A stretch of 64,000 bases of DNA from Selenomonadales bacterium (GTDB lineage Bacteria; Bacillota; Negativicutes; Sporomusales; UBA7701). Shown piece after piece: positions 1 to 64,000 of this stretch (the first letter of the stretch is position 1; every line of letters starts with the position of its first letter). Below the pieces are notes generated by a model. It saw only the letters and a list, made by a program, of their open reading frames with translations. It ran no database searches and had not been told where the DNA came from. The stretch spans positions 1 to 64,000 of the forward strand of contig JARKNV010000047.1 of the NCBI GenBank assembly GCA_029976065.1, read 5' to 3'. A program made the translations under genes and the position numbers.

Positions 1-13
1 TTACCATAGGCAG

Positions 14-41
14 TTGCCTGCCGGCGGCTGCCAGCAGGCAA
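14..41. other. short inverted repeat before the FIST gene
   Basis: TTGCCTGC (14-21) and GCAGGCAA (34-41) form an 8-bp stem just before the Shine-Dalgarno of the FIST gene. It may be the tail of an upstream terminator or a translation-modulating hairpin; there is no T tract to decide. Confidence 0.35.
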
Positions 42-53
42 GGAGAGTAACAG

Positions 54-1220
54 ATGTTCAAAGTTGCTGTCGGCCACAGCGAAGACACCGATGCGGCCGT
101 GGCGGTCAATAAAGCCCTCGGCCAAGTCCGCGCTTTCCTCAAAGGAGCACAGCCGCAGGCCGGAATATTATTCTGCTCGATTGATCTTGATCATACGCTG
201 ATATTATCCGCCGTCAGGGCGGCCTACCCGGCAATCCAGCTTGTCGGCTGCACAACGGACGGCGAGCTCTCGTCAGCCGCCGGCTTCACCGCTGACTCGC
301 TGGTTTTGATGGTAATCGCCGCTGACACAGTAGAAATCCGGGCCGCTTTCGGCCGAGACGCGGCCCACCGGGGCGAGGCGGCGGGGCGGGAAGCGGCCGC
401 GGCCGCCAAGTCGGGCTTACTCCGCCAGGCAGGCGAAGAGCGGTTCGCCATTATCCTCGCCGACCCCCTCAATGCGGGAATATCCGAAATCGACAAAGGA
501 ATCCGGGAAACGTTCGGGCACTCCTTCCCGGTCATCGGCGGCGCTTCGGCCGCTCATTCCAAGCAGAGGAGAACCTTCCAGTTCTGCAACGGCCTCGTGC
601 TGACCGACGCAGTGGTTTTGCTGCTCTTTGCCGGCCCGGTCGTTTTTTCCTGCGGCATAAAGGGCGGCCATGCCCCCGTCGGCCCGAAAGAACAGGTGAC
701 GCTGGCCAAAAACAACGTTTTGCACCTGATCAACGACAGGCCGGCAATCGAATATTTTCGGAAATATACCGGCAGCTTCGATATGTTTCTCTCCTATTGC
801 ATAGCGGTTTACGAACAAGGCCGGGAGAGCTTCTACGTGAGGAGCGCCCCCTCGTCCGACGCCCGCGCAGGCACCGTGACCCTCAACGGCCGCGTGCCGG
901 AGGGATCGATGGTCCAGATCGGCACTGCGGACATAAGAACCATCGCCCAGTCCTGCCGGGAGTCCGTCGCCCGGGCATTCGAAACATATCCCGGCCGCCG
1001 GCCGACCGCCGCTCTGTTGTTTTCCTGCGCCGGCCGGAAGATGATCATGGGGCCCCAGATAGTCGAGGAGGTTCAGACCGTCCGCCGGTATATGCCCGAC
1101 ATGCCGTTCATAGGATTTTACTGTTACGGAGAGTTCGGTCCTCTGGAAAATGGCGACCCATATATGTTTCACGGCACTACCTTCGTCACGCTGCTGCTTG
1201 GGCCGGCAGAGGAAGGGTAA
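54..1220 (+). CDS. FIST-domain sensory protein
   Basis: A 388-residue protein with the FIST N and FIST C architecture: a soluble sensory module thought to bind small ligands such as amino acids. The N-terminal half carries the family pattern VGCTTDGELSSAAGF (about residues 64-78), followed by a GGASAAH stretch near residue 160 and a C-terminal half with FSCAGRKM and GFYCYGEFGP. No transmembrane segment, kinase or GGDEF domain is attached, so it is a stand-alone FIST protein. The start is an ATG 6-12 bases after GGAGAG. It is convergent with the minus-strand operon and they share a bidirectional terminator. The ligand and output partner cannot be told from the sequence. Confidence 0.85.
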   Translation: MFKVAVGHSEDTDAAVAVNKALGQVRAFLKGAQPQAGILFCSIDLDHTLILSAVRAAYPAIQLVGCTTDGELSSAAGFTADSLVLMVIAADTVEIRAAFGRDAAHRGEAAGREAAAAAKSGLLRQAGEERFAIILADPLNAGISEIDKGIRETFGHSFPVIGGASAAHSKQRRTFQFCNGLVLTDAVVLLLFAGPVVFSCGIKGGHAPVGPKEQVTLAKNNVLHLINDRPAIEYFRKYTGSFDMFLSYCIAVYEQGRESFYVRSAPSSDARAGTVTLNGRVPEGSMVQIGTADIRTIAQSCRESVARAFETYPGRRPTAALLFSCAGRKMIMGPQIVEEVQTVRRYMPDMPFIGFYCYGEFGPLENGDPYMFHGTTFVTLLLGPAEEG

Positions 1221-1230
1221 GAGAAAACCG

Positions 1231-1261
1231 AAAGGCTGCCCCGCCCGGGGCAGCCTTTTTT
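1231..1261. terminator. bidirectional terminator
   Basis: AAAGGCTGCCCC-GCC-CGGGGCAGCC followed by TTTTTT. The A tract on the left makes it usable on both strands, ending the FIST gene and the convergent C_GCAxxG_C_C gene. Confidence 0.9.
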
Positions 1262-1264
1262 GTA

Positions 1265-1708
1265 TCATCGTCCTTCCGCCGCCGTAAACCCGTTATCGGC
1301 GAGGAGTTCCATCGTCCGCGCATAGGTTTCGATAACCATGGCGGGGCAGCGCAGCATCTTGTTCCACGGGTCGTCGGCCAAGATCGTCTGACAGTCCGTC
1401 CCCCCGTAGCTTTGCGTATACTTTTCTTCAAACCAGTCCACCAGATTCTGCACCATGATACTCAGCCGGTGGTCTTCCTGCTCATCCCGCTCGCCCCGGC
1501 CGGCATAAAGTCCCAGCAGGCACACCGCCCCCGTCAGCACCCCGCAGATTTTGCCGCAGTCGCCCAGCCCGTTCGCCAGACCGGTCATGGCCCGCACCAG
1601 GTCGGGGTTACGCTTCCCCTGGCGCTCCAGGCCCAGTATCAGCAGTATCTGGCTGCAGTGGAAGCCTTCCGCCCGCAGCTGGGTTATGCGGACCATCTCG
1701 TCGGACAT
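1265..1708 (-). CDS. C_GCAxxG_C_C family (putative redox) protein
   Basis: A 147-residue protein of the C_GCAxxG_C_C family. Conserved cysteines are seen in FHCSQ near residue 17, in GLGDCGKICGVLTGAVCLLGL (about residues 49-69), in TDCQ and in LRCPA. The spaced cysteines suggest a metal- or redox-active fold; no reaction is established. I chose the ATG at 1708 because GGAGG lies directly upstream (about 1715-1721); the longer frame to 1786 would overlap the preceding histidine phosphatase gene. It is the last gene of the minus-strand operon, equivalent to the DVU1555-type member of the Desulfovibrio cluster. A second family member sits at 28.2-28.6 kb. Confidence 0.8.
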   Translation of the reverse strand: MSDEMVRITQLRAEGFHCSQILLILGLERQGKRNPDLVRAMTGLANGLGDCGKICGVLTGAVCLLGLYAGRGERDEQEDHRLSIMVQNLVDWFEEKYTQSYGGTDCQTILADDPWNKMLRCPAMVIETYARTMELLADNGFTAAEGR

Positions 1709-1722
1709 GGTGTCTGCCTCCT

Positions 1723-2340
1723 TTATTTCGCCGCCGGCGGTTGGCGGAAATTCGCCAGTTGTAACTGATAGCCAGCATCGCTGCACTGAATGACATTTAT
1801 GCAGCCGTAATCCTGGCTAAGCCGGAAGAGGTTGCCGAGCGGCAGGCCGAGGATGTGGCACAGCAGCAGGCGGTTGACCCCGGCATGGCCGACGATCGCG
1901 ATGTTCCCCGCCGACGTCCCCAGTATATCGTGGAATGCCGCTACCGCCCGCAGACCGCAGTCGGCGAAGCTTTCTCCCCCGGGGACACGGTAATAAGCGA
2001 TGTCGGCGCCCCTGGCCCGGAATTCGTCAGGAAAGCGGCGGATGATGTCGGCGAACGTGCAGCCTTCCCATTCGCCGAGGGAAATCTCCCGCAATTCGCT
2101 GCGCTGCCTGACGTTGACACCCCTGTCGCCGGCGATTATCTCCGCCGTCTGCCGCGACCGGATTAGATCACTGCAATACACCGCCGTGATAGCGGCCTTG
2201 GCGAGCGTATGCCGCAAAGCCTCCGCCTGGCGGACGCCGTCGCAGCTCAGCGGCAGGTCGAGCTGGCCGATGTAACGCCGCTGGTCGTCTTCCAGCCGGA
2301 TTCTCCCGTGCCTGATCAGATAAACTTTTCTAGTTTCCAT
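1723..2340 (-). CDS. histidine phosphatase family protein (CobC/GpmB-like)
   Basis: A 205-residue branch-1 histidine phosphatase. The catalytic LIRHGRI motif is at residues 8-14, the second-arginine region YCSDLIRSRQTAEII near 55-69, the acidic EISLGEWEG near 84-92, and the second catalytic histidine in IVGHAGVNRLLL near 149. This resembles alpha-ribazole phosphatase, but there are no cobalamin genes around it, so the substrate is unknown. Its start overlaps the end of the AMP-ligase gene by 11 bases, indicating translational coupling. The placement matches the DVU1552-type member of the Trs-like cluster. Confidence 0.85.
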   Translation of the reverse strand: METRKVYLIRHGRIRLEDDQRRYIGQLDLPLSCDGVRQAEALRHTLAKAAITAVYCSDLIRSRQTAEIIAGDRGVNVRQRSELREISLGEWEGCTFADIIRRFPDEFRARGADIAYYRVPGGESFADCGLRAVAAFHDILGTSAGNIAIVGHAGVNRLLLCHILGLPLGNLFRLSQDYGCINVIQCSDAGYQLQLANFRQPPAAK

Positions 2341-3673
2341 CGGCGTTGTTCAACTCCACAATCGCTCTTTTCCCCGTGCTTGGTGCAAGTGTTCCCTGGC
2401 ACGCTTCCTGTCTGACCGCGACCTTAAGCTTGCCTGCCCGCCGCGCCAGCGCAACAGCCGGAACGCTTTCGAGGGCATCGTAAATGTCCCGCCCGCCATC
2501 CCCCGCGGGCTGCCCGGCGGCGGAAACGGAAATCGCCAGTTCGCCGGCGTTGGCAAAGCTGTCCACGGCGGCGGTGAAGTCCAGCACACGCCTTACCGCG
2601 AAAATGGCCTCGTCGAGGTCGGCCAGGGTAAAGCGGCCAAACTCCCCGAGCGAAACATAACGGCCCACCCTTCTGGTTATGGGCGCCAGGCGTTTCAGGG
2701 CCGAGCCGCAGGGACAAGGCTCCGGGACAAACCGGGAGATATCCCCTGTTCGGTAGCGGATGAGCGGCATCCCCCGCCGGGTCAGCGTCGTAACGACGAC
2801 CTCCCCTTTCTCGCCTGCGGGTAAAGGCTCGCCGGATACCGAGTCGACGATTTCGAAATAGAAGTCCGCTTCATGGAGATGATAGCCGGCATGGGCCGCG
2901 CAATCCGTACCCCCGCCCAGTCCCATCTCCGTCATGCCGTAATGCTCGAACACCTCGCAGCCCCACAACCGCTTCAATTCGCGGATAACGGCGCGGGGAA
3001 CATGATCAGTGCTCAGCAGCACGCTCTTCACGGCGATTTTGATGCCTGAGTAGTCCGCCCAGCGGGCCAGCGCCAGCACCTGGGCCGGGATGCCAACCAC
3101 GCTGTCCGCCTGTTCACGGGCCATGACCGCCAATGCCGCCGACAGGTCGCCGACGGCGCCGTGAGGAATCGGTTCGGCCCCCGACTGCTTAAGGGCCGTC
3201 AGCAGCAGATCGCCAACACCGCCGGGCCGCCCGCCCGGCAGCAGGATGAGCACCCGGTCGCGCGGCGCCGTCAGGCTGACCATCCCGGAGCGGAAGAAGC
3301 TGACCGTCGCCTCCTGGTCTTCGGGGGTAAAGTACAGCCTTTTCGCCGGCCCGGTCGTGCCGGAACTGGCCAAGGTCACGACATGGCCGATATCGCTCTG
3401 CGAAACGCACAGGAAGCGCGGGCCATGCCGCCTGATATCCTCGGCGGTTGTAAAAGGATACCGCTGCAGGTCGGTCAAGGAATCAAGTCCTGTTTCGGCG
3501 ACCCCCGCCAACAACTGGCCGTAGAACGGGCTGGCCGTATACGCCAGGCGGATTGCCGCCCGCAGACGGTTGAGCTGGTAAGCTTCGAGCAGTTCCCGGG
3601 ACAGGCCGGCGCTGCCGGCGCCAGTTTTGTAAGCCGCCCAGGCATCGAGCGGCGACCGTAAAACCCCGTTCAT
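2330..3673 (-). CDS. AMP-forming acyl-CoA ligase, phenylacetate-CoA ligase-like
   Basis: A 447-residue adenylate-forming enzyme of the PaaK type. The P-loop is LASSGTTGPAKRLYFT (about residues 101-116), the aromatic/TE motif is EHYGMTEMGLGGG (about 243-255), and IRYRTGDI is the ATP-ribose contact region near 315. CPCGS after it is typical of PaaK-like ligases. It probably activates a carboxylic acid, or transfers AMP, for the neighbouring enzymes; the acid is unknown. It begins 4 bases after the radical SAM gene and overlaps the phosphatase, so it is in the same operon. It corresponds to the DVU1553-type ligase family that travels with this cluster. Confidence 0.85.
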   Translation of the reverse strand: MNGVLRSPLDAWAAYKTGAGSAGLSRELLEAYQLNRLRAAIRLAYTASPFYGQLLAGVAETGLDSLTDLQRYPFTTAEDIRRHGPRFLCVSQSDIGHVVTLASSGTTGPAKRLYFTPEDQEATVSFFRSGMVSLTAPRDRVLILLPGGRPGGVGDLLLTALKQSGAEPIPHGAVGDLSAALAVMAREQADSVVGIPAQVLALARWADYSGIKIAVKSVLLSTDHVPRAVIRELKRLWGCEVFEHYGMTEMGLGGGTDCAAHAGYHLHEADFYFEIVDSVSGEPLPAGEKGEVVVTTLTRRGMPLIRYRTGDISRFVPEPCPCGSALKRLAPITRRVGRYVSLGEFGRFTLADLDEAIFAVRRVLDFTAAVDSFANAGELAISVSAAGQPAGDGGRDIYDALESVPAVALARRAGKLKVAVRQEACQGTLAPSTGKRAIVELNNADGN

Positions 3674-3676
3674 GCG

Positions 3677-5041
3677 TCACCTCGGGGGACGGTAAAGCGG
3701 CTCGCCGCGATTATCCGTCAGGTTGTAAGCGCAGAAAGGAATAAGGCGACCGGCCGGATGGAGAACGTGAAGAGGGCAGTCCCTCAACCGCCCGAGTTCT
3801 ATATTCCGGCAATCCTGGAACGCCATTGCGGAAATACAGAGCGAACGGCTGTCAATATCGTGCAGGAAGGCATCAAGGCTGTCGGTGACAATTCCCGGGC
3901 AGCATTCCTCACCGTCGGTCCGAGCGCTGCCGGCCGCCGACCAGCGCCTGGCGACGAAAGCACGCGCTTTGCTGGCGCCGCCGGTGGCGAGCTGCGGCTG
4001 GCAGCAGCTTTTCACCGCTTCGCTCATCCAGGGCTTCAGTTCCCCTGCTGCCGAAACCAGGTAATTGGCGTGGAAAGAGCAGCAGGCGTGCCGGCCGCTT
4101 GACGGCCGGAAATCGCTTACCTGCATTTTCCCGCCGGTCTGCGCCGCAAGCGCCTGCATAAGCTGCGGCAGAGTAAACCTGTCGTTGTCGGCCGGTGTCT
4201 GCGGATAGCGGCCGAAATAGCTGACCGGTTGGAAATGGACGCCGCGCACCGTCGGCATCCGGCTGATGGCGAAATCTATTATCCCGCCGATTTCGTCCGT
4301 ATTTACCCCCGGCACGAGCGTCGGAACGAGCATGACCCCCAACTCAAGCTCCGCGCAGCGGGTTATCGCCGCTTTTTTTATGTCCAGCAGCGCCGTCCCC
4401 CGGACCTTCTCATATACGCCGTCGTCCAGGCCGTCGAACTGCAGAAATACGCATGAAAGCCCTGCTTGCTTCAGGCGCTTCGCATACCGGCCGTCTGCCG
4501 CCAGCCGCAGTCCGTTGGTGTTGAGCTGGAAAAATCCAAAGCCCAGCAACCGCCCGAGGGCGATAATCTCCGGCAGATCATCCCTCAGCGTCGGTTCGCC
4601 GCCCGACAGCTGGATATTGAAAGGTCCGCCGCTGGCCAGCAGCAGCCGATACCACCCCTCGATCGTCCCGATATCAGGGTCGTCGCCTCCGCCGCCGGCG
4701 GCGGCGAAGCAGACCGGGCAACCGAGATTGCAGCGCCGGGTAACCTCGAGCAGCACGCAGCAGGTATGCTGGCGGTGCTCGGGGCACAGGCCGCAGTCGA
4801 ATGGGCAGCCCTTGTCGACGGTCGTGGCGCATATCTGCGGCGCCGCCGGCTGTTCTGCCGCCGCCCAGGTTTGATAATCCGGCGGCCCGCGCCAGATTAT
4901 CGTCCTGAATTCGCCGTGCTCGGGACAGGTTTTCGCGAGGAAGACGTCCCTGCCGACGGCGACTTTCCTTGCCGGGATCCGTTTCAGGCATTCGGGGCAA
5001 AGGCTCTCGGCGGTACCGAGAATTTTTTCCGTGTCTTGCAT
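3677..5041 (-). CDS. radical SAM protein, TrsS-like
   Basis: A radical SAM enzyme with the CX3CX2C cluster motif CNLGCPVC (about residue 110), preceded by an N-terminal metal-binding region: SLCPECLKR, KTCPEHGEF and GCPFDCGLCPEHRQHTC. This N-terminus is like that of tetraether-synthase-type radical SAM proteins. Many extra cysteines (HACCSFHANY, FQDCRN, RDCPLH, PFCAYN) follow in the C-terminus. Related proteins in this gene context (called TrsS) include selenoprotein forms; here all positions read as Cys and no in-frame TGA is needed. The ATG at 5041 has GAGGG five bases upstream; an ATG at 5053 is possible. A paralog lies at 46.6-47.9 kb. Confidence 0.8.
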   Translation of the reverse strand: MQDTEKILGTAESLCPECLKRIPARKVAVGRDVFLAKTCPEHGEFRTIIWRGPPDYQTWAAAEQPAAPQICATTVDKGCPFDCGLCPEHRQHTCCVLLEVTRRCNLGCPVCFAAAGGGGDDPDIGTIEGWYRLLLASGGPFNIQLSGGEPTLRDDLPEIIALGRLLGFGFFQLNTNGLRLAADGRYAKRLKQAGLSCVFLQFDGLDDGVYEKVRGTALLDIKKAAITRCAELELGVMLVPTLVPGVNTDEIGGIIDFAISRMPTVRGVHFQPVSYFGRYPQTPADNDRFTLPQLMQALAAQTGGKMQVSDFRPSSGRHACCSFHANYLVSAAGELKPWMSEAVKSCCQPQLATGGASKARAFVARRWSAAGSARTDGEECCPGIVTDSLDAFLHDIDSRSLCISAMAFQDCRNIELGRLRDCPLHVLHPAGRLIPFCAYNLTDNRGEPLYRPPR

Positions 5042-5072
5042 GTCCGCCCTCATTTATCCTTTACATCTGCTG

Positions 5073-6197
5073 TCAAACCGTTTTGACCACTTCCGCGAGA
5101 TTTATCCCCAGCACCCTTTCCACCTCGGCGGCGATGCGTCTGGCCTGGGCCTGGCGGCCGGCAATGGCGGCCTGGGCTACCGCGTCGACGGCGAACTTTT
5201 CCCGCGAACAGGCGAAGCGCTCGTCGAGTGACACGATTCCGTCGTTTTTGACGAGTTTATCCGCCAGGTAAATCAGCGCCGCTTCGTCCAGCTGCTGGCC
5301 CGCCGCAGGCGCAATCTCGTGATGCACGGCGGCGATCGCCGCCACCGCCGGGTAACCCAGGCTTTTGATGATCCTGGCCCCGCGGCGGGTGTGGTCCGGT
5401 CTGCCTTTGGCCAGATCATGGAGCAGACCCGCGGCGGTAATCAGCCCTTCGTCGAGGCAGAAGCCCGTCCGGTTCAGCCGGCTGGCGATCGCCCCGGCCA
5501 CGCCGGCGACGGCCGCGCAATGACGGACGACAGCCCCGGGCACGGCAAGGCGGGCCAAAATGGCGTCGCATTCCCGCCGCGACGGATAGAGCCGGCCTGC
5601 GTAACGTTCAACTATCAGCCGGTAGTCGTCGGGAGTGTCGATATCGAGGGTAACGCCTTCGTCGACGACCGCCACATCGCAGGCTGCCGCTTCATGCCGC
5701 GCCAGCAGGGCGCGCAGGCCGCCGTCCCCGTCCCATGAGGCGATGGCCGGCGCTAGGCGGGCGGCGATGAGCGGCGGATGGCCGCGCTCGCCCTGAAAGA
5801 CAGGATAGGCGACGTCGGCGCCGGCCTTGGCAGCGGACCTGGCCAGCAGCCTTACCGTATGGCTTCTCACCAGCGGCATGTCCGCCGGCAGGAGAAAGAA
5901 CGCCTCCGCATCCGCGGGCAACGCCTTCACCCCGGCGACCACCGACGAGAACATGCCCGCGTCGTAGTCAGCATTGAGAACACATCTCACCGGCAGGCGA
6001 GACAGCACAGGCAGCAGTTCGGCGGCGTTGTGGCCGACCACCACCGTTATGTCGCTTACACCCGCCCGGCGAAGGAGGCCGAGCGTAGTTTCGATAACGG
6101 TCGTTCCGCCCAGCGGCAATAACGGCTTGAACCCCGGCGCCCGTGAAGAGCGGCCGGCGGCCAGGACCAGCCCGGCCAGCCTGCTAGCGGGGCGCAC
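5073..6197 (-). CDS. MobA-like NTP transferase fused to an HD domain
   Basis: About 374 residues. The N-terminal half is a nucleotidyltransferase of the MobA/MocA type: LAGLVLAAGRSSR near residue 5-17, FKPLLPLGG, and LLPADMPLVR as the metal-binding acidic motif. The C-terminal half is an HD phosphohydrolase-like domain with VVRHCAAVAG and LLHDLAKG (HD pair), then HHEIAP. MocA-like enzymes attach CMP to molybdopterin for Mo-hydroxylases, which fits the aldehyde oxidoreductase upstream. I chose GTG at 6197 because homology starts there; the open frame to 6344 lies inside xdhC. It overlaps XdhC by 14 bases. The architecture matches the DVU1551-type family. The role of the HD domain is unknown. 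Confidence 0.8.
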   Translation of the reverse strand: MRPASRLAGLVLAAGRSSRAPGFKPLLPLGGTTVIETTLGLLRRAGVSDITVVVGHNAAELLPVLSRLPVRCVLNADYDAGMFSSVVAGVKALPADAEAFFLLPADMPLVRSHTVRLLARSAAKAGADVAYPVFQGERGHPPLIAARLAPAIASWDGDGGLRALLARHEAAACDVAVVDEGVTLDIDTPDDYRLIVERYAGRLYPSRRECDAILARLAVPGAVVRHCAAVAGVAGAIASRLNRTGFCLDEGLITAAGLLHDLAKGRPDHTRRGARIIKSLGYPAVAAIAAVHHEIAPAAGQQLDEAALIYLADKLVKNDGIVSLDERFACSREKFAVDAVAQAAIAGRQAQARRIAAEVERVLGINLAEVVKTV

Positions 6198-7242
6198 TTT
6201 CCCGCTCCGCCCGGACCTTGATAAGCTCGCCGACAATGCTGACCGCCAGTTCCTCGGGCGTCTCGGCCGCGATATCCGTGCCGATCGGCGAATACACCCG
6301 GCGGAAATCGGTTTCGCCGAAGCCCCGGTCAGCCAGAGCTTCATAAATCTTGTCGCGCTTGCGGCGGCTGCCGATCATGCCGATATAGCCGGCGCCGGTC
6401 CGCAGCGCCCACTCCAGGATCGTCCTGTCGTGCAGGTGGCCGCGGGTGACGATGACGATATAGCTGTCGCCGTCGACGGCCAGCGCGGGCATACGGTCGA
6501 ACGATTCCATCAGCACGAGCTCCGTCGGTGCGGGGAAGCGTTCGCGGTTGGCGTATTCGGCCCGGTCGTCGAGCACCACCGTCCGGAAGCCGACCGTTTC
6601 CGCCAGGGGGGCGATCTTCTGCGACACATGGCCAGCGCCGAAGATGTAGGCCGTGCCGGCCGGACGGATGGGCTCCACCAGGAAGCGCTGCCCGTCGAGC
6701 ACCTCGGCGTGGATGGCGATTTTGGCCGGGCCTTCGGTCAGCTTGGCCAGGAACCTCCTGTCGGCGACGAAGCGGCCGACCAGCGAGCCGTCGCGTTTGA
6801 CCAGGCATTGCTGCCGGGCCGGCTTATCGAAACCATGCCCGTCGCCGAGCGCGGTGATCAGCCACGCCTTGTCCCGGCGCGCCAGCGCTTCCGCCGCTTC
6901 CCGGTAAACCTCTCGGTTGTCCTTGTCGCCAGCGTCGATGTAATCGAGAAAAATCTCCCCCTGCCCGCCGCAGATCATGTCCATGCCGGCCACGTCTTTG
7001 CCGGCCAGGTTGAAGGACTGGATATTGCTCCGTCTGGAGACGAAGATCTCCCCTGCCAGCCTTATCGCGTCCCCCTCCAGCCGCCCGCCGCCGATCGTGC
7101 CCAAGATCGAGCCGTCGCGCCGGACCGTCATCTTGGCGCCGGCGGTTCGCGGCGCGGAGCCGGATTTATCGAGTATGGTCGCCACCACGATGCTTTCGCC
7201 GCCGGCAAGCAGGGCGGCTATTTCCTGCAAAAGCTTATTCAT
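6184..7242 (-). CDS. XdhC/CoxI family Mo-hydroxylase maturation protein
   Basis: A 352-residue XdhC-type factor. The N-terminal XdhC/CoxI domain shows KSGSAPRTAGAKM (about 26-38), GTIGGGRLEG (about 48-57) and MICGGQGEIF; the C-terminal Rossmann domain shows YIFGAGHVSQ near 197 and GMIGSRRKRDK near 291. XdhC proteins bind sulfurated molybdenum cofactor and insert it into xanthine-oxidase-family enzymes, so the client here should be the aldehyde oxidoreductase at 10.2-12.9 kb. It lies within the operon, overlapped downstream by the NTP-transferase/HD gene, which would supply the cytidylylated cofactor. Confidence 0.9.
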   Translation of the reverse strand: MNKLLQEIAALLAGGESIVVATILDKSGSAPRTAGAKMTVRRDGSILGTIGGGRLEGDAIRLAGEIFVSRRSNIQSFNLAGKDVAGMDMICGGQGEIFLDYIDAGDKDNREVYREAAEALARRDKAWLITALGDGHGFDKPARQQCLVKRDGSLVGRFVADRRFLAKLTEGPAKIAIHAEVLDGQRFLVEPIRPAGTAYIFGAGHVSQKIAPLAETVGFRTVVLDDRAEYANRERFPAPTELVLMESFDRMPALAVDGDSYIVIVTRGHLHDRTILEWALRTGAGYIGMIGSRRKRDKIYEALADRGFGETDFRRVYSPIGTDIAAETPEELAVSIVGELIKVRAERESAPR

Positions 7243-7274
7243 ATTATCACTCCCTGCAACAAGCGGTTGCGCGG

Positions 7275-7529
7275 CTATCTTTTCCCGCAGCGGTCGGTGT
7301 CAGGCCCCTTCCCGAAGACGTCCTTCAGCCTCGCCAGCCCGGTGGCGGACAGGAGGGCGATCTCGCACGGCTCGCCCGCCAGCGTTTCCCCGGCCAGGAT
7401 TATGCCGTTGTCCGTCTCGACGTAGGCAACAGGCAGCGTACGTCGGAAGACCTCGCCGGTAAGCTTATCGGTAACCTCCACGACGATCGAGTCGGCCTCG
7501 ATCTGCTCGGGGAGTGCGGGCGCGCTCAC
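7275..7529 (-). CDS. conserved small protein of the Mo-hydroxylase operon
   Basis: An 84-residue protein starting at a GTG that overlaps the TGA of the upstream redox protein gene (GTGA), so it is translationally coupled. Visible stretches are DSIVVEVTDKLTGEVFRR, then NGIILAGETLAGEP and a C-terminal GKGPDTDRCGKR with one cysteine. No signal peptide or membrane segment. I do not recognise the family. Its place between the DVU1557-like redox protein and XdhC suggests an accessory role for the Mo-hydroxylase system. A longer frame to 7688 exists but is out-of-frame shadow of the upstream gene. Confidence 0.65.
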   Translation of the reverse strand: MSAPALPEQIEADSIVVEVTDKLTGEVFRRTLPVAYVETDNGIILAGETLAGEPCEIALLSATGLARLKDVFGKGPDTDRCGKR

Positions 7530-7729
7530 TTGTCCTCCAGGGCCGCTTCCACCTGCTGCATCTTGCCGGTGGCCAGCGCCTCGGGGATATAGACCAGCCC
7601 GCATTTCGGGCACTTGTACAGTTCGACCGGGAAATTGCTGCCCATGTAAGCCAGGGTCACGCTGCCCGGCTTCAGCGGCTCCCGGCACTTGGCGCAGACG
7701 ATGTTCTGCTGGCTTTTCTGTTCGCCCAT
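7526..7729 (-). CDS. small CxxC zinc-ribbon/redox protein (DVU1557-like)
   Basis: A 67-residue protein with two CxxC knuckles, IVCAKCREP (about 11-18) and YKCPKCGLVYIP (about 39-50), the arrangement of a zinc ribbon or rubredoxin-like redox site. The same type of small protein accompanies this cluster in Desulfovibrio and clostridia. The start follows a GGGGGAG ribosome binding site. It lies 12 bases downstream of the dicluster oxidoreductase and overlaps the next gene. Redox carrier or metal chaperone for the operon enzymes is inference. Confidence 0.75.
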   Translation of the reverse strand: MGEQKSQQNIVCAKCREPLKPGSVTLAYMGSNFPVELYKCPKCGLVYIPEALATGKMQQVEAALEDK

Positions 7730-7741
7730 ACGGCTCCCCCG

Positions 7742-10072
7742 CTAATAAAGAATTTCTATCCTGTGGCTGTACGCGTTATGGACCAGGAACCCGTCGTCCT
7801 GCGGGGAGTACTCCACCCAGTAGGTCACGCTCACCGGCCGGTGACTGGCCAGGAAGTGGCCGCTGACGGTGTCTTGCAGCTTGTCGCCTGTGCTCTCCGC
7901 GTGGGCGATCACCTGCGTGACGTCGGCAGTGAGGATAGCCCTGTCCTCCAATACGCGTCTCACATCGTCGGCAATGAAAACTTTGACCTCGGTCGTAGGT
8001 TCCGTGACGCTTTCCCTCCAAACCTCCCGGAGCAGCGCGCGTTTCAGCCGCGCCCGGTTCTCCCGGCGCTCCGACCAGCCCGGCGACGGCCGTTCGGCCT
8101 GGTTGTCGCCGTCTGTTGCGCACAGCAGGTCCAAAAGATAATAGGCGCGTTTGCCCTGTCCGGCGAAATTGTCCCGGCACATCGCGCAGTAAGTCAGGTA
8201 ATCGGTCGCGCTCTCCTTTATGCGGCTACTCACGACCTTGCGGGCGACCTCGCGGTCGGCGAACATCATCAGACCGCCGTACCCGCAACACACCGTAGTT
8301 TCGTGGTTATGGGGCAGCTCTTCCACCTCATTGCCCAGCCTGCCGAGAATATTGCGCACGCTCGCATGGATCTGCGGCTCGTGCCTCGTCGTGCAGCTGT
8401 CGTGAACGGCCAGCTTCCGCGGCGCGGCGGTACTGGCGCCGGCCGGCGGGCCGATGCGGTCGAGCAGCGTCCACAGCGTCTCGACAGGCACGGCAGGCAG
8501 GTTGTGATAAAACATGCTGTAACAGGTCGGGCAGGCCGTGATCACCTGCGGACGACCGAGCGCCTGCCACTTGTCCTCGATGCTCAGCAGCGTCTCCCGG
8601 AAAAGCTGCTCCTGTCCGGCCCAGTTGGCCGGGGCGCCGCAGCAGCCTAGCATTAGGCCCACGCCGCCGTCGACCTTCTCGCACAAGTACTCGTACATCT
8701 TTCTGACCGCTTGCGGCGAGGACGCCGCCTGCTGGCAGCCGGGGAAGAATACCAGCCGGCTCGACCCGTGGCCGGGCTGATGCCGGCACAGGGCGAAGTC
8801 GTCGCCGGCACTGAACTTCATGTCCCGCAAGGCGAAATCGTGGACGGACGGCGGCATCTTGCCCCTCTCCACCATCATCTGCCGTGCCTCCCGGATGACC
8901 TCCCCCATGTCCAGGCCGTTGGGGCACAGCTGGGCGCACTGTCCGCACAAGGCGCAGGTATTGATCATCTTGTTGGCATGGTGGATACCCATGACGATCG
9001 ACAGATTGTTGTAGACCTCGCGCACGTAGCGGCGGGGGTACGACCCGTAGTGGGCCAGGTACTCGCACGCCTTGACGCACTCGCGGCACTCGCACTGCAG
9101 GCAGCGCCCCGCTTCCTGCACCGCCTCCTCCGCCGAGTACCCGCCTTCCGGGTCGCGCACGGCAGCTCTCATCTGCGGCGCAACGCCGGCGATATTAGTG
9201 TACAGGGTGCTCTTGTACGGACCTTCGCCTTCCCGGCCGGCGGTCAGCGACGCGCCCTGCAGCAGCCGGTCGATCGAGTTGGCCGCCGCCTTGCTGTCGG
9301 CGATCGACGCGATCGGCGAACGGCTGCCGCAGCGGCGGAGGCTGCCGCCGGCGAAAACCTTCGGGTGGCTGGTCGCCAGCGTAACCCGGTCCACGGCGAT
9401 GCTGCCGCCGCTGTCCAGCTTGAGTCCCCAGCCGGCGAAACCCTCATCGCGGCAGCCCACGGCCAAATAAACGGCATCGTACTTATCGGCCAGTGCGGCC
9501 ACCGTCAGGTCCCCGGCACCGACGGCCGCGTTATAGTTTATCTCCACAGGCAGCCGGCCGAAGACGGCGAAGTCTTCGTCAATCAGCTTCCCGGGCAGTC
9601 TGCTTTCGGAAAATTGCCTGATGCTCCCCCCCAGGCGGTCGGCCGCCTCGTACACGACCACCCGGTAGCCTTTGCGGGCAAGCTCCAGGGCCGCGGTCAG
9701 CCCGCCCAAACCCGCGCCGGCGACCGCCACCGTCCCGTTCCTGGCCGGCAGCGCCGCAAACATCGCCCGCGGTTTTTCGTTGTTGTCGACGCAGCTTCTC
9801 TCCAGCGCGCCGACGTCCACCGGCTCATCGATCTCGCCGCGGCGGCAGGCCTGCTCGCAGGGCCGGTCGCAGATACGGCTGATGATCCCCGGGAAAGGCA
9901 CAGCCTTGTGGAACAGCGCCAGTCCGCCCGCCCAGTCCTGCTTGCGCACGGCGGCCACCATGCCCCGCGCGTCGACGTGGACGGGGCAGCCGGCCGTGCA
10001 GCCCGGCGGGTTTTCCTGGACGCATTTCGCTTCGCGTTCGCGCAGCAATTTCTGATCCATACAATCGCCCAT
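7742..10072 (-). CDS. FAD-dependent oxidoreductase / dicluster Fe-S / CCG-domain protein
   Basis: A 776-residue three-part electron-transfer protein. The N-terminus is a GltD-like Fe-S adaptor (PPGCTAGCPVH, then CDRPCEQACRRGEID). Next is a flavin-binding Rossmann fold with VAVAGAGLGGLTAAL near residue 114. The C-terminal half has ferredoxin-type cysteines (CLQCECRECVKAC, CALCGQCAQLCPNG near 375) and two CCG (heterodisulfide-reductase-like) units, FFPGC..MLGCCGAP and HDSCT..VCCGYGG. It probably passes electrons between the Mo-hydroxylase and a nicotinamide or quinone pool. Families of this build are known beside Trs-type clusters. It directly follows the aldehyde oxidoreductase gene, separated by 116 bases with a long inverted repeat. 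Confidence 0.8.
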   Translation of the reverse strand: MGDCMDQKLLREREAKCVQENPPGCTAGCPVHVDARGMVAAVRKQDWAGGLALFHKAVPFPGIISRICDRPCEQACRRGEIDEPVDVGALERSCVDNNEKPRAMFAALPARNGTVAVAGAGLGGLTAALELARKGYRVVVYEAADRLGGSIRQFSESRLPGKLIDEDFAVFGRLPVEINYNAAVGAGDLTVAALADKYDAVYLAVGCRDEGFAGWGLKLDSGGSIAVDRVTLATSHPKVFAGGSLRRCGSRSPIASIADSKAAANSIDRLLQGASLTAGREGEGPYKSTLYTNIAGVAPQMRAAVRDPEGGYSAEEAVQEAGRCLQCECRECVKACEYLAHYGSYPRRYVREVYNNLSIVMGIHHANKMINTCALCGQCAQLCPNGLDMGEVIREARQMMVERGKMPPSVHDFALRDMKFSAGDDFALCRHQPGHGSSRLVFFPGCQQAASSPQAVRKMYEYLCEKVDGGVGLMLGCCGAPANWAGQEQLFRETLLSIEDKWQALGRPQVITACPTCYSMFYHNLPAVPVETLWTLLDRIGPPAGASTAAPRKLAVHDSCTTRHEPQIHASVRNILGRLGNEVEELPHNHETTVCCGYGGLMMFADREVARKVVSSRIKESATDYLTYCAMCRDNFAGQGKRAYYLLDLLCATDGDNQAERPSPGWSERRENRARLKRALLREVWRESVTEPTTEVKVFIADDVRRVLEDRAILTADVTQVIAHAESTGDKLQDTVSGHFLASHRPVSVTYWVEYSPQDDGFLVHNAYSHRIEILY

Positions 10073-10107
10073 TTCCCGAATATATTCTCCTGCCCCCCCG
10101 CAGGGGG

Positions 10108-10156
10108 AACCTAAAACGAACTGAGAGCCGGACGGCCGTTCAGTTCGTTTTAGGTT
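10108..10156. repeat. long inverted repeat between operon genes
   Basis: AACCTAAAACGAACTGA at 10108-10124 is the exact reverse complement of 10140-10156 (17-bp arms). The 15-base centre itself contains GCCG-GA-CGGC. It has no clean T tract, so it may be an RNA-stabilising or attenuating hairpin between the aldehyde oxidoreductase and its partner, or a binding site. Confidence 0.8.
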
Positions 10157-10188
10157 ATGGGTTTGTAAATTGTTTATTCCTGGAAAGG

Positions 10189-12921
10189 TTACTTTTTACC
10201 TGCCAGTTTGTCGAGACCGGCCTTGATTTTTTCCGGCAGCGCCGGCACAGCGTAGATCCGCACGCCGCAGGCGTTGTAGATGGCGTTGAGCACGGCGGGA
10301 TGCGGCGCGGTCAGCGGAGCCTCGCCGACGCCGGCGGCACCGTACGGGCCTAGCGGCCGCGGCGTGACGTTGTAAATGATCTCGAAGTCGTCGGGGATGT
10401 CCTGGATGAACGGCAGCCCGCAGCTGACCAGGCTGGTGTGCTTCTTGAGGTCCTCGAAGTCCTCGGTGAGGGCCAGGCCGATGCCCTGGGCGATGCCGCC
10501 GTAGATCTGGCCGTCGACCGTCGCCTTGTTGGTTATCGTGCCGACGTCGACGACCGTCGTGAACTTCACGACCTTGGCCTTGCCGGTCTTCATGTCGACC
10601 TCGACTTCCGGCATGAACAGTTCGTACATGTAGATGGGGAAGGGATCGCCCTTGCCGGTGACGGCGTCGCACGGCGTGCACATCGACGCCGCCCACTTGC
10701 CCTCGTAGCGGAGGGGCAGCTTCTCGGCGACCATTTCGTCATACGTGCGGAAGGTGCCGTCCGGTTTGCGCATGGCGTTCACGAGCATCTCGCTGGCCAC
10801 ACGAGTGGCGTTGCCGCACATGACGTTGTTGCGGCTACCGCCGGACGGTCCGCTGGCCGGGGTGATCCCCGTGTCATTCATGACCAGCTTGATCTGCTCG
10901 GGCCTGAAGCCGGCCTGGCGGAGCGTCTCGTGGGCCATGCTCAGGAAGGCGAGGTCGGCGCCCTGGCCGTGGTCTTCCCAGGAGCTGTAGGCGGTGACGC
11001 CGTCCTTGGTCAACTCGACCCAGGCCTCAGAGCCGTCGGGGCCGTCGAGGCCGCAGCCGTAGATGCCGAGCGACAGGCCGACGCCGCGCTTCTTGTCGGC
11101 GGTGGAAAGCTCCTGGCAGCGCTTCTTCGCTTCCTGCCACAGCGGCCGCAGCGTGTTTATCATCGCCTCGAGGCAGAACACGTCGGGCACCTGCTGGGTC
11201 GGCGTGGTCGCCCCCGGCCGGTAAACGTTCTTGAAGCGCAGCTCCAGCGGGTCCATGCCGAGCTTCTCGGCCAGTTCGTCCATGGCGATCTCCGATGCCA
11301 GGAAGGCCTGCGGCGAGCCGTAGGCCCGGAAGGCCGAGCCCCAGGCGTGATTCGTGCACACCGTGCGCCCCTTGCCGCGGATGCTCGGGATGTCGTAGCC
11401 GGCGCCGGTGAACTGGGCCTGGCGGACGGTCAGCAGGTCGCCGAACTCGGAATAGGGGCCGTGGTCGATCGTCCAGTCGCTTTCCATCGCCAGCAGCTTG
11501 CCGCTCTTGTCGGCCGCCAGTTTGCACTTCACGAAGCCCGGGGAGCGCTTGCCGGTGTAGGTGATGTGCTGGTACATCGAATAGTTCAGCGACACCGGCC
11601 GACCGGTGGCCAGGCAGGCCACGCCGAGCAACGCTTCCATCGTCGGGCTGAACTTGTAGCCGAACGTGCCGCCGGCCGGGTTCTGCACGATGCGGCATTT
11701 CTCCGGCTCGATGCCGATGCCGGCGACGATCATCGCGTGGTGCAGATGGATGCCGATGCTCTTGGAGTGGATGGTCAGGCGGCCCTCCTCGTCGAAGTAG
11801 GCGTTGCCGCAGTCGGGCTCGATGGTCAGGTGCGGCTGGCGGCTGCAGAAGGTGTCGACCTCGACGGTGACGACGTCGCCTCTGCTCATGACCGGCTTGG
11901 TGTCTTCGCCCTTGACAATCCCCTGCTCATAGTAAATATTCGGCGTGCCGGGGTGAATCTCCATCGCGTCGGGGGCCATGGCGGCCGGGGCGCTCATGAA
12001 GACGGGCAGCACCTCGAGGTCTACCTTGACCTTCTTGGCCGCCGCCTGGGCATGGGCCACTGTGTCGGCGCAGACGATGGCGATGGCGTCGCCGAACTGG
12101 AATACTTTCTCGTCGCACAGGATCGGCCGATCCCAGCCGTCGCCCTTGTTGCTCGGGAAGGTAAGACCGTTGATGCGGTTCTTGCCTTTGACGTCCTTAT
12201 GGGTGACGACCTTGAAGACGCCGGGCATCTTTTCGGCCTCGGCGATGTCGATGCCCTTGATGTTGGCGTGCGAAACTTCAGCCTGCACCAGTGCCATGCG
12301 CAGAGTGCCGGGCGGCATCTGCAGGGCGACGTCGGCGCCGAAATCCCAGGTGCCGGTAACCTTGCGGATGGCCGACGGGCGGTGGTAGGTGGTGCCGTAT
12401 ATCTTGTTGCCAACCGGTTTGAAAAGCAGTTCGTCCTTGCGCAGCTCGCCGCGGAGGACCTTGGCGGCGGCCATAACGGCATCGACAAGAGGCTTATAAC
12501 CGGTGCAGCGGCAGGCATTGCGGTTCTTGTGGAACCAATCGCGGACTTCCTCTCGGGTGGGATTGACGTTGGTATCCAGGAGGACTTTGGCCGACAGAAT
12601 AAACCCGGGGCTGCAAAAACCGCACTGAGCGCAGCCGTAGGCCATCCAGGCGACCTGCAACGGATGGAGATTTTTCGGAGTACCGATGCCTTCGATAGTC
12701 ATTATCTGGGCGTCATCCGGCACTTTGCTCATTTTCACGATGCAGGCGCGCACGACCTTGCCGCCGAGAATGATCGAGCAACTGCCGCATTGGCCCTGAT
12801 TACAGCCAACTTTACAGCCAGTCAACAGGAGCTGTTCCCTTAGAACCTTTGCCAGGCTGGCTTCCGGATCGACGATCAACGTCCGCGTCAATCCGTTGAT
12901 ATTGAGGACCTTTTTAAGCAC
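10189..12921 (-). CDS. molybdenum hydroxylase, aldehyde oxidoreductase (Mop) type
   Basis: About 910 residues, the length of Desulfovibrio gigas Mop (907), with all domains in one chain. Two N-terminal [2Fe-2S] sites are visible: CKVGCNQGQCGSC (plant-type) and CAQCGFCSPG with CRCTGYKP. The molybdenum part follows, with the catalytic glutamate in GVGEAPLTAPHP near the C-terminus. It oxidises an aldehyde or N-heterocycle with water as oxygen source; the actual substrate is unknown. GTG at 12921 is preferred because GAAGGAG lies nine bases upstream, whereas the ATG at 12930 touches it; a frame to 13041 has no support. Expressed from the sigma-54 promoter at 13.19 kb; first gene of the operon. 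Confidence 0.88.
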   Translation of the reverse strand: MLKKVLNINGLTRTLIVDPEASLAKVLREQLLLTGCKVGCNQGQCGSCSIILGGKVVRACIVKMSKVPDDAQIMTIEGIGTPKNLHPLQVAWMAYGCAQCGFCSPGFILSAKVLLDTNVNPTREEVRDWFHKNRNACRCTGYKPLVDAVMAAAKVLRGELRKDELLFKPVGNKIYGTTYHRPSAIRKVTGTWDFGADVALQMPPGTLRMALVQAEVSHANIKGIDIAEAEKMPGVFKVVTHKDVKGKNRINGLTFPSNKGDGWDRPILCDEKVFQFGDAIAIVCADTVAHAQAAAKKVKVDLEVLPVFMSAPAAMAPDAMEIHPGTPNIYYEQGIVKGEDTKPVMSRGDVVTVEVDTFCSRQPHLTIEPDCGNAYFDEEGRLTIHSKSIGIHLHHAMIVAGIGIEPEKCRIVQNPAGGTFGYKFSPTMEALLGVACLATGRPVSLNYSMYQHITYTGKRSPGFVKCKLAADKSGKLLAMESDWTIDHGPYSEFGDLLTVRQAQFTGAGYDIPSIRGKGRTVCTNHAWGSAFRAYGSPQAFLASEIAMDELAEKLGMDPLELRFKNVYRPGATTPTQQVPDVFCLEAMINTLRPLWQEAKKRCQELSTADKKRGVGLSLGIYGCGLDGPDGSEAWVELTKDGVTAYSSWEDHGQGADLAFLSMAHETLRQAGFRPEQIKLVMNDTGITPASGPSGGSRNNVMCGNATRVASEMLVNAMRKPDGTFRTYDEMVAEKLPLRYEGKWAASMCTPCDAVTGKGDPFPIYMYELFMPEVEVDMKTGKAKVVKFTTVVDVGTITNKATVDGQIYGGIAQGIGLALTEDFEDLKKHTSLVSCGLPFIQDIPDDFEIIYNVTPRPLGPYGAAGVGEAPLTAPHPAVLNAIYNACGVRIYAVPALPEKIKAGLDKLAGKK

Positions 12922-13110
12922 ATATACCATCTCCTTCGCTTTTTCGGTCTTCTCTCCGTCCACGGGACGTACTTCCTTTTCCTCCCTCCTTTCGCATAAT
13001 CGCGATGAGAGCATTGCCAGCCACCGACGATAAAAAAGCAAGCAAGCGCGAAAAAGAGATCAGCGCCCTGCTTGTATATTCCGCAAGCACTGTATTCCCT
13101 TTTCCGCCAT

Positions 13111-13130
13111 GGGGTTACGCGGGTAACCCC
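13111..13130. other. leader hairpin of the Mo-hydroxylase operon
   Basis: GGGGTTAC-GCGG-GTAACCCC, a perfect 8-bp inverted repeat, lies downstream of the predicted sigma-54 transcription start and about 190 bases before the start codon. It would be in the untranslated leader; it has no T tract. It may be an RNA or protein-binding element. Confidence 0.6.
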
Positions 13131-13185
13131 ACGAATAGGCCGGCGCAGCCCGCTGCAATGAGCCGCGCGCTCATTATTGGAATAT

Positions 13186-13202
13186 TGCATAACCCGTGCC
13201 AA
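13186..13202 (-). promoter_or_regulatory. sigma-54 promoter of the Mo-hydroxylase operon
   Basis: Reading the minus strand, TTGGCACGGGTTATGCA gives the -24 GG (13199-13200) and -12 GC (13187-13188) with exactly ten bases between. It points at the aldehyde oxidoreductase gene, and the sigma-54 activator gene lies just upstream. The remaining 12.93-13.33 kb holds a leader hairpin, this promoter and the activator's terminator. Confidence 0.8.
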
Positions 13203-13206
13203 CGGA

Positions 13207-13236
13207 AAAGACCCGTCTGCAAACCTGCAGGACGGG
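13207..13236 (-). terminator. terminator of the sigma-54 activator gene
   Basis: On the minus strand GGCCCGTC and GACGGGTC pair around TGCAGG-type inner bases and are followed by TTTT. It ends the activator gene just upstream of the sigma-54 promoter of the next operon. Confidence 0.7.
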
Positions 13237-13330
13237 CCTTCGATAGCCATATAACCGGCAACATATGTGTAAATATTGTTACCTTTGTGTTTACTTTAGT
13301 GACACTTTCGCTACACCATAGAAACACTTA

Positions 13331-15313
13331 TCAATTTGGGATGGAGTATACCCGCATCTTGCTATAGAGTGTTTTGCGCGAGACCCCCAGTTCCCTCGCC
13401 ACTCGGCTGACGTTGCCGGCGTGCGCGTTCAACAGGCCCTGGATTTTGTGTTTTTCCGCGTCCCGGGCCAGCTTCTGCCTTTTCTCCCGGCTGTCGACAA
13501 CCTGGAGCGGCACGATCGGCGGGTAGGCTTTGCCGGCGAGCGGGGTGAAAAACTCCGCCGGCAGGTGCCGCAGAGTGATGGCGCCGTCCTCGGCCAGGCT
13601 GGCGGCCCGTTCGACGACGTTCTGAAGCTCGCGGACATTGCCGGGCCAGGCGTAACTGGCCAGGCAGTCGATGACCTCGGGGTCGGCGTAATAATCGCAG
13701 CCCCGGTCGCGGCCGAGTTTATCGAGAAAGTGCGCGAACAGCAGCGGGATGTCCTCGACACGGTTCCTAAGGGGCGGAATGGTTATCGCCATAACGTTGA
13801 GGCGATAAAACAAGTCCTGACGGAAAGTCCCCTTCTCTACTTCCTGAAGCAGGTTTTTGTTCGTGGCGCAGATCAGCCGGACATTGACCGGGATGGTTTT
13901 GTCGCCGCCAATCCGGGTTACCTTCTTTTCCTGGATCACCCGCAGAAAAGCGATTTGCTGTTCCAGCGGCATGTCGCCCACCTCGTCGAGGAAGAGCGTT
14001 CCTCCCGCCGCAAGCTCGAATTTGCCGGGTTTCCCGCCGCGTTTCGCGCCGGTGAAGGCGCCCTCCTCGTAGCCGAACAGTTCGCTGCCGATCAATTCAC
14101 GGGGAATGGCCCCGCAGTTGAGGGCGACGAACGGTCCGCTGTGCTGGGCGCTGAGATTGTGGATGGCTTGGGCGAAAATCTCCTTGCCGGTGCCGCTTTC
14201 TCCCTGCAACAGTATATTGGAACCGGTGGTCGCCGTAAGTGACGCGAGTCGTATGGCGTCGCGGATCGCCGGGCTGTCGCCGATAATATCCTTGAACTGC
14301 AGGGTCGCGGAGTAGCCGCCGAAGCGGTTGACGAGCTTCTGCACCTGCTTGATCGGCCTGAGAATCACGATTCCGCCGTTGGCCGCCCCCTGCTCCGTTA
14401 CGACCGGATCGCACGACACCAGGCAGTAGCAAAGTCCGTCCTTGGTATCCACCATAACCTCCACATCGGAGCAGGGCTCGTCGATCCCCGGAACTTTGCC
14501 CCGCGACTGCGCCCGGCATTCGAACAGCTTGGAAACCGGTATTCCCATCACATTCCGGCCGAACATCGCCTTGGCTGCAGGGTTGATTTCGATAACCACG
14601 CCTTTTTTGTCAACGATGAGGACGCCGTCCGAAACGGAGTTGAAAAAATTGGTCAGGCGGTTGTTGACTATGGCCAACTCCTGGTTCTTCAACCTGATGC
14701 TGAGTTGGGCCATGATAGCTTCGGTCGCGGCGACGACGATCCCCAGGGTGTGCAGATGGGAGGCGCAGGAAGCGCCCGACATGTCCAGCACGCCGATTAC
14801 CCGCCGGTCGCCGTCGAAAATCGGGGCCGCCGAGCACGTCAGGCAGTGGTGCTTGCGACAGAAGTGTTCCGCCCCGGACACCTGGATCGGCGCCCCCATC
14901 TCCAGGGCGGTGCCGATGGCGTTCGTGCCGGCCTCCGTTTCGTGCCAGCTGGCGCCGCGGAAGAAGTCCTCCGTCATCGGATTCTGCAGCGTATCCGCGT
15001 CGCCGAACATTTCCATTATGAAACCGTTCTCGTCGGTCAGAACGACCACGAACCCCGACCCCTGCACGAATTGGTACAGGTTCGACATGAAAGGCTTGGC
15101 AACTTTGATAAGCTGGTCCTTTTCGCGCAGCAGCCTGTTCAGCGACTGGGCATCGAGCTTACGATGGGGCGTCGCGCTGTAAGGATCAACGTTTGCTTCG
15201 CGGCACCGTCTCCATGAGGCGACAATCGGCGGGCGGACGTCCTCGGCCCGGCCCCGGCCGGCGACGAATTCTTTCCAGCTGGACAGCAAAGCATCTTTAT
15301 ATCCTTCAGCCAC
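13331..15313 (-). CDS. sigma-54-dependent activator, AcoR-like (GAF-PAS-AAA-Fis)
   Basis: About 660 residues. The N-terminus resembles AcoR/DhaR sensors (PPIVASWRRC and a GAF domain with ASWHETEAGTNAIGTAL and HFCRKHHCLTCSAAPI). A PAS domain follows (VSDGVLIVDKKG), then an AAA+ domain with Walker A GESGTGKE, the sigma-54 contact loop GAFTGA and LFLDEVGDMP, then a Fis-type HTH (GNVSRVARELGVSRKTLYSK). It should activate the sigma-54 promoter of the adjacent Mo-hydroxylase operon on sensing a substrate-related ligand or redox state. Start GTG 15313 was chosen for the GAGGTGA site upstream; the frame is open to 15412. Confidence 0.88.
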   Translation of the reverse strand: MAEGYKDALLSSWKEFVAGRGRAEDVRPPIVASWRRCREANVDPYSATPHRKLDAQSLNRLLREKDQLIKVAKPFMSNLYQFVQGSGFVVVLTDENGFIMEMFGDADTLQNPMTEDFFRGASWHETEAGTNAIGTALEMGAPIQVSGAEHFCRKHHCLTCSAAPIFDGDRRVIGVLDMSGASCASHLHTLGIVVAATEAIMAQLSIRLKNQELAIVNNRLTNFFNSVSDGVLIVDKKGVVIEINPAAKAMFGRNVMGIPVSKLFECRAQSRGKVPGIDEPCSDVEVMVDTKDGLCYCLVSCDPVVTEQGAANGGIVILRPIKQVQKLVNRFGGYSATLQFKDIIGDSPAIRDAIRLASLTATTGSNILLQGESGTGKEIFAQAIHNLSAQHSGPFVALNCGAIPRELIGSELFGYEEGAFTGAKRGGKPGKFELAAGGTLFLDEVGDMPLEQQIAFLRVIQEKKVTRIGGDKTIPVNVRLICATNKNLLQEVEKGTFRQDLFYRLNVMAITIPPLRNRVEDIPLLFAHFLDKLGRDRGCDYYADPEVIDCLASYAWPGNVRELQNVVERAASLAEDGAITLRHLPAEFFTPLAGKAYPPIVPLQVVDSREKRQKLARDAEKHKIQGLLNAHAGNVSRVARELGVSRKTLYSKMRVYSIPN

Positions 15314-15620
15314 CGTAATCACCTCGACATCACTTGCTAATATCGGATTTTCGCTCTTCTTCCCCCAAACCCTTCCGGCACTGCCCGGAAGGAATTTTCC
15401 TTTTTGCCACAAAAATCAGATAGTACTTATCGATGAAGTGCTGTTAGCTCGCGGGCAGGCTGGTGGCAAATAGATTTGAGGATTTCCAAACGGAAAGGTT
15501 CTCTTAAATAAGACGATCTCTCTGATTGTTGAAAACTTGTGAAAGGATTAAATAATTAAAAGCCGAATCAAATTATATATACTGTATCTTATTTCCACAA
15601 GGGAGAAAGGAGACTTTAAT
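15314..15620. other. intergenic region between activator and hemerythrin genes
   Basis: Divergent spacer of about 300 bases. A plausible sigma-A promoter for the hemerythrin gene is TTAAAA (15556-15561), 16 bases, TATACT (15578-15583). GGAGAAAGGAG gives its ribosome binding site. I see no other feature. Confidence 0.45.
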
Positions 15621-16013
15621 ATGATTCAATGGTCGGAAGAATATCGCCTTGGCTTAAAAGACATCGATGAGCAGCACAAGAATTTATTCGCCGTCGCTAA
15701 TAGAGCCTATGAGCTTCTAAAAAATGAACTCCGGCTGGACAAATATGATCAAATTCTGGAAATATTGGACGAGTTAAGGGATTATACCGCTACGCACTTT
15801 AGCCAGGAAGAACAGTATATGGCCAGTATCGGTTATCCAAAACTGTTGTCCCACAAGGTTCAGCATAGTGATTTCATTGAAAAGATCAGTAACGTCGATC
15901 TGAATTCAGTTGACGCCGATCAAGATAAGTATTTGTTCGACTTGTTGGATTTCTTTGCCGACTGGCTCATGAATCACATTTTGAAAACCGACCGTATGTA
16001 TACCGAGGGATAG
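15621..16013 (+). CDS. bacteriohemerythrin
   Basis: A 130-residue single-domain hemerythrin. Di-iron ligands appear in the family order: DIDEQHKNLF (His near 20), THFSQEEQYM (His and Glu near 58-62), SHKVQHSDF (two His near 77 and 81) and LMNHILKTDRMY (His and Asp near 117-122). It binds oxygen reversibly and is used by anaerobes and microaerophiles for oxygen sensing, delivery or protection. Monocistronic: it has its own promoter and ribosome site and ends near a bidirectional terminator. The gene is more AT-rich than its neighbours. Confidence 0.93.
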   Translation: MIQWSEEYRLGLKDIDEQHKNLFAVANRAYELLKNELRLDKYDQILEILDELRDYTATHFSQEEQYMASIGYPKLLSHKVQHSDFIEKISNVDLNSVDADQDKYLFDLLDFFADWLMNHILKTDRMYTEG

Positions 16014-16101
16014 GGACAAGTTACCAGTTGATCTTGCCGCTTTAAACCATTATAACGCCAATGCGGTCATGGCGGAATGGCACATCAGAATGCGAAATAA
16101 G

Positions 16102-16137
16102 AAATATGTCCGGAACAGTGATGTTCCGGACATATTT
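16102..16137. terminator. bidirectional terminator
   Basis: AAATATGTCCGGAAC (16102-16116), loop AGTGAT, GTTCCGGACATATTT (16123-16137). It separates the hemerythrin gene from the convergent fixX. Confidence 0.85.
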
Positions 16138-16184
16138 GTCAGCATGTGAAGAGCTTCTATGATTATGTGCGGGAACGACCCGGG

Positions 16185-16487
16185 TCAGCCTTGAGTATAG
16201 ATGACGCCCTTGCCATGACCGGGATAGTTCCAGGAGTAGCCTTCGACGCCTTGGTTCAGGCGTTCGCAGACGAGCCGGCAGTTGCCGCATTCCAGGCAGC
16301 CCACGTGGTCGAAGCGGAGAAGGTCGTTGGCGTCGTCCCACCGGTAGCGCTCCGCCGGGCAGGAATAGGTGCATGCCCGGTGTTGGCACGTTTTGCAGGC
16401 GACCTTATCGACGATGATATGGGCGTTGTGGTCGTCGCTGTCGAACTTGGTTTTTGCCAGGCGATCATCCATATTAAGCTTTTTCAT
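16185..16487 (-). CDS. fixX: FixX-like ferredoxin
   Basis: A 100-residue ferredoxin-like protein with ACKTCQHRACTYSCPAERY (about 31-49) and GCLECGNCRLVCERL (about 64-78), the FixX/ETF-QO C-terminal Fe-S pattern. Its start overlaps the stop of the flavoprotein gene (ATGA), so the two are coupled. FixX with FixC passes electrons from electron-transfer flavoprotein to quinone or ferredoxin. No fixA/fixB (ETF) genes are in this window, so the pair must act with ETF encoded elsewhere. Confidence 0.88.
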   Translation of the reverse strand: MKKLNMDDRLAKTKFDSDDHNAHIIVDKVACKTCQHRACTYSCPAERYRWDDANDLLRFDHVGCLECGNCRLVCERLNQGVEGYSWNYPGHGKGVIYTQG

Positions 16488-17767
16488 AACGACTTCACCG
16501 CCTTAAAGGCATCTTTCGCCATGTCGAACAGGGACAGCTTGCCGGCCAGCGTCTGCTTGGCTATGCCGGTCAGCCGCTTGGCCGGGCTGCCGTCGACCGC
16601 GTATATGTTGCGCATCATATCGGCGGCCATGCCGGGATAGGCCGTGAAAATATTCGTCGCTTCCACCATGAAGCTGTGGCTGTTCTTGTACGTCTCCATA
16701 TCCTTCAGCACCCGCTGGCGGAGCCTCGTCTCATAGCCCTTCAGGGCGGCGGCCGCGTACGCGTTCGCCTCGATCGCCTCATTGGCCGTGTCGGCGGCGG
16801 CGATGCCGGACAAGATCGCGTAGTCCATGCCGCGCACCGTGAAGCCGTTGTTCACCACCAGGCCGGCGGCGTCGCCGGCTATCATGAAGCCGTCGGCACA
16901 GAACCGCGGGACGGCATGTATTCCGCCCTCGGGGATAAGATGGGCCGAATACTCGACAAGCTCGGCGCCCTCCAGATAACAGGCCAGGGCCGGATGCTGG
17001 TTGAGTTCCTCCGTCATGTCGGCCAGCGGCAGTTTGGCTTTTTTCCAGCTCTGGGAATCGACCACGATCCCCAGCGAGATGCTGTCCTTATTGGTATAGA
17101 GGAAAGCGCCGCCGCTCACGCCCTTGGTGCACTCGCCCACGCACATCATGGCCGCGCCTTTGCCGCTGACCGTATTGAACCGCTCGTTGATGACGGCTTC
17201 CGGCAGCTTGAAGACCTGCTTCACGCCCACGGCCACGTTGTCCAGCTTCACCGGCGTTATCAGCCCGGACCGTTCGGCGGTAAGCGCATTGACCCCTTCG
17301 GCGCTGATCACGAGATCGGCTTCCAGTTCCTCGTCGCCGAGCTTCACGCCGCAGACCTTGCCGTCGCGGACCATCAGTTCGTCGACCGTGCTGCCCGTCA
17401 CCACCATAGCGCCGGCGTCCTCCGCCTTGGCCGCCAGCCACGCATCCAGCTTGGCCCGCAGTACCGAGTAAGACAGCTTATCCATGGACGACAGCCGGGA
17501 ATCGAGGGCGATACCGTTGCCATTCGCCATCATCATCACGATTTCCCGCGTGATTTCCCGCTCCAGCGGCGCATCCGCCCATTCGCCCGGCATAAGTTCC
17601 TCGAGGGCGTAGGTGTACAGGCGCCCGCCGGTTACATTCTTGGCCCCCGCGGTTTTCGCGCGCTCCACCAGCAGGACTTCCCGGCCCGCCTTCGCCAGCC
17701 TGTAGGCGGCCGCACACCCCGCGACGCCGGCTCCGATAACGATGACCTGAAACTTTTCGTCCGACAA
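16484..17767 (-). CDS. fixC: FixC-like FAD-dependent ETF:quinone-type oxidoreductase
   Basis: About 427 residues. FAD-binding FQVIVIGAGVAGCAAAYRL is at the N-terminus; GGRLYTYALEEL, ISAEGVNALTAERSG and MIAGDAAGLVVNNG (second FAD contact) follow. The FixC family is the flavoprotein half of ETF-quinone oxidoreductase, with the Fe-S part encoded separately by fixX immediately downstream. TTG at 17767 is preferred over GTG 17776 because GGAGGT lies seven bases before it and the family usually starts near MSEKF. The pair could feed electrons from acyl-CoA or lactate-type oxidation. Confidence 0.88.
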   Translation of the reverse strand: MSDEKFQVIVIGAGVAGCAAAYRLAKAGREVLLVERAKTAGAKNVTGGRLYTYALEELMPGEWADAPLEREITREIVMMMANGNGIALDSRLSSMDKLSYSVLRAKLDAWLAAKAEDAGAMVVTGSTVDELMVRDGKVCGVKLGDEELEADLVISAEGVNALTAERSGLITPVKLDNVAVGVKQVFKLPEAVINERFNTVSGKGAAMMCVGECTKGVSGGAFLYTNKDSISLGIVVDSQSWKKAKLPLADMTEELNQHPALACYLEGAELVEYSAHLIPEGGIHAVPRFCADGFMIAGDAAGLVVNNGFTVRGMDYAILSGIAAADTANEAIEANAYAAAALKGYETRLRQRVLKDMETYKNSHSFMVEATNIFTAYPGMAADMMRNIYAVDGSPAKRLTGIAKQTLAGKLSLFDMAKDAFKAVKSL

Positions 17768-17966
17768 AAAAGTCACCTCCAGTAAACTATATGGCCCGCT
17801 TTCACCTGGTCAGAACGATCATTTGCTGCTACGCATACGGCTATGTAATGGCTTCTTTCTCGGTTCCTGCGCATATTCCCGTCCTTCGACGGCCAACAGA
17901 TGTGCAAATGATATTTTTCTGGGTTCGACGGGTGCATCAGCTATTCCTCCTCCGAAAAGGCAGGAA

Positions 17967-18272
17967 ATGGAGCATCAATTCGGCGCGATGACGATTGAAC
18001 AAGGAAAAGCCCGCGGCGTAGCCGGGGGTGATACTTTTTTGAAATCAGTTTATATTCAGCGCAAGACCATCAGGGAAAGCAAGATTCATGGCTTGGAAAA
18101 CGAAATTAGAGAGTTAAAGGCTTTATTGACGAAGGGGAATAGATTGATCTACGAAAAGTCGCCCTATCTCCTGCAGCATGCCATAATCCGGTGGACTTGT
18201 TCGCCTGGGGACCGGAAGCCTTCCCAAAAGCCCAGCGGGAGCAACAGCCGGATTCTTGTCCATCGGTTATAG
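17967..18272 (+). pseudogene. chimeric ORF ending in a decayed yyaL 5' copy (copy 1)
   Basis: An open frame starting with ATG after AGGCAGGAA. About 57 residues that I do not recognise (charged, with a short coiled-coil-like NEIRELKALL stretch) run directly into [15 protein letters not shown], the signature of DUF255/thioredoxin-domain proteins. From 18139 to 18272 the DNA matches the 5' part of the DUF255 gene, but a missing base after QHA and other changes shift the frame, so this copy is decayed. The match ends at the same codon (GYS) as the two later copies, followed by TAA and the CCCTGCGGGG hairpin core. It marks the left edge of the acquired region. Confidence 0.6.
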
Positions 18273-18289
18273 CTAACCCTGCGGGGCTA
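18139..18289 (+). repeat. yyaL 5'-end repeat, copy 1 (decayed)
   Basis: Matches codons 12-57 of the DUF255 gene at 24.45 kb, with frameshifts. It is followed by TAACCCTGCGGGGCTAA (18273-18289), nearly identical to the hairpin after copy 3 (TAGCCCTGCGGGGCTAA). Confidence 0.85.
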
Positions 18290-18323
18290 ATACTTTTTAT
18301 GACTCAAGAGGCTTGTGAATTTC

Positions 18324-18352
18324 TTGACGTTCCTGTCAAATAATGATATACT
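18324..18352 (+). promoter_or_regulatory. csoR promoter
   Basis: TTGACG (18324-18329), 17-base spacer, TATACT (18347-18352). GGGTATAGGTAT lies at the expected transcription start and resembles half of the operators upstream of the ATPase gene, so autoregulation is likely. Confidence 0.8.
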
Positions 18353-18400
18353 GCTTCTACTGTTACGGGTATAGGTATCATGCAGAAAGGGCGTGACAAA

Positions 18401-18676
18401 ATGCGCCAATGTATGGATGCGGACAATCTGCATAGAAGAATAAACAAAATAATGGGACAGCTCAAAGCAATTGATAAAATGGTCGATGAGGACGTTCCCT
18501 GTGAAGACGTTTTGATTCAAATAAATGCGGCAAAAGGTGCTTTGCAAAAGGTTGGCCAAGTTGTCTTGGAGGGTCACCTGAATCATTGCGTCAGGGAAGG
18601 GATCGAACACGGCGATGCCGACAAAACGATAGCAGACTTTGCTAAAGCTATTGAGCATTTTTCAAGAATGGCATAG
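18401..18676 (+). CDS. csoR: CsoR-family metal-sensing repressor
   Basis: About 91 residues, all-helical CsoR/RcnR family. The ligand pattern is present: Cys in VPCEDVLIQ, then His and Cys in EGHLNHCVREG, the C-H-C spacing of copper-sensing CsoR. It represses transcription when metal-free and releases DNA when copper binds. ATG 18401 has AAAGGG nine bases before it; ATG 18380 (seven residues longer) is possible. It precedes a P1B-type ATPase gene whose promoter contains two C-rich/G-rich dyads of CsoR type. Composition is more AT-rich than the surrounding chromosome, and it lies between two yyaL 5' repeats, so it is probably acquired. Confidence 0.85.
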   Translation: MRQCMDADNLHRRINKIMGQLKAIDKMVDEDVPCEDVLIQINAAKGALQKVGQVVLEGHLNHCVREGIEHGDADKTIADFAKAIEHFSRMA

Positions 18677-18699
18677 CATTAAAATAAAATAGCAGGTAC

Positions 18700-18729
18700 A
18701 AAAAGGACATGGCCTTGCCAGTCCTTTTT
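18700..18729 (+). terminator. csoR terminator
   Basis: AAAAAGGAC (18700-18708) and GTCCTTTTT (18721-18729) form a 9-bp stem ending in a T run. Confidence 0.8.
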
Positions 18730-18832
18730 GCTTTTTACATACATGATATTCAGCTACTCCATTCCATTATTATTTTAATTACGAAGCTGTAGTTGCCAAT
18801 ATCTACTCGCTAATTTTGCGCTTTGATAGCGA

Positions 18833-18884
18833 TTGACTCCGTATACCCACAGGGGTATAATATACCCATACCCCCATAGGTATA
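18833..18884 (+). promoter_or_regulatory. ATPase promoter with two CsoR-type operators
   Basis: TTGACT (18833-18838), 17-base spacer, TATAAT (18856-18861). Operator 1, TATACCCACAGGGGTATA (18842-18859), overlaps spacer and -10. Operator 2, TACCCCCATAGGTA (18869-18882), lies at the transcription start. Both have the A/T-flanked C-tract/G-tract dyad of CsoR sites. Placement predicts tight repression released by metal. Confidence 0.85.
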
Positions 18885-18898
18885 CGGAGGCGCGACAA

Positions 18899-20761
18899 TT
18901 GATAAAACTATTAAAAGACGACGAAAAAAGAACAGTCTTATTTCTTGCGATATCGTTCATTTCAGTCATAATCAGCTTTTTTCATGTTGGAAATTTACCC
19001 ATTGATGTCGCATGGTTGGCAATTTTACTGTGCGGAATACCAATTGTCAAAGGGGCTGTTATCGGCCTTGTTACCGAATTTGATGTCAAAGCCGATGTGC
19101 TGGTATCCATCGCTTTAATCGCCTCGGTGATTATCGGCGAGATCTTCGCCGCTGGCGAAGTGGCCTTTATTATGGCAATCGGCGCATATCTTGAGCAACG
19201 CACTGTAGCCAAAGCCCGCGCGGGCATTGAAAAACTGGTGCACCTTACCCCGACAACGGCAAGGGTCGTCAGGAGTGGCGAAGAAATCATTGTCCCGGCC
19301 GAGCTGGTCAAGGTCGATGATATCCTGCGTGTGCTCACAGGTGAAACCATTGCCGTGGACGGCGTCATCATAAGCGGCCAAACCTCCGTCAATCAGGCGG
19401 TGATGACCGGAGAATCTCTTCCGGCTGACAAAGGCGTCGGAGATGAAGTTTCCAGTGGAACAGTTAATCAATTCGGCACATTCGATATGAAGGCCACCAA
19501 AGTTGGCGAGAGCAGCTCCCTGCAAAGGATGATCCGGCTAGTCCAGTCGGCCGACGCCGGCAAGGCGAAGATTGTCGGGCTTGCGGACAGATGGGCCACC
19601 TGGATTGTAGTTATCGCCTTGGCATCCGCAGCCGCAACATGGCTTGTCACAGGTGAAATCATACGCGCCGTAACGATATTGGTCGTATTTTGCCCCTGCG
19701 CTTTAGTGCTGGCCACGCCCACGGCAATTATGGCCGGGATCGGCAACGCGACGAAGTTCGGTATTCTGATCCGCGAAGGCGACGCCCTGGAAAGGCTTGC
19801 TAGTGTAAAATGCATTGCCTTTGACAAAACAGGCACGCTCACCTATGGAAAACCCGATGTAACAGCCGTCGAGAGCTTTGATTCCAATATATCCGATGAA
19901 GAACTGCTCTCCCTGGCGGCTTCCGTAGAGCAACGTTCCGAGCATCCGCTGGGAAAAGCCATTGTCGCTAATTACAGAGCTGCTTCAAACGCACCATTAC
20001 CGGAGCCCAATGATTTTCAGATGCTTGCGGGGCGCGGTGTTTCCGCAGTTGTAGACGGCCATACAATACTTGCCGGAAATGCGGAACTGCTGCGCGATTA
20101 TTCTATCCTCTTACCCCAAGCCATCATAGACAAAGCGGATACATACAGAAACGACGGCTGCACCATCATCTTTGTTTCCGTGAACGGCCACATCTCGGGA
20201 TTCATTGCCTTGTCGGACACTGTGCGGCCCGATGCCGTGGCTATGGTCAAACGCATTGAGAAAATTGGGGTAAAAAGCGTGTTGCTTACGGGCGACAACG
20301 GCCACGCCGCATCTCATATGGCAAAGATCGCAGGCATTCATGGCATCCATAACGATTGCCTGCCCGAAAACAAAATGGCTATTATCGAACAGTATCAATG
20401 CGGTGGCGATTTTGTTTGTATGGTGGGTGATGGTGTTAACGACGCACCAGCGCTGAAAAAGGCGCATGTCGGCATTGCAATGGGAGGGATCGGTAGCGAT
20501 ATCGCCGTGGACGCTGCGGACATTGCCCTTGTCGGTGACGATATAAAGAACATTCCTCATTTGCTTGCCTTATCAAAAAGAACGATGCATACCATCAAGC
20601 TCAATATGGCGCTTTCCATGGTACTCAATCTTGTCGCAATTCTTCTGGCCATGGCAGGACTTCTCGGACCTGTTGTGGGCGCGCTGGTACATAATGCCGG
20701 CTCGGTCGCGGTGATTATAAATTCATCCTTATTATTAACATGGAAGGAGCATGAAAGATGA
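18899..20761 (+). CDS. heavy-metal P1B-type ATPase (copper efflux likely)
   Basis: A 620-residue P1B ATPase without an N-terminal HMA domain. Visible elements: membrane motif VFCPCALVLATP, phosphorylation site DKTGT, actuator MTGESLP, SEHPLGKA of the nucleotide-binding domain, VGDGVNDAPAL, and a last membrane pair with HNAGSV and INSS. CPC marks a soft-metal exporter; CsoR control argues for copper, but the final-helix residues are not the classic copper set, so another metal is possible. Start TTG 18899 follows GGAGG; the ATG at 18833 lies in the promoter and cannot be used. It overlaps the next small gene by four bases. Confidence 0.88.
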   Translation: MIKLLKDDEKRTVLFLAISFISVIISFFHVGNLPIDVAWLAILLCGIPIVKGAVIGLVTEFDVKADVLVSIALIASVIIGEIFAAGEVAFIMAIGAYLEQRTVAKARAGIEKLVHLTPTTARVVRSGEEIIVPAELVKVDDILRVLTGETIAVDGVIISGQTSVNQAVMTGESLPADKGVGDEVSSGTVNQFGTFDMKATKVGESSSLQRMIRLVQSADAGKAKIVGLADRWATWIVVIALASAAATWLVTGEIIRAVTILVVFCPCALVLATPTAIMAGIGNATKFGILIREGDALERLASVKCIAFDKTGTLTYGKPDVTAVESFDSNISDEELLSLAASVEQRSEHPLGKAIVANYRAASNAPLPEPNDFQMLAGRGVSAVVDGHTILAGNAELLRDYSILLPQAIIDKADTYRNDGCTIIFVSVNGHISGFIALSDTVRPDAVAMVKRIEKIGVKSVLLTGDNGHAASHMAKIAGIHGIHNDCLPENKMAIIEQYQCGGDFVCMVGDGVNDAPALKKAHVGIAMGGIGSDIAVDAADIALVGDDIKNIPHLLALSKRTMHTIKLNMALSMVLNLVAILLAMAGLLGPVVGALVHNAGSVAVIINSSLLLTWKEHER

Positions 20762-20943
20762 AATCTTTGATTTTTACAATCGCCGGCCTACTTATCGGCA
20801 CCATATTATTTGCAGGTGGCGGATATTATCTGCTGAAAGAAAAGGACGACAAAGACTCCGTTAAAATATACGGAACATTTGTCGGCATCGGTGCGGTAAT
20901 AACAATCGGTATGGTTATAAATATTATAGTCACGGGTTTTTAA
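20758..20943 (+). CDS. small membrane protein coupled to the ATPase
   Basis: A 61-residue protein with two predicted membrane helices: FTIAGLLIGTILFAGGGYYL and a second from about 38 to 58 (TFVGIGAVITIGMVINIIVTG), separated by a charged KEKDDKD turn. The start ATG overlaps the ATPase stop (ATGA), so both are made together. It may be an accessory subunit or a regulator of the transporter. I do not recognise a family. Confidence 0.7.
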   Translation: MKSLIFTIAGLLIGTILFAGGGYYLLKEKDDKDSVKIYGTFVGIGAVITIGMVINIIVTGF

Positions 20944-21136
20944 GAATAGAAAACAAGTCCTCCATTTTGTGCTCTTTTTGAAGGATTCATGATGATTTTT
21001 TATCCCTAAGCGAAAGATTATCAAATTGATTGAGAGGGTGTCCATATGATTGAAGTCATCCTCGACGGACTCCGTTTACTAAAGTGCGTTAAGTATCACC
21101 TCAAACGAAAAGTCATGAATTATGGGGGGAGTCAAT

Positions 21137-21373
21137 ATGGCCACAGGCCAATATTGGATAGTTATATTTGATACTGAGACCGGCGGCGGAATAGCCTTCG
21201 TTCCTAATAGTAATAGCCCGGAGGAGGCTGCAGCTTTGGTTAAGGAGAATATTCGCTACGATTGGAAAGCAGTAGAGGCAAAAGTTATAGGAGTTACTTC
21301 TGAGATTGATGTGAGCAACCTTCATTATCACAAGACCGGTGTATATCATTACGGCGGTGACTCGAACATATAA
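21137..21373 (+). CDS. hypothetical protein, 78 residues
   Basis: Starts at ATG 21137 with GGGGGAG six bases before it. The sequence (QYWIVIFDTETGGGIAFVPN, then SPEEAAALVKENI) looks like a small alpha/beta soluble protein; histidines cluster at the C-terminus (LHYHKTGVYHYGG). I do not recognise it. It lies inside the metal-resistance cargo between yyaL 5' repeats. A 41-codon frame at 21046-21171 overlaps it and is less convincing. Confidence 0.6.
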   Translation: MATGQYWIVIFDTETGGGIAFVPNSNSPEEAAALVKENIRYDWKAVEAKVIGVTSEIDVSNLHYHKTGVYHYGGDSNI

Positions 21374-21464
21374 AACCAGAAAAATGTTTTTGTCACGTAG
21401 GATGGATATGGATAATGAAGTCACCTTGACGGTATCTTATAAATAAAAATTAGGGGGTATCTTA

Positions 21465-21638
21465 ATGGCCGAGTTCATCAACCGCAAGCATAAAGCCAAC
21501 AGGCTCATTTACGAAAAGTCGCCCTATCTCCTGCAGCATGCCTACAACCCGGTGGACTGGTTCGCCTGGGGACCTGAAGCCTTCCAAAAAGCCCAGCGGG
21601 AGCAAAAGCCGGTATTCTTGTCCATCGGCTATTCTTAG
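21465..21638 (+). pseudogene. yyaL 5' fragment, copy 2 (57 codons, intact)
   Basis: Encodes 57 residues, [11 protein letters not shown]...FLSIGYS, then TAG. The protein is identical to copy 3 at 24447-24617, yet 26 of 57 codons differ and all changes are synonymous (28 of 171 bases), so both copies were under protein-level selection until recently. AGGGGG precedes the ATG and TTGACG/TATAAA-like sequence lies upstream, so it has its own expression signals. After 40 non-coding bases, ACC TGC CAT TGG (21676-21687) reads T-C-H-W, the next residues of the intact family, then the match stops. The downstream gene is gone. Confidence 0.8.
21465..21638 (+). repeat. yyaL 5'-end repeat, copy 2
   Basis: Direct repeat of 24447-24620 (84 percent DNA identity, 100 percent protein identity). 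It ends at the same codon and is followed by a hairpin TAGCTGC-GGCA-GCAGCTA (21636-21653), structurally equivalent to TAGCCC-TGCG-GGGCTA after copy 3. Confidence 0.9.
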
Positions 21639-21696
21639 CTGCGGCAGCAGCTAGATATTATTGGTTACTTTATCCACCTGCCATTGGTGGCACGTT

Positions 21697-21710
21697 CGTG
21701 TAGATCATTA
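21697..21710. repeat. inverted copy of the 14-base junction sequence
   Basis: CGTGTAGATCATTA is the exact reverse complement of 24647-24660 (TAATGATCTACACG), which lies immediately before the CxxC codons of the interrupted yyaL. It is next to TGCCA-TTGG-TGGCA (21679-21692). This looks like an element end present in opposite orientation. Confidence 0.7.
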
Positions 21711-21785
21711 ACAATTAATGTACACCGAACACTGAAAGCTAAGAGCTAAATAATGCATCATGGTGTCATGGCGATGAATAAACCA

Positions 21786-21827
21786 ACTACCATCCAAAGT
21801 CATATTACAAGGATTTTGGATGGTAGT
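21786..21827. repeat. inverted repeat, terminator-like
   Basis: ACTACCATCCAAA (21786-21798) pairs with TTTGGATGGTAGT (21815-21827). It precedes the TetR promoter and may terminate transcription entering from the first cargo module, or be an element end. Confidence 0.6.
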
Positions 21828-21841
21828 ATTTGTATAAAATT

Positions 21842-21898
21842 AATGTGACATCATTGTCATATGACAGTGTTGTCACATTAAGCGAACTGTGCTATGCT
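21842..21898 (+). promoter_or_regulatory. TetR-gene promoter with nested dyad operator
   Basis: Outer arms AATGTGACA and TGTCACATT and inner TGTCATATGACA (21855-21866) share one centre (21860.5). The right arm overlaps a -35 TTGTCA (21870-21875), 17 bases before TATGCT (21893-21898). This is a strong autoregulatory operator for the TetR protein just downstream. Confidence 0.8.
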
Positions 21899-21920
21899 GT
21901 CCTCAGAAGGAGATGATGGT

Positions 21921-22517
21921 GTGCCAAAAGATACTTTCCATAACCTAAGTGATGATAAGAAACGGAAAATTTTTGACGCCGCCGTACAGGAATTTTCAAC
22001 CCGGCGTTTCAGCGAGGCATCCATCAACCAGATTGTGAAAGCCGCGGAAATACCCAGAGGAAGCTTTTATCAGTATTTCAGTGGTAAAGAGGACATTTAT
22101 TGTTATATGTTCGAAGAGATTCTAAAAGAAAAACGCGATGTTATTCGCAAGGGGGAAGCCATAGATTCCGATAACGATGTTTTCGAAAACTGTTTGCAAG
22201 CAACCAGAGCTTCCTTTGAATGGGGTCGCTTAAATCCGAAATACAGCCAGATAGGCATGCTGATGGAGATAGACAACAGCGAATTCATTATCAAGCTCCG
22301 TGCCGCGTCGTTCGAAGGTTTGCAAAAAATGATCGAGCGAGATAAAGAACGCGGCCTCATAAAGCAGGAAATCGATTCCGAATTGGTCGCGGAGATGATT
22401 TATGCCCTGATTTGGAAGCAGTATTCCCTGGTCGGATTTAACGGGGACATGTTTTTCAAAAAGATCAGCGATGGCTTTGCTATAATCAAGCAAGGAATTG
22501 CTGCTGTTGAGGGCTGA
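21921..22517 (+). CDS. TetR/AcrR-family regulator
   Basis: About 198 residues. The N-terminal HTH is typical: KRKIFDAAVQEFSTRRF, ASINQIVKAAEIPRGSFYQYF (recognition helix near 45-55), then KEDIYCYMFEEIL. The C-terminal ligand domain is divergent. GTG 21921 is chosen because AAGGAG is eight bases before it and the promoter puts the transcript start near 21905. The adjacent nested dyad should be its operator. It probably controls the two methyltransferase genes that follow in the same direction; inducing ligand unknown. AT-rich, between yyaL repeats. Confidence 0.85.
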   Translation: MPKDTFHNLSDDKKRKIFDAAVQEFSTRRFSEASINQIVKAAEIPRGSFYQYFSGKEDIYCYMFEEILKEKRDVIRKGEAIDSDNDVFENCLQATRASFEWGRLNPKYSQIGMLMEIDNSEFIIKLRAASFEGLQKMIERDKERGLIKQEIDSELVAEMIYALIWKQYSLVGFNGDMFFKKISDGFAIIKQGIAAVEG

Positions 22518-22548
22518 ATGAATACGAATACCTGACAGGAGGTCAGCC

Positions 22549-23556
22549 ATGAACAACCATAATCAAAAGGCGGTTGCGGCACGCGATCCCATCGCGGCTG
22601 CCGTCTTCTATATCATCAGCGTCCTGCTGTTCCCCGTCACGCTGCTTGGCTATGTGATCTGGGTCGGTAAGATTCTCCTCGCCGGGCGCAAGTCGGGCGT
22701 GTCGGTGACAGCGCAAGGGCCGCTTTCCGCGCGCTGGACCGAGCACAATCTGGGCACTAGGGAAGACGAGCCGGCGAATCGGCTGCTGATGGCACTGCCG
22801 GGCATATCCCCTCTGGGCGTGCGTCTGGCAGCCGGGCCGATGCTGCTGGCCCACCGTTTGACCGGCTATGTACCGAAGGCCTTCAGGTACCCTTTTGAGG
22901 GGGACGTCCCTCCGCAGTACGAGGCCTCCGCGCGCATAGCATTCTTCGATGCTGCCGTCAACCGGCACCTCGCCGATATCGATCAGTTCGTCATCCTCGG
23001 CGCTGGCTTCGACACACGCGCGTTCAGACTGCCCAAGGGCACGCGGGTTAAATCCTTCGAGGTCGATATGCCGAAGACGCAGGCGGTCAAGCGCGCGATG
23101 TTGGAGAAGGCCGGGATCGACGCGGCCGGGGTTACGTTTGTAGCCGCCGATTTCGAGAAAGACGACTGGTTGACGCGACTCGTGGACGCCGGGTTCGATT
23201 CTGGCCAACCGGCTTTCTTCCTTTGGGAGGGTGTGATAATGTACCTGGACAGGGATGCGGTCGAAACCACCTTGCGTAAGATCGCGAGTACCGCAAAAGG
23301 CAGCGTCGTCGCTTTCGACTACTTCACGACCGAGCCGCTTGAGTCGCAGTCGCTTTACTGGCGCTACGCGAGAGCGACGACCAAAGCCGCCGGCGAGCCG
23401 CTGACATTCGGCGTCGACAGCATGCCGCCGTCGTGCGAACGTCTTGCCGAGCTGCTCGCATCTTGCGGATTCTCGCTTGTCGAGCAGCGCACCCTCGGGC
23501 AGGAGACGGAAGGCAAGCGTGCCTGGGGCGGCTTTGCGACTGCAATTGTGAAGTGA
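22549..23556 (+). CDS. class I SAM methyltransferase, LCMT/PPM family
   Basis: A 335-residue protein with an N-terminal hydrophobic segment (AVFYIISVLLFPVTLLGYVI, residues about 18-37), then a leucine-carboxyl-methyltransferase-like domain: FVILGAGFDTRAFRL (SAM motif I near 147), EVDMPKTQ (acidic ribose contact) and FLWEGVIMYL. Bacterial members methylate small carboxylates or polyketides; substrate unknown. CAGGAGG gives a good ribosome site. Its GC content is clearly higher than that of the genes on either side, so the cargo is itself a mosaic. Probably co-transcribed with the TetR gene. Confidence 0.8.
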   Translation: MNNHNQKAVAARDPIAAAVFYIISVLLFPVTLLGYVIWVGKILLAGRKSGVSVTAQGPLSARWTEHNLGTREDEPANRLLMALPGISPLGVRLAAGPMLLAHRLTGYVPKAFRYPFEGDVPPQYEASARIAFFDAAVNRHLADIDQFVILGAGFDTRAFRLPKGTRVKSFEVDMPKTQAVKRAMLEKAGIDAAGVTFVAADFEKDDWLTRLVDAGFDSGQPAFFLWEGVIMYLDRDAVETTLRKIASTAKGSVVAFDYFTTEPLESQSLYWRYARATTKAAGEPLTFGVDSMPPSCERLAELLASCGFSLVEQRTLGQETEGKRAWGGFATAIVK

Positions 23557-23596
23557 GTGCTTCCTGCTAGTTGTGGCAGGTATTGGAGGGAGTATT

Positions 23597-24340
23597 TTGA
23601 ACAATGAATTAGAGCACAGGCCGGTGCTGAACGCGAACTCTATTTCTTTTGAATCTTATGAAGCAATGGCGGAATATTATCTTAAGTACGTTGATACGAA
23701 ACCGTTTAACGCATATTATGAAAGACCCGCCACATTATCATTACTTCCCGCCGTTAAAGGAAAGATGGTTTTAGATGCCGGTTGTGCTGCGGGCTGGTAT
23801 AGTAACTGGCTGTTGAAGCAGGGCGCCAATGTAATAGCAGTAGATTTTAGTCCTAATATGATCGAAATGACCAAAAAAAGGATTGGCAACAAAGCAAATA
23901 TTATCAGAGCTGATCTAAATGAGCCACTAAGTTTTATCGAGGATGGATCGGTAGACGTTGTATTATCATCATTAACGCTGCATTATTTGAAGCATTGGGA
24001 AGTACCAATGGCCGAATTCGGGAGAATACTAAAACCGTCCGGTTATTTTATTTTCTCGGTTCACCATCCATTCATGGATTTTACATTTTTTCATAGAGGC
24101 AACTATTTTTTAACCGAAATTCTTAGTGACGAATGGGAAACTGACAAAGGCAAAGTTAAACTGCAATTTTACAGAAGACCACTATATAAAATCGTTTCAT
24201 CGGTACTTGAAGCAGGGTTTATTATTGAAAAGCTATTAGAACCGATGCCAACAGAAAAGTTTAAAGAGTTACAACCCGAAGTATATGAAAAACTAACTAA
24301 AAGACCGCAATTTCTTTTTATAAGAGCAAGGAAAAATTAA
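23597..24340 (+). CDS. class I SAM methyltransferase (UbiE/Methyltransf_11 type)
   Basis: About 247 residues. Motif I is VLDAGCAAGWYSNWLL (near 60-75), followed by VIAVDFSPNMIEM (motif II) and DVVLSSLTLHYLKHW (motif post-II), the normal small-molecule methyltransferase order. TTG 23597 follows GGAGGG by six bases; the GTG at 23573 is weaker. The gene is AT-rich (about 38 percent GC by eye), unlike the preceding methyltransferase, implying a different donor. Substrate unknown; resistance or detoxification is a guess from the TetR context. Confidence 0.82.
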   Translation: MNNELEHRPVLNANSISFESYEAMAEYYLKYVDTKPFNAYYERPATLSLLPAVKGKMVLDAGCAAGWYSNWLLKQGANVIAVDFSPNMIEMTKKRIGNKANIIRADLNEPLSFIEDGSVDVVLSSLTLHYLKHWEVPMAEFGRILKPSGYFIFSVHHPFMDFTFFHRGNYFLTEILSDEWETDKGKVKLQFYRRPLYKIVSSVLEAGFIIEKLLEPMPTEKFKELQPEVYEKLTKRPQFLFIRARKN

Positions 24341-24446
24341 TGCCTAACAGCTTGCCATCGGTTCATGTGCCGTTAGGGATGGTCAGAGGATAGTTTCGTC
24401 AACCCATGAGTATCCTATAAGTAAATTCTTAAAGGAGTGGGAATAA

Positions 24447-24620
24447 ATGGCTGAATTCATCAATCGTAAACACAAGGCGAATAGGCTGATCTACGAGAAA
24501 TCTCCCTATCTCCTGCAACACGCCTATAATCCGGTGGACTGGTTCGCCTGGGGACCGGAAGCCTTTCAAAAGGCCCAGCGGGAGCAGAAGCCGGTGTTTC
24601 TGTCCATCGGCTATAGCTAG
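24447..24620 (+). pseudogene. yyaL 5' part, copy 3, ending in TAG before the CxxC codons
   Basis: ATG after AAAGGAGTGGG; 57 codons encode the N-terminus of the DUF255/thioredoxin-domain family ([18 protein letters not shown], then [10 protein letters not shown]) and stop at TAG (24618-24620). In intact homologs GYS is followed by TCHWCHV. Here those codons resume at 24662 after a 44-base interruption, so the gene is split into this part and the 638-residue frame downstream. Either the gene is inactivated or the gap is bypassed in translation. The same gap position is seen after copy 2. Confidence 0.8.
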
Positions 24621-24661
24621 CCCTGCGGGGCTAAAAATTTGAAAGGTAATGATCTACACGT
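24618..24661 (+). other. 44-base interruption of yyaL: TAG, hairpin and 14-base junction motif
   Basis: Begins with TAG inside the hairpin TAGCCC-TGCG-GGGCTA (24618-24633) and ends with TAATGATCTACACGT (24647-24661). ACT TGC CAT TGG TGC CAT (T-C-H-W-C-H) follows at once. The length is not a multiple of three. It could be a scar of a mobile element or a translational-bypass signal of the phage T4 gene 60 type, where UAG and a hairpin follow the take-off codon. Confidence 0.75.
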
Positions 24662-24682
24662 ACTTGCCATTGGTGCCATGTC

Positions 24683-26599
24683 ATGGAGCGCGAATCCTTC
24701 GAGGACGAGGAAGTCGCCGCCATCCTCAACGCCCACTTCGTCGCTGTCAAAGTCGACCGCGAGGAGCGCCCCGACGTCGACCACATCTACATGTCCGTCT
24801 GCCAGGCCCTCACCGGCTCCGGCGGCTGGCCGCTCACCGTCGTGCTCGCCCCCGACAGGCGGCCCTTCTTCGCCGGGACCTATTTCCCCAAGCGCAGCAA
24901 ATGGGGCCGCCCCGGCCTTGTCGAACTCCTTGAAAACATCGCCAATGCCTGGGCCAAAGACCGGGGGAAACTTGTCGCCCAGGCAGGCGAAATCGCCGGC
25001 ATCCTCAGCGAAACCGCTGCCCCCGCCCCCCAGGAAGCGGCCTTCAGCGATCTCCTCGCCGCCGGCTACCGCCAGCTTGCCGACGCCTTCGACCCCCAAT
25101 ACGGCGGCTTCGACGCCGCGCCCAAGTTCCCCACCCCCCATAATCTTCTCTTCCTCCTGCGCTACTGGCACCTCACCGGCGCCGCCCACGCCCTCGCCAT
25201 GGCCGACAAAACGCTCGCCGCCATGAGCGCCGGCGGCATCCGCGACCATCTCGGCGGCGGGTTCGCCCGCTATTCCACCGACGACCGCTGGCTCGTTCCC
25301 CACTTCGAAAAAATGCTGTACGACAACGCCCTGCTCTGCCACGCCTACCTCGAAGCCTACCAATGCACCGGCAACCCCGCCCACGCCGGCGTCGCCGAGG
25401 AAATCCTCGCCTACGTGAAACGCGACCTCACAAGTGAAGATGGCGCCTTTCTCTCCGCCGAAGACGCCGACTCCGAGGGCGTGGAAGGCAAATTCTACGT
25501 CTGGAGCCGGGATGAAATCCTCGCCCTCCTCGGCGACGACGGCGACCTGTTCGCGGCATGTTACGGCGTCACCGCCGGCGGCAACTTCGAGCACGCCAAC
25601 ATCCTCAACCTCATCGGCCGCGACCTGGACGCCGCCGCCGCCCGCCGCGGCCTGGCCCGCGCCGACCTCGACGCCCGCCTCGCCGCCTGCCGCCAAAAGC
25701 TCTTCACCGTACGCGAACAGCGGGCCCATCCCTTCAAGGACGACAAAATCCTCACCGCCTGGAACGGCCTGATGATCGCCGCCTGCGCCAAAGCCGCCCG
25801 GGTTCTGGGCAAACCCGCCTACGCCGCCGCCGCGGAACGAGCCTGCCGCTTCATCCTGGACAAAATGGTCCGCGCCGACGGCCGTCTCCTCGCACGCTAC
25901 CGCGACGGCGAAGCAGCCATTCCGGCCTACCTCGAAGACTACGCTTTCCTCCTCTGGGGCCTGCTCGAACTGTTCGAAACCGGCCAGGACCCCGACCTCC
26001 TCGCCGCCGCGGACCGGCTGGCCGCCGCGATGCTCCGCCTCTTCGGCGACGACCGTGAAGGAGGCTTCTATTACTACGGCAGCGACGGCGAACAGCTCAT
26101 CACCCGCCCCAAGGAGCTCTACGACGGCGCCCTCCCCTCCGGCAACTCCGCCGCCGCCTTCGGCCTCCTCCGCCTGGCCCGCATCACCGGCAGCGACGCT
26201 TACGCGGCCGCCGCCGAAAAGACCCTCGCCGCCTTCAGCGGCCAGGTTGCCCGTCAGCCTCGCGCCTACACCTTCTATCTCTGTGCCCTCGCCGGCCTCC
26301 TCGCCGCCCCGCGCCACATCGTCCTCGCCGGCCGCCACGACGACCCGGAGCTTGCGGCAATGCGCAGCGAAGCCGGCCGCCGTTTCGCCCCCGAAACAAT
26401 CGTTCTCCTCGCCCCCGACGGCCGCGAGCAACCGGCCGCCGCCATCCCGCTGCTGGCCGGCAAGCCCGCCGTCGCCGGTCGGGCCACCGCCTACATCTGC
26501 GAAAACTTCGCCTGCCGCCGGCCCATAAATAGTCTCGACGAATTCCGGCGCGCCCTCGGTGAAAAGGCGCCACCCCCGCCGCAGCCCACGCCCCGGTGA
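24683..26599 (+). CDS. DUF255/thioredoxin-domain protein (YyaL/SPATA20 family), 5'-interrupted
   Basis: A 638-residue frame from MERESFEDEEVAA covering most of the family: the rest of the thioredoxin-like DUF255 domain (VDREERPDVDHIYM, GSGGWPLTVVLAPD, FFAGTYFP) and the C-terminal alpha/alpha-barrel (GGGFARYSTDDRW, VPHFEKMLYDNA, AEDADSEGVEGKFYVW, NGLMIAACAKA). Upstream codons back to 24653 are open and include TCHWCHV, but no start codon or ribosome site exists for them, so as written the product lacks the CHWC motif. Together with the 57-codon part the protein would be about 702 residues, normal for the family. High GC, resident-chromosome composition. Confidence 0.8.
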   Translation: MERESFEDEEVAAILNAHFVAVKVDREERPDVDHIYMSVCQALTGSGGWPLTVVLAPDRRPFFAGTYFPKRSKWGRPGLVELLENIANAWAKDRGKLVAQAGEIAGILSETAAPAPQEAAFSDLLAAGYRQLADAFDPQYGGFDAAPKFPTPHNLLFLLRYWHLTGAAHALAMADKTLAAMSAGGIRDHLGGGFARYSTDDRWLVPHFEKMLYDNALLCHAYLEAYQCTGNPAHAGVAEEILAYVKRDLTSEDGAFLSAEDADSEGVEGKFYVWSRDEILALLGDDGDLFAACYGVTAGGNFEHANILNLIGRDLDAAAARRGLARADLDARLAACRQKLFTVREQRAHPFKDDKILTAWNGLMIAACAKAARVLGKPAYAAAAERACRFILDKMVRADGRLLARYRDGEAAIPAYLEDYAFLLWGLLELFETGQDPDLLAAADRLAAAMLRLFGDDREGGFYYYGSDGEQLITRPKELYDGALPSGNSAAAFGLLRLARITGSDAYAAAAEKTLAAFSGQVARQPRAYTFYLCALAGLLAAPRHIVLAGRHDDPELAAMRSEAGRRFAPETIVLLAPDGREQPAAAIPLLAGKPAVAGRATAYICENFACRRPINSLDEFRRALGEKAPPPPQPTPR

Positions 26600-26607
26600 C
26601 ACAACCA

Positions 26608-26634
26608 GGCCCCCCGTCGACGGGGGGCTTTTCC
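26608..26634 (+). terminator. terminator after the DUF255 gene
   Basis: GCCCCCCGTC-GACGGGGGGC (26609-26628) followed by TTTTCC. Confidence 0.85.
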
Positions 26635-26717
26635 TTTCCCGCCGCCGTCCCCCAAGGATAAAACCGCCGGCGCAAGCATAAATATAAGCATCGACCCGAC
26701 GCTTGGAGGAAAAACCG

Positions 26718-27140
26718 ATGGTCTTTCTTTACGCCTTTATCGCCGTCCTTTGCCTGGGCCTCGCCCCCTTCTTCGGCAAATCGGTGATCAACTGCATAAA
26801 CCCCCTCACCGCCTTCGCCATCAGGACCGTCATCGCCGCCGTCCTTGTCCTCGCCTGGCTGCTGATCAGCCACACCTACTTCGACCTCAAGAACCTTCCC
26901 TGGAGCTTCTGGGTCGTCGTCACCCTCGAAGCGGCGGTCGCCGCCGTCTTCGCCGACCTCGCCTACTTCTACGCCCTTGAGAAAGGCTCCATCAACCAAG
27001 TCGCCCTCGTCATCTCCTGCGCTCCGCTGGTCACCATGCTGACCGGATACGTCGCCTTCGACGAAATCGTCTCCGGCCGGCAGATCTTCGGCGCCCTCCT
27101 CATCACCGGCGGCCTGGTCATCATCAACCTCGATTATTGA
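26718..27140 (+). CDS. EamA-domain transporter-like protein (half-size)
   Basis: A 140-residue membrane protein with about five hydrophobic helices (MVFLYAFIAVLCLGLAPFF, then AFAIRTVIAAVLVLAWLLI, and so on) and the EamA ending AFDEIVSGRQIFGALLITGG. It equals one EamA repeat, half of a normal drug/metabolite transporter, so it should work as a dimer, as small multidrug-type exporters do. ATG 26718 follows GGAGG by nine bases. Single gene; substrate unknown. Confidence 0.8.
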   Translation: MVFLYAFIAVLCLGLAPFFGKSVINCINPLTAFAIRTVIAAVLVLAWLLISHTYFDLKNLPWSFWVVVTLEAAVAAVFADLAYFYALEKGSINQVALVISCAPLVTMLTGYVAFDEIVSGRQIFGALLITGGLVIINLDY

Positions 27141-27268
27141 TATTGATGCGCCGCCCTTGACAATCGCCGGCCCCGCGTCTAGCATTAAAGTAACGTCCCG
27201 GCGCCGTCCGCCCCGCGGGAGGCGGGCATACGCGCCGGCATAACAGCACAGCGGGAGGCGCTATCCAT

Positions 27269-28105
27269 ATGGCAAACAATCATCCTGTCGCCAGCCACCG
27301 GATAACCGGCGGCGGCGGTGTCAGCCTCCATGTCGAGGAAACCGGCCGCGCCGGCGGGCGGCCGATCCTCTTCATCCATGGCTTCAACCAGTGCCGGCTG
27401 GTCTGGTCGAAGCAGACCAACTCCGGCCTGGCCGACGAATTCCGCCTCATAACGCTCGACAACCGCGGCCACGGCCTGTCGGACAAGCCCAGGGACGCCT
27501 ACGGCGACTCCCGGCTGTGGGCCGAGGACATCGCCGCCGTCATCGCCGCGCTCAGGCTCGACGGCGTCGTCCTCGCAGGCTGGTCGTACGCCGGACTGAT
27601 TATCTGCGACTACCTCCGCCATTTCGGCGAGCAAAAAGTCGCCGGCGTCAACCTCGTCGGCGCCAGAACCTGCATCGGCACCCCGGCGGCCGTCGCCGCC
27701 ACCGGCCCCGACTACCTGCCCCTCCGCCCCAAGCTCTTCTCCGCCGACGCCGCCGAGAGCATAGATGGGCTCGCGAGTTTCCTCCGGCTTTGCACCTTCC
27801 GGCCCCTGCCCCCCGAAGAATTTTACCTCTTCCTCGGCTTCAACGCCATCGTCCCTTCCTACGTCCGCCAGGGGATGATGAACCGCTCCCTCGGCAACGA
27901 CGACCTGCTCGCCGCCCTCAAAAGCCCCTTCCTCGTCACCCACGGCCTCGACGACGCCGTCATCCTCCCCAGCCACGGCGAGCACAACGCTGCCAGGCTG
28001 GCCAAAGCCACAACCTCCTTCTACCCCGAAGCCGGCCACAACACTTTCTGGGAGAATGCCGAGCGCTTCAACCGCGAGCTGGCCGCCTTCGCCCGCTCCC
28101 TATAG
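27269..28105 (+). CDS. alpha/beta hydrolase
   Basis: A 278-residue alpha/beta-hydrolase fold enzyme. ILFIHGFNQ forms the oxyanion region (about 33-41), LAGWSYAGLI holds the nucleophile serine (near 109), the acid is in THGLDDAVILP, and the histidine is in YPEAGHNTFWE. Length and motifs fit esterases, haloperoxidase-like enzymes or C-C hydrolases; substrate not predictable. ATG follows GGAGGCGC. Monocistronic, ended by two successive terminators. Confidence 0.85.
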   Translation: MANNHPVASHRITGGGGVSLHVEETGRAGGRPILFIHGFNQCRLVWSKQTNSGLADEFRLITLDNRGHGLSDKPRDAYGDSRLWAEDIAAVIAALRLDGVVLAGWSYAGLIICDYLRHFGEQKVAGVNLVGARTCIGTPAAVAATGPDYLPLRPKLFSADAAESIDGLASFLRLCTFRPLPPEEFYLFLGFNAIVPSYVRQGMMNRSLGNDDLLAALKSPFLVTHGLDDAVILPSHGEHNAARLAKATTSFYPEAGHNTFWENAERFNRELAAFARSL

Positions 28106-28109
28106 ACAA

Positions 28110-28187
28110 AACAGGCCGGGGATAATCCCCGGCCTTGTTTGCCCCGGCGAAGCCTAGCCATAATACCGGCTGGGCCTCGCTTTTTTA
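28110..28187. terminator. two tandem terminators
   Basis: First, AACAGGCCGGGGATAATCCC-type stem (28110-28140) with an A tract left and T tract right, usable both ways. Second, GCGAAGCC..GGCCTCGC with a TTTTTT tail (about 28147-28187), on the plus strand. They separate the hydrolase from the convergent C_GCAxxG_C_C gene. Confidence 0.8.
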
Positions 28188-28649
28188 TCCCTTGTCGACG
28201 GTAATTCCCTTCTCCGCCAGCATCTCCTCGAGGATTTCGGCGGCGCTTTGGTCTATTGCCGGACAAGCACTCCGAAACAGCCCCTTTTCCTTAATCATTC
28301 TCAGCCCGTCTTCCGTGCCCAGATTATACCCCAGCAACTCGGCGCAGGCGATCGAGCCGTGCCGGGCCACGAACCTTTTCGTAAATTCCCTGACAAGAGC
28401 ATATATGTCGCCGCGCGAGCGGGGATTGCCGATCTCGTACATCATCCCCAGCACCATGGCCGCCCCCGACACCGTGCCGCAGGTCTTGCCCAGGCCGCCC
28501 AGGCCGCCGCCGAGACCCGTGGCCGCTTTAATGGCCAGGTCCCGCGGCACCCCGAAATATTTCCCGCCATAAACGGAAAACATCGCCTGCGCGCAATTTA
28601 TCCCGCCCTCCATATGAAGGTTGGCGACCGCCAGCGTATCCTTGCTCAT
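28185..28649 (-). CDS. C_GCAxxG_C_C family (putative redox) protein
   Basis: A 154-residue second member of the family at 1.3 kb. The name motif is seen as GGINCAQAMFSVYG, GLGGLGKTCGTVSGAAMVLG, then IACAELLG and RSACPAI. ATG 28649 follows AAGGAGTGGGG. It stands alone, not in a Trs-type cluster, so it is probably the free-standing housekeeping type. Function unknown; conserved Cys pairs suggest metal or redox chemistry. Confidence 0.8.
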   Translation of the reverse strand: MSKDTLAVANLHMEGGINCAQAMFSVYGGKYFGVPRDLAIKAATGLGGGLGGLGKTCGTVSGAAMVLGMMYEIGNPRSRGDIYALVREFTKRFVARHGSIACAELLGYNLGTEDGLRMIKEKGLFRSACPAIDQSAAEILEEMLAEKGITVDKG

Positions 28650-28895
28650 TTCCCCACTCCTTTCCATACTGAAATCATTCTAACACACCGCCAGACGTCT
28701 CGTATCGGATTTTCTTGCCGAATAAAAGGCGCTGGCCCTTCCCCCTTATATCGCGCCTTATACCGGCAAATTCGGCCGGCGATATGGCAGGATTTCCCTG
28801 GCCGGCGGTTTAATATAATCTTATAACCTTTCGCGGGCGTCGGCCGCCGGCGCCGCAGCACAGCCATTTCTAATGGCGCGGCGGGGGGAAAGAGC

Positions 28896-30722
28896 ATGAA
28901 TTCACGGGATGTCATCGCCAAATCGCTGGCCGAAAACCGCGCCGCCAACCAGCCAATCATCGGGGTGGCCGTGGGTTCCGGCCTGTCGGCCAAGCAGGCC
29001 ATCGCGGGCGGGGCCGACTTTTTGCTGGCCCTGAACGCCGGCCGATTCCGCATGGCGGGGATAAGCTCGCTCGCCGCCCTGCTGCCGTACGCCAACAGCA
29101 ACGAAATGGTCCTTGATTTCGGTTCCCGCGAAATCGTTCCCCGTGCCGGCGCCAAACCGGTCATCTTCGGCGCGTGCGCCACCGACGTCACCATCAACCA
29201 GGACGCGCTGATCGCCAAAATCCTCGGCCGCGGCTTCCGCGGCGTGAACAACTTCCCCACCGTCGGCCTGATCGACGGCACCGTGCGGCAGGCCCTGGAA
29301 GACTGCGGCCTCGGTTTCCAGCGGGAGGTCGAGTTCATCGCCAAAGCGGCCAAGGCCGGCCTGTTCACCGTCGCCTTCGTTTTCGACGAACACCAGGGAG
29401 AGGCGATGGCGGCCGCCGGAGCCGATATCATCTGCGCCCACCTCGGGCTTACCGTCGGCGGGAAAACGGGAGCCAAGCACGCCATGTCCCTGGAAAGTGG
29501 TGTCCAGCTCGTAAACCGCATCTTCACCGCGGTCGACCGGCTTTACCCCGGCAAAATCAAGCTGATTTACGGCGGACCGGTGTCCACGCCCGAGCAGACC
29601 GAGTACTTCTACGCCAATACCGGGGCAATGGGCTACATCGGCGGGTCGAGCTTCGAGCGCATCCCGGCCGAAACCACCATCGAGGAAGTCACCGGGAAAT
29701 TCAAGAACTTCATCCGCCTCAAACGGGAAAATGAGTCCCTGCGCCGCGAACTCCTCAAAAAGAAGGTTTTCGACGAAATCGTCGGCCAGAGCCGGCTCAT
29801 GCAGGACCTGTACGAAACCGTCAGCAAGGTCGCCGACAAAAACGTCAACGTGCTGGTAGCGGGCGAGAGCGGCACCGGCAAGGAACTCGTCGTGCGGGCG
29901 ATCCACTACAACAGCCCGCGCGGCAGCCAGCCGTTCATCAAAGTCAACTGCGCCTCCATCCCCGACACCCTGCTTGAGAGCGAGCTGTTCGGCCACGAGA
30001 AGGGCTCGTTCACCGGCGCCACCAGCACGCGGGTCGGTCTGTTCGAGCTCGCCAACCACGGCACGCTGTTTCTCGACGAAATCAGCGAAATGAGCCTCCG
30101 CACCCAGGCCAAACTGCTCCGGGCGATCCAGCAGCAGGAGTTCCTGCGCCTCGGCGGCACCCGGCCCATCACGGTCGACACCAGGATTATCTGCGCCACC
30201 AACGCCGATTTGTACGCCGCCGTCACCCAGGGAAAATTCCGCGAAGACCTGTTTTACCGTATAAACGTCGTCACCATCCGCACGCCGCCGCTCAGGCAGC
30301 ACAAAGAGGACATTCCCCTGCTCGTCAATTATTTCCTGGAAAAAATCCGCGACAAATTCAGCCGTGACATAAGGCGCCTGTCGCCTGCCGCCCTCGACGC
30401 CCTCATGCAGCATAACTGGCCGGGGAACGTACGCGAGCTTGAGCACGTGCTGGAAAGCGCCGCCATCCTGTGCGACGGCGACGTCATAACCGGCGGCGAC
30501 CTGCCGCTCAACTCCCCCGGGCAGTTGGCCGCCCGCAGCGACAACGGCGCCCTCCTCCCCAACATGCCCAAAACGGCCACCGCCTCGGTGGAACGGCAAA
30601 TCATCCTCGGTACCCTCAACCAGCACGCCTGGCACCGGCAAAAAACAGCCCAGTACCTGGGCATCACCAGGCGCACCCTGCTCAACAAAATGAAAAAATA
30701 CGGCATCAGGGAACGGGAGTAG
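28896..30722 (+). CDS. sigma-54 activator with N-terminal TIM-barrel (PEP-hydrolase-like) sensor
   Basis: A 608-residue fusion. Residues about 1-275 are a TIM barrel of the PF09370 (PEP hydrolase / TIM-barrel signal) family: [45 protein letters not shown] and IYGGPVS. Residues about 300-530 are the AAA+ domain with [14 protein letters not shown] (variant of GAFTGA) and [10 protein letters not shown] Fis-type HTH ends the protein ([17 protein letters not shown]). The barrel matches the enzyme-like protein at 32.2-33.0 kb, so an enzyme copy has been recruited as ligand sensor. It should activate the sigma-54 promoter 180 bases downstream. Confidence 0.9.
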
Positions 30723-30758
30723 CGACCGCCAATCCGTGGGAACAACCTTGCGCACCGC

Positions 30759-30792
30759 CGCGGCTATGGGAAACAAATTTCCCATAGCCGCG
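30759..30792. promoter_or_regulatory. candidate activator site 1 (15-bp-arm dyad)
   Basis: CGCGGCTATGGGAAA (30759-30773), CAAA, TTTCCCATAGCCGCG (30778-30792). The core GGGAA-N6-TTCCC is shared with site 2. No T tract, so a terminator is less likely. Confidence 0.7.
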
Positions 30793-30840
30793 AATGCTTA
30801 TCCGCGCCTCGCCTTGCGCCCTCACTGCCTGTCCGCGCCA

Positions 30841-30872
30841 GCCGGCACGGGAATATTTTTTCCCGCACCGGC
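30841..30872. promoter_or_regulatory. candidate activator site 2
   Basis: GCCGG..CGGGAA, TATTTT, TTCCCG..CCGGC; core GGGAA-N6-TTCCC at 30849-30864, 81 bp from the core of site 1 and about 42 bp before the -24 element. Confidence 0.7.
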
Positions 30873-30895
30873 GCCGTCAGCGCCCGGCGGACGGC

Positions 30896-30912
30896 TTGGC
30901 ACGGTAATTGCT
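30896..30912 (+). promoter_or_regulatory. sigma-54 promoter of the Tm-1-like operon
   Basis: TGGCACGGTAATTGCT (30897-30912): -24 GG at 30898-30899 and -12 GC at 30910-30911 with ten bases between. It lies 42 bases before the GTG of the Tm-1-like gene. Confidence 0.92.
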
Positions 30913-30953
30913 ATTCATGGCGGCAGCCGATACTTCAGCAAGGGAGTGATAAC

Positions 30954-32171
30954 GTGGCCGGAAAAGTAATCCTCTTGGGCACCCTGGACACCAAAGGCCA
31001 GGAATTCAAGTTCATCAAGGAACTGATCGAAAGCACCGGCGCCGGGACGGTGACCGTCGACGCCGGCGTGAAGGGCCAACCTTATTTTCCGCCCGACATC
31101 CCCAACGACCGCGTCGCCGCCGCCGGCGGGACCCCGCTGGCCGAGCTGCTCCGCAGGGACGACCGGGGGCTGGCGATGGAAGTCATGACCAAAGGCGCGG
31201 CCAAAATCCTCGCCGAACTCTACGAGCGCGGCGAAGTCGCCGGCGTCATCAGCCTCGGCGGCTCCGCGGGCACGACCATCGGCACGGCCGCCATGCAGGC
31301 CCTGCCCGTCGGCGTGCCGAAACTGATGGTCTCCACCATGGCCTCCGGCGACACCCGCCCCTATGTCGGCGTCAAGGACATCACCATGATGTACTCGGTT
31401 GTCGACATCTCGGGGATAAACAGCCTCTCGCGGCGGATACTGGCCAACGCCGCCTTCGCCATCGCCGGCATGGCCGGGGGAAAAGCGCCGGCCGGCGCGC
31501 AGGATAAGCCGCTCATCGCCGCCACCATGTTCGGCGTCACCACCCCGTGCGTCACCAAAGCAAAAGAATACCTGGAAACGCAAGGCTACGAGCTGCTCGT
31601 CTTCCACGCCACCGGCACGGGCGGCCTGGCGATGGAAGGCCTCGTGGAAGGCGGCTTCATCAAAGGCGTCCTCGACATTACCACCACCGAATGGGCGGAC
31701 GAGCTCGCGGGCGGCGTGCTGTCCGCCGGGCCGCACCGCCTGGAGGCGGCCGGCCGGAGCGGCCTTCCCCAGGTCGTGTCCGTCGGCGCCCTCGACATGG
31801 TCAACTTCGGCCCCCCGGACACCGTCCCCGCCAAATACAAGGACCGCCTCTTCTACCAGCACAACCCCACCGTCACCCTCATGCGCACCACCCCCGAAGA
31901 ATGCCGCCGGCTCGGCGAAATCATCGCCGCCAAGCTCAACGCCGCCCAGGGGCCCGTCGCCCTCTTCCTGCCCCTCAAAGGCGTCTCGCTGATCGACACG
32001 GCCGGCAAACCCTTCTTCGCCCCCGCGGCGGACGCCGCCCTGTTCGGCGCCCTGCGGGCCAATATCGACCGCGCCAAAATTGAACTGATCGAACTCGACA
32101 CCGACATCAACGACGAACAATTCGCGCTGGCGATGGCGAAAAAACTGCAGGCCTTCCTGGAAAAAAGATAA
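30954..32171 (+). CDS. Tm-1-like ATP-binding protein (UPF0261)
   Basis: A 405-residue member of the Tm-1/UPF0261 family. [19 protein letters not shown] is at the N-terminus, [16 protein letters not shown] near 100, [13 protein letters not shown] near 122 and [14 protein letters not shown] near 195 (start of the second half). The plant member Tm-1 binds ATP and blocks tobamovirus replication; bacterial function is unknown. GTG follows AGGGAGTGA. First gene of a three-gene operon with a TIM-barrel PEP-hydrolase-like protein and a cupin, all under the sigma-54 promoter just upstream. Confidence 0.88.
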
Positions 32172-32185
32172 AGGGGATGACTTGG

Positions 32186-33013
32186 ATGACACTTACAAGA
32201 AGCTCGGTTCTCGCCAAAATCAGGGAGCAGGTCAAAAAAGAGATGCCCGTCATCGGCGCTGGCGCCGGTACGGGCATCTCCGCCAAAAGCGCCGAAGCCG
32301 GCGGCGTCGACCTGATCGTAATTTACAACTCCGGCCGCTACCGTATGGCGGGCCGGGGCTCGCTGGCCGGCCTCATGCCTTACGGCGACGCCAACGCCAT
32401 CGTCGTCGAAATGGCCAGCGAAGTCCTGCCGGTCGTCAGGCAGACGCCCGTGCTGGCCGGCGTTTGCGGCACCGACCCCTTCCGCCTCATGGACGTCTTC
32501 CTGAAAGAACTGAAAGCAATCGGCTTCGTCGGCGTGCAGAACTTCCCCACCGTCGGCCTGTGCGACGGCGTCTTCCGCCAGAACCTCGAAGAAACCGGCA
32601 TGGGGTACGACCTGGAAGTCGAAATGATCGCCAAGGCCCGTGAACTCGACCTGCTCACCACCCCCTACGTCTTCTCCGACGCCGACGCCGTCAAAATGAC
32701 CAAGGCCGGAGCCGACATCCTCGTCGCCCACATGGGCCTGACCACCAAAGGCACAATCGGCGCAAAAACCGCCCTCACCCTCGACGACTGCGTCCAAAAA
32801 ATCCAGTCGATGCACGACGCCGCCAGGAAAGTCAACCCCGACATCCTCGTCATCTGCCACGGCGGGCCGATTGCCGAACCGGAAGACGCCGCCTACGTGC
32901 TGTCGCGGACCAAAGGCGTCATCGGCTTTTACGGCGCCTCCAGCATGGAGCGCCTGCCGACCGAAAAAGCCATCGCCGCTCAGGTTAAAGCGTTCAAGGA
33001 CATCAAATTCTAA
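32186..33013 (+). CDS. TIM-barrel PEP-hydrolase-family protein
   Basis: A 275-residue PF09370 protein: [67 protein letters not shown] and ICHGGPI mark the barrel strands and catalytic loops. Family members are annotated as phosphoenolpyruvate hydrolase-like, but the reaction here is unproven. It is clearly similar along its length to the sensor domain of the sigma-54 activator encoded upstream. ATG 32186 follows GGGGATG. It always seems to pair with Tm-1-like proteins, suggesting one pathway. Confidence 0.85.
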
Positions 33014-33043
33014 CGACGCCAATCAAAAAAGGAGGAATAGCTT

Positions 33044-33454
33044 GTGGCCAACGGCAAACGCTTCGTCAGCCCCGCCGAAGTGGAAACCCAGGTATTCGGC
33101 TGGGGCAGCCTGAAATGGCTCAGCGAGCCCAAAACCACCGGGGCGGAAAGATTCAGCACCGGCGTGGTCATCCTCGAACCCGGCAAGGGGCACGCCAACC
33201 ACAACCATCCCGGCGTCGAGGAAATCCTCTACTGCGTGTCCGGCGAAGGAACGCAGGTGGTCGCCGGCGAGAAGAGCCCCCTCGTCCCCGGCATACTCAT
33301 CCACATCCCGCCCGATGTCTTCCACGAAACCTACAACACCGGCTGGGAGCAGCTCAAACTCCTCGCCGTCTACAGCCCGCCCGGGCCGGAAACCGAATTC
33401 ACCACCCTGCCGGACTGCAAAGTCCTGCTCCCCGGGCAGTTGCCGGTAAGATAA
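33044..33454 (+). CDS. cupin-domain protein
   Basis: A 136-residue single cupin. The metal-binding motif 1 is seen as HANHNHPGVEEILYCVSGEG (three His and one Glu, near 45-64) and motif 2 as PPDVFHETYN with the fourth ligand near 92. Such proteins bind Fe, Mn or Zn and act as isomerases, oxygenases or binding proteins. GTG after AAAAGGAGGAA. Third gene of the sigma-54-driven operon; a terminator follows. It probably acts on the same unknown metabolite. Confidence 0.87.
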   Translation: MANGKRFVSPAEVETQVFGWGSLKWLSEPKTTGAERFSTGVVILEPGKGHANHNHPGVEEILYCVSGEGTQVVAGEKSPLVPGILIHIPPDVFHETYNTGWEQLKLLAVYSPPGPETEFTTLPDCKVLLPGQLPVR

Positions 33455-33466
33455 CCCCCACCCCCA

Positions 33467-33497
33467 AAAACCGCGGCATAAAGCCGCGGTTTTTTTG
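33467..33497 (+). terminator. terminator of the Tm-1/TIM-barrel/cupin operon
   Basis: AAAAACCGCGGC-ATAAA-GCCGCGG then TTTTTTT. Confidence 0.9.
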
Positions 33498-33571
33498 GTG
33501 CCCACGCTTTTTCCAGGCATGGGAACGGAAAATAATGAGACACTAAAAATAAAAACCGAGGAGGGAAACCG

Positions 33572-34165
33572 TTGGAAAGGACACCCGCCCAGCGCAAGCA
33601 CCGCCGCCAGCAGCTCCGCCGCAAATACAAACGCTACGCCGCCGCCATGGCCGGCGCGGCCATCATGACCGGCGCCCTTCTCCCCGGCATTCCGGCCGCC
33701 AAAGCCCATGCCGCCGGGCTTACGGTCAACCCGCCCGCAGCGAAGACCGTGCAGACGGCCACGATAACCGGCGACGGCACCACGACGACAAAGCAGGTCG
33801 TCGCCGATAAAGTCGAGCCCCTGAAATGGAAGCCCCGGAAACGCGGCTGGCACGAGCACGAACACAGCTGGCCCGGTCCCAATGAAAACCAGATCCTCTA
33901 CCGGGACGGCAAAGTCCTCTACCGCAGCGACGGCTACAGCGACCGCGATTACGCCGGCTACTACGGCAGCCCCGCCGACTACGTCAGGGACCATGCCGCC
34001 GCCTATGGCCTCGACCCGGTCCGTGACTCCTTCACGATTGTCTCCTTCTCCACCCGCAGCGCCGTCGTCCAGGTGGTAAAGCACGACACCGGCGGCGTCT
34101 TCAACGCCTTTCTCTCCAGGGACCGCGACAGCGGCTGGACGATCGTCGACTTCCGCGCCCGCTAA
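33572..34165 (+). CDS. secreted protein of unknown function
   Basis: A 197-residue protein from TTG after GAGGAGGG. The N-terminus is highly basic (QRKHRRQQLRRKYKRY), followed by a hydrophobic segment AAAMAGAAIMTGALLPGI and an AKAHAAG cleavage region, so it is exported. The mature part has HEHEHSWPGPNENQ, repeated tyrosines (YSDRDYAGYYGSPADY) and a C-terminal domain ending VVQVVKHDTGG..GWTIVDFRAR that looks like a small alpha/beta fold. I do not recognise it. Single gene between two terminators. Confidence 0.75.
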   Translation: MERTPAQRKHRRQQLRRKYKRYAAAMAGAAIMTGALLPGIPAAKAHAAGLTVNPPAAKTVQTATITGDGTTTTKQVVADKVEPLKWKPRKRGWHEHEHSWPGPNENQILYRDGKVLYRSDGYSDRDYAGYYGSPADYVRDHAAAYGLDPVRDSFTIVSFSTRSAVVQVVKHDTGGVFNAFLSRDRDSGWTIVDFRAR

Positions 34166-34180
34166 CCGTCACTCGTTGCC

Positions 34181-34224
34181 GCATAACGAAAACCCGCGCT
34201 CAACACGCGGTTTTTCGTTATGCG
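34181..34224. terminator. bidirectional terminator
   Basis: GCATAACGAAAACCCGCG and CGCGGTTTTTCGTTATGC pair around a short loop. It separates the secreted-protein gene from the convergent lplT-like gene. Confidence 0.9.
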
Positions 34225-34248
34225 GCCGTTTCTGATCCCCGCCTCTTC

Positions 34249-35409
34249 TCACCGCCGCGTTTTCAGCCACAAATACCCGACCATCAGCAGCATCGCCGTC
34301 CCGGTCGCGGCCAGGGACGCGTTCGTCGCCACGCCACCTTTGGTCGCCAGCGTATACGCCCCCACCCCCAGGAACATAAAGCAATTCTCGAGGAAGTTCT
34401 GCACCGCAATCGTCTTCCCCGCCCCGATCGTAGCGTGCCCCACCTGCTGCAGGCAGGCGTTCAGCGGCACAATGTAAATGCCGCCCAGCGCCCCCACCAG
34501 CAGCAGGAAGGCGACGGTCACAGGCAGGCTGCTTATCCCCAGGAACGCCAGGATGCCAAAACCCATGCCGAAACCGTACCACACCGTGCGGCGGTAAGTC
34601 GCGATGCTTATCAGCTGCGGCGTCGCCATTGCCCCCAGGGCGATGCCGATGCCTGTCACGGCGATAATCATGCTGATCTTCGTGCCGCTGACAATGCCGA
34701 GCGTCAGGGGCACCCAGGCGAAAATAATCATCCTCAGCACCGCCGAAGCCATCCAGAACGAACCGGTGCCGATCAGCGAATAATGGCTCTGGGGATGCCT
34801 GAGCAGCGTCGCCGTATCGGCGAAAAACTCGCTCACCGCATTGGCGTAGCGTATCGACCGGTTGCCGGCGTCCCTGGGGATGACCGTGTTGATGACGATC
34901 GACGCCCCGTACAGGGCGATGCTTGCCAGCAGGGCCGCCGTGATGGAGATGTCGGCCAGGAACCCGCCCGCCACCGAGCCGGAAAGGATGGCCAGGATAG
35001 TGTAGCTTTCCAGGCCGGAGTTGGCCCGCAGCAGCTCATCCTCGCTGCGGGTCAGGAAAGGCAGGATGCCGTACTTGGCGGGGCTGTATATCACCGCCCC
35101 CACGCCCACGACGGCGTAGCCCAGCGCCGGGTCGACCTTCGCCAGCAGCAGCGCTACCCCGGCCGTCTTCACCATATTGCCGGCGATCAGCACCGACGCC
35201 TTGGCGTGCTTGTCGGCAAGCCGCCCCACCCACGGCGACAGCAGAATGTATGAAGCCAGAAAAGTGCTCTGCACGAACGGCAGGTAATAATCCGGGTAGG
35301 CGTCGCGGACGATGATCGCCTGGGCGATGAACAGAATCATGTTATCAACGAATGCCGACAGGAACTGGGCGACGAACAACGCCCCCAACGGCGACGGTCT
35401 AAGAGCCAT
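34249..35409 (-). CDS. lplT: LplT-like lysophospholipid transporter (MFS)
   Basis: A 386-residue MFS protein. ALFVAQFLSAFVDNMILF opens the first helix, YILLSPWVGRLADKHAKA is the MFS motif between helices 2 and 3, and about ten further hydrophobic helices follow. LplT flips lysophospholipids across the inner membrane to be re-acylated by Aas. Its start overlaps the stop of the aas gene by 11 bases, the classical lplT-aas pairing, which supports the name. Cotranscribed with the TetR gene upstream. Confidence 0.88.
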   Translation of the reverse strand: MALRPSPLGALFVAQFLSAFVDNMILFIAQAIIVRDAYPDYYLPFVQSTFLASYILLSPWVGRLADKHAKASVLIAGNMVKTAGVALLLAKVDPALGYAVVGVGAVIYSPAKYGILPFLTRSEDELLRANSGLESYTILAILSGSVAGGFLADISITAALLASIALYGASIVINTVIPRDAGNRSIRYANAVSEFFADTATLLRHPQSHYSLIGTGSFWMASAVLRMIIFAWVPLTLGIVSGTKISMIIAVTGIGIALGAMATPQLISIATYRRTVWYGFGMGFGILAFLGISSLPVTVAFLLLVGALGGIYIVPLNACLQQVGHATIGAGKTIAVQNFLENCFMFLGVGAYTLATKGGVATNASLAATGTAMLLMVGYLWLKTRR

Positions 35410-37510
35410 GCCGCGCCTCCTCCTGCGCCCGCGCCTTCAGTTTTACGTAATCCGCCTTGCCGCTGCCCAAAAGCGGCAGCTTATCGACGACGACGACCTC
35501 CGCCGGCAGGGCCAGCATGCTCTGCCGCGCCTGGCTCATGAATTCCCTGAGAGCCTGCTTCGAAGCCGTCTTGGCCATCGTATACAGGATGATCTTCTCG
35601 CCCTTCTTGGCGTCAGGCACGTTCACGGCGGCGTTGCGGTCGGTGCCGAAGCACTTCTCGGCCGTCTTCTCCACCGCATCGAGGCTGACCATCTCCCCCG
35701 ACACCTTCGCGAACCGCTTCAGCCGCGACTTGACGCTCACGAACCCGTCGCCGTCCACGCTCACCACATCGCCGCAGTCGTACCACTCCGGCGTCGGCAC
35801 GAAGCCCCGTCCGGGGAGCAGATACCCGGCCATCACGTTCGGGCCCTTCACCAGCAGGTTGCCGCCGTCCGCGATTCCCGCCACCTCCTCCAACCGCCAC
35901 TCGATGCCCGGCAGGAAGCGCCCCACCGTCCCGGGCTTATTGAACAACGGCGTGTTGATGCTGAGCACCGGGGCGGTCTCGGTTGTACCGTAGCCTTCGA
36001 GAATGCGGATGCCGAACTTATCCAGCCAGACCTGCCGCACCTCCTCCTTCAGCTTCTCGCCCCCCGCCAGCACGAGGCGCATGCTGAAAAAATCATACGG
36101 GTGGGCGTACTTCGCATAGCCGCCCAGGAAGGTCGGCGTCCCCAGCAGCAGCGTCAGATTTCGGTCATAGGCGATCCCGGGAATAAGCTTGTAATGGAGC
36201 GGCGTCGGGTAGAGAAAAACCTCCACTCCGCCCAGCACCGGCAGCAGCGTCCCCGCCGTCAGGCCGAAGGAGTGGAACATCGGCAAGGCGTTGAGCATCC
36301 TGTCCCGCGGCGTGTAATCGATCACCGCCGACGCCTGGTTGATATTCGCGAGGATATTGGCATGGCTGAGCACCACTCCCTTGGGCTTGCTCTCGCTGCC
36401 GCTCGTGAACAGAATGACCTCGCCCTTGCCTTTCGACCCCGCCTTCAGCAAATACTTCGCCAGCCCCGCGAGCCTGTCGGCCGCCGTCACCGCATCTTTG
36501 ACATCCTCCAGGTAAACGAGGCGGAATTTCGCCGCCAGCCGGGCGGCCAGTTCTTCAAAATGCCCCCGCTCGATGAAGGTCCGCGAAGTTATGATCGTCG
36601 ACACGCCGGCCGTCGCGGCACAGTCGAGGTTGTTCTCGACTCCGGCGCTGAAATTGAGGATCGCCGGCGTCTTGCCAAGATAGAACAGCGCGAACAGCGC
36701 CACCAGGTGGCCAATCGAGTTGGGCAGCAGCACCCCCGCCCGCTCCTCGCCCGCCAGCTCCCGCTCCAGCCGCCCGCCGAGCACATAGCTCGCCATTATC
36801 GCCCGCCGGTACGTCACCGTCCCGCCGATATCGGCGGCGGCCGTCTTGCCGAAGCCGTGCGTCCGGCCGGCGGCCAGCAGCCTGTCGAACAGGCTGGCGT
36901 CCCCGTCCTCCCGCTGGCGGGCCGCGAACAGATTGGCCTGCAGCAGCGCCAGGATCCGGTCGCTGATCTCCTTCTTCTGGAGGCGGAAACTCCTCGTTTC
37001 GGGCGCCGCCAGTACCGTCCGGCTCCCCACGTATATGCTCACCCGCGGCAGCCAGCGCGACCGCACCTTATCCCTGATGCGCGACAGCTTCGAATACTCC
37101 GGGCCGCGGAAAATCACCGGACAAAGCTCCGCCCCCGTCTTCAGGGCGATGAAGCCGATGCCGCTGTAAACCTTCATCAGGCCGCCGGTCACCGTTATCC
37201 GCCCTTCCGGGAACAGCACCACCGTCTTGCCCTCCCTGATCTCGCCGACGATCTTCTTCAGCGAATAGGGGTTGAGCGGATCGACGGTGATATGGCTGAC
37301 CCACCTGAGTACAAAACCGATTTTCCTGGCGATCTCGGTGTTTACCACGAAACACACGTCGCCAGGCAGATAAGCATACAGAAATATTGCATCGAGAAAC
37401 GAAACGTGGTTGGGCAGCACAATCGACGGGCCGGCGCAGCGGAACTCCCTCTCCCCCGTCAGCCTGGTCCGGAACAGCAACTGCAGCAAGGCGCGCAGCA
37501 AAGCCTTCAT
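35399..37510 (-). CDS. aas: Aas: acyltransferase / acyl-ACP synthetase fusion
   Basis: A 703-residue bifunctional protein. The N-terminal PlsC-type acyltransferase has NHVSFLD (HX4D, about 35-41) and FPEGRITVTGG (about 99-109). The C-terminal adenylate-forming domain has LFTSGSESKPKGVVLSH (near 372-388), EGYGTTETAP and YDCGDVVSVD. Aas activates fatty acids to acyl-ACP and acylates 2-lyso-phosphatidylethanolamine. Downstream lplT overlaps it. Regulation: a TetR repressor is encoded immediately upstream. Confidence 0.9.
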   Translation of the reverse strand: MKALLRALLQLLFRTRLTGEREFRCAGPSIVLPNHVSFLDAIFLYAYLPGDVCFVVNTEIARKIGFVLRWVSHITVDPLNPYSLKKIVGEIREGKTVVLFPEGRITVTGGLMKVYSGIGFIALKTGAELCPVIFRGPEYSKLSRIRDKVRSRWLPRVSIYVGSRTVLAAPETRSFRLQKKEISDRILALLQANLFAARQREDGDASLFDRLLAAGRTHGFGKTAAADIGGTVTYRRAIMASYVLGGRLERELAGEERAGVLLPNSIGHLVALFALFYLGKTPAILNFSAGVENNLDCAATAGVSTIITSRTFIERGHFEELAARLAAKFRLVYLEDVKDAVTAADRLAGLAKYLLKAGSKGKGEVILFTSGSESKPKGVVLSHANILANINQASAVIDYTPRDRMLNALPMFHSFGLTAGTLLPVLGGVEVFLYPTPLHYKLIPGIAYDRNLTLLLGTPTFLGGYAKYAHPYDFFSMRLVLAGGEKLKEEVRQVWLDKFGIRILEGYGTTETAPVLSINTPLFNKPGTVGRFLPGIEWRLEEVAGIADGGNLLVKGPNVMAGYLLPGRGFVPTPEWYDCGDVVSVDGDGFVSVKSRLKRFAKVSGEMVSLDAVEKTAEKCFGTDRNAAVNVPDAKKGEKIILYTMAKTASKQALREFMSQARQSMLALPAEVVVVDKLPLLGSGKADYVKLKARAQEEARHGS

Positions 37511-37539
37511 GCCCGGTCCTCCCTCTCCTCATCAATGCC

Positions 37540-38130
37540 TTATTTCTCTCCGGCAAATAGCTTCCCCAGAAATATCTTGACTTCGCGCTTCAATTCCGCC
37601 AGCCCCGGCAGTACATCAGCGAAATAACGGTGCTGGGCCAGCGGCTGCATCATTAATCCCGAAAACGCCGCGATCCACAGGTACACCTCCCGCCGCGGTA
37701 TCTCTCCCTTATCCATCCCCTCAGCGAGAATCTGCCTGAGCACGAAGTGCGGCTTGATCTCCTCCGTCACCTTATCCCAGAAAACATACTGCGACAACAG
37801 GGCGAAACGGATCTCCGCGGGATACTCCCCGTAGAGATCATAGGTGAGGTCCACGACGCGCCCCAGCTTCGCCGCCGCCCCGCCCGGCCCGGACGCTATC
37901 GCCGTCAGCCGCGCGGTATACTCGCTGATTATGCCGCTGAAGATATAGAGCGCCATATCCTCTTTCCCGGCGAAGTGCTTATACAGCGCCGCCTCCGATA
38001 CGCCGGCGGCCTTGGCGATATCGCGCACCGACACCGCATCGTACCCCCGCGTCGCGAACAGCTCCAGACTGGCCCTCAGCAGCTCGCTTTTCTTTCCGCC
38101 CTGATCCTGTATCCCAAACATCGCCGTCAC
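37540..38130 (-). CDS. TetR-family regulator of the aas-lplT operon
   Basis: A 196-residue TetR protein: KKSELLRASLELFATRGYDAVSV, DIAKAAGVSEAALYKHFAGK (HTH, about 33-52) and a variable C-terminal ligand domain. First gene of the operon tetR-aas-lplT. The dyad GTTAACGAATGTTAAC lies at its own promoter and again at the promoter of the CREST-hydrolase gene upstream, so it probably represses both. The ligand is likely a fatty acyl or lysolipid species, by analogy with FadR/FabT-like TetR proteins; that is inference. Confidence 0.87.
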   Translation of the reverse strand: MTAMFGIQDQGGKKSELLRASLELFATRGYDAVSVRDIAKAAGVSEAALYKHFAGKEDMALYIFSGIISEYTARLTAIASGPGGAAAKLGRVVDLTYDLYGEYPAEIRFALLSQYVFWDKVTEEIKPHFVLRQILAEGMDKGEIPRREVYLWIAAFSGLMMQPLAQHRYFADVLPGLAELKREVKIFLGKLFAGEK

Positions 38131-38135
38131 CCTTC

Positions 38136-38151
38136 GTTAACATTCGTTAAC
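38136..38151. promoter_or_regulatory. TetR operator at the tetR-aas-lplT promoter
   Basis: GTTAACATTCGTTAAC, five bases upstream of the tetR start codon on the minus strand; identical to 38998-39013. Confidence 0.8.
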
Positions 38152-38179
38152 TAAATTGTAAAAAATAAATCCCGCCCCG

Positions 38180-38980
38180 TCAAGAATTATTTACCGCCTC
38201 CTCCCCCTCCGCCTGCAGCGCCTCCGGCCTAAAGAACAGCAGGCCGGCCGCCGCCGCCAGATGCTTAAGCGCGTGTCCGCCCACCAGGCCGCCGGTCAGG
38301 GCGAATATCCCGCCATCCTGCCACTCCAGCCCCTTGGCGGCGACATACCACAGCAGCAGTATCCAGTAAGGCCGGTCATAGTTCGCCGTTCGCGGGAACA
38401 GCACGATTATCAGCGGCACCAGCACCATCGGCAGGTACTGCACCAGGATATACGGCCTGAGGTCCCCGGCCCCCGCCTGTTCCGTCAGCCACCAGTACAG
38501 CACGCTCGCCGCCCCGGCCGCCGCCAGCGGGCCGAACAGCAGCCGCCCGGCGCGCGCCCCGAACCGTTCCCCCGCCAGGCCGGCGGCCAGCGCCGCGAAC
38601 GCCAGCGTCATCGGCAGCCGGTCCCACAGCAGCGTATCGTTGTCCGGCCGCCAGTGATAATACCCCGACCCCAGCCCGACGAAAAAGACGGCCGCGAAAA
38701 ATACCCGCCAAATGTCCGCCTCCACCGCCGCCCTCAGCCGCCTGGCGCGCATCAGACCGGCGGCGCCGGCCACGCAGAAGCCCGCGTTCGACGCCACGTT
38801 GCTCCAGTTGGGGATGCCCGACAGGCTCCGCCCGTCGGCAAACAGATGGTACCCGGCATCCTGCGCCATCCGCGGCAAACTCGCCACCAGGCAGACCGCC
38901 CCGGCGACCGCCGCCGCAAGCACCGCCAGCCTGACCAATTGCCCCTTTTCCCCGCCGCACCTTGCCAATCCAATTTGCAT
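38180..38980 (-). CDS. CREST-superfamily (ceramidase-like) membrane hydrolase
   Basis: A 266-residue protein with about seven membrane helices. Motifs match the alkaline-ceramidase/PAQR (CREST) pattern: a serine-containing first motif (GIPNWSNVASNAGF), GSGYYHWRPDND with His and Asp near 107, WDRLPMT, and a terminal GGHALKHL with two His near 241. CREST enzymes are zinc amide or lipid hydrolases in membranes. It shares its operator with the TetR-aas-lplT operon, so a role in lipid remodelling is likely. ATG follows GGAGGG. Confidence 0.75.
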   Translation of the reverse strand: MQIGLARCGGEKGQLVRLAVLAAAVAGAVCLVASLPRMAQDAGYHLFADGRSLSGIPNWSNVASNAGFCVAGAAGLMRARRLRAAVEADIWRVFFAAVFFVGLGSGYYHWRPDNDTLLWDRLPMTLAFAALAAGLAGERFGARAGRLLFGPLAAAGAASVLYWWLTEQAGAGDLRPYILVQYLPMVLVPLIIVLFPRTANYDRPYWILLLWYVAAKGLEWQDGGIFALTGGLVGGHALKHLAAAAGLLFFRPEALQAEGEEAVNNS

Positions 38981-38997
38981 GACAATCCCTCCGTTAA

Positions 38998-39013
38998 GTT
39001 AACATTCGTTAAC
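38998..39013. promoter_or_regulatory. TetR operator at the CREST-hydrolase promoter
   Basis: GTTAACATTCGTTAAC, an exact 16-base copy of the site at 38136-38151, located about 20 bases upstream of the start codon. Confidence 0.8.
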
Positions 39014-39074
39014 CAAAGTGTAATATATTCCCATCCGGCTGTCAAGGGCAGACGCAAAAATGCCGGTAAAGAAA

Positions 39075-39103
39075 ATAAAAACCGCCATCGCAACGATGGC
39101 GGC
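39075..39103 (-). terminator. terminator of the 108-residue hypothetical gene
   Basis: On the minus strand CCGCCATCG-TTG-CGATGGCGG is followed by TTTTTATTTT. Confidence 0.8.
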
Positions 39104-39149
39104 GAACACGGCCGGAAAGTTTTTCCCCGACCGTGATATTTTATCGCGA

Positions 39150-39476
39150 CTACGCGAGGTACTGGGCGGCGTCCGCGAAGGCGATCGCCTCGTCCAGCCG
39201 GCCCGTAAACAGGCGCACCGTTTTCCGGCGGCTCTCCCCGTTGAGGGAGACGGAGAAAGCGCTCCCGCCCCGCAGCAACTGGCTGACCTCCAGCACAACG
39301 TCGCCCTTCCTGGCGACCAGGCTCTCGGCCGCCTCGAACCTGGCCGGATAGCGCCCGCTGCCGACGGTGAACCCCGCCTTCTCAAGCGCGGTACGGTACT
39401 CGCGCCGGTCGCTGCTCAATCTTTTACCGATTCTGGCCAGTTTTCTCTCATATAGTTTAGCCAGGATGTTAGCCAT
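39150..39476 (-). CDS. hypothetical protein, 108 residues
   Basis: MANILAKLYERKLARIGKRL opens a basic helix, then a mixed alpha/beta region (GDVVLEVSQLLRGG, SVSLNGESRRKTVRLF) and GRLDEAIAFADAAQYLA at the end. Soluble, no cysteines. ATG 39476 is preferred because AGGAGTGA is eight bases before it; a longer frame to 39524 is unsupported. Not recognised. It is transcribed away from the LysR gene and has its own terminator. Confidence 0.6.
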   Translation of the reverse strand: MANILAKLYERKLARIGKRLSSDRREYRTALEKAGFTVGSGRYPARFEAAESLVARKGDVVLEVSQLLRGGSAFSVSLNGESRRKTVRLFTGRLDEAIAFADAAQYLA

Positions 39477-39664
39477 CGAAATCACTCCTATCTGTTCGGC
39501 CGCCGGTATGCCTTGGACCGGCACCGCTCTTACAGTTACAGTATAGGCTGATTCTTCCTATTAGTAAAATATATAATAAATATATTTACTATACATTAAA
39601 TAGATAGTAAAATTAGCCTGGAGCCGATAAATATTCCGCTTTTACCGGAAAGGAAAGTGCCTGT

Positions 39665-40600
39665 ATGGAAATGATCCATCTGCAATACTTCATCGCCGTC
39701 GCGCGCCACAAAAGCTTCTCCAAGGCAGCCGCCGCCTCCCACGTTTCCCAGTCGGTCATCAGCAAGCTCGTGAAAGACTTGGAACGGGAAGTCGGCCTCG
39801 TGCTGTTCGAGCGCACCGCCAAGAAAGTCGCCCTGACCGACGCCGGCGCCCTCTTTCTCGTCGAGGCCGACAAACTCGTCACCATGTTCGCCAACCTCAC
39901 CGCCGGCCTCGACGCCAAATACCGCCAGCCGCGCGGCAAGGTCGGCATCGGCCTGCCGCTCATGGCCGACGCCGTCGCTTTCGCCCAGCTCCTGGGCGAA
40001 TTTCGCAGCCGCTATCCCGAAATCGAAACCGAACTCCACGAAGCCGGCTCCAAAAAAATCGAGCAGGCCGTCCGCGACGGGGAACTCGACGCCGGCATCA
40101 TCTGCCGCCAGCCGGGCGACCCGGAAATCTTCGGCGCCTTCACCTTCGCCCACGACCCCCTGCAGGTCGTCGTCCACCCGCGCCACCGCCTCGCCGGCCG
40201 CCGCGAAATCAGCCTCGCCGAGCTCGCCCGCGAACCCTTCATCCTCTCCAGCAGCGACTTCAGCCTTCACGATCAGATCGTCAAGCATTGCGGCCAGGCC
40301 GGCTTTCAGCCGCAGGTCGTCCTGGAAACCTCCCAGCGCGAACTAATGGTCCAGACGGTAGCCATCGACCTCGGCGTCGCCCTCATCCCCAAAAACGTCT
40401 GCGACCGCCTCAGCCCGTCCCTGGTGCGCGCCATCCCGCTCGTCAACCCCGAAATCATCCACAGCATGTCCGTCATCTGGCGAAACGGCCGGCCCCTCTC
40501 CTATGCCGCACAGCTCTATCTCGACTTCGCCCGGGGGTACTTGTCCGAATGGTCCCGGCGGCACGACACCGTCCTCGCCGCCACCGCGCCGGCCGGCTAA
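39665..40600 (+). CDS. LysR-family transcriptional regulator
   Basis: A 311-residue LTTR. HTH: HLQYFIAVARHKSFSKAA, ASHVSQSVISKLVKDLE (about 21-37), ERTAKKVALTDAG. The effector domain has KVGIGLPLM near 95 and IDLGVALIPK near 238. Family members control nearby, often divergent, genes; here the divergent neighbour is the 108-residue hypothetical gene. AT-rich upstream sequence with TAGTAAAATATATAATAAATA-like stretches (39562-39600) may hold the LTTR box and promoter. The co-inducer is unknown. Confidence 0.88.
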   Translation: MEMIHLQYFIAVARHKSFSKAAAASHVSQSVISKLVKDLEREVGLVLFERTAKKVALTDAGALFLVEADKLVTMFANLTAGLDAKYRQPRGKVGIGLPLMADAVAFAQLLGEFRSRYPEIETELHEAGSKKIEQAVRDGELDAGIICRQPGDPEIFGAFTFAHDPLQVVVHPRHRLAGRREISLAELAREPFILSSSDFSLHDQIVKHCGQAGFQPQVVLETSQRELMVQTVAIDLGVALIPKNVCDRLSPSLVRAIPLVNPEIIHSMSVIWRNGRPLSYAAQLYLDFARGYLSEWSRRHDTVLAATAPAG

Positions 40601-40621
40601 CGCCCTCCCCCACAAACGTTG

Positions 40622-40648
40622 AAAAACCCGCATAAATGCGGGTTTTTT
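40622..40648. terminator. bidirectional terminator
   Basis: AAAAACCCGCA-TAAA-TGCGGGTTTTTT between the LysR gene and the convergent cysteine-rich protein gene. Confidence 0.9.
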
Positions 40649-40662
40649 CTCGACTGCCAAGC

Positions 40663-40956
40663 TCAGGTCGGCGGCGCATCTCCCTGCTCCGGCTCCTTCG
40701 CCGGCGTATGCCAGATGCAGACCGCCTCCGTCCCCTCCTCGGGAGATTTCTTATGTCGCAGACAAGGGTTGGCGCACAGCTTGCCGATATACAGGCACAT
40801 CACCGTCGGCGGTGGCACCCGCTCGGGCAGGGGACCGCCGCACCGCTTGCACTTATCCTCTTCGCCGAAATTGAACGCCTTGCAGGCGGGACATTTCCTC
40901 GGTTTCGGTTTCGGCGGCTTGCAGCCGCCGCAATACGGATTACAGGACCAGCACAC
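40663..40956 (-). CDS. cysteine-rich zinc-ribbon-like protein
   Basis: A 97-residue protein with many CxxC pairs: MCWSCNPYCGGC, RKCPACKAFNFG, DKCKRCGGPLP, then single Cys in VMCLYIGKLC and NPCLRH. The central CPAC..CKRC pair is a zinc ribbon of the double-knuckle type; the rest may bind another metal. Acidic, proline-rich C-terminus. No family recognised. Ribosome site AGGAAT-like. Lone gene with a bidirectional terminator. Confidence 0.65.
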   Translation of the reverse strand: MCWSCNPYCGGCKPPKPKPRKCPACKAFNFGEEDKCKRCGGPLPERVPPPTVMCLYIGKLCANPCLRHKKSPEEGTEAVCIWHTPAKEPEQGDAPPT

Positions 40957-41023
40957 GATTATTCCTCCCGCGCCCTTTCACGCCATCCGGCGTCGGCCGG
41001 CGCCGGCCGATCACCGCAAGGGT

Positions 41024-41072
41024 GAAAACAGCCTGCCTGCCAGTGCTGTCGCACGGCCGGCAGGCTGTTTTC
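41024..41072 (-). terminator. terminator of the molybdoenzyme operon 43992-41106
   Basis: GAAAACAGCCTGCC and GGCAGGCTGTTTTC pair around a 20-base loop; a T tract follows on the minus strand. Confidence 0.8.
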
Positions 41073-41105
41073 AATTACCTGCGGTCCCCTTCCAAGGACG
41101 GCTGG

Positions 41106-41255
41106 CTAATCTTTCTTCTCGACTTCTTTATAAGGCTTTTCCGGAGCGTACTTGGTCGTTTCATAATTCTGGCCGGGCTTCATCGCCAGCGGATTGAGGG
41201 GCTTCTGAATAACCTTGCGCGGCTTCGGGGCTTCCTGTTTGTTTTCTTCCGCCAT
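41106..41255 (-). CDS. small hydrophilic protein, 49 residues
   Basis: MAEENKQEAPKPRKVIQKPL..., lysine- and proline-rich with no hydrophobic core, likely disordered. ATG 41255 follows AAAGGAGGGA; the frame to 41312 is longer without support. It is the last gene before the operon terminator, after the Fe-S and molybdopterin subunits, so it may be an accessory peptide of that enzyme. Not recognised. Confidence 0.6.
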   Translation of the reverse strand: MAEENKQEAPKPRKVIQKPLNPLAMKPGQNYETTKYAPEKPYKEVEKKD

Positions 41256-41372
41256 TTTTGTCCCTCCTTTCCCAGATACTGAAAACACGCACACTGCCGC
41301 GAGCCCCCGCAAGGGGGACTCGCGGTCACTATGCCACTTATTCAGCAGTTGGAATCGGTTGTCTTGCGTCGC

Positions 41373-41711
41373 TCAGGGAGCGAACAGTACGACTTTTTTG
41401 CTGTCCATTTTGGCCATTTTCTTGGCCAGTTCTTCCACCGGGCCGTACTCCATGCACTGCCCCAGGCAGTGGTGGACGCAGGTCGGTTTCTCGCCGTTCT
41501 TGACCCTGTCTTCGCACAGGTCGCACAGCGAGGTGGGGCAGGGAACGTAGTTCCATTCCCACTTGTCGCCCTCGAGCTTAAAGGGGCCCACTTCGCTCAG
41601 TTTTATGCCCCATTTGCCGCGGCCGATCTTATGCTCGTTCTTACAGGCCACTTCGCAGCTATGGCAGCCTGTGCAGTATTGGTAATCGATCAACAAGCCG
41701 TTACGTGACAT
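41373..41711 (-). CDS. 4Fe-4S ferredoxin-type subunit of the molybdoenzyme
   Basis: A 112-residue Fe-S protein. QYCTGCHSCEVACKNEH (about 14-30) is one 4Fe-4S motif and SLCDLCEDRVKN..CVHHCLGQCMEYG (about 60-90) supplies further ligands. It is much shorter than the four-cluster DmsB/NrfC type (about 180 residues), so it carries fewer clusters. It lies 34 bases downstream of the catalytic subunit and should be its electron-transfer partner. Cytoplasmic; no signal peptide. Confidence 0.85.
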   Translation of the reverse strand: MSRNGLLIDYQYCTGCHSCEVACKNEHKIGRGKWGIKLSEVGPFKLEGDKWEWNYVPCPTSLCDLCEDRVKNGEKPTCVHHCLGQCMEYGPVEELAKKMAKMDSKKVVLFAP

Positions 41712-41745
41712 TGTTCACCCTCCTATCTCTTATTCTCGCCGGCCG

Positions 41746-43992
41746 CTAAATTCCCTCTTCGGTCCGGTAAACTTTGCAGATCATCTGTTTAGCCGGGCAG
41801 CCGAAGCCGAGTTTCCCGATGTGCTTATGCGGGACCAGCGAGTTGATGTTCGATTCCCACACGCCGTACAGGCTGGGCTCTTCGGCCGGTTTCTCGGGGT
41901 ACCACCAGCCGTGCGTGGAATGGACGACCTGCGGGTGGATGGTCGGCACCAGTTTGGCCTTGGCCTTGCATTTGCCGAACATGTTCTCCATTACGACCCA
42001 GTCGCCGTCGATGATGCCGAGCTTTTCGGCGGTGTCGGGATGGATTTCCATTTCGTTGACGGGGTCGATCTCGCGCAGTGTCGAAATCTGCCTGTGCTCG
42101 GAATGGAAGGAGGTGAACTTCCTGGCGCCGGTGGTAAGAACGAGCGGATACTCCTTGAACAGTTCCGGCGTGCTGACCGGGCTGTACGGGGGCTCCTGGA
42201 AGTACGGCAGCGGATCCTCGCCCCACGCCTCGAACAGCGTCGAGGTCAGCTCGACCTGGCCGGTAACCGTGTTGAAGCCGGGCTCGCCGTCGCTGCGGAG
42301 TTTGCCGCTCTCGAACTTGCGGTAATCGTACTTGGGCTGGTAGATGAACTGCTCGCGCAGGTCGTTGAAGTCGATGCCCAGTTCGGGCTTCAGCTGTTTG
42401 GTGAAGAAGTCCTCGACACTGTCGAACGGCCACATATCGGGGTGGAGCCGTTTGCCCAGCTCGATACAGACCTCGATGTCAGACCTGGTGTCGCCGACGC
42501 GGAGGGCCTGGTTGATAGCGCCCAGGAAGACGGCGTTGCGGCCGAAGTGGGTGACGACGACGCCGTCGGCTTCAGCAAAGGTCGGCAGCGGCAGGAAGAC
42601 GTCGCCCAAAGCCATCGCGGTCGGGGTCATGAAGGTATCCTGGATGACGTTGAGTTCCATGCTCTTGAGGGCCTCGTACCAGCGTTTAGGCTGGGCCGAG
42701 CAGGTCGGCGTAAGGAAATTGGAGCTGTTGAACCAGGCCATGCGCAGCCGGTACGGTTTGCCGGACTCGAGGGTATCGAGGGTTTCGTCCGGATGCGTGG
42801 TCGCCATGGCGGTGCTGAGCGCCGGCCATTCCTTGGCGCCGATGCGTTTGTCCCAAAGCTCGGGGGACAGGTTGCGGCGGGTTTCCATACGCCATTTGCC
42901 GAGCAGCGCGGCAGGCGGCCCAAGGGTGATGCCGCCGGGAACGTCGAGGTTGCCGGTGATGGCGCACAGCGACAGGATCGCGTGGCCGAGCTGGACGCCG
43001 TTCGGGTTTTCGTCGACGGCCAGACCCCACTGGATGGCGCCCGGTTTGTTGGTGGCCATGAAACGGGCGACGTCGCGGATTTTCTCCGCCGGTACCCAGG
43101 TGATTTCGGCGACTTTCTCGGGCGGGTATTCCTGGACGCGCTCCTTGAGCTCGTCGAAGCCGTAGCACCAGTTATCGACGAAGTCCTTGTCATACAGCTC
43201 CTCGTTGATGATGACGTTGAGGAAGCCGAGGGCAAGGGCGGCGTCGGTGCCGGGCCGCAGCTGGCAGACGTACTTGGACCGGCTGCCGAGCCAGGTCATC
43301 CGCGGGTCGATCTGGATGAGCTCCGTGCCGCGCTTCATCAGGTCGATAAGCGAGTGGCCGAAGAAGCCGTCCGGGTTGGACATCAGCGGGTTTTTGCCCC
43401 ACTCCATGATCCACTTGGGCTGTACGTAATTCGGGTTGTCGTAACGGTCGGGATAGGTGCCGGCGAAGTCGATCTCCGGATAGCCGGCGCCGAGGATGTA
43501 GTCGGTGATCGAGCAGCGCGGGCCGTAGCAGGACCAGCCGCTCCACGGGTAGCAGACGTTCGGGGTGCCGATCGAGGCGAAGCCGAGCGGATAATAGTAC
43601 AGGCAAGCCTGACGGCCGGTGCCGCCGAACACGACGATCGATTCGGCGCCGTGGTCTTTCTTGAGCTGCTTGATCTTGGGAACGATTATATCCCAGGCTT
43701 CTTCCCAGGAAATCTTCGTCCACTTTTCCTTGCCGCGGTCTTTGGGATCGCGCTTCATCGGCGTGGTAATACGCGAGGGATGATGCACGTATTCCGGCAG
43801 CGTAAGGCAGCGAACGCACAGACGGCCCTGGCTGATGGGATGATCGGGGTCGCCCTCGACCTTTACGAGCTTGCCGTTCTTGACATGCAGCTTCATGCCG
43901 CAGCCTACGGGATGATCACCTGGGGGCGACCAGCCGCAGGTTCTGACGGTATATGAACCGTCCGGGTTTTCGTGTTTCCATTCTTTGTTCAC
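41746..43992 (-). CDS. molybdopterin oxidoreductase catalytic subunit (DMSO-reductase family) 1
   Basis: A 748-residue MopB-family enzyme. The N-terminus has RTCGWSPPGDHPVGCGM and RLCVRC, an unusual Cys spacing for the proximal cluster. EGDPDHPISQGRLC and KWTKISWEEAWDII are family landmarks; WSCYGPRCSI near 155 contains the likely Mo-ligand cysteine. The C-terminal cofactor-binding domain includes VVMENMFGK and HGWWYPEKP. No Tat signal, so it is cytoplasmic. Family includes acetylene hydratase, transhydroxylases and catechol dehydroxylases as well as reductases; the reaction here is unknown. GTG start. Driven by its own sigma-54 promoter. Confidence 0.85.
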   Translation of the reverse strand: MNKEWKHENPDGSYTVRTCGWSPPGDHPVGCGMKLHVKNGKLVKVEGDPDHPISQGRLCVRCLTLPEYVHHPSRITTPMKRDPKDRGKEKWTKISWEEAWDIIVPKIKQLKKDHGAESIVVFGGTGRQACLYYYPLGFASIGTPNVCYPWSGWSCYGPRCSITDYILGAGYPEIDFAGTYPDRYDNPNYVQPKWIMEWGKNPLMSNPDGFFGHSLIDLMKRGTELIQIDPRMTWLGSRSKYVCQLRPGTDAALALGFLNVIINEELYDKDFVDNWCYGFDELKERVQEYPPEKVAEITWVPAEKIRDVARFMATNKPGAIQWGLAVDENPNGVQLGHAILSLCAITGNLDVPGGITLGPPAALLGKWRMETRRNLSPELWDKRIGAKEWPALSTAMATTHPDETLDTLESGKPYRLRMAWFNSSNFLTPTCSAQPKRWYEALKSMELNVIQDTFMTPTAMALGDVFLPLPTFAEADGVVVTHFGRNAVFLGAINQALRVGDTRSDIEVCIELGKRLHPDMWPFDSVEDFFTKQLKPELGIDFNDLREQFIYQPKYDYRKFESGKLRSDGEPGFNTVTGQVELTSTLFEAWGEDPLPYFQEPPYSPVSTPELFKEYPLVLTTGARKFTSFHSEHRQISTLREIDPVNEMEIHPDTAEKLGIIDGDWVVMENMFGKCKAKAKLVPTIHPQVVHSTHGWWYPEKPAEEPSLYGVWESNINSLVPHKHIGKLGFGCPAKQMICKVYRTEEGI

Positions 43993-44177
43993 GATCTCAC
44001 CAACCCTTTCAAGAAACTTGTTTTCTCTTGCTCCGACAAGACTGCGTGGTTAATTCCCCCTCCAAACACCTCCTCCAGGCAGACCCACACCCGGCTTCCC
44101 GCACCAAGGGCGTCTCTAAAGAGGCTGAGCCCGGCCCGGCTATAATATCGTTATTTCTTACATACCAAATATAGACA

Positions 44178-44194
44178 TGCAATATATGTGCCAG
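44178..44194 (-). promoter_or_regulatory. sigma-54 promoter of molybdoenzyme operon 1
   Basis: On the minus strand TGGCACATATATTGCA: -24 GG at 44191-44192, -12 GC at 44179-44180, ten bases between. It points at the gene starting at 43992. Confidence 0.92.
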
Positions 44195-44349
44195 TTTGTA
44201 TAAAAACATCACAATCCGCCATTTTACTGGGCTGGCGGCCATTTTTCCCGGCAATGCCGCCAAGGGCGTTATCTCTTTTTGGGATGCCCCTGTTCCTGCC
44301 AAACCTTTACAAAACAGGCATTAAACCTGTTAATAAGCCAAATCCGGTA

Positions 44350-44375
44350 TTGCGATTGCCAGTGTCATTTTAGGA
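44350..44375. promoter_or_regulatory. conserved upstream element A
   Basis: Plus strand TTGCGATT, GCCAGTGTCATTTT, AGGA. Centre 183 bp from the -12 of the sigma-54 promoter at 44.18 kb. Matches elements B and C in sequence, orientation and distance. Confidence 0.8.
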
Positions 44376-44376
44376 C

Positions 44377-46560
44377 TCACTCCGCCGCCGTCAGGCGGCA
44401 CGGCAAACCGTTATAAGTCGCGGTACCCACCAAGGGATCGGCGGTTTCGTAATCGGCGTTCGTCAGAACGTTGGCGTTGGCGACCCACATACCGCCGAGG
44501 CCCGGCTCGGACGGCGCCGTCTCCGGATACCACCAGCCATACTCGACACTCACCGTATCGTCGCACATCGTTGCGACCTTCAGCGTAAAGCGGGCCCGGC
44601 CCCGTTCCGTTTCCACCCACACCGCGCTGCCGTCCGCCAGCCCCAGCCGGTCGGCCGTCGCCGCGCTCACCTCGGCCTGCGGCTCGGGGTGGACGGCCCG
44701 CAACATGTCGAACTGGCGGAAGCTTGAGGCGAAATATGGCTGAACCCGCGCCCCCGTGATCAGCGACAGCGGAAAATCCGGCTGCCTGGCCGCCGGCGTT
44801 TTCGGCACAGGCAGCGGCTCGCCGCCGAGCTCGGCCAGCACGCCGCTGTAAAGCTCCACCTTGCCGCTCGCCGTGGCGAACCCTTCCGGCAGCCCCGTCC
44901 GCTCATCCACCCGCTCGTATTTACGGTACTCGGGCGGCAGCGTATACAGGCCGGTCCGGCAAAAATCCTCCCACGTCCAGCCGGTCGGCGCCAAGCTGTC
45001 CGCCAGCGCCGCCTGGAAGCTCTCCCACGGCCAGAACTCCTCCTGGCCGAGCCTCATGCCGAGCCCCCGCCAGAAATCGAAATCGGGGCGGCGCTCGTAA
45101 TACGGCTCGACCGCCTTTTCCCCTCCGTACGCCAGATTGGACGTCCCCGCCTTCGTCTCCAGCAGCGGCCGCTCCAGCGCCCCGGCGCTCGGCAGCACAT
45201 AATCCGCCAGCATCGCCGTCGGCGTCGGAAAAAGCTCCAGCACCACCAGCAGATCGAGGCTCTTCAGCGCCTCGTACACCAGGCGGCTGTCCGCCTGGGT
45301 CAGCAGCGGATTCGTAGCCATCACGATCAGCGACCGGACCGGGTAAGGCTCGCCGGTCAGCATCGCCCGCCACACCAGATTGGGCTGGGCCGACGTCAGA
45401 TAGCGCATCGGCAGCCGCTTGCCGTGGCGGAGCGTATCCTCGCGTACGCGGTCGTAGCCCGCGTACGACTGCAGCCGCAACTTGCCGAGCTGCTTGCTCC
45501 GCGTCTCGGCCGGCAGCCGGTCGCTCAGCTCAAGGTCCAGCTCGGGGATGAAATCAGGCATCTCGGTGATATGGGAAGCGCCCGGCGCATCAAGATTGCC
45601 GGTGATCGCTCTTATCGCGGCCAGCGCCCGTTGAGTCGGGAAACTGTTCGGGCCGATCTGGTCGATGCCCCGGCCGGAAAACAGCGTCGCCGGGGAATTG
45701 CGCGCAAACAGGCGGGCGGCCTCGACCACCTTCTCCGCCGGCACGCCGGTAACGCCCGCCACATAAGGCGGCGAAAACCGCGCCGTCAACTCCGCCAGGC
45801 GCTCGAACCCGTTGCACCACCTGGTGACAAACACCTCGTCATACAACTTCTCGGCCACAATCACGCCCAGCAGGCCCATGGCCAGCACCGCGTCCGTACC
45901 CGGCCGCACCGGCAGCCACAGCGTCGCCAGCTCAGCCGTCCGCGTCCGCCGCGGATCGACGACAATCAGCGGCTTCCCTGTCCGACTGAAATTCAGCAGC
46001 TGGCGCCAGAGCAGCGAATTGTCCGACTCCGCCGGATTGGTGCCCCAAAACAGCGCCGCGCCGGTAATCTCTGGGTCCAGCTCGCTCTCGATCGTCCACC
46101 CGTAGGTCAGTGAGTTGACCAAGGTGGCCGGATTCCAGCATATCTGGCCGATTCCCACATTGTTGGGGCTGCCGAAAAGATTCAAAAAGCGGTGCAGCGG
46201 CCAGAAAACGGCATGAGGGCCGCCGATGCAGGTCGCCAGCATCTCCGGCCCGTAGCGCTCCTTCAGCTGCGCGAGCTTCGCCGCGATTTCGTCCAGCGCC
46301 TCGTCCCACGACAGGCGTTGCCACTGTCCGCTCCCCCGCTCGCCCTTGCGCTTCAGCGGGAAATTCACCCTCTGGGGATGATCGATAAACTCCTCGGCCA
46401 CCCGCCACCGCCGGCACCCGCGCTGGATGGACGGATCACCGGGATACTGGGACGGATCGGGTTCGACCTTCACCAGCCGCCCGCCGGCCACCGTCGCCTT
46501 AAGGCCGCACTGGTAGCCGCAGAAACGGCAGTTGGTCCGCACACATTTCTCCTGCGCCAT
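44377..46560 (-). CDS. molybdopterin oxidoreductase catalytic subunit 2
   Basis: About 727 residues. The proximal 4Fe-4S motif is TNCRFCGYQCGLKA with CRRWR later. WQRLSWDEALDEIAAKL, GSPNNVGIGQICWNPATL (candidate Mo-ligand region near 150) and ALFWGTNPAESDN are MopB landmarks; EYGWWYPETAPSEPG is in the C-terminal dinucleotide-binding domain. No Tat signal. ATG 46560 follows AAGGA; the frame to 46674 is longer without support. It is the last gene of the seven-gene sigma-54 operon starting at the OFA transporter, immediately after the radical SAM gene. Substrate unknown. Confidence 0.83.
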   Translation of the reverse strand: MAQEKCVRTNCRFCGYQCGLKATVAGGRLVKVEPDPSQYPGDPSIQRGCRRWRVAEEFIDHPQRVNFPLKRKGERGSGQWQRLSWDEALDEIAAKLAQLKERYGPEMLATCIGGPHAVFWPLHRFLNLFGSPNNVGIGQICWNPATLVNSLTYGWTIESELDPEITGAALFWGTNPAESDNSLLWRQLLNFSRTGKPLIVVDPRRTRTAELATLWLPVRPGTDAVLAMGLLGVIVAEKLYDEVFVTRWCNGFERLAELTARFSPPYVAGVTGVPAEKVVEAARLFARNSPATLFSGRGIDQIGPNSFPTQRALAAIRAITGNLDAPGASHITEMPDFIPELDLELSDRLPAETRSKQLGKLRLQSYAGYDRVREDTLRHGKRLPMRYLTSAQPNLVWRAMLTGEPYPVRSLIVMATNPLLTQADSRLVYEALKSLDLLVVLELFPTPTAMLADYVLPSAGALERPLLETKAGTSNLAYGGEKAVEPYYERRPDFDFWRGLGMRLGQEEFWPWESFQAALADSLAPTGWTWEDFCRTGLYTLPPEYRKYERVDERTGLPEGFATASGKVELYSGVLAELGGEPLPVPKTPAARQPDFPLSLITGARVQPYFASSFRQFDMLRAVHPEPQAEVSAATADRLGLADGSAVWVETERGRARFTLKVATMCDDTVSVEYGWWYPETAPSEPGLGGMWVANANVLTNADYETADPLVGTATYNGLPCRLTAAE

Positions 46561-46580
46561 ATCCTTGCCCCTGCTATGTT

Positions 46581-47876
46581 TTATTTGCCTAGTCTGTTCC
46601 CGGCCGAATCGGTCAGCTGGAAAACGCAAAAGGGAACCATCCGTCCGTCCGTCCCGGCCACGAGCATGCTGCACTCCCGCAAGCGGGCAAGGTCGAAGCT
46701 GTTGGCGTCCATAAAATTCATCACAATGATCGACAAACCCGGGCCAAGCTCGGGAAACCGCTCGGCGGCGATATCCCAGAACACCGACCCCTGGGGGCTG
46801 TCCGGGTTATGATAACTGACGTACTCGTCCCGGGTAATCAGCCGCGTCAGCGGCGTCAACCGCCCCTGCTTCTCGACGAGATACGTCGCCGCATCGCACA
46901 CCGGCGAACTCGCCAGCGGCCACAGGTCGTAAGGTTCCAGCAGACCGTGGCTTTGCGCGGCCAGCATGAACGCCACATCCCCCATCGTCAGCCGCTTCTC
47001 GGGGGTAACCTCGAACCGCCCCGAACCGAAAGCCGGCTGATAAGCGATGCCGACAACCGTGTCGCGGTTTTCCAGGGCAAAATCCAGCACCGCCCCCATC
47101 TGGTCGTCATTGATGCCGCCGATGACCGTCATCGCCAGCACCACCTGCACGCCGGCCGCCCGGCAGTTCTCGATCGCCCGGCGCTTCAGCGCCAGCAGAT
47201 TTTCGCCGCGGATCTGCTCGTACACCGCGCCGCTGAGGCCGTCGAACTGCAGATAAATGCCGCTGATCCCCGCCGCCGTCAGCTGTCCTACATAGCCGGG
47301 ATCATTGGCGATAACCACGCCGTTGGTATTCACCTCGATGGCGTTGAAGCCGACCCTCCGCCCCAGGCGCACGATCTCCGCCAGATCCTCGCGAATCGTC
47401 GGCTCGCCGCCGGTCAACTGGATACTCGTCTCAGGCCCCGTCCGCGCCATCACCGCCCGGAAAGTCGCCTCGATCGTCGCGAGATCGGGATCGGCCGGCG
47501 CGGTCCGCGCCGACCCGGCCGCCATGAAACAGACCGGGCAGCGCAGATTGCAGCGATGGGTCAGTTCGAGCTCCACCAGCGTCGGCTTGCGAAGATGGGA
47601 CGTGCAGGGTCCGCAGTCCCGCGGGCAGCCCTTCTGCGGCGCCGAAGGCTTCTGCGGACGATGGTAGGGAAACTCGAAAGAATTCATCCACTTGTAATGG
47701 ACGGCATCCGGCCACAGGTAATTCTTGAACATCCCGTGCTCGGGACAGGCCTTCTCCTGATACACGGCCCGTCCCTCGGTCACGACCTGCGCGGGGATAA
47801 CCCGCAGGCACTTCGGACAGAGACTCTCGGTCTGCTTCAATATTGTTACAGTTGAGATGGATTCGGTCGCTTCCAT
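46581..47876 (-). CDS. radical SAM protein with N-terminal Cys-rich region (paralog of 3.7-5.0 kb)
   Basis: A 431-residue radical SAM enzyme. CNLRCPVC (about 110-117) is the CX3CX2C cluster motif; ESLCPKCLRV, KACPEHGMF and GCPRDCGPCTSH form the same N-terminal metal-binding pattern as the Trs-type protein at 3677-5041. IQLTGGEPTIREDL is the conserved GGE motif. The C-terminus has SPVCDAATYLV and REC. It sits between the NrfD subunit and the second molybdoenzyme, so it probably builds or modifies a cofactor or product of that system. The reaction is not known. Confidence 0.85.
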   Translation of the reverse strand: MEATESISTVTILKQTESLCPKCLRVIPAQVVTEGRAVYQEKACPEHGMFKNYLWPDAVHYKWMNSFEFPYHRPQKPSAPQKGCPRDCGPCTSHLRKPTLVELELTHRCNLRCPVCFMAAGSARTAPADPDLATIEATFRAVMARTGPETSIQLTGGEPTIREDLAEIVRLGRRVGFNAIEVNTNGVVIANDPGYVGQLTAAGISGIYLQFDGLSGAVYEQIRGENLLALKRRAIENCRAAGVQVVLAMTVIGGINDDQMGAVLDFALENRDTVVGIAYQPAFGSGRFEVTPEKRLTMGDVAFMLAAQSHGLLEPYDLWPLASSPVCDAATYLVEKQGRLTPLTRLITRDEYVSYHNPDSPQGSVFWDIAAERFPELGPGLSIIVMNFMDANSFDLARLRECSMLVAGTDGRMVPFCVFQLTDSAGNRLGK

Positions 47877-47917
47877 GGCAAGTCTCCTGACGGTAGCTTA
47901 TTTGCGTGGCCTCCCGG

Positions 47918-48844
47918 TCACTTGACGTTCCAGGCCTTCAGAAAAGCCTCGTCGCCGTGCGGCAGGCGCGACCGGTACTTCGCCTCGCCCGGCAGCCAGG
48001 TCCGGTCGGCGCCGCCGGCGTATACCACCAGATTCCGCATCACCAGCCCGCCCAATAGAGCCAGCACCGCGGCCGCGGCCTGCACGACCGCCGACGGCAC
48101 CAGCGCCGCCGCCAGCGGCAGCACCGTGCCCACCAGGATGAAAATGAAGTTGAACACCGCGGAATACTCGCCGCAGATCAGCCGCCCGGCGGCGGTAGCC
48201 TCGGCCTCCGTCCCGCTGCGTTTCACCCACAGGTAACTGAACCACAGCAACAGCTGCACGGCCGACAGCGCGGCGATAATCGCCGGAAAGCCGCCGAGCA
48301 CGCCGGGAGCCTTCGCCGGCGCCACGACGAAGCCGCACAGGAAGTGGGCCGCGAACGCCGTCACCAGCGAAGAAGTCAGGAACAACGCCGTCATCCCCGG
48401 GCCCGCCCACAGCGGCCGGCCTTTAAGCCTGCCCAGCAAGACGCCGGGGTAAGTGGCCACAACCAGGCCGGTCACGATCATGAACGCCGCCACCAGTTGG
48501 CGGAGCAGCGCCGCGCCGCTCCAGGGGAAAACGGTGAACGAAAACGTCGTATAAACCAGGCCGGCGCCGATCGCCAGCGACATCACCCAGGCGCCCACCG
48601 TCAGAATCGCCTTGGGGTTCATGAACACCCGCCACGACTGGAAGGGGCGGCCGAGTTCGAAGATCAGCAGCCCCGACCCCAGGGCCATAAAAGCCGCCCC
48701 GAGGAAGCTCGCCAGCGCCGAAGTCCGGCCCTCGCCGGCGAACAGGTCGGTAATCCCGGCGATCAGCAGCATCGCGCCGCCCATGCCGGCAAAAAAGAAA
48801 TCGACGGCCAGCATCCAGCCCCAGCCTTCATGCTTTTGACTCAT
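47918..48844 (-). CDS. NrfD/PsrC-like membrane anchor subunit
   Basis: A 308-residue integral membrane protein with about eight to nine helices (for example FFFAGMGGAMLLIAGITDLF, then FLGAAFMALGSGLLIFELG). NrfD family members exchange electrons with menaquinol and pair with an NrfC-like Fe-S protein and a MopB catalytic subunit, as in polysulfide or DMSO reductase. Those partners are encoded directly upstream. In the same operon as the transporters; the pair 48857-49402 and 49404-51638 form the likely three-subunit complex. Confidence 0.88.
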   Translation of the reverse strand: MSQKHEGWGWMLAVDFFFAGMGGAMLLIAGITDLFAGEGRTSALASFLGAAFMALGSGLLIFELGRPFQSWRVFMNPKAILTVGAWVMSLAIGAGLVYTTFSFTVFPWSGAALLRQLVAAFMIVTGLVVATYPGVLLGRLKGRPLWAGPGMTALFLTSSLVTAFAAHFLCGFVVAPAKAPGVLGGFPAIIAALSAVQLLLWFSYLWVKRSGTEAEATAAGRLICGEYSAVFNFIFILVGTVLPLAAALVPSAVVQAAAAVLALLGGLVMRNLVVYAGGADRTWLPGEAKYRSRLPHGDEAFLKAWNVK

Positions 48845-48856
48845 CAGCTCCGCCTC

Positions 48857-49402
48857 CTATCCGTAAATGTAAAACGCGTAAGGCTCGGTGCCCAGCTCCT
48901 GCAGCAGGCGCACCGTCCGCTCGCCGTTTACCAGTTTGTATACCTCGCTCGTCGGATCGTCCAGATCGCCGAAAGTGCGGGCCTTCTGATGGCACGTCAG
49001 CACGCAGTACGGCAGCTTGCCTACATCGACACGGTCCTTGCAGAAATCGCACTTCTGCACCGCCCCCGTCGCGTGGTTCTTCGTGCGGGCCCCGTAGGGA
49101 CAGGCCATCACGCACGCCAGGCAGCCCACGCACTTTTTGTCCTCCACGAACACGATCCCGTCCTCCCGCCGCTGGGAAGCGCCGGTCGGGCAGGCATCCA
49201 CGCACGGCGGGTTGTCGCAGTGCATGCAGATCAGCGGCAGATGCACCATGTTGACATGGGGGTACACGCCGGTCGGGCCCACGGTCGTAACCGGGTTGTA
49301 GATCATATCCACCGGCAGCTCATTCTTCGTCCGGCAGGCCACCGTGCAAGAATGGCAGCCGATACACTTCCGGGTGTCGAAAACCATCGCATAGCGTGCC
49401 AT
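48857..49402 (-). CDS. NrfC/DmsB-like Fe-S subunit (four 4Fe-4S clusters)
   Basis: A 181-residue ferredoxin-like protein with the full set of four Cys groups: CIGCHSCTVACRTKNE, CMHCDNPPCVDACPTGA, CVGCLACVMACPYGA and CDFCKDR..CVLTCHQKA. It carries electrons between the NrfD subunit and the catalytic subunit. It lies 2 bases after the catalytic gene and 12 bases before nrfD. No signal peptide, so the complex faces the cytoplasm unless carried by a partner. Confidence 0.92.
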   Translation of the reverse strand: MARYAMVFDTRKCIGCHSCTVACRTKNELPVDMIYNPVTTVGPTGVYPHVNMVHLPLICMHCDNPPCVDACPTGASQRREDGIVFVEDKKCVGCLACVMACPYGARTKNHATGAVQKCDFCKDRVDVGKLPYCVLTCHQKARTFGDLDDPTSEVYKLVNGERTVRLLQELGTEPYAFYIYG

Positions 49403-49403
49403 C

Positions 49404-51638
49404 TTACTTGCCCTCCTTCGCGCCGTCTACCTTGTAAACCCGGCACAACAGACCCCGGTTGGCCCACGTCCCGCTCATCGGGTCGCAATGCTCGTCGGCG
49501 GTGCTTGTCAGCACATTGGTGTTCGCCTCCAGGCAGCCGCCCAGCTCAGGCTCGGTCATACTCCGCTCGGGGTACCACCAGCCGCGCTCGGTCACAACCA
49601 CTTTGGGGGCGACCCCCTGCGTCAGCGCCGCCTTCTGCTTCACGCGGCCGCGGCGCGTCTCGATCCACACCCAATCGCCCTCGGCGATGCCCAACTCGGC
49701 CGCTGTCGCCGGGTTGAGCTCCACACGCGGCTCGTGGCGCAGGAACCGCAGCTCCTTGATCTGGAAATGCTCGGAATGGTGGAAGGGCATAAACCCGTTG
49801 CCGGTCGTCAGCACCAGCGGGAACTCCTTCGCCAGCTCCGGATCGTCCTCCTCGTTCTCCGCCGGGCCTATATACTCGGGCAGCGGCGGATAGCCGAGCT
49901 CCTTCAGCGTCGTCGAATACAGCTCCACCTTCCCCGACGGGGTGCCGAAACCGATCCGCTTATACTTGAAATACTCCCGTTCCGGGAAATGGAAACGATA
50001 CAAGTCGACGAACTCGTCATAACTCTCCGTGCCGTAACCCAGCGGCTCGAGACGGTAATGGTACACATCCTCCACCGTCTCCCACGGCCAATGCTCCGCC
50101 TGGCCGAGACACAGCCCCAGATCGCGCCAGAAATTATAATCGTTGCGCCGCTCGTACATCGGCTGGATGGCCCGCTGCGACGCCAGCAGAAAATCGGCGC
50201 AGCCGTAGGAATTCGTGATCGTCGGCCGCTCCAGCGCGCCGGCGATCGGCAGCACATAATCGGACAGCGCCGCCGTCGGCGTCATCCAGTACTCACACGT
50301 CACCATAAATTCGACCTTGCGCAGCGCCTCCAACGTCGTCTTGCTCTGGCCGTACGAATTCACCGGGTTGGTGGCCGACACCAACAGCGCCCTGATCTGA
50401 TAAGGCTCGCCCGTCAGGATGGCGTTCCACACACTCGGCGGATGAGCCTCGCACATCCACTCCGCGGTCGGCGCCTTGCCCCAGTGCTTCTTCGCCAACT
50501 CGGCGATCTTGCTGTAGCCCGGCCACGTCACCAGCTTGTAGCGGTCGGCGCCGATCTGCTTCGCCTTCTGCTCCTCGGGCAGCATATCGTTGGCCTCCAT
50601 CTCCTCGTCGGTGATGGAATCCTGGCTCGGGCCGGTCAGCAAATCCGACCCCGGGCAATCCAGGTTGCCCGTCACCGCCCGCAGCAGGGCGCGGGCTTGC
50701 ATCGCCGCCCCCGACGACTTGCCGAGCTGGTCGATCGCCACCCCCCACTGGATATTGCCCGGCTTGTTGGTCGCGTACATATAAGCGCTCTCGCGGATCT
50801 GCTCCGGCGTCAGCCAGGTAAGCGGCGCCGCCCACTCCGGCGTGTACTGCTCGATATGATCGGCCAGTTCGCCGAACCCTTCGCAGTATTCGGTCACGAA
50901 CTCCGGATCGTACAGCCCCTCCGTAATGATCACGTTCAGCCACGCCAAAGCCAGCGCCAGGTCGGCGCCCGGCCTGATCGGCAGCCACATATCCGCCTTC
51001 GCCGCCGTCTCCGTGAAACGCGGGTCGATCACGATCACCTTCAGCCCCTTGGCCTGCAGCTCGCGGATATGGTGCATCTCCGGCATGCTCGACGCGCCGG
51101 GGTTCTGGCCCCACAGCACCAGACAGCGGCTCTGGCCCAGATCCAGGTCGAACGGGCACCAGCCGTAAATCGCCGTCTCCACCATAAACGTGGGAATCCA
51201 GCATAAATGGGAATTGTGGAAACAGTTCGGGCTGCCGAAAATATTCATGAACCGGCGGCGCGCCCAGTCATCGGTACGCGACGTCCCTCCGGCCGTCGCC
51301 ACAGCCTCCGCACCATACTGATCGCGGATCTCCGCCAGCTTGGCGGCGATCTCGTTCAGCGCCTGCTCCCAGGAAATCTGCTCCCATTTGCCCTCGCCGC
51401 GCTTGCCGACGCGCTTGAGCGGATAATTGATCCGCTCCGGATGGTCGAGGTGCTTCAGGGCGATATTGCCCCGGCAGCACAGCCCGCCCTCGTTGGTCGG
51501 GAAACTCGGATCACCCTCGATCTCCAGCACCCGGCCGTCCTTGACATACGCCAGCACGCCGCAGTTCTGGTGGCAGAAGTAACAGCACGACTTCTTGACC
51601 TCAATGCCTTCTTGTTCCAAATCGATGCTCTTGCTCAT
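49404..51638 (-). CDS. molybdopterin oxidoreductase catalytic subunit 3
   Basis: A 744-residue MopB enzyme. 4Fe-4S motif SCCYFCHQNCGVLA with GLCCRGN; EGDPSFPTNEGGLC; KWEQISWEQALNEIAAKL; SHLCWIPTFMVE near 145 (likely Mo-ligand region) and VLWGQNPGASSM. The C-terminal GWWYPERSMTEPELGG is shared with subunits 1 and 2. With the four-cluster Fe-S subunit and NrfD downstream it forms a quinol-coupled reductase-type complex. No Tat signal. It resembles subunit 2 in layout but has its own Fe-S and membrane partners. Substrate unknown. Confidence 0.87.
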   Translation of the reverse strand: MSKSIDLEQEGIEVKKSCCYFCHQNCGVLAYVKDGRVLEIEGDPSFPTNEGGLCCRGNIALKHLDHPERINYPLKRVGKRGEGKWEQISWEQALNEIAAKLAEIRDQYGAEAVATAGGTSRTDDWARRRFMNIFGSPNCFHNSHLCWIPTFMVETAIYGWCPFDLDLGQSRCLVLWGQNPGASSMPEMHHIRELQAKGLKVIVIDPRFTETAAKADMWLPIRPGADLALALAWLNVIITEGLYDPEFVTEYCEGFGELADHIEQYTPEWAAPLTWLTPEQIRESAYMYATNKPGNIQWGVAIDQLGKSSGAAMQARALLRAVTGNLDCPGSDLLTGPSQDSITDEEMEANDMLPEEQKAKQIGADRYKLVTWPGYSKIAELAKKHWGKAPTAEWMCEAHPPSVWNAILTGEPYQIRALLVSATNPVNSYGQSKTTLEALRKVEFMVTCEYWMTPTAALSDYVLPIAGALERPTITNSYGCADFLLASQRAIQPMYERRNDYNFWRDLGLCLGQAEHWPWETVEDVYHYRLEPLGYGTESYDEFVDLYRFHFPEREYFKYKRIGFGTPSGKVELYSTTLKELGYPPLPEYIGPAENEEDDPELAKEFPLVLTTGNGFMPFHHSEHFQIKELRFLRHEPRVELNPATAAELGIAEGDWVWIETRRGRVKQKAALTQGVAPKVVVTERGWWYPERSMTEPELGGCLEANTNVLTSTADEHCDPMSGTWANRGLLCRVYKVDGAKEGK

Positions 51639-51653
51639 AATGCCCCCCTTGCT

Positions 51654-52910
51654 TCAGCCCTGTGAGCGGGCCGCTTCGTTTTGCGCCGCCGTACGCCGCG
51701 CCAAGCTGTTCCGGTAAATCCTGAACGCCGTGAACAACAGCAGGCCGGCGACATTGACAAATATAGCGACGACGAACGCCTGCCGGTAATCGCCGTAAGC
51801 CTGCTTGGCCATCGCCGCCAGCAACGGGCCTACATACGCCGCGATCGCCACCGTCAGAAACATGATCCCGAAATTCACGCCCAGGTTCTTCGTGCCGAAG
51901 AAATCGGCCGTAAACGGCGCGATAAGCGCCATGAAACCACCGTAGCACAAACCGATAAGCGCCACCATAGCCACGAGCGGATAATAACTGGCAACCTGGG
52001 TCAGCGCACCCATACCAATCGCGCCGAGGATGAACAGCACCACCACAACCGGCGTACGGCCGATCTTATCGGAAATCCAGCCCCAGCAGACCCGGCCGCC
52101 CGTATTGAAAACCGCCAGCAGGCCCACCACAACCGCGGCCGCCTGCGGGGTAATCTTGGCAATATCCTGGGCGATCGGCGACGCGTGGCCGATCATCATC
52201 ATCCCGTTCACATACCCCAGCGTCAGCATGCCCGCCAGGAAATAAAACGACGGATCCCGCAGCATCTGTTGCCACGTCTTCTCCACGCTGTACGCCGCCT
52301 GCGCCGCGCCCGTCGTCGGCGGAGCCCAGCCCGCCGGGCGGTAACCGTCCGGCGCCGTTTTCACCAGCCGGGAAACCACGCCGACAACGATAATTATGGC
52401 TACCCCCAATATCTTCAGGGTCGTCAGAATACCGTACTGGGCAACCAGGGCAACCGAAACCGGCGCCCAGATCACCGGGCCCACCCCGCAGCCGCCGGTC
52501 AGCAGGCCGGAAACCAGGCCCCGCCGGTCAGGGAAAAACCGCACCATATTGGGCATCGTCGCCCCGGGATACACCGTCCCCAGCCCGATCCCCGCCAGCA
52601 CGGCGCACACATACAAGTGCGTCAGCGAATCGGTGAACCCCATGCCGCCGATGCCGGCCCCGAACAGCGTACCGCCGATAAGCATCAGCTGCCGCGGCTG
52701 AATATAATCAAGGGCCTTGCCCGCGAAAATCGCCGTCGTCGCCGCGGTCGACATGATAAGCGTAAATGATAGCGAAGCATCGGCAGGCGACCAGTTAAAC
52801 AGGCTTACCAGCGGTTTCTGGAACACGCTCCAGGCGTAGGAAAGGCCGGTGCACATACTGGCGATCGTGCATGCCAGCAGCGAAATCCATCGCTGGGAAT
52901 CGTAATTCAT
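51654..52910 (-). CDS. MFS transporter, OFA (oxalate/formate antiporter) family
   Basis: A 418-residue 12-helix MFS protein. LSYAWSVFQKPL in the first helix, the GTVYPGATMPNMVRFFPDRRGLVSGLLTGG stretch in helices 4-5 (given here only as landmarks near residues 112-141) and GGRVCWGWISDKIGRTP in the middle loop are typical of the OFA family. It exchanges or takes up organic acids. It is the first gene of the operon that goes on to encode the molybdoenzymes and is transcribed from the sigma-54 promoter at 53.08 kb, suggesting that its substrate feeds those enzymes. Confidence 0.85.
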   Translation of the reverse strand: MNYDSQRWISLLACTIASMCTGLSYAWSVFQKPLVSLFNWSPADASLSFTLIMSTAATTAIFAGKALDYIQPRQLMLIGGTLFGAGIGGMGFTDSLTHLYVCAVLAGIGLGTVYPGATMPNMVRFFPDRRGLVSGLLTGGCGVGPVIWAPVSVALVAQYGILTTLKILGVAIIIVVGVVSRLVKTAPDGYRPAGWAPPTTGAAQAAYSVEKTWQQMLRDPSFYFLAGMLTLGYVNGMMMIGHASPIAQDIAKITPQAAAVVVGLLAVFNTGGRVCWGWISDKIGRTPVVVVLFILGAIGMGALTQVASYYPLVAMVALIGLCYGGFMALIAPFTADFFGTKNLGVNFGIMFLTVAIAAYVGPLLAAMAKQAYGDYRQAFVVAIFVNVAGLLLFTAFRIYRNSLARRTAAQNEAARSQG

Positions 52911-53078
52911 TTACCCCATACCCCCAAATATCACTTCAATATAAAAAAACAACAAAAAACACCCGGATAATATCAAATCCCGAAAATCGCGATTCCAGAC
53001 CTCCTTTGCGGCGAATACCGGGCGGCCCCGCGCGGCGCTGCGCACCTGCAGCCGAAACGGACGCCTCCCCGCTACTAT

Positions 53079-53096
53079 TGCAATAAACGTGCCAGC
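53079..53096 (-). promoter_or_regulatory. sigma-54 promoter of the OFA/molybdoenzyme operon
   Basis: On the minus strand TGGCACGTTTATTGCA: -24 GG at 53092-53093, -12 GC at 53080-53081, ten bases between. Confidence 0.93.
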
Positions 53097-53241
53097 ACTT
53101 CGCGACCGGCGCGGCCGGCAAAAAAACCGCGGCACCGTTTTTTCTCCCCCAATAAAATCAAGCTTTTCCCCACCTTTCGCGGCCCGATTTTTTTCTCCAC
53201 TCCAGCTTCCCAATCACTCTCGGCCGGCAGCGATAATCCTG

Positions 53242-53267
53242 TTTTGCGATTACAGTATCATTTTGGA
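53242..53267. promoter_or_regulatory. conserved upstream element B
   Basis: Plus strand TTTTGCGATTACAGTATCA then TTTTGGA. Centre 175 bp from the -12 element. Same sequence pattern and orientation as elements A and C. Confidence 0.82.
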
Positions 53268-53343
53268 ACAGCGCCGTCCCCGGCCGCGCATTTCTGCGAA
53301 AAAACGCCGGAAGCCTTGATTTAAGCCGCTGCGGCCGCAATGG

Positions 53344-53391
53344 GAAAGCCCCTCGGGGCCGGCGTCGCCGCGGTCCGCAGGGGCTTCTTTA
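53344..53391 (+). terminator. terminator-like hairpin in the control region
   Basis: AAGCCCCT-CGG and CCG-CAGGGGCTT with a TCTTT tail. No gene precedes it on the plus strand, so it may insulate or attenuate a leader transcript of the activator. Confidence 0.6.
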
Positions 53392-53624
53392 AGGAATATT
53401 GAAAAATTTCAAAGGAATTTCCAATGAAAATCCAATAATTAAGGTTTATAATGATATAGTATTATTGTATCGGAATATTTTTGCACCCGGGATAGATATC
53501 GGCAGCGGTCGCCAATCTGCCGAAATACAAAATGCCCTGACCCGGGCGATCTAATCCCGGACAACAATCCCGCTTTCCTGCCCGTACTTTTGCCGAACGA
53601 AAAAATCGTGGAGGAGTGAGCAAA

Positions 53625-55787
53625 ATGAGCCATAGCCAGAAAACTATCAACGCACAAGTTAATTTTTTCACAAGTGACGAAGCGCTTTCCTCCGTCGAAT
53701 TGGTTTCCCATGAGCGGTGGCAGGCTCTGCTCAGGTACAAGCAGGTATTCCTGAAAAACGAGGCCGAGGACCCGCGCGGCTATCCTTACATGAACCAGGA
53801 AGTCGCCGCCTCCTGGATCAGATCCCGCAACCTGGGAGTCAATCCCGCCACCGTCGTCACCCGTCCGAACATGAGCCCCGAGCAGCTCGCCAAACTGCTC
53901 GACCAGCACCGCATCCTCATCGACATCACCAACTCCCTGGTGAAATCCTTCAAAAACCTCCTCTTCTCCTGCGGCTATCTGCTCTACCTGTTCGACAAAA
54001 CCGGGGTCGTGCTCCTGAACGAAGGAGACTGGCGCCGTTTTCCGCCTTTGTTCGCCGACCGCACCTCCCGGCAGGGGATCGTCGCCGACGAGCACACCGA
54101 AGGCACCACCGCCCACGAGTTGTGCTTCCGCCTCAAACGCCCCGTGCAGCTGCTGGGCCCCGAACATTACTGCGAAGCCTTCCAGAACTGTATCGCCTCC
54201 GCCGCGCCCATCCAGGACGAAAACGGCACCGTCCAGGCCGCTCTCGTGCTGCTCAGCCAGCCGCTCCAGGACCCGCGGGAAGACACCCTGAAAACCCTCA
54301 GCATGCACAGCTTCGCGCTCACCACCTCGATGGCCGTAGCCATCGAAACCGGGCTAAAGCTCAATAAAACCGTCAACGAACTCTGCAGCACCAACCGGAA
54401 AGTCGAAGCCCTCGACAACCACCTCAAAAACACCACCGACAAACTGATCGCCGTCCACCACACCTTAAGCGCCACCATGGCCTTCGTCGAAGAAGGCATC
54501 GTCGCCGTCGACCGCAACGGAACGATAATCTTCGCCAACCGGGACGGCATGCGCATCCTCAAAATCCGCCACGAAGACGTCGGCAAAAGAAACATCCGCG
54601 ATTTCCTCAGCAGCGACTCCACCCTCATGGCGCAGGCGGAAAAAGGCGAAATCATCCGCACCGAAGAACTCATCGGCGTCGGCGGCGACCGGCAGCTTCC
54701 CTTCCAGATCGTCATCCGGCCGATAATCAACCAGGCGACCGACGAACTCAACGTCGCCGTCCTGAAATTCATCTCCGCCGAAAAAACCGCCGCCCAGGCC
54801 AGCGCAAAATCAAACGGCATGGCCGTCCACACCTTCGCCGACATCATCACCGACAACGCCGACTTCAAACGGACCATCGCCATGGCCCAGCGTTTCGCCG
54901 TCTCCGCCGAAAACATCATGCTCACCGGGGAAAGCGGCACAGGCAAGGAACTGTTCGCCCAGGCCATCCACAACATCCACCGGCCCCAGGGACCGTTTAT
55001 GGCCGTCAACTGCGCCGCCATGCCCCGGGAACTCATCGGCAGCGAACTGTTCGGCTATGAAGGCGGCAGCTTCACCGGCGCCGAACGCAGCGGCAAACCG
55101 GGCAAGATCGAACTCGCCCACGGCGGGACGCTCTTCCTCGACGAAATCGGCGACATGCCGCTCGAACTCCAGGCCGTACTCCTCCGGACCCTCGAAGACA
55201 AGCAGGTTATGAGAGTAGGCGGCAACCGCTACAAAAAAGTCGATTTCCGTATAATCGTCGCCACGAATAAAGACCTCTACCAAATGGTCAAAGACGGCCA
55301 ATTCCGGGAAGACCTCTACTTCCGCCTGTCCGTGCTGACCGTCAGCATCCCGCCCCTCAGGGAAAGAAGCGGCGACATCGAACTGCTCAACAAACACTTC
55401 ATCGAGCAATACTGTCTGCGCCACGGCTGGAAAATCCCCCGGATCAGCCCGGCCGCCCAGAAAAAGATCAGCGAATACTCCTGGCCCGGCAACGTGCGGC
55501 AACTGCAAAACGCCATCATCCACGCCGTCAACACCGCCCAGGATGACGTCATCAAACCCGAGAACCTGCCGAACTACATCCTGGCCGACACCTGCCCGGT
55601 CAAACCCGGCCAGCTCAGCGACACCAATAAAATCGGCGAAATCCTCTGCCTGGAAAAACTCGAAAAGGCCGCCATCGAAGCCGCCCTGCTCCACGCCAAC
55701 AACTGTCCCCGCACAGCGGCCGAGGTTCTGGGCATAAGCCGCTCCACCCTTTACCGGAAACTAAAGGATTTCAAAATCAACTACTGA
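53625..55787 (+). CDS. sigma-54-dependent activator, AcoR-like
   Basis: A 720-residue activator. The N-terminal third resembles the AcoR sensor ([13 protein letters not shown], then a GAF-like domain with [12 protein letters not shown]). A PAS domain follows ([21 protein letters not shown]). The AAA+ domain has [14 protein letters not shown] (variant of GAFTGA) and [10 protein letters not shown]; the Fis HTH is [20 protein letters not shown] 53625 follows GGAGG by ten bases. It lies beside the molybdoenzyme operon and should act through elements A, B and C. The ligand is unknown. Confidence 0.88.
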
Positions 55788-55798
55788 AACCGCCAAAC

Positions 55799-55831
55799 CA
55801 AAAGGCTCCTTTCGCAAGAGGGAGCCTTTTT
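55799..55831 (+). terminator. terminator of the activator gene
   Basis: AAAGGCTCC-TTTCGCAAGAGG-GAGCCTTTTT. Confidence 0.85.
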
Positions 55832-55873
55832 ATTTTGCCCCTTTTCGACCGCGCCGGCAATGTGTGAAAAATA

Positions 55874-55900
55874 TCCTAAAATGATACTGAATTCGCAAAA
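55874..55900. promoter_or_regulatory. conserved upstream element C
   Basis: Plus strand TCCTAAAATGATACTG then AATTCGCAAAA, the reverse complement form of elements A and B; orientation relative to its own plus-strand promoter is the same. Centre 179 bp from the -12 at 56065-56066. Confidence 0.82.
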
Positions 55901-56050
55901 AAGGAATGTCCCTCGGCCGTCTACATTCCTCATCCTGCCCCCCTTCGCCGCCGATTTCGCGGATGCAAAACGCATCCAAGCCGCTTGCATGGCCGAACGG
56001 CAAAACCCGGCAGACCGGGCGCCGGACCGTTTGTCCCTCCTATCCCGGTG

Positions 56051-56067
56051 CTGGCACGGTTATTGCA
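56051..56067 (+). promoter_or_regulatory. sigma-54 promoter of the zinc-ribbon gene
   Basis: TGGCACGGTTATTGCA (56052-56067): GG at 56053-56054, GC at 56065-56066, ten bases between. Confidence 0.93.
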
Positions 56068-56107
56068 TATTATTGGTAATACAATACTATGCAGGAGGTA
56101 TCATGAT

Positions 56108-56251
56108 ATGTGTTTTCGTCCAGGGGGAGTAGCTAAACCGCAGGAGTGCCCGAACTGCAAAAAGAAAATCGCCTCGATCGGCGGCGTCAAGCAAAAAGTC
56201 TGTCCCTTCTGCAAAACGCCGTTGCCGGCCGAAGACCAGGCTGAAAAGTAA
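56108..56251 (+). CDS. 47-residue zinc-ribbon protein
   Basis: MCFRPGGVAKPQECPNCKKK, then VCPFCKTPLPAEDQ: two CxxC knuckles of a zinc ribbon. ATG 56108 follows GGAGG; the frame extends further upstream but the sigma-54 promoter lies inside that part. It is the only gene behind its sigma-54 promoter before two terminators. Small but preceded by a perfect promoter, conserved element C and a strong ribosome site, so it is very likely real. It may be a chaperone, a metal carrier or an adaptor for the molybdoenzymes. Confidence 0.75.
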   Translation: MCFRPGGVAKPQECPNCKKKIASIGGVKQKVCPFCKTPLPAEDQAEK

Positions 56252-56267
56252 GCCGGTGCCCTGAAGC

Positions 56268-56356
56268 CGTCCGCCCCGGGCGTCAAGCGCCCGGAGGCGG
56301 AAAATACGCGGGGGAGTGAAAGTTACCTTCGTTTCAGCAAAACTCCCCCGATTTTA
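56268..56356 (+). terminator. two terminator hairpins after the zinc-ribbon gene
   Basis: TCCGCC..GGCGGA with CGGGCG/CGCCCG inside (56268-56301), then CGGGGGAGTGAAA..TTTCA..ACTCCCCCG (56312-56351) followed by ATTTT. Confidence 0.75.
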
Positions 56357-56401
56357 CTGCGGTACTATTGATACTGCCGCGGTACCGGGAGAGAGATTCT
56401 A

Positions 56402-57013
56402 TTGCGAGACAGAATTATAGCGGCGGCTTTACGCCAGATGAATACGCACGGCATAAAGTTTACGACCGCCGAATTAGCCCGTGAACTGGGCGTCAGCAAG
56501 CGGGCCATCTACGATCACTTCACCTCCAAACAGCACCTGATCGACTGCGTCCTCGACACCATCATCGCCGACCTCAGGCAGCAGATCTCCGGCATCGTCT
56601 ACGACGACAGCCTGGATATCTTCGACCGGATCAAGGCGCTGATGGTTCTGAACCCCAAAGGCTTCGGCCATGTCAACACACAGGTGATCGAAGACGTGCG
56701 GCGCTTCATGCCACAGGAATGGGCCAAATTCGAAAAATTCTTCATGGAAAGGTGGCGGATGCTCGAGCAGATAATCGAGGAAGGGTCTAACAAAGGTTTA
56801 GTGGCAAAGGTAGACTTAGTCATCCTGAACAAAGTATACATGGGTGCCATTGATCAATTACTTGACTGGCAATTTCTCGCCCAAAACAACATCACCTTCA
56901 ACAACGCGATGATTAAAGCTGCCGAAATCCTGATCGGAGGCCTGAAAGCGCCCGGTCCGAGGCCTGATGCCGCCGGACAGCCCCGCGCAACCGCGTGCGG
57001 AACGGAGCAATGA
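56402..57013 (+). CDS. TetR-family regulator
   Basis: A 203-residue TetR protein beginning at TTG after GGGAGAGAG. HTH: RIIAAALRQMNTHGIKF, TAELARELGVSKRAIYDHF (about 19-37). The C-terminal domain is acidic-then-basic with no known ligand motif. It precedes the AAHS-type transporter gene, with a short hairpin and a CTTGC-type dyad between them; it probably regulates that transporter. Upstream, GCGGTAC occurs twice near 56.36-56.39 kb, a possible binding region. Confidence 0.85.
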   Translation: MRDRIIAAALRQMNTHGIKFTTAELARELGVSKRAIYDHFTSKQHLIDCVLDTIIADLRQQISGIVYDDSLDIFDRIKALMVLNPKGFGHVNTQVIEDVRRFMPQEWAKFEKFFMERWRMLEQIIEEGSNKGLVAKVDLVILNKVYMGAIDQLLDWQFLAQNNITFNNAMIKAAEILIGGLKAPGPRPDAAGQPRATACGTEQ

Positions 57014-57046
57014 GCGCCTGTAGACGGGTCGCCCGTTTGCCAGAAT

Positions 57047-57063
57047 ACTTGCCGCGTGCAAGT
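57047..57063. promoter_or_regulatory. dyad upstream of the AAHS transporter gene
   Basis: ACTTGC-CGCGT-GCAAGT, perfect 6-bp arms, 26 bases before the GTG start. Candidate operator of the adjacent TetR. Confidence 0.6.
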
Positions 57064-57088
57064 GGGTTAGCGAAAGGAGAATGAAAAA

Positions 57089-58450
57089 GTGAAAAACTTT
57101 ACCATCTCTGAAGTAATCGATTCCTTGGGGGTAAACAAGTTTACCTGGTCGGTATTTTTCTTCCTCGGCATGTCCATGGTTTTCGATGGCTATGATTATA
57201 TGGTTGTTTCCTATACCATGCCGCAAATCGCCGCCGAGTGGCATCTGGACAAAGTCGCGATGGGCAGCCTGTCGTCGTGGAGCCTCTTCGGCCTGATCAT
57301 CGGCGGTGCGGTTTCCGGCATCGTCTCCGACAAGATCGGCCGCCGCAAAACCCTCGTCTACTCGATCGCCGCTTATTCGCTGCTGACCATTCCCATCTAC
57401 TTCGCGACCAGCTTCGAACAGTTCGCCCTCTTCCGCGTCCTCGCCGGTGTCGGCCTCGGCGCCTGCATCCCCGTCGTCACCACCATCTTCTCCGAATCCA
57501 CGCCTACGCCGCGCCGCGCCCTGTTCATCACCTTCGGCATGGCCTGGATGATCGTCGGCTGGGTGCTCGGCGGCCTCATCCCCACCCTGCTCGTCCCGAC
57601 CCACGGCTGGCGTATCTGCTACCTCATCGGCGGCGCTCCCGCCCTGTACGCCCTCTTCCTCTACTTCAGAATGCACGAATCGGCGTACTGGCTGGCCGGC
57701 AAAGGCCGCAAAGCCGAAGCGAACGAAATTCTCAACTACATCGAGAACCTTGCCACCGGCAAAGTCACCCCGCGTGACCCCGAGCTCCTCGTCGTCCCGC
57801 CGAGGCCCAAAGTCGTCGGCCCCGCCGCCCTGTTCTCCAAGGACTACTGGATGATCACCGCCGGCGTCTGGATCACCTACTTCTGCGGCTGTTTCACCGT
57901 ATACGGCCTCAATGCCTGGCTGCCTTCCCTCATGCTTGAGAAAGGCTTCAAGCTCACCTCCGCCTACGCGCTGGCCATCGCCAACAACGCCGCCGCCGTA
58001 GTCGCCAACTGTTCCACCGGCTTCGTCGCCGAGATCATCGGCCGCCGGCCGAACCTCATCATGTCCTACCTGCTCGGCGGCGTCTCGATCGTCATCATGG
58101 CGTTCGTCAGCGGCAGCTTCGGCGTCATCCTCGCGGCCAACATCTTCATGGGCTTCGCCATCAACTACGCCATCACCGCTGTGCAGCCGCTGATGGCCGA
58201 AGGCTATCCCACCGAGTTCCGCAACACCGGCGTCGCCTGGTGCCAGGCGTTCGGCCGTCTCGGCGGCGCCCTCGCCCCGATCGTTGCCGGCGTTATCATG
58301 AGCATGAAGCTCGGCCCGCAGATGTCCTTCCTGTTCTACGTTATCCCGGCGATTATCGGCGCCCTGGCCGCCTTCCTGTTCGTCAAAAAGGAAACCAAGG
58401 GCAAATCCCTCGACCAGCTCGCCCAGGAAACGCACACCATCGGCCACTAA
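57089..58450 (+). CDS. MFS transporter, AAHS (aromatic acid:H+ symporter) type
   Basis: A 453-residue 12-helix MFS protein with the DGYDYMVVSYTMPQIAAEW start of helix 1 and SGIVSDKIGRRKTLVY after helix 2, as in AAHS and related symporters. GTG 57089 follows AAGGAG by ten bases. Family members import aromatic acids, but also other carboxylates, so the substrate is only suggestive. It lies in the sigma-54/TetR neighbourhood and could supply the substrate of the molybdoenzymes. A strong terminator follows. Confidence 0.82.
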   Translation: MKNFTISEVIDSLGVNKFTWSVFFFLGMSMVFDGYDYMVVSYTMPQIAAEWHLDKVAMGSLSSWSLFGLIIGGAVSGIVSDKIGRRKTLVYSIAAYSLLTIPIYFATSFEQFALFRVLAGVGLGACIPVVTTIFSESTPTPRRALFITFGMAWMIVGWVLGGLIPTLLVPTHGWRICYLIGGAPALYALFLYFRMHESAYWLAGKGRKAEANEILNYIENLATGKVTPRDPELLVVPPRPKVVGPAALFSKDYWMITAGVWITYFCGCFTVYGLNAWLPSLMLEKGFKLTSAYALAIANNAAAVVANCSTGFVAEIIGRRPNLIMSYLLGGVSIVIMAFVSGSFGVILAANIFMGFAINYAITAVQPLMAEGYPTEFRNTGVAWCQAFGRLGGALAPIVAGVIMSMKLGPQMSFLFYVIPAIIGALAAFLFVKKETKGKSLDQLAQETHTIGH

Positions 58451-58520
58451 ATCCCACGGCAAAAAAGACGTATACCAGCTCAAAACGCTGCCGTTTGATT
58501 TTGCCAACCAACAGAGCTCA

Positions 58521-58558
58521 AGAAGCGCCCTGCTTTTGGTAAAAGGCAGGGCGCTTCT
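58521..58558 (+). terminator. terminator after the AAHS transporter gene
   Basis: AGAAGCGCCCTGC-TTTTGGTAAAAG-GCAGGGCGCTTCT. Confidence 0.85.
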
Positions 58559-58629
58559 CCGCAAAAGCAGGATTTCGCGCGTGGGCACGTGAATAAAATA
58601 ACAAGACAAGCATGTAAGGAGGGAGACGA

Positions 58630-59445
58630 GTGACAAAACTGGAAGCCGCCCTTGCAGCTGCCGAATTATTCCGCGACATCAACGTCTTTGACTGTTCCGC
58701 GATGGTTACCGATGCTCAGGGAAACATCCTCCATCACATCCAGGCCAAAACCTTCAAAGAAAACGTCGTTATCGGGCAACCCGCCCCCGGCGGCGCCGCC
58801 AAGCGGGTAGTCGAAACGAAAGAACCGGTGAGGGTCGACGTACCTGAAAAGGCTTACGGCGTAAAACTCAGGGCGATAATGAGGCCGATTTTCGAAGACG
58901 ACGGCACCTTCTCCGGCATCGTCGGCAACGCGATCAACATGCAGACGACGGCCTCCCTGCACGAAGCTTCCCAGAACATCGCCTCCATCGCCCAGGAAAT
59001 GACCGCCACCGCCCAAGAACTCGCAACCACGGCCACTCAACTGGCCGAAAGCCTCGTAAGCGTCCGCAGCGTCAGCGAAGGCGTCCTCACCGAAATCGCC
59101 AAGACCGACAGCATCCTCCAGTTCGTCAGCGACGTCGCCCAGAGCTCCAACCTGCTGGGCCTCAACGCCGCCATCGAAGCCGCCCGGGCCGGCGAGCAGG
59201 GCCGTGGCTTCGCGGTCGTGGCCGAAGAAATCCGCAAAATGGCCACAAACAGCGCCGAGTCGGTCAACAACATCAAAACAATTCTCGAAAACATCCACAA
59301 ACAAACCGAATCGGTAGTCGCCACCATCGCCGCCGCCGCCCAGACGGGCGAACGGCAGGCGGCCGCCACCGAACAAATATCCGCCACCATGCAGCAGCTG
59401 GCCTCGACAGCCGCCGAGGTCGAACGGGTCGCCGCCTCGATCTGA
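58630..59445 (+). CDS. soluble methyl-accepting-chemotaxis-like signalling protein
   Basis: A 271-residue protein without membrane segments. The N-terminal region (about 1-110, with [18 protein letters not shown] and [18 protein letters not shown]) looks like a single PAS/Cache-like sensor; the C-terminal half is an MCP coiled coil with the conserved tip [20 protein letters not shown] and [10 protein letters not shown]. The signalling domain is shorter than in classical MCPs. GTG follows AGGAGGGAG. It could talk to CheA/CheW in the cytoplasm; no che genes are nearby. Confidence 0.82.
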
Positions 59446-59467
59446 CCGCAGACAAACCAACACGCAC

Positions 59468-59504
59468 GAGAGGACCGAATCCTGCCGGGATTCGGTCCTC
59501 TCGT
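59468..59504 (+). terminator. terminator after the MCP-like gene
   Basis: CGAGAGGACCGAATCC-TGCC-GGGATTCGGTCCTCTCG followed by TTT. Confidence 0.9.
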
Positions 59505-59524
59505 TTATCCGCAATATATGCCGT

Positions 59525-60337
59525 TCAGGACACGACCATCTCGCCCTGCCCCGCAAGGCGGTCGAGCTCGCATCGCAGCCATGCCACCCGCTCGGCCACA
59601 TTTTTCGTATGATCGACGAGAACGTATACATTAGGCAGACAACTCCTGTTCACTGGAGCAATCGTCCTGACCGCCGGCCGCTGCTGGCAGACCCGCCTGC
59701 CCCTCTGCTCAAGAAACTGCTTGGCCTCCCTCTCCGTGGCAAACAGCGGCACGATCAGATCGCCGCTCGCCCAGGCCGCCCAGCGCCCGCGCTTGTACTT
59801 GGCAATCATATAATCCACGCCCGCGCCGGCATCGACGGCCGGCTCAGGGCGGTCGCATTCATCCCAGTAGCCCAGGTGGCGCATAACGTCGCCGTAGCTC
59901 ACCTTGGCGATATCGGCGGTCATAAAAGCGTGATAATCGGCAAGCGCCTTTTGCGCCGGCGAAGCATACAACATCAGCGGCATTTCCTCCGCCGCCTCGT
60001 TCAGCACCGCCATGACGCCGTCGACCAGCTTGCCGGCATCCGCCTTGTGCTGGAAGGTCAACATCCGCTGTTTGTGATGCCTTCCTTCAGCCTCGTCCTT
60101 GGCAAAGCCCCGCGCGTCCAGCAGCCCCCCGATGCTCTCGAGGTTATTGAACACCTCGCAGTCGACCACCAGCGAGGGCCGCACGCCGCCAATCCCCGTC
60201 GCCGTCCGCAGCGAAATGGTATCGGGCCTGTGCAAGCGCCCTTGGTCGACAAAGTTCCCCCGGGAGAAATAGACACCCTCCCGTGTCAACATATCCACCA
60301 TTGCCGTGGTAGTGTAGTGCCGATAATTGATAAGCAC
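59525..60337 (-). CDS. protein of unknown function in the Mo-cofactor cluster
   Basis: About 270 residues from GTG 60337 (after GAGGATTGGGGA). Visible parts: INYRHYTTTAMVDMLTREG, a TISLRTATGIGGVRPSL stretch and a C-terminal region FATEREAKQFLEQRG that faintly resembles NosL-type proteins. No signal peptide, two Cys only in the last part (VCQQRP, SCLPN). A longer frame to 60520 enters the MOSC gene and is not supported. I do not know its function. It is transcribed with moaA, moaC and MOSC. Confidence 0.55.
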   Translation of the reverse strand: MLINYRHYTTTAMVDMLTREGVYFSRGNFVDQGRLHRPDTISLRTATGIGGVRPSLVVDCEVFNNLESIGGLLDARGFAKDEAEGRHHKQRMLTFQHKADAGKLVDGVMAVLNEAAEEMPLMLYASPAQKALADYHAFMTADIAKVSYGDVMRHLGYWDECDRPEPAVDAGAGVDYMIAKYKRGRWAAWASGDLIVPLFATEREAKQFLEQRGRRVCQQRPAVRTIAPVNRSCLPNVYVLVDHTKNVAERVAWLRCELDRLAGQGEMVVS

Positions 60338-60393
60338 TCCCCAATCCTCCCCTTCCGGCCCGCGCCGCCACCCAGGGCCCGGTCCCGGCCAAA

Positions 60394-60828
60394 CTACTGC
60401 AAAATCTCGAGCGTATCGCCCACGCTCACCGTATCGCCGGACACTACGATCGCGAAAATCCCCTCCTTGGGCATCACGCAATCGCCGGCCTGGTAATAAA
60501 TCGCGCATTTCTGATGGCATTCCTTGCCGATCTGGCTAACCTCAAGCACCGCATCGCCGATCCGCAGGCGTGTTCCCACCGGCAGCGCGGGCAGCACCAA
60601 ACCGGTTGTCGTCAGATTCTCGGCAAAATCGCCCGGGTTGACATCCAGGCCCTTCTGCCGCATCTTCTCGATGCTCTCCATCGCCAGCAGGCTAACCTGC
60701 CGGTGAGCGAACCCGGCGTGGGCGTCGCCCTCGAGCCCCAGCCCTACAAGCAAGCGGGCGCTGCCGACATTCTTCTTGCGCTGCCCCTTATGCTCGCTCG
60801 TACATACCGCGATAATCTTCCCCTGCAT
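60394..60828 (-). CDS. MOSC-domain protein
   Basis: A 144-residue MOSC protein with LGLEGDAHAGFAHRQVSLL, NPGDFAENLTTTGL and GKECHQKCAIY (the conserved Cys of the MOSC fold, near 103). MOSC domains bind sulfurated molybdenum cofactor and often deliver it. It lies between moaC and the unknown protein, consistent with molybdenum-cofactor handling. Sulfur carrier or cofactor carrier role is family knowledge; the client is inferred. Confidence 0.85.
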   Translation of the reverse strand: MQGKIIAVCTSEHKGQRKKNVGSARLLVGLGLEGDAHAGFAHRQVSLLAMESIEKMRQKGLDVNPGDFAENLTTTGLVLPALPVGTRLRIGDAVLEVSQIGKECHQKCAIYYQAGDCVMPKEGIFAIVVSGDTVSVGDTLEILQ

Positions 60829-60851
60829 CTTTATCGTCTCCCTTTCAACGT

Positions 60852-61352
60852 CTAGCCTTCCCGGCGGTACGTGCCGCTCTTGCCGCCCGATTTGGCGGTC
60901 AGCCGGACATATTCGATCACCATTCCTTTATCGACAGCCTTGCACATATCGTACACCGTCAGCGCCGCCACCGTCACCGCCGTCAGCGCCTCCATCTCCA
61001 CCCCCGTCCTGCCGGTCGTCTTCACCGTCGCGGCGATCCCGACCGCGCTGCCGGCCTCATCGAGGCTGAACTCGATATTAATCCCCGTCAGCAGCAGCGG
61101 ATGGCACATCGGAATCAGCTGCCAGGTCGCCTTGGCGCCCATGATGCCCGCGACCTGGGCGACGCCGAGGACATCGCCCTTCTTCATCAACCCCTGCCGC
61201 ACCAGCTCGAACGTAGCCGGCCGCATGCTGATCCGGCCCTCCGCGACCGCCTCCCGCTCGCTGTCTCCCTTGGCGGAAACATCCACCATCCGGGCCCGGC
61301 CCGCTGCGTTAAAATGCGTCAATTCCACAATCCGCGCCTCCCATCGCGCCAT
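60852..61352 (-). CDS. moaC: MoaC, cyclic pyranopterin monophosphate synthase
   Basis: A 166-residue MoaC. Motifs include [42 protein letters not shown] (catalytic Cys/His region, near 81-90), [13 protein letters not shown] (near 114-126) and [12 protein letters not shown]. It converts the MoaA product to cPMP in step one of molybdopterin synthesis. 20 bases after moaA. Confidence 0.93.
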
Positions 61353-61372
61353 GTTCGTCCCCTGCGGCAGCC

Positions 61373-62353
61373 TCAGCCGCCGATCTGCGACATGCTGCGG
61401 CCGAAATCAGGGAACCCGCTGGCCCGGCATAACGTATGCCCCTCCGGCTTCGCCGCCACCGCCGCATAGAAAAGTCTCGCCAATTCGCGGTCGCTGGCGC
61501 CGCCTCTGAGCGGCGTCTTGATATCGATCTCCTCCTTCGACAGCAGGCATGGCCGCAGCTTGCCGTCGGCCGTCAACCGCAAGCGGTTGCAGGCGCTGCA
61601 GAAATGATCGGAAATCGGCGTGATAAACCCGAAAGCGCCCTTCGCCTTGGGAAACTGGTAATACTTCGCCGGCCCGTTGCCCCGCACCGTGCCGGAAGGG
61701 TTAAGCTTCGCCCCGCCCACCTCGCTGAGCAAGCGCCTCACCTTTTCCACATCCGGCCCGCGGTTCGAGCCTTCGCCGCCGATCGGCATATACTCGATGA
61801 ACCGCACCGCAATCGGATGATTATACACAAGCGCCACGAAATAAGCCAAGTCCCTGGGGCTCAAAGCATCGGTCAGAACCACGTTCAGCTTCACCGGCGA
61901 CAATCCGGCCGCCATCGCGCTCTCGATCCCCTTCATCGTATCCTCCAGCCGTCCGCAGGTCGTCAGGCGGGCGAAACTGGCCGGATTGACGGTATCGAGG
62001 CTGATATTCACCCGGTCGAGCCCGGCGGCCTTCAGTCCCGCGGCCAGCGGCGGCAGCAGACTGCCGTTCGTGGTCAGGGAAATATCCCTGATCCGCCCCA
62101 GCCCCTTGATCGCCGCGATGAACTCGGTCAGCCCCTTTCTCACCAGCGGCTCTCCGCCGGTCAGGCGGATCTTGTTCACCCCTTCGCCGCTGAACACCGT
62201 AATCAGCCTCAACAGCTCCTCATAAGTCAGGATATCGGCGTGCTCCAGCCACTTCTTCCCCTGCGGCGGCATGCAATACACACAGCGGAAATTGCAGCGG
62301 TCGGTCACCGAAATCCGCAAATAATTGATATTGCGTTCAAACCCGTCGAGCAT
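61373..62353 (-). CDS. moaA: MoaA, GTP 3',8-cyclase
   Basis: A 326-residue radical SAM enzyme. [20 protein letters not shown] near 11-30 holds the N-terminal CX3CX2[15 protein letters not shown] is the SAM-binding GGE motif; [20 protein letters not shown] near 252 is the C-terminal cluster site, and the chain ends in GG like other MoaA proteins. Starts the molybdenum-cofactor pathway from GTP. It leads the set moaA-moaC-MOSC-unknown. Confidence 0.95.
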
Positions 62354-62399
62354 ATCCTCGCCCCCAAACCTTGACCTCAGACACGCGAAATACGTTCTG

Positions 62400-63188
62400 C
62401 TACAAATCGATCGTCAGTCCGTCGTAAGCCGCCGAAACCCCCGGATGGCCGGCCACGGCCGCCGCCAGCTCCGCGCTCGTCACCGGCTCGCTGTAATGCA
62501 CGGACATATGGGTCAGCACCGTGCGTCCGGCCCGCACCCGCCGGCCGAGGGCGATCGCCTCCGCCACCGACATGTGGCTCTCCGGGAACCAATTCTCGCC
62601 GTAAAAAGTGGCGTCGCACACCAGCCAGTCCACCCCCTCCGTCCGCAGGGCCGTCGGCGCCGGCAAACCGGCCGTATCGGGAAAATATGCCAGCCTCGCC
62701 CTGGGCGTCTCCACCAGGAAACCGGCGGTTTCGATGCCGTGGTTGGCCGCCAGCGGCGTCACCGTCAGATCGCCGAACCGGTACTGCACCGCGAAGCCCC
62801 AGGGCACCACCCGGAAAACCTCGATCAAATTGGGAAACGCCGCAAAGAACTGCTCGATGGCGCTCGGCGGCAGATATAGCGGTATCCGGTCCTTGCGGCT
62901 GAGCTTCACGTAATACTCCAGCTCGCCGAGACCGCCGAAATGATCGTAATGCCAGTGCGTGAGGAAAACCTCGTCGATACGCTCGATCCTCTCCCGGACT
63001 AGCTGCGCCTTGAGATCGGGCGGAGTGTCCACCAGGATATTGGCCTGCCCGGTCGCGATCAGCGCCCCGCTGCGCGTCCTGGCCGTCGCCGGATTCTCCC
63101 TCGCCTCCCGGCAGCCCGGGCAATCGCAGAAAAACGACGGCGTTCCCGGTCCTGCCCCGCTCCCCATTATCTTGAAATATTGCACCAT
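62400..63188 (-). CDS. metallo-beta-lactamase-fold hydrolase (PhnP/PqqB-like)
   Basis: A 262-residue MBL-fold protein. It begins with a Cys-rich segment FFCDCPGCREARENPA typical of the PhnP group, followed by VDTPPDLK and LTHWHYDHFGGLGEL (the HxHxDH metal site, near 78-83), ANHG, FPDTAGL and ATFYGENWFPESHMSV, with a late His LTHMSVHYS. PhnP-like enzymes are phosphodiesterases. The stop-start spacing with moaA is 46 bases. A role in the molybdenum pathway is not proven. Confidence 0.82.
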   Translation of the reverse strand: MVQYFKIMGSGAGPGTPSFFCDCPGCREARENPATARTRSGALIATGQANILVDTPPDLKAQLVRERIERIDEVFLTHWHYDHFGGLGELEYYVKLSRKDRIPLYLPPSAIEQFFAAFPNLIEVFRVVPWGFAVQYRFGDLTVTPLAANHGIETAGFLVETPRARLAYFPDTAGLPAPTALRTEGVDWLVCDATFYGENWFPESHMSVAEAIALGRRVRAGRTVLTHMSVHYSEPVTSAELAAAVAGHPGVSAAYDGLTIDL

Positions 63189-63670
63189 CCCGCCCCCTCT
63201 TCAGTCCCGTTCGCCGGCTGGCCCGTAAACTCCAGCGGCACCGGCCCGCACGCCTCGCGGTCCGGACAATCCCGGCACTGCTCTCCGAACGGCGCCGGCA
63301 GCGCCGCCGCGTCGCAAACCGTAAACCCGGCACGCTGATAAAAGGCCGCCGCCGTCCCTTTGGCCATCGTCGTAACCCGGTACGGGCCTTCCGGCCGGAC
63401 GGCCTCCAGGCAATACTCCCACGGGCGGGCGGCCAGCGCCGCCAGCAGCCTGCGGCCCGTTCCCCGGCCGCGTTCCTCCGCGGCGACCGCGAACACCAGC
63501 AGATGGAACAAATCCTCCTCCGCCTGGTACAGCCGGCCCCCGGCCACCACCCCGCCGCCCTTGCGCAGCACCACGTGCTCCTCGGCCTCGCCGGCCATGT
63601 CCATCTCCGCGGCGGTGAAAATCTCCTTCAGCCTGTTCTCGTCGGCCGGCCCGGCAAACTCGATAATCAT
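63167..63670 (-). CDS. GNAT acetyltransferase
   Basis: About 167 residues. The acetyl-CoA-binding loop is AAEERGRGTGRRLLAAL (near 66-82) and FYQRAGFTVCD follows near 115. The tail has a cysteine cluster (EQCRDCPDREACGPVP) and may bind a metal. ATG 63670 is chosen; a TTG at 63682 is possible. It overlaps the start of the metallo-hydrolase by 22 bases, so the two are coupled. Substrate unknown. Confidence 0.78.
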   Translation of the reverse strand: MIIEFAGPADENRLKEIFTAAEMDMAGEAEEHVVLRKGGGVVAGGRLYQAEEDLFHLLVFAVAAEERGRGTGRRLLAALAARPWEYCLEAVRPEGPYRVTTMAKGTAAAFYQRAGFTVCDAAALPAPFGEQCRDCPDREACGPVPLEFTGQPANGTEEGAGWCNISR

Positions 63671-63700
63671 AGTCCCACCCAAACCTTTGCGAATTCCCGC

Positions 63701-63958
63701 CTATGCGCCCCCGGCGGACTTCAACTGGATCGCCTGCTGCGGGCACTGCCCCACGCAAGTATAACAAGCGCAGCACTTCTCGCCGGCAACCACCCGAGCC
63801 TTGACCTCCGCGCCCGCCGCTGCCAGTTCCAGCACCGACTCCGGGCAAAAAGCCTCGCACAGCCCGCAGCCGTTGCAGCGCTCCCCGTCGATAACCACTT
63901 CGACCCGTTCCTCCCCGGCCTCGCCGGGGCGGGCGACGCTGTCGATCACCGGCGGCAT
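63701..63958 (-). CDS. 2[4Fe-4S] ferredoxin, possibly 5'-incomplete
   Basis: An 85-residue ferredoxin with RCNGCGLCEAFCPESV and KCCACYTCVGQCPQQAIQL, two classical CX2CX2CX3C motifs. ATG 63958 has a weak ribosome site, and the frame stays open to the window edge (14 more codons, ending LAAKSIPEARRRLY before the Met), so the protein may be longer or be the C-terminal part of a larger subunit. It is followed by the GNAT gene. Confidence 0.75.
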   Translation of the reverse strand: MPPVIDSVARPGEAGEERVEVVIDGERCNGCGLCEAFCPESVLELAAAGAEVKARVVAGEKCCACYTCVGQCPQQAIQLKSAGGA

Positions 63959-64000
63959 GTAAAGCCGCCGCCGCGCCTCCGGGATACTCTTGGCCGCCAG

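Follow-up and report, generated by a model that had tools for sequence, protein, structure and literature searches.

Candidate ribosome hop sites in the bacterial gene yyaL associated with islands of large serine recombinases

Ribosome hopping has, to our knowledge, been described for only a handful of genes. In gene 60 of phage T4, a stop codon held in a hairpin directly follows the Gly take-off codon, and at the end of an untranslated gap the resume codon is preceded by a landing triplet that resembles the take-off codon; a 5' stem-loop stimulates bypassing but does not define it. Equally, integration of mobile DNA inside a gene with replacement of the gene's 5' end is represented by SXT/R391, which enters prfC by a tyrosine integrase and with a seamless join. 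A 2016 review notes a paucity of known bypassing uses before the yeast mitochondrial cases and states that cases akin to T4 gene 60, with a matched landing codon and less distance to cover, have long been presumed (PMC5009743). An earlier report of an island or a hop in yyaL was not found in the open-access PMC literature; a paper naming yyaL together with a recombinase handles yyaL as cargo. Here, a window of 64,000 nucleotides from a Selenomonadales bacterium is analysed together with yyaL loci of other genomes, and it appears highly probable that serine-recombinase islands recurrently enter yyaL and that ribosomes then hop the stop and the gap by programmed bypassing.

The yyaL 5' end is present three times in direct orientation on the forward strand of the window, as the preliminary description had claimed, and copy B used as DNA query matches copies A, B and C alone in the 3.42-Mb draft genome. 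Copy A (18139-18273) is decayed with a broken frame, and its Ser codon ends at 18273 and not at 18272 as first given, while the bounds of the intact 57-codon copies B (21465-21635) and C (24447-24617, with the take-off codon AGC at 24615-24617) stood. A stop codon and a hairpin follow right after Ser in all three copies, with TAA and hairpin at 18274-18289 behind copy A, which therefore looks like an element-borne copy and not like the native yyaL 5' end. The gap behind copy B (21636-21675) consists of a TAG stop, a hairpin (21636-21653) and a landing-like triplet TCC (21673-21675). Copy C is equally not joined seamlessly to the remainder of the gene, as 44 nt (24618-24661) with the stop TAG (24618-24620), a hairpin (24618-24633) and the landing triplet CGT (24659-24661) lie between Ser57 and TCHWCHVM. 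The remainder TCHWCHVMER... (24662-26599), with the resume codon ACT and 645 open codons, contains the right att core and matches PF03190 from profile position 55. The 57-residue peptides of copies B and C are identical although 26 codons differ, all synonymously, as had been reported, and the copies' divergence under protein-level selection is thereby borne out. The peptide had no match in the four genomes compared from the window's genus, which thus offer no empty site for comparison, and Pfam gave no match for the open reading frame running into copy A.

Between the copies, the cargo initially described was recovered with Pfam domains, all on the forward strand. Island 1 carries a CsoR-type metal-sensing repressor (18380-18676; PF02583, E 2.8e-25) and a P-type metal ATPase with E1-E2_ATPase and Hydrolase domains (18833-20761). 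Island 2 carries a TetR regulator (21894-22517; PF00440), an LCM-type methyltransferase (22549-23556; PF04072) and a class I methyltransferase (Methyltransf_11, 23573-24340; PF08241), the latter with 73% identity to a cargo protein of a yyaL island in locus L126. The AT enrichment relative to the host, as first described, is seen over most of both modules (GC 0.37-0.57 in 500-base windows) and is absent from the LCM methyltransferase stretch (0.61-0.62). A single weak Rfam match, below the cut-off and on the opposite strand, lies inside the LCM gene.

Island 2 spans 2,986 bp from core centre to core centre. The repeated core TGC CAT TGG TG, previously placed at the Ser codon, is located at the CHWC codons that follow (positions 21679 and 24665), the left att core TGCCATTGGTGGCA occupying 21679-21692 with its centre at 21685/21686. 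Around the core, 14-bp arms are mirrored at 14 of 16 bases, the left arm CGTGTAGATCATTA at 21697-21710 on the forward strand and the right arm at 24647-24660 on the reverse strand within the 44-nt gap; an AGG located 15 nt ahead of the resume codon was discarded as a Shine-Dalgarno-like hop signal, being part of the mirrored arm. Among copy pairs of the yyaL loci, at least 10 mirrored bases occur in 9 of 14 with a gap versus 0 of 30 without. A profile from related loci detected no recombinase-like open reading frame in the 6 kb preceding copy B or copy C, in line with the described absence of an integrase. Of 81 gap loci, 14 have a recombinase or its remnant upstream of the copy, ending 9-187 nt from it; in 65 of the 81 no recombinase was found within 6 kb. 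The combination of Resolvase, Recombinase and zinc-ribbon domains in locus L179 identifies a large serine recombinase, and the symmetric arms, extending about 25 bp from the TG centre, are likewise shared with elements of this class. On the other hand, the target is the CxxC codons of yyaL, the element bears a piece of the target gene, and the islands in the window appear to have lost their recombinase.

Islands that would integrate inside yyaL and supply a new 5' end are well supported by the diverged copies, the mirrored arms and the recombinase directly upstream in other genomes. The earlier proposal that islands enter with their own 5' end gains from relatives in which the right island end is a yyaL 5' end, and insertions at the same codon were indeed found in other genomes, contrary to the refuting condition set for that proposal. 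Intragenic integration with 5'-end replacement is common to SXT/R391; however, the target is yyaL instead of prfC and the relatives' recombinases are of the large serine type, with that of a complete relative belonging to the Resolvase/Recombinase type, so that the suggested parallel to SXT is not supported in this respect and a tyrosine recombinase as mover was dropped. The new 5' end was also thought to restore the gene. This applies to a second island set in other genomes, which joins yyaL seamlessly without a gap, whereas a stop and 15-61 nt remain in the gap set. A copy on plasmid pHD04 reads GYS-TCHWCHV without a gap before it departs from yyaL and was, as it runs through, not counted as a gap case; the phage record MT839133 is among the search matches.

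The gap set comprises 95 gene-linked cases, in which a stop directly follows Ser in 95/95, although gene-linked gaps were not selected for the presence of a stop. Gap lengths range from 15 to 61 nt without frame preference (frame classes 41/25/29), and the resume codon is Thr in 92 cases and Cys in 3. Matches ending short of query residue 50 or with less than 60 nt downstream were left out, and the strict pattern failed to pick up L188, an additional gene-linked gap, which is counted with the orphan copies; several of the orphan copies are decayed. Counts of gap versus uninterrupted genes do not represent prevalence, since fetching concentrated on regions with a short open frame and passed over some matches of this kind.

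The following course of events would account for these features. Large serine recombinases would cut at the CHWC codons of yyaL, at a site of about ACATGCCATT/GGTGCCATGT with TG as centre. As the island bears yyaL codons 1-57 beside its own attachment site, integration would swap the 5' end of the gene, and in one island set, including that of the window, an arm of the attachment site would remain behind codon 57 and ahead of the resume codon, forming the 15-61 nt gap that begins with a stop. On arrival at Ser57, the ribosome would have the stop in its A site, held in a hairpin in most of the long gaps; peptidyl-tRNA(Ser) would release, slide across the gap and re-pair, in full or in part, with a triplet just 5' of the resume codon, and translation would go on at Thr to give an unbroken ...IGYS-TCHWCHVM.... 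The copies, the mirrored arms, the recombinase in relatives, the invariant stop, the selection on both halves, the covariation of take-off and landing and the stop hairpin are seen in the sequences; from these it is inferred that the hop occurs and with what efficiency, that the recombinase moves the islands and that the gap between the halves escapes translation.

The hop predicts a likeness of take-off and landing triplets, which was assessed in 111 pairs, leaving out orphan copies without a stop or with a gap below 13 nt. By tRNA class at positions 2-3, 83/111 match versus 33.4 expected from shuffling, and none of 20,000 shuffles reached 83. The class match is confined to the register of the landing triplet (64/87, compared with 0-5/87 at 1-9 bases upstream). 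The 28 pairs without a strict match are TCY with TTT (10) or nCA (8), AGC with AAC (3), TGA (2) or AGA (1), TCG with TAG (1) or TCT (1), and TCA with TCG (1) or TTT (1). These exceptions speak against the hop, as does the closest homologous pair of differing take-off class, in which one member, L306, ends in TGA.

Most long gaps begin with a hairpin, in which the stop is fully paired in 31 of 47, TAG facing CTA or CTG and TGA facing TCA; in short gaps a stop hairpin is found in 5/46, the same as in shuffles. As in T4 gene 60, a stop right after the take-off codon, in most long gaps a stop-holding hairpin (in the gap of L035, from Aneurinibacillus terranovensis, the first 14 nt are identical to the start of the T4 gap), a putatively untranslated gap of similar length and a related landing triplet before the resume codon are seen, on the yyaL side by sequence. 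Unlike T4 gene 60, yyaL is a chromosomal bacterial gene with Ser as take-off, its landing match often covers two of three positions, its short gaps are hairpin-free and its gap is an attachment-site arm. Equally, a 5' stem-loop is unsupported, with no excess of coding 5' stem-loops in gap genes over uninterrupted genes. The four codons preceding take-off show a synonymous freeze. Of the residues that might form a nascent-peptide signal, most are conserved in uninterrupted genes too, with some long-class shifts at -21, -17, -13, -11 and -8.

Alternatively, the stop might terminate translation, with the downstream half made separately by reinitiation and the two polypeptides assembling. Purifying selection on both halves would fit, and in 24 of the 95 gaps an ATG, GTG or TTG opens into TCHWC, in some behind a Shine-Dalgarno-like stretch as in L046. 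The other 71 gaps, however, are without such a start, so that reinitiation is rejected as an explanation for the gaps at large; translation from the later ATG (VMER) would omit the CHWC motif, and reinitiation predicts no match of the Ser codon with the triplet before the resume codon, yet it is observed. Reinitiation is consequently held to be improbable.

A reading of the interrupted genes as dead, with the copies as passive remnants, is suggested by a frame broken by stop and gap, by the decayed orphan copies and by the missing match in the four genomes of the window's genus. Selection contradicts this. In gap genes dN/dS is 0.114 for the 5' half and 0.080 for the 3' half (pairs with dS 0.1-1.2 only, for the 3' half also at 60% identity without gaps), indicating purifying selection on both and values as low as, or below, those of uninterrupted genes. 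Furthermore, a 33-nt gap is common to four congeneric genomes with 1-3 differences and constrained halves, 20 of 21 gap-gene genomes examined are without a second match, and 16 of 21 matching genomes of family f176 carry a gap gene. Dead genes are thus rejected as very unlikely on the low dN/dS, the absence of a second match and the spread in f176.

Scarcely more credible is that the likeness of triplets is a matter of DNA, arising by a short target duplication at the birth of each gap or by the binding preference of each recombinase. Portions of the gap are recombinase arms, and recombinase, copy and gap can be co-inherited. Clustering gaps for independence merged the short sequences into 6 and 2 clusters, and a tree was used instead (copies below 150 nt left out). 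On it, a landing change coincides with 33 of 40 take-off changes, 21 of them to the matching class versus 2.2 with shuffled tips, a lenient null as shuffling removes the phylogenetic signal too. These 21 co-changes argue against an origin at DNA level, as do alike gaps with different Ser codons that differ in the triplet (L301 TCC/TCT, L173 TCA/CCA), and the invariant stop with its co-varying pairing partner would be left unexplained. That the host simply duplicated its own gene start in place, as tandem direct copies within one genome might suggest, is hardly conceivable, being contradicted by the 26 synonymous differences and the mirrored arms at the island ends, with recombinases adjoining such copies elsewhere and the 73% identical cargo protein in another genome's yyaL island as further counterevidence.

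The putative bypassing in yyaL also shares features with Magnusiomyces mitochondria, where, according to the review, short inserts in conserved genes are bypassed with an imperfect codon match and two-of-three pairing; a single organelle genome there has 81 such positions spread over 12 genes (PMC5009743), as opposed to a single site of a single gene, always with a stop, in many bacteria. It seems likely that a cellular gene stably relies on programmed ribosome hopping throughout much of a phylum, with a recombinase island that leaves an att arm in yyaL and provides the signal for the hop by which the gene keeps functioning. There would be two signal types: following TCC ATC GGC TAT, a stop hairpin like that of T4, and following TCT ATT GGG TAT, a short hop that lacks a hairpin. 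The hop would outlast the island. With its scores of diverged natural candidates for hop sites, spanning 15-61 nt in bacterial genes, the yyaL locus makes it possible to derive from evolution the rules that govern take-off, landing and gap length, and to test them directly. The findings suggest a way for mobile DNA to lodge at the CxxC codons of a conserved gene and leave the gene alive, and they warn that such interrupted genes may be mistaken for broken ones.

In the window the first codons of yyaL (Thioredox_DsbH, PF03190) occur three times in direct orientation. The preliminary description of these copies was right in that B (21465-21635) and C (24447-24617) specify an identical 57-residue peptide with 26 codons differing, all synonymously, and in that A is decayed. 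A search of the draft genome with the DNA of copy B found no copy beyond these three, and a Pfam search with the ORF at 17823-18272, which runs into copy A, gave no match. The cargo between the copies comes as two modules, one with CsoR and a P-type ATPase, the other with TetR and two methyltransferases. The important part of the locus is the 44 nt after copy C. As copy C covers positions 2-47 of the PF03190 profile and the ORF behind it matches only from position 55, the break in the domain falls immediately ahead of its CxxC motif.

The 57-residue peptide was matched in 40 of 100 relatives, 41 of 380 genomes of the same class, 171 of 398 genomes drawn from the phylum, 68 of 82 genomes in the class of genome G382 and 112 of 299 in the class of genome G482, counts which include uninterrupted genes and come from searches with different E-value limits; four genomes of the same genus (G001-G004) were without match to the yyaL 5' peptide. 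The regions compared were chosen mainly for a short open frame, and the division of the 332 distinct copies into 134 uninterrupted genes, 95 gene-linked copies with a gap, 54 orphan copies, 29 left junctions and 20 others is therefore not a prevalence. A gap, the stretch between Ser57 and the codon at which the gene resumes, was considered gene-linked if the pattern NNN-TGY-CAY-TGG-TGY-CAY-NTN-ATG (middle N not T) followed within 190 nt, with an open frame of 40 codons or more downstream, a stop not being required. Such genes occur in named isolates, among them Paenibacillus piri (L034), Aneurinibacillus terranovensis (L035), Scopulibacillus daqui (L059) and Clostridium rhizosphaerae (L103), and in 16 of 21 matching genomes of family f176. 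In the phylum-drawn set, 20 of 21 gap-gene genomes had no second match at the limit of that search.

All 95 gene-linked gaps have a stop directly after the Ser of GYS (TAG 69, TGA 18, TAA 8). Gap length ranges from 15 to 61 nt without frame preference (41/25/29), readthrough of the first stop alone would give an open in-frame passage in 26 of the 95, a stop in the resume frame is present in 70, and a start codon open into TCHWC in 24. The gene resumes with Thr in 92 cases and with Cys in three, so that the predicted protein of a gap gene equals the uninterrupted one. For the 5' half, taken as its final 48 codons, gap genes gave a median dN/dS of 0.114 (280 pairs), compared with 0.129 for uninterrupted genes (61 pairs) and 0.146 for orphan copies (50 pairs, highest value 0.80). 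The corresponding medians for the opening 100-110 codons of the 3' half were 0.080 among gap genes (65 pairs) and 0.203 among uninterrupted ones (34 pairs). A 33-nt gap common to four congeneric genomes (L342 compared with L341, L339 and L337) carries 1-3 differences between constrained halves, and no recombinase was found upstream at these loci.

The landing triplet just before the resume codon follows the class of the take-off Ser codon before the stop, as seen in 111 different combinations, 87 of them gene-linked and 24 from orphan copies. TCG is paired with nCG in 49 of 51 combinations, a landing found with other take-offs once in 60; AGC with nGY in 9 of 15; TCC/TCT with nCY in 23 of 41, the remainder being TTT (10) or nCA (8); and TCA with nCA in 2 of 4. 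Scored by tRNA class, with anticodon assignments that we take to apply here, positions 2-3 match in 83 of 111 combinations against 33.4 by shuffling, a value reached by none of 20,000 shuffles, and the same holds within short and within long gaps (divided at 25 nt). The match is 64 of 87 in register, 0-5 at one to nine bases upstream and at most 13 downstream. On a tree of 119 tips, built from the copies minus the take-off codon, the take-off changes 40 times and the landing 46 times; in 33 cases both change on one branch, and in 21 of these the landing moves to the matching class. Shuffling the tips, a lenient null, gave 2.2 matching co-changes on average and 8 at most. The window's copies B and C, sister tips on this tree, use different Ser codons (TCT with landing TCC, AGC with landing CGT), and each landing fits its own take-off class.

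A hairpin stands at the start of most gaps above 25 nt. Of the 47 distinct long gaps, 31 have every base of the stop paired, TAG facing CTA (24) or CTG (3) and TGA facing TCA (4), a compensatory change; in the other 16 the hairpin often begins right after TA. Short gaps mostly lack a stop hairpin (present in 5 of 46). In both classes, codons -5 to -2 before the take-off (window 24603-24614, for example) have lost synonymous freedom, being frozen as TCT ATT GGG TAT in short and TCC ATC GGC TAT in long gaps, and the entropy of the Gly codon falls from 1.78 bits in uninterrupted genes to 0.65 and 0.16 bits; a smaller drop is seen at -6, and farther upstream most codons keep roughly the freedom that they have in uninterrupted genes. 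Being independent of gap length, the freeze is linked to the take-off site rather than to the recombination site, and may in part reflect common ancestry within each class.

The proposal that islands integrate inside this gene is borne out in outline by mirrored arms at the ends of island 2, the B-to-C segment, and by recombinases upstream of copies elsewhere. Symmetric arms that extend about 25 bp out from a dinucleotide centre typify large serine recombinases. Copy B is followed by ACC TGCCATTGGTGGCA and then CGTGTAGATCATTA, and the yyaL remainder is preceded by TAATGATCTACACG and then TAC TTGCCATTGGTGCCA; these arms are mirror images at 14 of 16 bases, equidistant from the centre of the repeated core, and island 2 measures 2,986 bp centre to centre. 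Mirrored arms (at least 10/16) occur in 9 of 14 neighbouring-copy pairs with a gap at the right copy and in none of 30 other pairs: the gap holds the arm. The most recurrent non-yyaL coding family adjoining copies is a large serine recombinase (Resolvase, Recombinase and zinc ribbon domains in L179). In 16 of 81 gap loci for which 1,500 nt or more of upstream sequence was available, a recombinase ORF lies within 6 kb, and in 14 of these it runs on the strand of the copy and ends 9-187 nt before it (8 full-size, 6 C-terminal remnants); none was found within 6 kb in the other 65, nor in the islands of the window. Three recombinase-domain matches lie elsewhere in the window's genome (G000:C49, C2, C35; L209-L211). 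Besides the gap mode, a seamless mode exists in which the last copy runs straight into the gene with no gap left (L126, L201, L187, L127, L128 and others), with left-junction copies and an uninterrupted gene further on; in L201 a recombinase lies between the two. The window methyltransferase at 23573-24340 is 73% identical to a protein of the seamless island L126 in another genome (L126:2938-3681). Two IMG/VR sequences classed as viral (L134, L135) carry yyaL 5' copies with stop and gap and a large serine recombinase, reversed and adjoining the left end in L135. Arrays of truncated yyaL starts at G067:C1:613-629k (L114) and on G038:C20 and C1 (L132, L133, L205), in genomes with 8 (G067) and 12 (G038) peptide matches, suggest that successive islands accreted at one site.

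According to passages of two published accounts, bypassing in T4 gene 60 involves a stop after the take-off, a take-off stem-loop, GGA at both ends of a 50-nt gap, a nascent peptide and a 5' stem-loop (PMC11194080, PMC5009743). In the yyaL genes the stop and the gap recur, as do take-off and landing codons that are related to each other and, for most of the long class, the stem-loop. A test for a 5' stem-loop was negative, gap genes showing no excess over uninterrupted ones. As to a nascent-peptide signal, most of the residues are conserved in uninterrupted genes too, with some shifts in the long class at -21, -17, -13, -11 and -8. The first 14 nt of the gene 60 gap in the T4 record, TAGCCTTCGGGCTA, are identical at the gap start of L035, one of the 47 long gaps, others having a similar fold in different letters. 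From several largely independent lines in the sequences we infer that a ribosomal hop takes place, and on this evidence yyaL would work like gene 60.
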